Positions 1 to 10,880 of a stretch of DNA of 10,880 nucleotides are shown piece after piece. The stretch is from contig SKYY01000061.1 in NCBI GenBank assembly GCA_007127665.1, positions 1 through 10,880 of the forward strand, in the 5' to 3' direction. Source of the stretch: Balneolales bacterium (lineage in GTDB: Bacteria; Bacteroidota; Rhodothermia; Balneolales; Natronogracilivirgulaceae). Every line of letters starts with the position of its first letter. Position 1 is the first letter of the stretch. The notes below the pieces were generated by a model. That model was not told where the DNA came from. It searched no databases and saw only the letters and a program-made list of their open reading frames with translations. A program made the translations under genes and the position numbers.

Positions 1-143
1 GGCACGGTCAGGGCACCGGTTCCGGGACCGATTTCCACGACCCTGTCCTGCCCGCCCGCCTGCACCTGCTCCACGATCCGCCGGATGGTGTTGCCATCCT
101 TAAGAAAATGCTGTCCGAGTGATTTTTTGGGCCGGATGTTCAT
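1..143 (-). CDS. rsmA: 16S rRNA dimethyladenosine transferase RsmA/KsgA, N-terminal part (cut by window edge)
   Basis: The minus strand from the ATG at 143-141 reads about 47 codons and runs off the window at base 1. The start MNIRPKKSLGQHFLKD is the conserved N-terminus of RsmA/KsgA (K-x-S-L-G-Q-x-F-L), and VVEIGPGTGALT near residues 34-45 is SAM-binding motif I (E-I-G-P-G-x-G-x-L-T). The family dimethylates the two adjacent adenines of the 3'-terminal 16S rRNA hairpin late in small-subunit assembly, using SAM in the cytoplasm. A GGGAG (complement of 157-161) lies 13 bases before the ATG, rather far for a ribosome binding site. The gene is divergent from ald, so the two share the region 144-377. 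Catalytic motif IV lies outside the window, so activity cannot be judged. Family assignment is secure despite the short length. Confidence 0.93.
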   Translation of the reverse strand, partial: MNIRPKKSLGQHFLKDGNTIRRIVEQVQAGGQDRVVEIGPGTGALTV

Positions 144-377
144 GTTTGTGGATGTGCTCCCGGTCGTATTGACAACTTCTGCCGGCTTGGGGGATCGCAC
201 CTTTAAACCGAGTGGATCACTTCTTCTTGTTCAGGAACCGGTATCATCGTTTCGCGCCGTAACGGCACCCTGTAACGCGGAAATCAAATGCCATAGAATT
301 CATCATTTACCATCCAATTCATCATTTTTTTTTATAATTTGTCACTTTATTCCTTCCACGAATACTCCGGTACCTAC
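144..377. promoter_or_regulatory. Divergent intergenic region between rsmA and ald
   Basis: This 234-base gap must hold the promoters of both flanking genes. The ald side is AT-rich, with a TATAAT at 333-338 that could be a -10 element placing the transcript start about 30 bases before the ATG at 378. No matching -35 sequence is seen, and the Bacteroidota TAnnTTTG box is matched only imperfectly (TATAATTTG, 333-341). A 12-base direct repeat, AATTCATCATTT, occurs at 297-308 and 316-327, 19 bases apart, just upstream of this box. No convincing promoter was found for rsmA. A TTG-initiated extension of ald to 339 is possible on paper but would overlap this presumed promoter. Confidence 0.35.
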
Positions 378-1598
378 ATGGAAATAATGAACCCCTATCA
401 GGTGGCACACCAGTTCGGGTTGAAGACACTGGAAAAGACCGAAGAATACAAGGGCTCGCGCATCAGCATGAAGATAGGATTACCGAAGGAACGTTCCAAG
501 GATGAGCAACGGCTGGCGGTCACGCCGGGCGGTGTTGCAGACCTGAAGGCCAGCGGCCATGAAATCCATATTGAGGCTGGCGCGGGCGAGGACGCCCGCT
601 TCACCGACCGGGAGTACTCTGAAGCCGGGGCCACCATCGCATGGTCCACCGAAGAGCTTTACAAGAAATCCGAGATCATCCTGAAAGTGGCGCCGCCGGA
701 CGAAAGCGAGCACGAACTGCTTCAGCCCGATCAGACCGTAATCTCCGCGCTGCATCTGGGTAACACCACCGAGGGCTATCTCAAGGAGCTCATCCGCAAG
801 AATATTACCGGAATCGGTTTTGAGTTCATCAAGTCGCCTGACAACAGCTTCCCCATCGTGCGCATGATGCACGAGATCACAGGATCCATGTCGGTGCAGA
901 TTGCCGCCCACTACCTTGAAAACAATCAACAGGGCCACGGGATCCTGCTCGGCGGCATCTCTGGCGTCCCGCCGGCCACAGTGGTGATTTTGGGCGCCGG
1001 CATCATTGCCGAGTATGCCGCGCGCACCGCTCTGGGGTACGGGGCGCAGGTGTTTGTAATGGACACGGATCTGGCACAGTTGCGTCATCTGGAAAACTCG
1101 CTCGACCGGCGGATCATCACCGCCATGGCTACGCATCAGTTCATCTCCTCGGCGCTGAAAGTGGCCGATGTGGTCATTGGCGCGGCGATGGTCGAGGGCC
1201 ACCGGTCCCCCTGCTGGGTTACCCGCTCCATGGTACAGACCATGAAAGACGGCAGTGTCATTGTGGATGCGGTCATCGACCAGGGTGGCTGCATTGAGAC
1301 CAGCCGGGCCACATCCCATTCCGATCCCGTATACATGGAAAACGGAGTGTTGCACTACTGCGTCCCGAACATCCCCTCCAATGTCGCCCGCACGGCCACC
1401 ATAGCCCTGAACAACCTTCTGGTCCCTTTCCTGCTGGATATCGGTGACGCCGGTGGACTGCGTGAAGCACTCTGGACCAATGTGAGCCTTCGCAACGGCA
1501 CCTACGTATATAAAAATCAGCTCACCAAAAAATCACTCGCACAACTCTTTGACATGCCCTATCGCGATATCGAAATGCTCATCGCCAGCCGGATCTGA
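378..1598 (+). CDS. ald: Alanine dehydrogenase, N-terminally extended Bacteroidota type
   Basis: A 406-residue protein catalysing reversible NAD-dependent oxidative deamination of L-alanine to pyruvate and ammonium in the cytoplasm. Canonical enzymes are about 370 residues and begin at the equivalent of MKIGLPKE (residue 31 here); the extra 30 residues resemble the extension seen in Bacteroidota homologs. Family landmarks are present: R45 in QRLAVTPGG, K103 in ILKVAPP, H126 in ALHLGNT, and D301 in VIDQGG, corresponding to the substrate-binding and catalytic Arg, Lys, His and Asp of characterised enzymes. The Rossmann motif is GAGIIAEYAA (207-216), so the third glycine of GxGxxG is alanine; the acidic residue ending the second strand (VMD, D229) is kept, favouring NAD. 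The ATG at 378 was chosen over TTG 339 because it follows the AT-rich presumed promoter; ATG 387 is also possible. No terminator is visible after the stop. Confidence 0.93.
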   Translation: MEIMNPYQVAHQFGLKTLEKTEEYKGSRISMKIGLPKERSKDEQRLAVTPGGVADLKASGHEIHIEAGAGEDARFTDREYSEAGATIAWSTEELYKKSEIILKVAPPDESEHELLQPDQTVISALHLGNTTEGYLKELIRKNITGIGFEFIKSPDNSFPIVRMMHEITGSMSVQIAAHYLENNQQGHGILLGGISGVPPATVVILGAGIIAEYAARTALGYGAQVFVMDTDLAQLRHLENSLDRRIITAMATHQFISSALKVADVVIGAAMVEGHRSPCWVTRSMVQTMKDGSVIVDAVIDQGGCIETSRATSHSDPVYMENGVLHYCVPNIPSNVARTATIALNNLLVPFLLDIGDAGGLREALWTNVSLRNGTYVYKNQLTKKSLAQLFDMPYRDIEMLIASRI

Positions 1599-1654
1599 TC
1601 CGCAATTTTAAACATCAAAACCTTTTCCCAAGATCGAAATCACATAAAAAAAAC

Positions 1655-1766
1655 GAATCAAAAAATGAAATGTCCATGACCGGGCTGGAGCCCGGACACA
1701 CAGGGCTATGATTAAAACGTCATGGGCATTCTATCTGACCTAATTAATCCTAAATCTTAAACAGAT
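1655..1766 (+). repeat. Structured leader repeat, locus A (P1 hairpin plus P2 start-codon helix)
   Basis: This fills most of the ald to M28 peptidase gap. P1 is an inverted repeat with arms AATGTCCATGAC (1669-1680) and GTCATGGGCATT (1719-1730), complementary apart from one G-U wobble. Its 38-base loop has an apical hairpin CCGGGC/GCCCGG (1680-1695). Two bases after P1 lies P2: ATCTG (1733-1737) can pair with CAGAT (1762-1766), which includes the first two bases of the peptidase start codon. The same arrangement occurs at 10684-10783, with near-identical P1 arms, the shared ATTCTATCTGAC (1728-1739), and 25 bases (26 there) from that motif to the ATG. A copy of ATGAAA also stands immediately before the left P1 arm (1665), 100 bases before the true start. 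It could be a 5' UTR regulatory structure or a small mobile palindromic repeat. Confidence 0.7.
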
Positions 1767-3420
1767 GAAACAAACCTATTTCTCTTTTCTGTCCGTAACC
1801 ATTTTGTTTGCAGCGATCGCTTGCGAAACGCCCCGCGAGCCAGAAGTACTGCCCGGACCGCTCAGCGAGCGGCATATCATGGAACATATCGAAGTGCTGG
1901 CATCCGATGAATTCGGCGGCCGCACCCCCGGCACCGTATATGAAGAAATGACGGTGGCCTATGTCATCAGCCAGTTTGAAGAGCTTGGCGTTGAACCAGG
2001 GATGCCCGATGGCTCCTTCACGCAGGACGTGCCGCTCAAAGGCCAGAAATCGCATAATGTGAATGTCTCGCTGCACGCCGGTGACCAGCAGGCCCGCCTG
2101 ACCTACCTTGATGATGTCATGGCCTGGCCGGCGCATACGCAGCGGTCGGTTGACGTGCGCGATGCCGAAATGATTTACGTCGGTTACGGCATTGAGGCCC
2201 CGGAAGAGGACTGGGACGACTTCAAGGGAGCGGACGTATCCGGAAAGGTGCTTGTTTTCAAGAATTTCAATCCGGTAACCCATGAGGACCGGTTTGATGG
2301 CGGCAACCGCCTCTACTACGGGCGCTGGACCTACAAATTTGAACAAGCAGCCGCAAAGGGCGCCCTTGGAGCGCTGATCATCCACACCGACGAGACGGCC
2401 GGTTACGGCTGGGATGTGGTGCGCAACAGCTGGAGCCGGGAGCGGCTTTTCGTTTTCGAGGATGAGGAGCCGGAGACACAATTCAATGGCTGGCTGACCC
2501 ACGACCGCAGCCGCGAGTTGTTTGAAATGGCCGGACTCAACTTGCAGGACATGCTGGATGCCGCCGAAAGCCCGTATTTTGAGCCCATCCCACTCACGGG
2601 AGTGCGCATCAATACCTCCGTGGATGCCGTTTACAGAAATATCGCCGGTCAGAATGTGGTTGGAAAAATTCCGGGATCGGATCCTGAGCTGGCAGAAGAA
2701 GCCGTTGTTTTTTCCGCACACCATGATCATCTCGGCATCGGCGATCCGGTGGAAGGCGACTCCATCTTCAACGGTGCCTGGGACAACGCCAGCGGTGTGA
2801 GTTTGATGCTCAATCTGGCGCGGCTCTACCAGATGGAGCCCGAAGAAATCCGTCGCACGCTCTATTTTGTCTCGGTGACCGCCGAAGAATCCGGCCTGCT
2901 GGGTTCCCGCTATTTCGCCGAAAACCCACCGGTGCACGCCGGCAAAATCTCCGCCAATATCAACCTTGATGCCACCAACATCTTCGGTGAAACAAAAGAT
3001 TTTGTGGCTATTGGATACGGCAGGTCGGACATCGACGAGATCCTTGCTGAAGAAGCCGAGCGGCTCGGTCGCATTGTCAAACCGGATCCGCGTCCGGAGC
3101 AGGGCATCTACTACCGCTCCGACCACTTTTCCTTCGCCCGGGTCGGCATACCTGCGCTCTACCCCAACCCTGGCACACAATTTGTGGACAAGCCGGAAAA
3201 TTTCAACGAGCAGGTGGCCGAGTACAGAAACAAGATTTATCACTCGGTCCACGACCGCATCCACGACTGGTGGGACCTCTCCGGTGCCGTTGAGGATCTG
3301 AAGTTGATTTATCGGGTTGCCCTTCGCATAGCCAACGCAGATGAAATGCGGCAATGGACACCGGGTGATGAGTTTGAGGAGGCCCGGAAGCGTGCACTGG
3401 AAGAAGCCTCGCAGCTTTAA
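1765..3420 (+). CDS. Secreted M28-family zinc metallopeptidase, lipoprotein
   Basis: A 551-residue aminopeptidase-type hydrolase, predicted to be exported and lipid-anchored. Residues 1-20 form a signal peptide ending FAAIAC with C20 as the probable lipidated cysteine. Residues about 130-240 look like a PA-type insertion (IYVGYGIEAP, KGALGALIIHTDE). The peptidase domain follows with all expected M28 residues: SAHHDHLG (H319 zinc ligand, D321), GAWDNASG (D340 bridging ligand), VTAEESG (E374 general base, E375 ligand), NLDAT (D402) and RSDHFSF (H454). These bind two zinc ions and remove N-terminal residues from peptides in characterised members. The start MKQTYF follows the repeated leader and gives the signal peptide directly. 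The gene may be first in an operon with the membrane protein 96 bases downstream and the HiPIP. The true peptide substrate cannot be deduced. The opposite strand is open for 569 codons but is a shadow. Confidence 0.92.
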   Translation: MKQTYFSFLSVTILFAAIACETPREPEVLPGPLSERHIMEHIEVLASDEFGGRTPGTVYEEMTVAYVISQFEELGVEPGMPDGSFTQDVPLKGQKSHNVNVSLHAGDQQARLTYLDDVMAWPAHTQRSVDVRDAEMIYVGYGIEAPEEDWDDFKGADVSGKVLVFKNFNPVTHEDRFDGGNRLYYGRWTYKFEQAAAKGALGALIIHTDETAGYGWDVVRNSWSRERLFVFEDEEPETQFNGWLTHDRSRELFEMAGLNLQDMLDAAESPYFEPIPLTGVRINTSVDAVYRNIAGQNVVGKIPGSDPELAEEAVVFSAHHDHLGIGDPVEGDSIFNGAWDNASGVSLMLNLARLYQMEPEEIRRTLYFVSVTAEESGLLGSRYFAENPPVHAGKISANINLDATNIFGETKDFVAIGYGRSDIDEILAEEAERLGRIVKPDPRPEQGIYYRSDHFSFARVGIPALYPNPGTQFVDKPENFNEQVAEYRNKIYHSVHDRIHDWWDLSGAVEDLKLIYRVALRIANADEMRQWTPGDEFEEARKRALEEASQL

Positions 3421-3515
3421 GCAACGTATGTGACAGCAACGCAAATGGCTGCAGCGCAAGCGTTACCTGAGCCGGCAATGTCAAGGAAAGTAGCAACAAC
3501 GCTTGAAAAACAACC

Positions 3516-3884
3516 ATGACAAACAGTAAAGAGTTAAGCGAGCAGAACTTCCGGAGGATCAGCTGGATCAATCTCCTGCTGGTTCCTCCGCTGTTCATTC
3601 TCTTCGCCTGGCCTTATGCGATCATAGGCCTCTGGTTTGATTTCCCTGAATTCTGGCTCTACCTGGGGACTTTTCTGTTTGCCTTTCCTTTTACGCTCAC
3701 TATAGTGCACGGTCATGTCACCATTGCGCTTGGTGCGCTCCAGCGCACACATTATTACCAATGGCTGGTACGCCGCCGCTGGGGGTTCGGGTTCTGGTTG
3801 CGTCCTTTTTATTTCTCGACCCGTTTCCGTTTCATTCTTATAATTGTTAGTTTATTAATGCTAATCACTGGTATTATAATGTAA
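3516..3884 (+). CDS. Small three-helix membrane protein of unknown function
   Basis: I do not recognise the family. The 122-residue protein has three likely membrane segments: about 16-40 (SWINLLLVPPLFILFAWPYA), 45-70 and 104-122, the last ending at the C-terminus. The second segment contains a His-Gly-His (H65, H67) and there is another histidine at 79, conceivably ligand residues but not proven. An arginine-rich stretch (86-103) separates helices two and three. The gene lies 95 bases after the M28 peptidase gene and 47 bases before the HiPIP gene on the same strand, so it may be co-transcribed with them and could belong to the same electron-transfer context; this is only inferred from position. 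The ATG is preceded by an A-rich stretch without a Shine-Dalgarno sequence. An 8-base inverted repeat CAAGCGTT/AACGCTTG (3457-3464, 3498-3505) lies upstream but has no T-tract. Confidence 0.75.
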   Translation: MTNSKELSEQNFRRISWINLLLVPPLFILFAWPYAIIGLWFDFPEFWLYLGTFLFAFPFTLTIVHGHVTIALGALQRTHYYQWLVRRRWGFGFWLRPFYFSTRFRFILIIVSLLMLITGIIM

Positions 3885-3931
3885 TATTCCTGGTAGCACG
3901 TGTCCCCAAACTTCAAAAAAACTGATCACTT

Positions 3932-4276
3932 ATGAGCAAAGACAATTCTATCAGCAGAAAAGCCTTTTTGGGTAAAATATCCATGCTTGGTCTCGCCGGC
4001 GCCGGTGCCGGTGTATTCCTGAAAGGATGCGGCAACGGCGAGGAAGCCACGGAAGCTGCAGATCCCTGTGCCGATCTCTCCGGCCTGAGCGAAAGCGACA
4101 TCCAGCTTCGCGAGACATTGCAATATGTAGCAGAAACGCCCAACCCGGAAGAGCGCTGCGACAACTGCGAGTACTGGATTGACGATCAGCACGGTCCGCA
4201 GTGTGGCGGCTGCACCCTGTTCGCCGGCCCGGTCCATCCGGCTGGATGGTGCGTCTCATGGGTACCACAGTCCTGA
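3932..4276 (+). CDS. High-potential iron-sulfur protein (HiPIP)
   Basis: A 114-residue exported electron carrier holding one 4Fe-4S cluster that cycles between +2 and +3. The ligands are C76-x2-C79-x14-C94-x12-C107, followed by the family's aromatic tail (GWCVSW). An additional C91 sits in QCGGC and is not expected to be a ligand. The N-terminus has a Tat-like signal, SRKAFLGKI then a hydrophobic stretch (residues 16-30), with RK instead of RR; HiPIPs are normally folded before Tat export. FLKGC33 could also be a lipobox, although lysine at -2 is unusual, so the protein may be membrane-anchored. In Rhodothermus marinus a HiPIP passes electrons from the quinol-oxidising complex to caa3 oxidase; a similar respiratory role is inferred here. 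The gene is followed by two intrinsic terminators and is probably last in its operon. Confidence 0.9.
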   Translation: MSKDNSISRKAFLGKISMLGLAGAGAGVFLKGCGNGEEATEAADPCADLSGLSESDIQLRETLQYVAETPNPEERCDNCEYWIDDQHGPQCGGCTLFAGPVHPAGWCVSWVPQS

Positions 4277-4302
4277 CCTGATACGCCGTTTATGCATTCC
4301 CT

Positions 4303-4338
4303 GAAACCCCGGGTTCCGTAATCAGGGGTTTCCTTTTT
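4303..4338 (+). terminator. Intrinsic terminator after the HiPIP gene (first of two)
   Basis: GAAACCCC (4303-4310) pairs with GGGGTTTC (4325-4332) and is followed by CTTTTT. It starts 26 bases after the HiPIP stop codon. An alternative pairing CCCTGA/TCAGGG overlaps it. Confidence 0.75.
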
Positions 4339-4351
4339 CACTTTTAATATG

Positions 4352-4398
4352 AGCCTGTTGCAATTACGGAAACCCGTTGCGACAGGCTTTTATTTTAT
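4352..4398 (+). terminator. Intrinsic terminator after the HiPIP gene (second of two)
   Basis: AGCCTGTTGCAA (4352-4363) pairs with TTGCGACAGGCT (4377-4388) over 12 positions with one G-U wobble and a 13-base loop, followed by TTTTATTTTAT. The T-tract is on the plus-strand side only, so it serves the HiPIP transcript rather than the convergent channel gene. The rest of the gap (4399-4492) has a 13-base direct repeat, TTTATCCGGAGAA, at 4394-4406 and 4460-4472 and a small GGAGAA/TTCTCC hairpin, but no clear terminator for the minus-strand gene. Confidence 0.85.
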
Positions 4399-4492
4399 CC
4401 GGAGAAGTTTTTTTCTCCCGAGTTCAGGTGATAAGTGAATCACAGCTCTGGAGAAAACATTTATCCGGAGAAAAAGTGATTGGAGCTCAGTA

Positions 4493-6268
4493 CTAACGGC
4501 CGGATATGAATCGGGAGCGTTTCATGGATTTCTGCATGCGTTGGCTGAAAAACTTTCGGCGACCTTCGGATGGCTGACCGTTATTATAGTGTTTCCAGAA
4601 CTTCTTTTCGGACTCCAGGGTACCGATGAGAATAATTTTCTGGACTTTTTCCAACGTAAAATCGGGTTCCGGTTGAAGGATGACCTCTCCGTCTTTTTCC
4701 ACTCCTACAATTGTACAGCCCGTACGGTCACGCAGCTCAAGATCACTGATTCGCTTGCCGCACATCTTTTTGGGCATATCCACCTTGAATATATTCAGTC
4801 CCTCGGCCAGCATGACCATTTCCCCGCTTTGCAGGTAATTGAAGATGGCGTTGGCTCCCATGGTGGAATAGGACAGGCTGAAATCGGCACCTGCGCGGCG
4901 CAGTGTATGCAGGTTCCGGTCCAGGGTTGCACGGGAGATGATCTGGATCTCGGGTCGCAGCTTGCGGCAGTACAGGGTCAGATAGATGTTGGTATCGTCT
5001 TCGTTAGGTGTGATGATCACGGTATGCGCATCATCGATACCTGCCTCTTTCAGCACTGCAAAATCGGCGGCATCACCCACTACGTGTTGCTCTGAAAATA
5101 CTTGGAGCTCTTCCCGTCGCTCCACGATTTTAAACGGAATCTGGCGTTCCTGCAGCGCTCTGGCAACAACAACTCCCACCTTGCCGCCACCCAGCACTAC
5201 CACCGGCGCATCCGTCGCATGATAGATACCCATGAGTTCATCATACCTCCGCAAATTGGCAACTGTTCCTACAAGAACAAGGATGCTGTGTTCTCTGATC
5301 AGCGTATCCGATGACGCAATCTGGTACTTTCCACGCTCCCAGATGCCAACGATGTTGACCCCTGTCAGTTCCCTCATGCGGGTTTCGGTGAGTGTTTTTC
5401 CCACAAGGGGTGTCTCCATGGCCGGTGCTTCTGCGATTACCAGCTCCTGGAAGCGCCCGATGACATGAACGCGCGCGCTGCCGCTCACTACCCGCCGTAC
5501 AAGTGCCTGCCCCATCATTTCCGACAGGTTCAGCACCAGGTTGCTGCCGGCAAGCTTCAGAATATCGACGGCATCATCACTGTTGGTGAAGGTAATGACA
5601 GGCACCGACTCACTCAGCTCGCGAACGGTAAAGGTGACGTTGGTATTCACCCGCTCATCGTCGTTGGCAACTACCATGGCAGCCTGTTCCACCCGGAGCT
5701 TTTTCCACGTTTCAGGGTCATCAACATTGCCATGGACCACTTCGTATCCCATATCACTGATTTCCAGCGCGTCAGAAAGTTCAGGAATCACGATCCAGTA
5801 GCTGTATTGGAATGCCTTGAGTTTCTCAATCAGCGCTACGGCAACACTGTTGAACTTTGTTATGAGTATGTGGTTTTTGGTCTCCGCCGGCAGTTTTCGA
5901 GGCGCCCGTGCCTGAGCCTGCGCCTCCAGCCAGGGAGCGTAGAAAAACTGGATGAAGGTAAAGGGGAGCATGACCAGCAGAAAAACGACCCCGGTTATCA
6001 GAACGGCTGCGGAAAAAACCCGGCCAAGATCCGATGTAAATACAATATCGCCGAAACCAAGCGTGGACATGGTTACCAGTGTCCAGTACAGGCCTGATAT
6101 CCAGCTGTGCTCCTGCCCTTCGTGATAACTGATCAACTGGAAGATGAAAGAAAACAGCAGAACCACCCCTATCAGGATGATAAGAAAGAGAATGAGTCTC
6201 TTGAGATTGATCCTGGTGGTTTTTTTTTCAAAAAAATAGCTGAGCTCTGTGGCAATAATATTTCTCAT
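4493..6268 (-). CDS. Two-TM potassium channel protein with two tandem RCK (TrkA-N/TrkA-C) modules
   Basis: A 591-residue channel subunit. Membrane helix 1 spans about 24-45. The pore helix and filter follow at YWTLVTMSTLGFGD (61-74), with TLGFGD as selectivity filter (GFG in place of GYG, common in prokaryotic channels). Helix 2 spans about 83-109. The cytosolic part has RCK1 (TrkA-N about 132-245, with a degenerate nucleotide loop ITKFNSVA; TrkA-C about 270-336), then RCK2 (TrkA-N about 354-465 with an intact GGGKVG loop at 360-365; TrkA-C about 487-550). A basic tail (570-591) ends the protein. Two RCKs in one chain resemble GsuK/MthK-type ligand-gated channels, where the RCK domains form a gating ring sensing nucleotides or cations; the intact second loop suggests ligand binding there. 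It probably mediates gated K+ flux across the inner membrane. It is a single-gene unit, convergent with the HiPIP gene and divergent from the deiodinase-like gene. Confidence 0.9.
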   Translation of the reverse strand: MRNIIATELSYFFEKKTTRINLKRLILFLIILIGVVLLFSFIFQLISYHEGQEHSWISGLYWTLVTMSTLGFGDIVFTSDLGRVFSAAVLITGVVFLLVMLPFTFIQFFYAPWLEAQAQARAPRKLPAETKNHILITKFNSVAVALIEKLKAFQYSYWIVIPELSDALEISDMGYEVVHGNVDDPETWKKLRVEQAAMVVANDDERVNTNVTFTVRELSESVPVITFTNSDDAVDILKLAGSNLVLNLSEMMGQALVRRVVSGSARVHVIGRFQELVIAEAPAMETPLVGKTLTETRMRELTGVNIVGIWERGKYQIASSDTLIREHSILVLVGTVANLRRYDELMGIYHATDAPVVVLGGGKVGVVVARALQERQIPFKIVERREELQVFSEQHVVGDAADFAVLKEAGIDDAHTVIITPNEDDTNIYLTLYCRKLRPEIQIISRATLDRNLHTLRRAGADFSLSYSTMGANAIFNYLQSGEMVMLAEGLNIFKVDMPKKMCGKRISDLELRDRTGCTIVGVEKDGEVILQPEPDFTLEKVQKIILIGTLESEKKFWKHYNNGQPSEGRRKFFSQRMQKSMKRSRFISGR

Positions 6269-6578
6269 GGCAATGGCAAATATCCGATACCCTGTTTCCT
6301 TATACTATCTATAGGTCATCCTGAAGTTGCATAAAACATACGGTAAAACGAAGAGATGATGCTCCGTAATATATCAAACTACGGAATATCTGTGAGATAA
6401 CTTTTCAGCATATTTCCAGCAACTGAATAATCTTCACCTGGCCGTTTTACTGATTCCGATCTGTATTGTATGCCCGTCCCGAAGTGTCAAAGGTTGCAGG
6501 ACCTGACGGGTTTTTTTGTTGTGAATCTCTTACTTTCTCCCTGTAGTCCATTTTGATATCATTTGCGTTTCTGAAACT
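6269..6578. promoter_or_regulatory. Divergent intergenic region between the K+ channel and nitroreductase-fold genes
   Basis: This 310-base gap must carry promoters for both directions. No strong sigma-70 pair was found. A minus-strand TTGACA (complement of 6488-6493) is followed 14 bases later by TACAAT, too close for a good promoter. A small TCCGTA/TACGGA inverted repeat lies at 6363-6368 and 6380-6385. The clearest element is the plus-strand terminator-like hairpin at 6473-6517. No small open reading frame stands out. Confidence 0.3.
6473..6517 (+). terminator. Terminator-like hairpin in the leader of the deiodinase-like gene
   Basis: CCCGTC (6473-6478) pairs with GACGGG (6505-6510), immediately followed by seven T residues. 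It points along the plus strand, ends 61 bases before the ATG at 6579, and no plus-strand gene precedes it in the gap. It would therefore end a short non-coding transcript or attenuate the downstream gene. The 26-base loop is long and partly self-complementary, so the exact fold is uncertain. Confidence 0.5.
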
Positions 6579-7244
6579 ATGGCAGACAAGATAAATTTCT
6601 CCCCTCTTGAGTATGAAAAACCCTCTGCGGACGAGCTTCTCCAACGCTCCCGCTTATTCCTTGAACTGATAAAAAAAAGGCGTACGGTCCGGGAATTTTC
6701 AGATGAACCCGTTCCTGAAGAAGTAATCCGCAACTGCATCGAGGCAGCCGGGACCGCTCCCTCGGGTGCCCATATGCAGCCCTGGCATTTTGTGGTGGTT
6801 CGCGATCCAGACATCAAAAAGCAGATTCGCCTGGCCGCAGAAAAAGAGGAGCGCATCAATTACGAAATGCGCTATTCTGATGAAATGAAAAAGGACATCG
6901 AGAAACTGGAGACCAACTTCGAAAAACCGTTTCTGGAGCATGCCCCGGTGCTGATTGCCGTTTTCAAGGAATCCTACCGGATAGAAAACCATATCCGGCG
7001 GAAAAACTATTATGTAAACGAATCGGTCGGTATTGCCACAGGTTTCCTGATTACCGCGTTGCACTATGCCGGTCTTGTCTGCCTGCCCCATACGCCGAGT
7101 CCCATGCGGTTCCTTAACGAAATCCTCCATCGGCCCGGTAACGAATCGCCGACGGTTGTACTGCCCGTGGGATATCCTTCGGAGAACACCCGTGTCCCCG
7201 ACCTGAACAGAAAACCGCTTAGCCAGATCATGTCTGAATTTTGA
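6579..7244 (+). CDS. Iodotyrosine-deiodinase-like flavin oxidoreductase (nitroreductase fold)
   Basis: A 221-residue FMN protein of the nitroreductase superfamily, closest to iodotyrosine deiodinase (IYD), which reductively removes halogen from halotyrosines. FMN-binding landmarks are RRTVREFSD (34-42), GTAPSGAHMQPWHF (58-71) and HTPSPM (171-176). The three residues that grip the amino-acid part of iodotyrosine in human IYD (E157, Y161, K182) have counterparts at the same spacing: E91 and Y95 in EERINY and K116 in NFEKPFLEHAP. The C-terminus LPVGYPSENTRVPDLNRKPL also matches the animal enzyme closely. Bacterial IYDs with dehalogenase activity are known, including one from the Bacteroidota member Haliscomenobacter. 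There is no membrane anchor, so the protein is cytosolic. The start lacks a Shine-Dalgarno sequence. A generic nitroreductase role remains possible, but the complete lid triad argues for a tyrosine-like ligand. It may be co-transcribed with the Smr gene 121 bases downstream. Confidence 0.82.
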   Translation: MADKINFSPLEYEKPSADELLQRSRLFLELIKKRRTVREFSDEPVPEEVIRNCIEAAGTAPSGAHMQPWHFVVVRDPDIKKQIRLAAEKEERINYEMRYSDEMKKDIEKLETNFEKPFLEHAPVLIAVFKESYRIENHIRRKNYYVNESVGIATGFLITALHYAGLVCLPHTPSPMRFLNEILHRPGNESPTVVLPVGYPSENTRVPDLNRKPLSQIMSEF

Positions 7245-7365
7245 CTGCATTACACCCGGAGCCCGGAATGCGGCTCACTCGCATGCCTGACGAGGACATG
7301 GACCAGGCCATCCGGACAACCTGCTTCTTTCCCGAAAAACTCACATCACTCAACAGATCGTTGCG

Positions 7366-7698
7366 ATGGATGACGATTTCCCGATAAACGACGATGGCGC
7401 CATGGAATACCCGATCGACGGGGTGCTGGACCTGCACGTCTTCCCGCCGTCCGACGTACACGATCTCGTACCCGAATATCTTCGGGCTTGCCGTGAAAAA
7501 GGGATCCTGACGGTGCGTATCATCCACGGAAAGGGGACCGGAACCCTTCGCCGGATCGTCCATTCAAAGCTGGAATCCCTGCCCTGGGTCAGAAATTATC
7601 ATCTGGCAGGTCACGGAAGCGGTACGTGGGGTGCTACCATCGCCTATCTGGATCCGGCCGGACCCGGTGATGACGCCGGGCAGCCCACTCGTACCTGA
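7366..7698 (+). CDS. Small MutS-related (Smr) domain protein
   Basis: A 110-residue protein consisting essentially of one Smr domain. The motifs are LDLHVFPPSDV (21-31, the LDLHG-like motif with the Gly changed), VRIIHGKGTGTLRRIVHSKL (50-69, the HGKGTG motif) and a C-terminal WGATIAYL (88-95). Stand-alone Smr proteins bind nucleic acids, and several have endonuclease activity; roles proposed for the family include DNA repair and processing of RNA at stalled ribosomes. Which applies here is not visible. The start ATG is taken because no earlier in-frame start lies before the upstream stop. A 39-codon frame from 7268 overlaps the start but looks random. The C-terminal 14 residues are Pro/Gly/Asp-rich and beyond the domain. 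Confidence 0.85.
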   Translation: MDDDFPINDDGAMEYPIDGVLDLHVFPPSDVHDLVPEYLRACREKGILTVRIIHGKGTGTLRRIVHSKLESLPWVRNYHLAGHGSGTWGATIAYLDPAGPGDDAGQPTRT

Positions 7699-7837
7699 AC
7701 CGACTGACCCAAAAAATAACCGGCCCTCGATCATTTCCGCTGCACTTCCTCTGCTCATTTCACTACTCCTTGCTCTGCATTCCGCTGCAATCCTGTATTC
7801 ATTGCAGGGCCCTTTCCTCTGCATTCCCGTTGCATAA
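7670..7837 (+). CDS. Possible small single-helix membrane protein overlapping the smr 3' end
   Basis: A 55-codon frame begins with an ATG inside the last 29 bases of the Smr gene, in another frame, and ends with TAA at 7835-7837. It encodes a polar Pro-rich start then one hydrophobic segment (SAALPLLISLLLALHSAAILY). The hydrophobicity could simply reflect the CT-rich composition of this stretch, which has loosely repeated CTCTGCATTCC blocks (about 7773-7783 and 7816-7826). There is no Shine-Dalgarno sequence and I know no homolog. Treat it as a candidate only. Confidence 0.2.
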   Translation: MTPGSPLVPEPTDPKNNRPSIISAALPLLISLLLALHSAAILYSLQGPFLCIPVA

Positions 7838-7891
7838 GATGCCACCCGGTCCCCTGATCATCAATGTACCATTTGGATGGCGAAATTTTTT

Positions 7892-7920
7892 TTGATATTT
7901 ATCCCTAAACCGCTTATAAT
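7892..7920 (+). promoter_or_regulatory. Near-consensus sigma-70 promoter for the AP2-like gene
   Basis: TTGATA (7892-7897) and TATAAT (7915-7920) are separated by exactly 17 bases, inside an AT-rich stretch. The predicted transcript would start near 7927 and have about 59 bases of leader before the ATG at 7986. It is the best promoter match in the window. Confidence 0.6.
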
Positions 7921-7985
7921 TAAAATATTAAGCCCCATAGTTGCGTTAACCGTTGCACACTCACTATTCCCCCAGGGTACATATC

Positions 7986-8525
7986 ATGGCAGACGACGAC
8001 ATGAAGAATATCAGCCGTATCGATCAACCGTCCAAAAACACATTCGGATGGTTTGTGCGTATACGCAGGGACGGCAGGAAAATCAGCCGCTTTTTCAGTG
8101 ATGGAAAGTATGGGGGTAAGGACAAGGCCCTGAATTCCGCCCGGGAGTTCCGGAACAGCAACCTCTCGGAGTGGCAGAAATTCGCCCGAAACCCGGATCG
8201 GGCCATGCATCTCGGCAAGCAAAGCAATATCGGATATCCCGGTATCAGCTACTGTGTAAAATCCAAAAACCGCAACGGCGAAGTATACCAGGAGCATGTG
8301 TTCCAGGTCTCCTACTCCCCGGAAAAGGGCGTACACAAAAACAAGTCATTTTACATACCCAAAGCCCGTACAAAGAGACAGTTCCGCAAAAACTACGATG
8401 AACGGCTCAAAAAAGCGATCGCATTCCGCGACGAACAGATGATGAGGATCTACGGCGTTCGCTACGTGAACTTCAAGAAGAAAAACAATTCAATGCTACC
8501 CGGATCAACGGAAAGCAAGAAGTGA
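7986..8525 (+). CDS. Stand-alone protein with two AP2/ERF-like domains
   Basis: A 179-residue basic protein. Residues 7-62 (KNISRIDQ.. FGWFVRIRRDGRKISRFFSDGKYGGKDKALNSA) have the pattern of bacterial AP2-like proteins: a three-stranded sheet with GW-VRI-R-G, then FF-D-YGGK and an amphipathic helix. A second, longer repeat (about 80-152: GYPGISYCV .. HVFQVSYSPEKG .. KSFYI .. LKKAIAFRDEQM) has the same layout. In plants and in some homing endonucleases AP2 domains bind DNA; here no nuclease domain is attached, so a DNA-binding or regulatory role is inferred. The start at ATG 7986 is preferred over TTG 7953 because AGGG (7974-7977) lies 8 bases upstream, one of the few good ribosome binding sites in this window. 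The gene has its own sigma-70 promoter, and both signals differ from the neighbours, which may hint at transfer. Confidence 0.65.
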   Translation: MADDDMKNISRIDQPSKNTFGWFVRIRRDGRKISRFFSDGKYGGKDKALNSAREFRNSNLSEWQKFARNPDRAMHLGKQSNIGYPGISYCVKSKNRNGEVYQEHVFQVSYSPEKGVHKNKSFYIPKARTKRQFRKNYDERLKKAIAFRDEQMMRIYGVRYVNFKKKNNSMLPGSTESKK

Positions 8526-8655
8526 ATCAAACCGTTCTATCTGTGATTTATACCGTGTAATTTCTATATTGATGCGTCAGTCAGTACCCATTTCAGGTAT
8601 CTGATTCGGACAAGCATCTTTACTCCCGTTTACGCGCCAATTAGAAATCATATTC
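8526..8655 (+). promoter_or_regulatory. Leader region of the GGT-family gene
   Basis: A 130-base AT-rich gap with no terminator for the AP2-like gene and no convincing promoter boxes. TTCTATCTGTG near 8535 resembles the TTCTATCTGAC of the repeated leaders, but neither the P1 inverted repeat nor the downstream CAGATG is present. Confidence 0.25.
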
Positions 8656-10548
8656 ATGAATCACAAGTATTCCCCCTATCTCTGCAGTGCACTTCTGTCT
8701 CTTCTCCTGCTGGCTAGCGCATGCGGCACCCCCGAACCGGTCACCGTAACGCCCGAACCCCGCTTCTCGAAAGCGGACGCCCCCACCTTCTACCGTGAAA
8801 CGACCGCATCTGAAGGCATGGTCGTCTCGGCACATCCGCTCGGCAGCGAAGCCGGACGTTCCATACTTGAACTGGGCGGCAATGCCGTGGATGCCGCGGT
8901 AGCAACAGCATTCGCCATAGCCGTTCTCGAACCCAACATGTCCGGGCTGGGAGGAAGCGGGGCCATGACCATCTGGAACCGCGAGACCGCCACAGCCGAT
9001 TACCTTGATTTCTACGCTGCCGCCGGAGCCGACCCCGATTACGGACTTGATACCGATCCCGACTCGCTCATAACCCGGGAGCGCGGCGTAGCCGTGCCCG
9101 GCATGGTGGCCGGATTGCTCGAGGCGCTTGACAAATACGGCTCACTGGAACGTCAAACGGTCATTGAACCGGCCATCCGACTGGCCGAAGAAGGCTTCAT
9201 CATCCACCATCTGCTGGCTGACGTAATCGCCTCCTATTCACAGCGCCTTCTTTATGATGCGGACGCCGCCGCACTCTTTCTGCCCGACGGACAACCGCTG
9301 CGCGCCGGAGACCGGCTCATCCAGCCGCAACTCGCCGATGTGCTTCGCCGCATCGCCCTCGAAGGCCGCGACGGATTTTACTCAGGCGATGTGGCCCACC
9401 GCACGATCGATAAACTTGCCGCAGGCAGCAGCCGCCTCACTCTGGCCGATTTTCGCAACTACACCCCGACCTGGCGCGGAGCACTTTGCCAGGAGTGGAT
9501 GGGCCACCGCGTCCTCAGCGCCCCACCGAGCCTTGCCGGACATGAGGTGATCCTGGGCCTCAAACTCATCGAGCGCGGCAACATTGACCGGCACGGACAT
9601 CCGGTTGCAAATGGTGAAGCCCTCGGGGTTCTGGTGGATGCGATCCGAATCGCACGTGCTGATCGCGGTGAATGGCAGGGTGACCCCACATTCGTCGATC
9701 TTCCCGTTGCGGGAATGATCAGCGACCACTACGCGTCTCTCCGTGCTTCGGCCATGGGCGGTGCCGTCCCGGACACCATGCATGCCGGCAATCCCTGGCC
9801 TGCCACACCGCGCTATACTGCTCCGCCGGGTTGCGTGGGGCCCGGATTCTTCTCACCGCCGCAGAACATAACGCAGCGTGACTATGACGAGCTGAGACAG
9901 CACATACCCGAACCCGATCCGGCAACGGAAGAGGAACTTGAAATACCTGGAAACCCGACTTCCGGTGAAATCCGTACAACCAACCCCGACCGCGAAGAGC
10001 AGCACACCACGCACATTTCCGTAGTCGACAGAGCCGGTAACGCGGTATCGATGACCAATACCCTGGGGCTCTATTTCGGTTCGTCCGTTTTCTCCGACGG
10101 TGTCTTCTACAACTCCGCCAACCACAACTTCGGAGACAGTTACGGAAGCATACGCGGACCCGGACGCACCGCACACTCCAGTACCGCACCGACCATCGTA
10201 CTCAGTGACGACCGCGTGGAACTGGTCGTGGGCTCGCCAGGTTCGGGACGCATCCCCCCGGCGGTGATCAGCATGATCGTTCACACCCTGATCTACAACC
10301 TCCATCCCGCCGAGGCCATACGCATGCCCCGTGTCTACCCGTTAATCAACGAACCGGTTGTCCAGATGGAGCGCGGCTACTCGGCAGAAGCGATCGAAAC
10401 CCTGAACCGGCGCGGCTATGTCATCTCACCCTCCAACTTCCCCATGAACATGCTCTTTGGCGGTGTTCAGATGATCCGGGTGCTGGAGGATGGTACCATG
10501 ATCGGCGTCTCAGACCCCAGACGTGACGGTGGGGCGGCCGGACTCTGA
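8656..10548 (+). CDS. ggt: Gamma-glutamyltranspeptidase-family N-terminal nucleophile hydrolase, lipoprotein, with altered substrate pocket
   Basis: A 630-residue member of the GGT family (T03), made as a proenzyme that cleaves itself before a threonine to give two subunits. The signal peptide ends LLLLASAC23, a good lipobox, so it is probably anchored on the periplasmic side. Family landmarks: GGNAVDAAVATAFAIAVLEPNMSGLGG (74-100), VPGMVAG (147-153), the processing site HTTHISVVD with nucleophile T451, SSTAPTIV (508-515) and GSPGSGRI (526-533). Against E. coli GGT recalled from memory, T391, S462 and S463 are kept (T451, S508, S509), but the gamma-glutamyl-binding residues differ: R114 to about Y120, N411 to G471, Q430 to A488, D433 to N491, and PGGS to PGSG. 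Classic transfer or hydrolysis of glutathione's gamma-glutamyl bond is therefore uncertain. An inserted linker (about 385-448) precedes the cleavage site. No Shine-Dalgarno sequence is seen. Confidence 0.88.
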   Translation: MNHKYSPYLCSALLSLLLLASACGTPEPVTVTPEPRFSKADAPTFYRETTASEGMVVSAHPLGSEAGRSILELGGNAVDAAVATAFAIAVLEPNMSGLGGSGAMTIWNRETATADYLDFYAAAGADPDYGLDTDPDSLITRERGVAVPGMVAGLLEALDKYGSLERQTVIEPAIRLAEEGFIIHHLLADVIASYSQRLLYDADAAALFLPDGQPLRAGDRLIQPQLADVLRRIALEGRDGFYSGDVAHRTIDKLAAGSSRLTLADFRNYTPTWRGALCQEWMGHRVLSAPPSLAGHEVILGLKLIERGNIDRHGHPVANGEALGVLVDAIRIARADRGEWQGDPTFVDLPVAGMISDHYASLRASAMGGAVPDTMHAGNPWPATPRYTAPPGCVGPGFFSPPQNITQRDYDELRQHIPEPDPATEEELEIPGNPTSGEIRTTNPDREEQHTTHISVVDRAGNAVSMTNTLGLYFGSSVFSDGVFYNSANHNFGDSYGSIRGPGRTAHSSTAPTIVLSDDRVELVVGSPGSGRIPPAVISMIVHTLIYNLHPAEAIRMPRVYPLINEPVVQMERGYSAEAIETLNRRGYVISPSNFPMNMLFGGVQMIRVLEDGTMIGVSDPRRDGGAAGL

Positions 10549-10563
10549 CCAATCCCTACCGGC

Positions 10564-10591
10564 AATCTGTTCATCACAAGAACAAACAGAT
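10564..10591 (+). repeat. Vestigial leader repeat unit, P2 helix only
   Basis: ATCTGTT (10565-10571) pairs with AACAGAT (10585-10591), whose end overlaps an ATGAAA at 10590. This repeats the P2 helix seen before both real genes, but with no P1 inverted repeat upstream (that side is the end of the GGT-family gene). The ATG here opens only a short frame. Confidence 0.45.
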
Positions 10592-10686
10592 GAAACATTC
10601 ATGGCCGTTATTTCGGACACACAGGCACATGATCACTTCCATGAATGCTCCATGTGTCCGCTTGAATCGAAAGTTTTAAACACATG
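10590..10686 (+). repeat. Structured leader repeat, locus B unit 1 (divergent copy)
   Basis: P1 arms are CATTCATGG (10596-10604) and CCATGAATG (10639-10647), a different sequence from the other copies but still perfectly complementary and at the same place after ATGAAA. The loop shares CGGACACACAGG with locus A. P2 is CATGTG (10651-10656) with CACATG (10681-10686), a compensated version of the ATCTG/CAGAT pair in the other units. A further pair, CGGACACA (10614-10621) with TGTGTCCG (10653-10660), would interlock with P1 and compete with P2. The ATG at 10590 opens a 29-codon frame beginning MKHSWPLF that ends TAA at 10677-10679; I see no reason to call it a gene. Confidence 0.6.
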
Positions 10687-10783
10687 AAATGTCCATGACC
10701 ATAGCCCGGTCACACAACAGTATGTTTAAAACGTCATGGACATTCTATCTGACGATATGAATCAAAAATTTTTAAACAGATGA
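10684..10783 (+). repeat. Structured leader repeat, locus B unit 2, ending at the start of the last gene
   Basis: P1 is a perfect 12-base inverted repeat, AATGTCCATGAC (10688-10699) and GTCATGGACATT (10733-10744), with a 33-base loop that can form TGACC/GGTCA (10696-10712). P2 is ATCTG (10747-10751) with CAGAT (10777-10781), overlapping the start codon at 10780. The ATG positions of successive units (10590, 10684, 10780) are 94 and 96 bases apart, so this is a tandem array. The unit matches locus A (1665-1766), about 9 kb away, in P1 arms, in ATTCTATCTGAC and in the spacing to the gene start. Confidence 0.7.
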
Positions 10784-10880
10784 AACGTATCATCATCGAT
10801 ATCGATATTCAGAACACCCTCGACATTGTAAAAAAGCGAAAAGGCCGGCTCTCGGCCTTTTTCGCCAAGTATCTCATCAA
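10780..10880 (+). CDS. 5' end of an unrecognised gene, Ile-rich N-terminus (cut by window edge)
   Basis: The ATG directly after the tandem leader repeats opens a frame of 33 codons that is still open at the window end: MKRIIIDIDIQNTLDIVKKR, then KGRLSAFFAKYLI. I do not recognise the family. The first 17 residues are rich in isoleucine (seven codons, mostly ATC by residue 33) and there is no signal peptide. A terminator-like hairpin (10836-10865) lies inside the frame; since the frame stays open through it, a normal gene is more likely than a leader peptide, but both are possible. The start context AAACAGATGAAA is identical to that of the M28 peptidase gene. Confidence 0.6.
   Translation, partial: MKRIIIDIDIQNTLDIVKKRKGRLSAFFAKYLI
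10836..10865 (+). other. Terminator-like hairpin inside the last reading frame
   Basis: GCGAAAAGGCCG (10836-10847) pairs with CGGCCTTTTTCGC (10853-10865) around a 5-base loop, with one bulged T. Taken as the shorter stem AAGGCCG/CGGCCTT followed by TTT it resembles an intrinsic terminator. It starts 57 bases after the ATG. It may be a coincidence of coding sequence or an attenuator. Confidence 0.35.

Follow-up and report, generated by a model that had tools for sequence, protein, structure and literature searches.

A structured repeat in front of two genes

The same hairpin-bearing segment of about 100 nt stands directly before the start codons of two genes on a Balneolales contig, and the question that this locus raises is whether the segment is a regulatory leader of the mRNA or a mobile repeat that carries a start-proximal end of its own. 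The window, that is, the whole stretch of DNA analyzed (10,880 nt, contig SKYY01000061.1), belongs to a draft genome of 1.41 Mb that is 51% complete. Direct reading revealed three copies of the unit, one of them single and two in tandem, with the following features (a slash marks a junction).

1665..1764, + strand: unit 1, single copy, between the 5' UTR and the M28 peptidase start codon (1765); cmsearch 111.4 bits, E 1.3e-18
1669..1680, + strand: unit 1, P1 5' arm AATGTCCATGAC; from sequence and covariation
1680..1695, + strand: unit 1, P2 hairpin CCGGGC-TGGA-GCCCGG; from sequence, with compensatory changes at 3/5 pairs in the 25-unit set and 5/5 in distant units
1719..1730, + strand: unit 1, P1 3' arm GTCATGGGCATT; from sequence
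1732..1737, + strand: unit 1, guide TATCTG, the 5' half of P3, pairing with CAGATG at 1762-1767; G/C compensation in 182/212 units
1762..1767, + strand: unit 1, 3' junction CAG/ATG, the 3' half of P3, with the start codon (1765-1767) inside; from sequence and covariation
1765..3420, + strand: lipoprotein-like M28 peptidase gene behind unit 1; Pfam PF04389, E 1.6e-42
10590..10683, + strand: unit 2, first of the tandem pair, a diverged copy; cmsearch match 10592-10687, E 5.4e-11
10651..10656 and 10681..10686, + strand: unit 2, guide CATGTG and 3' junction CAC/ATG; from sequence
10684..10779, + strand: unit 3, second of the tandem pair; cmsearch E 1.6e-15
10688..10699 and 10733..10744, + strand: unit 3, P1 arms AATGTCCATGAC and GTCATGGACATT; from sequence
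10746..10751 and 10777..10782, + strand: unit 3, guide TATCTG and 3' junction CAG/ATG; from sequence
10780..10880, + strand: open frame behind units 2 and 3, 33 codons, beginning MKRIIIDIDIQNTLDIVKKRKG.., cut by the contig end; no match in a Pfam search

The repeat search of the window aligned unit 1 with unit 3 at 79% identity over 73 nt (1689-1761 and 10703-10775). The initial annotation had drawn attention to shared and complementary P1 arms around loops of 38 and 33 nt, and to a spacing of 25 and 26 nt between ATTCTATCTGAC and the ATGs at 1765 and 10780, all of which direct reading bore out. The repetition exceeds chance, as the 21-base pattern GTCATGGNCATTCTATCTGAC with up to 3 mismatches was found at 38 places in the genome, while the reversed pattern used as a control was found at none. 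One point of the first reading required correction: a unit opens with ATGAAATG or a similar 5' edge and runs up to the ATGA that follows it, which means that the "start" motif is present at both edges and not on the gene side alone. Elsewhere in the window, positions 4338-4473, between a HiPIP-like and a TrkA/ion-channel gene, gave a weak Rfam His_leader match (30.7 bits against a gathering score of 49), which is probably due to chance or to a terminator.

Three helices are conserved by compensatory change

Units measure about 90-105 nt and consist of one hairpin (P1 with an inner P2), the guide Y-A-T-S-T-G, an A/T-rich linker of about 20 nt, and an end of the form ..AAACAS placed before ATGA. 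P1 comprises about 10-12 bp, P2 is nested in it, and a third helix, P3, is formed by the guide just 3' of P1 with the junction C-A-S/A-T-G, start codon included. In an alignment of 25 units from the host genome, 91.8% of cells were paired and 29 cells had changed on both sides, compared with 8.9 in shuffles; P1, P2, and P3 all covaried, and the loop ACACACAGGAGCATGATTA was conserved. A set of 22 units (21 distinct) from distant genomes, aligned by fitting to the model and with a bias in its favor, had 89.7% of cells paired and 77 double changes, against 25.1 when shuffled and 3-12 in slid controls, with P1 changed on both sides at 9/10 pairs. P3 cells were paired in 94.0% of cases in the 25-unit set and 96.8% in the distant set, and the variable position of P3 (S) was G-C or C-G in 182/212 units. 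Wobble pairs in P1, read on the gene strand, gave G.T to A.C ratios of 13:1, 12:11 (set A3), and 20:6 in three sets, and these patterns give no pointer to the opposite strand as the folding strand.

Rfam returned no match to a unit of the window at E<=1. Across 18 loci, its sole overlap with a unit was MIR827_2 (E 0.61, below the gathering score, on the other strand, at the unit start in L324), which we took as chance. In L006, L008, L017, L023, and other loci, a second joint form, ATGAACCGAAGGTCGCGAAGCGCTATG, takes the place of ATGAAATG between tandem units; CCGAAGG and GCGAAGC within it resemble what we take to be very stable DNA mini-hairpins.

Copy number and distribution

The initial annotation had proposed that a covariance model built from the units be run against the host and related genomes. 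Such a model, built on the 25-unit alignment, found 87 matches at E<=0.001 in the half-complete host genome, the 25 training units included. In the relatives search (up to 68 candidates scored per genome), matches were found in 20 of 59 genomes, the host among them. Sixteen of the 19 other family members had from 2 to at least 68 matches each, and three (G015, G016, and G018) had none; outside the family, 3/39 genomes had 1 to 3 matches. A deeper search counted 142 units in G007, 89 in G012, 75 in G013, and 39 in G017. Some distant relatives carry units as well: 10 of 296 genomes in a phylum sample matched, again counting the host, and eight of these carriers lie outside the order; these counts are lower bounds, with up to 13 candidates scored per genome and strict filters.

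At least 119 stretches of GTDB contigs contain the exact core, and the core pattern was absent from the viral contigs searched. Among the 80 matches listed, all came from Balneolales/Balneolaceae metagenome genomes except one contig titled Candidatus Nealsonbacteria (PWOE01000024.1). Over 7,092 nt, this contig matches a Balneolales contig (L259) at 99.93% identity; it has the same two units and is most likely misbinned, not a product of transfer.

Empty orthologous sites and identical copies point to mobility

The orthologous M28 gene lacks the unit in all nine congeners (9/9). In three of them (L090, L091, and L101) the 5' flank aligns base by base, placing the unit exactly between the 5' UTR and the ATG: the empty site reads ..AATCCAAAAAA/ATGAAACAAATC and the filled site ..AATCAAAAA-unit-ATGAAACAAACC. 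Among 10 M28 orthologues looked at outside the genus, one, in G011, carries its own unit close to the start. Further genes, housekeeping genes included, likewise have orthologues with and without a unit, as judged by eye, since the pattern expression used also flags diverged units as empty. A comparable pair was found in a distant family, where G340 reads ..GGCAAATATTAA/ATGAAAGAACCT (TAA/ATGAAAGAA) and G147 reads ..GGCAAATATTAAC-unit-ATGAAACAGCCT (TAAC-unit-ATGAAACAG).

Units identical over 91-97 nt precede differing sequence within each of G000, G013, G007, and the isolate SKNT. G007 has two such sets, the frames behind them being 269 and 185 aa in one and 335 and 261 aa in the other, unrelated in both cases; in G000, one member of the identical pair runs into a further unit. 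The genes behind units are functionally mixed, with topA-like, thrC-like, and metK-like genes and lipoproteins among them (names assigned by eye). The initial annotation had preferred a 5' UTR control element and had mentioned a small mobile repeat as the alternative. As to origin, the data favor the latter, given the empty orthologous sites, the identical copies before unrelated genes, the tandem arrays, and the array ends that lie off gene starts (22/81; see below); a control role is possible, as pairing of the start codon is predicted more often behind units (0.80 versus 0.51).

In L286, GCAATGAAAATTATAAACAGATGAAAATT looks like a unit shrunk to its two edges, perhaps by decay or as an excision scar.

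ATGA as the probable target, with a preference for start codons

In 120 loci (L140-L259; 1.26 Mb), with gene models from a simple purpose-made caller that assigned 86% of bases as coding, 59 of 81 array ends lay on gene starts and 22 did not. Control ATGAAA sites without a unit, from which 970 sites in coding frames and 262 element-like sites had been left out, were starts in 127/335 cases (Fisher odds ratio, 4.4; P value, 2e-8). Since array ends favor starts even beyond noncoding ATGAAA sites, purging of insertions from genes explains the start preference only in part. Among the 19 array-end units listed for distant genomes, 13 precede frames of at least 128 aa (L323, which continues into a further unit, was left out). 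In G006, G008, and G009, the unit at the trpB-trpA locus stops at an ATGA situated 8 nt ahead of the trpA start codon, as seen by eye; because this ATGA is off the start codon, the target is the sequence itself. The constant distance to the start, which had been regarded as the key feature, thus gives way to insertion at ATGA, on the basis of the empty M28 sites and these trpB-trpA units.

On the 5' side of first units, the flank tends toward C(-3) A(-2) S(-1) before ATGA when compared with start codons without a unit. Guide and hairpin foot, read together as TTCYATSTG, complement CASATGAAA at every position but one, which would explain the choice of target.

Simple target duplication as a rule is not supported: among 163 units (49 of the 212 lack a recognized 5' edge and were left out of edge counts), 7 had edges that were not both ATGA, and the two edges differed in 7/7. 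The one contrary case is the trpB-trpA unit of G007, outside the 163-unit set, which has TTGA on both sides, as target duplication would give. Apart from this unit, none of the observations that the initial annotation had named as speaking against its leader (lack of a relation to start codons, target duplications, and lack of further copies) was made.

The S base of the 5' flank tends to equal the guide base, i.e., to be unpaired with the guide, in 45 versus 23 of 68 first units and 51 versus 15 of 66 inner units. A stricter selection, with 85 first units, gave only a P value of 0.07 for the association between flank base and guide base. Pairing of the guide with this second end is possible by sequence as an extension of P1, with S unpaired in those 45/68 first and 51/66 inner units. 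Of 23 directly adjacent unit pairs, 15 have different end bases. Our guesses at the cause of the flank-base bias are avoidance of a longer, deletion-prone palindrome or mispairing of the guide with the upstream junction.

Relation to known elements

Literature searches on start-codon insertion, PATE/IS605, Bacteroidetes REP, and Balneolales repeats, made in open-access literature with limited terms, gave no described element of this kind, in agreement with the initial annotation. The palindrome-associated transposable elements (PATEs) of Haloquadratum, which include 52-bp "terminal-only" forms, have neither terminal inverted repeats nor target duplication according to the cited parts of their description (PMC3119063). 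The same parts allow a comparison on several points: like the units, PATEs have a near-terminal palindrome, a target of 4-5 bases at one flank, and an edge-palindrome distance that is longer on one side, are too short for a transposase, and show strain-specific insertions, and they have been mobile in genomes with mostly broken IS200-type genes (PMC3119063). Terminal inverted repeats were not recognized in the units either. The units differ from PATEs, as far as those parts describe them, in their ATGA/start-codon target, tandem arrays, an inner helix and loop kept across genera, and a single palindrome that makes up the whole element.

In the portions of PMC8266576 drawn on here, REP/BIME sequences with TnpA-REP (REPtrons) resemble the units in having a palindrome with a short conserved foot motif, high copy number, and tandem arrays; REPs are 20-50 nt and mostly intergenic, whereas the units are about 100 nt, abut start codons, and have a foot motif that pairs with the junction. 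The units lack the GTAG-type foot motif of REPs, their foot on the strand opposite to the gene being CASATRG (A2 consensus). In contrast to REPtrons, 15 of the 20 unit carriers of the relatives search yielded no Y1-type gene. The cleavage sites of IS200/IS605 elements are set by DNA complementarity to guides 5' to the palindromes, as stated in the same portions (PMC8266576), and on the strand opposite to the gene the units likewise place a guide 5' of their palindrome, with the junction as the putative cleavage site. They differ from IS200/IS605 in having no transposase, a single palindrome and guide that would serve both ends, and a target at the start codon. Rickettsia palindromic elements and MITEs, as covered in the cited sections of PMC10969869, are also small repeats near or in genes that are presumably moved in trans, with intergenic or in-frame intragenic sites described there, compared with the start-codon insertion of the units. 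We rate the units as being of the PATE/REP kind, with features not described before in the open-access literature that was searched with few terms.

Search for a mobilizing enzyme

The Y1 transposase profile PF01797 was searched as a whole, so that TnpA-REP is not separable from other Y1 proteins in the following counts. At E<=0.001 it matched in 5 of the 20 unit carriers that the relatives search had turned up and was absent from the other 15, among them G017 (98% complete, 39 units). Matches were found in 7 of the 8 distant carriers, the carrier without a match being G217 (100% complete), and each of the three unit-free family members has 2-4 PF01797 genes. Broader Y1 profiles matched none of 18,462 frames of the loci examined, and Y2 (PF04986) matched in 1 of 59 genomes, one without units. 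Most carriers are draft genomes, and drafts often miss multicopy transposase genes.

No copy with a transposase inside was recognized in about 2 Mb of loci. Pairing of 95 lone 5' with 271 lone 3' arm matches gave 10 candidate autonomous copies, whose P1 arms would enclose a gene; by eye, none was convincing. The Y1 gene of one carrier (G001, L111) was dismissed on inspection as having other ends. When 50 Y1 loci were searched with the model, two (L355 and L351) had a unit match at E<=0.01. In L355 (G225; 1471-2150), a Y1 gene is followed within about 200 nt by a reverse-orientation unit and by other short palindromes (CCCCTTCGGGG); this gene was not retained as the cognate mover, given those other palindromes.

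A guide-directed insertion model and its alternatives

We interpret the units as copies of a nonautonomous mobile element of about 90-105 nt that inserts at ATGA(AA) by a guide logic of the IS200/IS605 kind, and place the probability of this reading at about 0.6. The moving form would be the single strand opposite to the gene, in the order TCAT (target) ^ linker - guide - palindrome - TCAT ^. The gene-side ATG would be the target, which is kept, and the other ATGA the element's own, from which absence of duplication and growth in tandem would both follow. The guide, 5' of the palindrome on this strand, may pair with either cleavage junction, so that one palindrome and one guide would serve both ends in the manner of IS200/IS605; the use of only one palindrome is unusual. 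Guide and hairpin foot would lead the element to start codons followed by AAA. Insertions there would survive, since they would leave the start codon intact and supply a new translation start region in the form of the element's A/U-rich end. A point against guide-target pairing is the S base of the 5' flank, which mostly equals the guide base, a tendency that simple pairing does not predict. The Y1 genes of 7/8 distant carriers speak for the model. Counting against it are the absence of PF01797 from 15/20 relatives-search carriers and from G217, the failure to recognize a copy enclosing a transposase in about 2 Mb of loci, the P1 wobble patterns, and the TTGA-flanked unit of G007.

The guide could also recognize the target while the repeat is moved by another kind of enzyme, such as an HUH protein too diverged for Pfam, a recombinase, or an RNA-mediated process on the gene strand. 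The lack of a Y1 gene in 15/20 relatives-search carriers and in G217, the failure of broader Y1 profiles to match anything in the examined part of the carrier genomes, the surplus of G.T relative to A.C when sets A2 and A4 are read on the gene strand, and a start-codon preference that exceeds sequence alone all fit such a mover. However, no candidate protein was found, Y1 genes are present in 7/8 distant carriers, the draft state of most carriers may hide transposase genes, and the strand asymmetry vanishes in A3 (12:11); we consider this alternative rather unlikely. Integron-like cassettes without genes (attC arrays) would share tandem units of about 100 nt with a hairpin and inverted end motifs. 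The attC core motif R''/R' is RYYYAAC/GTTRRRY, but RYYYAAC followed by GTTRRRY occurs in 0/163 units on either strand, and the units are spread across many contigs and joined directly to start codons, which makes attC arrays extremely improbable.

A true cis-regulatory leader RNA (a riboswitch, thermometer, or protein-binding leader) whose start codon is sequestered by P3, spread by gene duplication and kept by selection, would account for three covarying helices, the conserved loop ACACACAGGAGCATGATTA, the start codon within P3, the enrichment at gene starts, and the orientation shared with the gene. Predicted pairing of the AUG also fits: the probability was 0.80 behind units (n = 78), against 0.68 when the guide was reversed and 0.51 at 93 unit-free starts. 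Yet neighboring species lack the unit at the same genes, housekeeping genes included, the functions behind units are mixed, 22/81 array ends are not gene starts, and no Rfam model credibly matched the units examined. We regard such an origin as quite unlikely; as a second role of a mobile element, leader-RNA control, with damped or regulated translation, is plausible from the predicted folds.

Consequences for the genes behind the units

In the mobile-element reading, P3 would cover the start codon in the mRNA as a by-product of insertion and may damp translation. As a rule, mobile elements either stay clear of gene starts or destroy them, whereas the present element prefers starts and leaves them usable. 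Dozens of genes in one genome, some of them housekeeping by sequence, are probably under the same new leader, and gene pairs with and without a unit constitute natural experiments on translation initiation in Balneolales and Bacteroidota. Should the mechanism be true, a DNA guide would here select, in vivo, a target that has a meaning for the cell. A broader proposal can be made tentatively, and we think it possible but doubtful as a whole: that these are phylum-wide mobile elements homing to start codons through a guide complementary to CASATGAAA, moved by a not yet recognized enzyme other than a canonical Y1, and rewiring translation by leaders that cover the start codon, often in tandem arrays in which the junction base tends to alternate.

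A minor observation concerns the leaders themselves: units opening with ATGAAATGTCCATGA have a tiny frame at their start (MKCP stop or similar), so that these leaders carry very short upstream frames.
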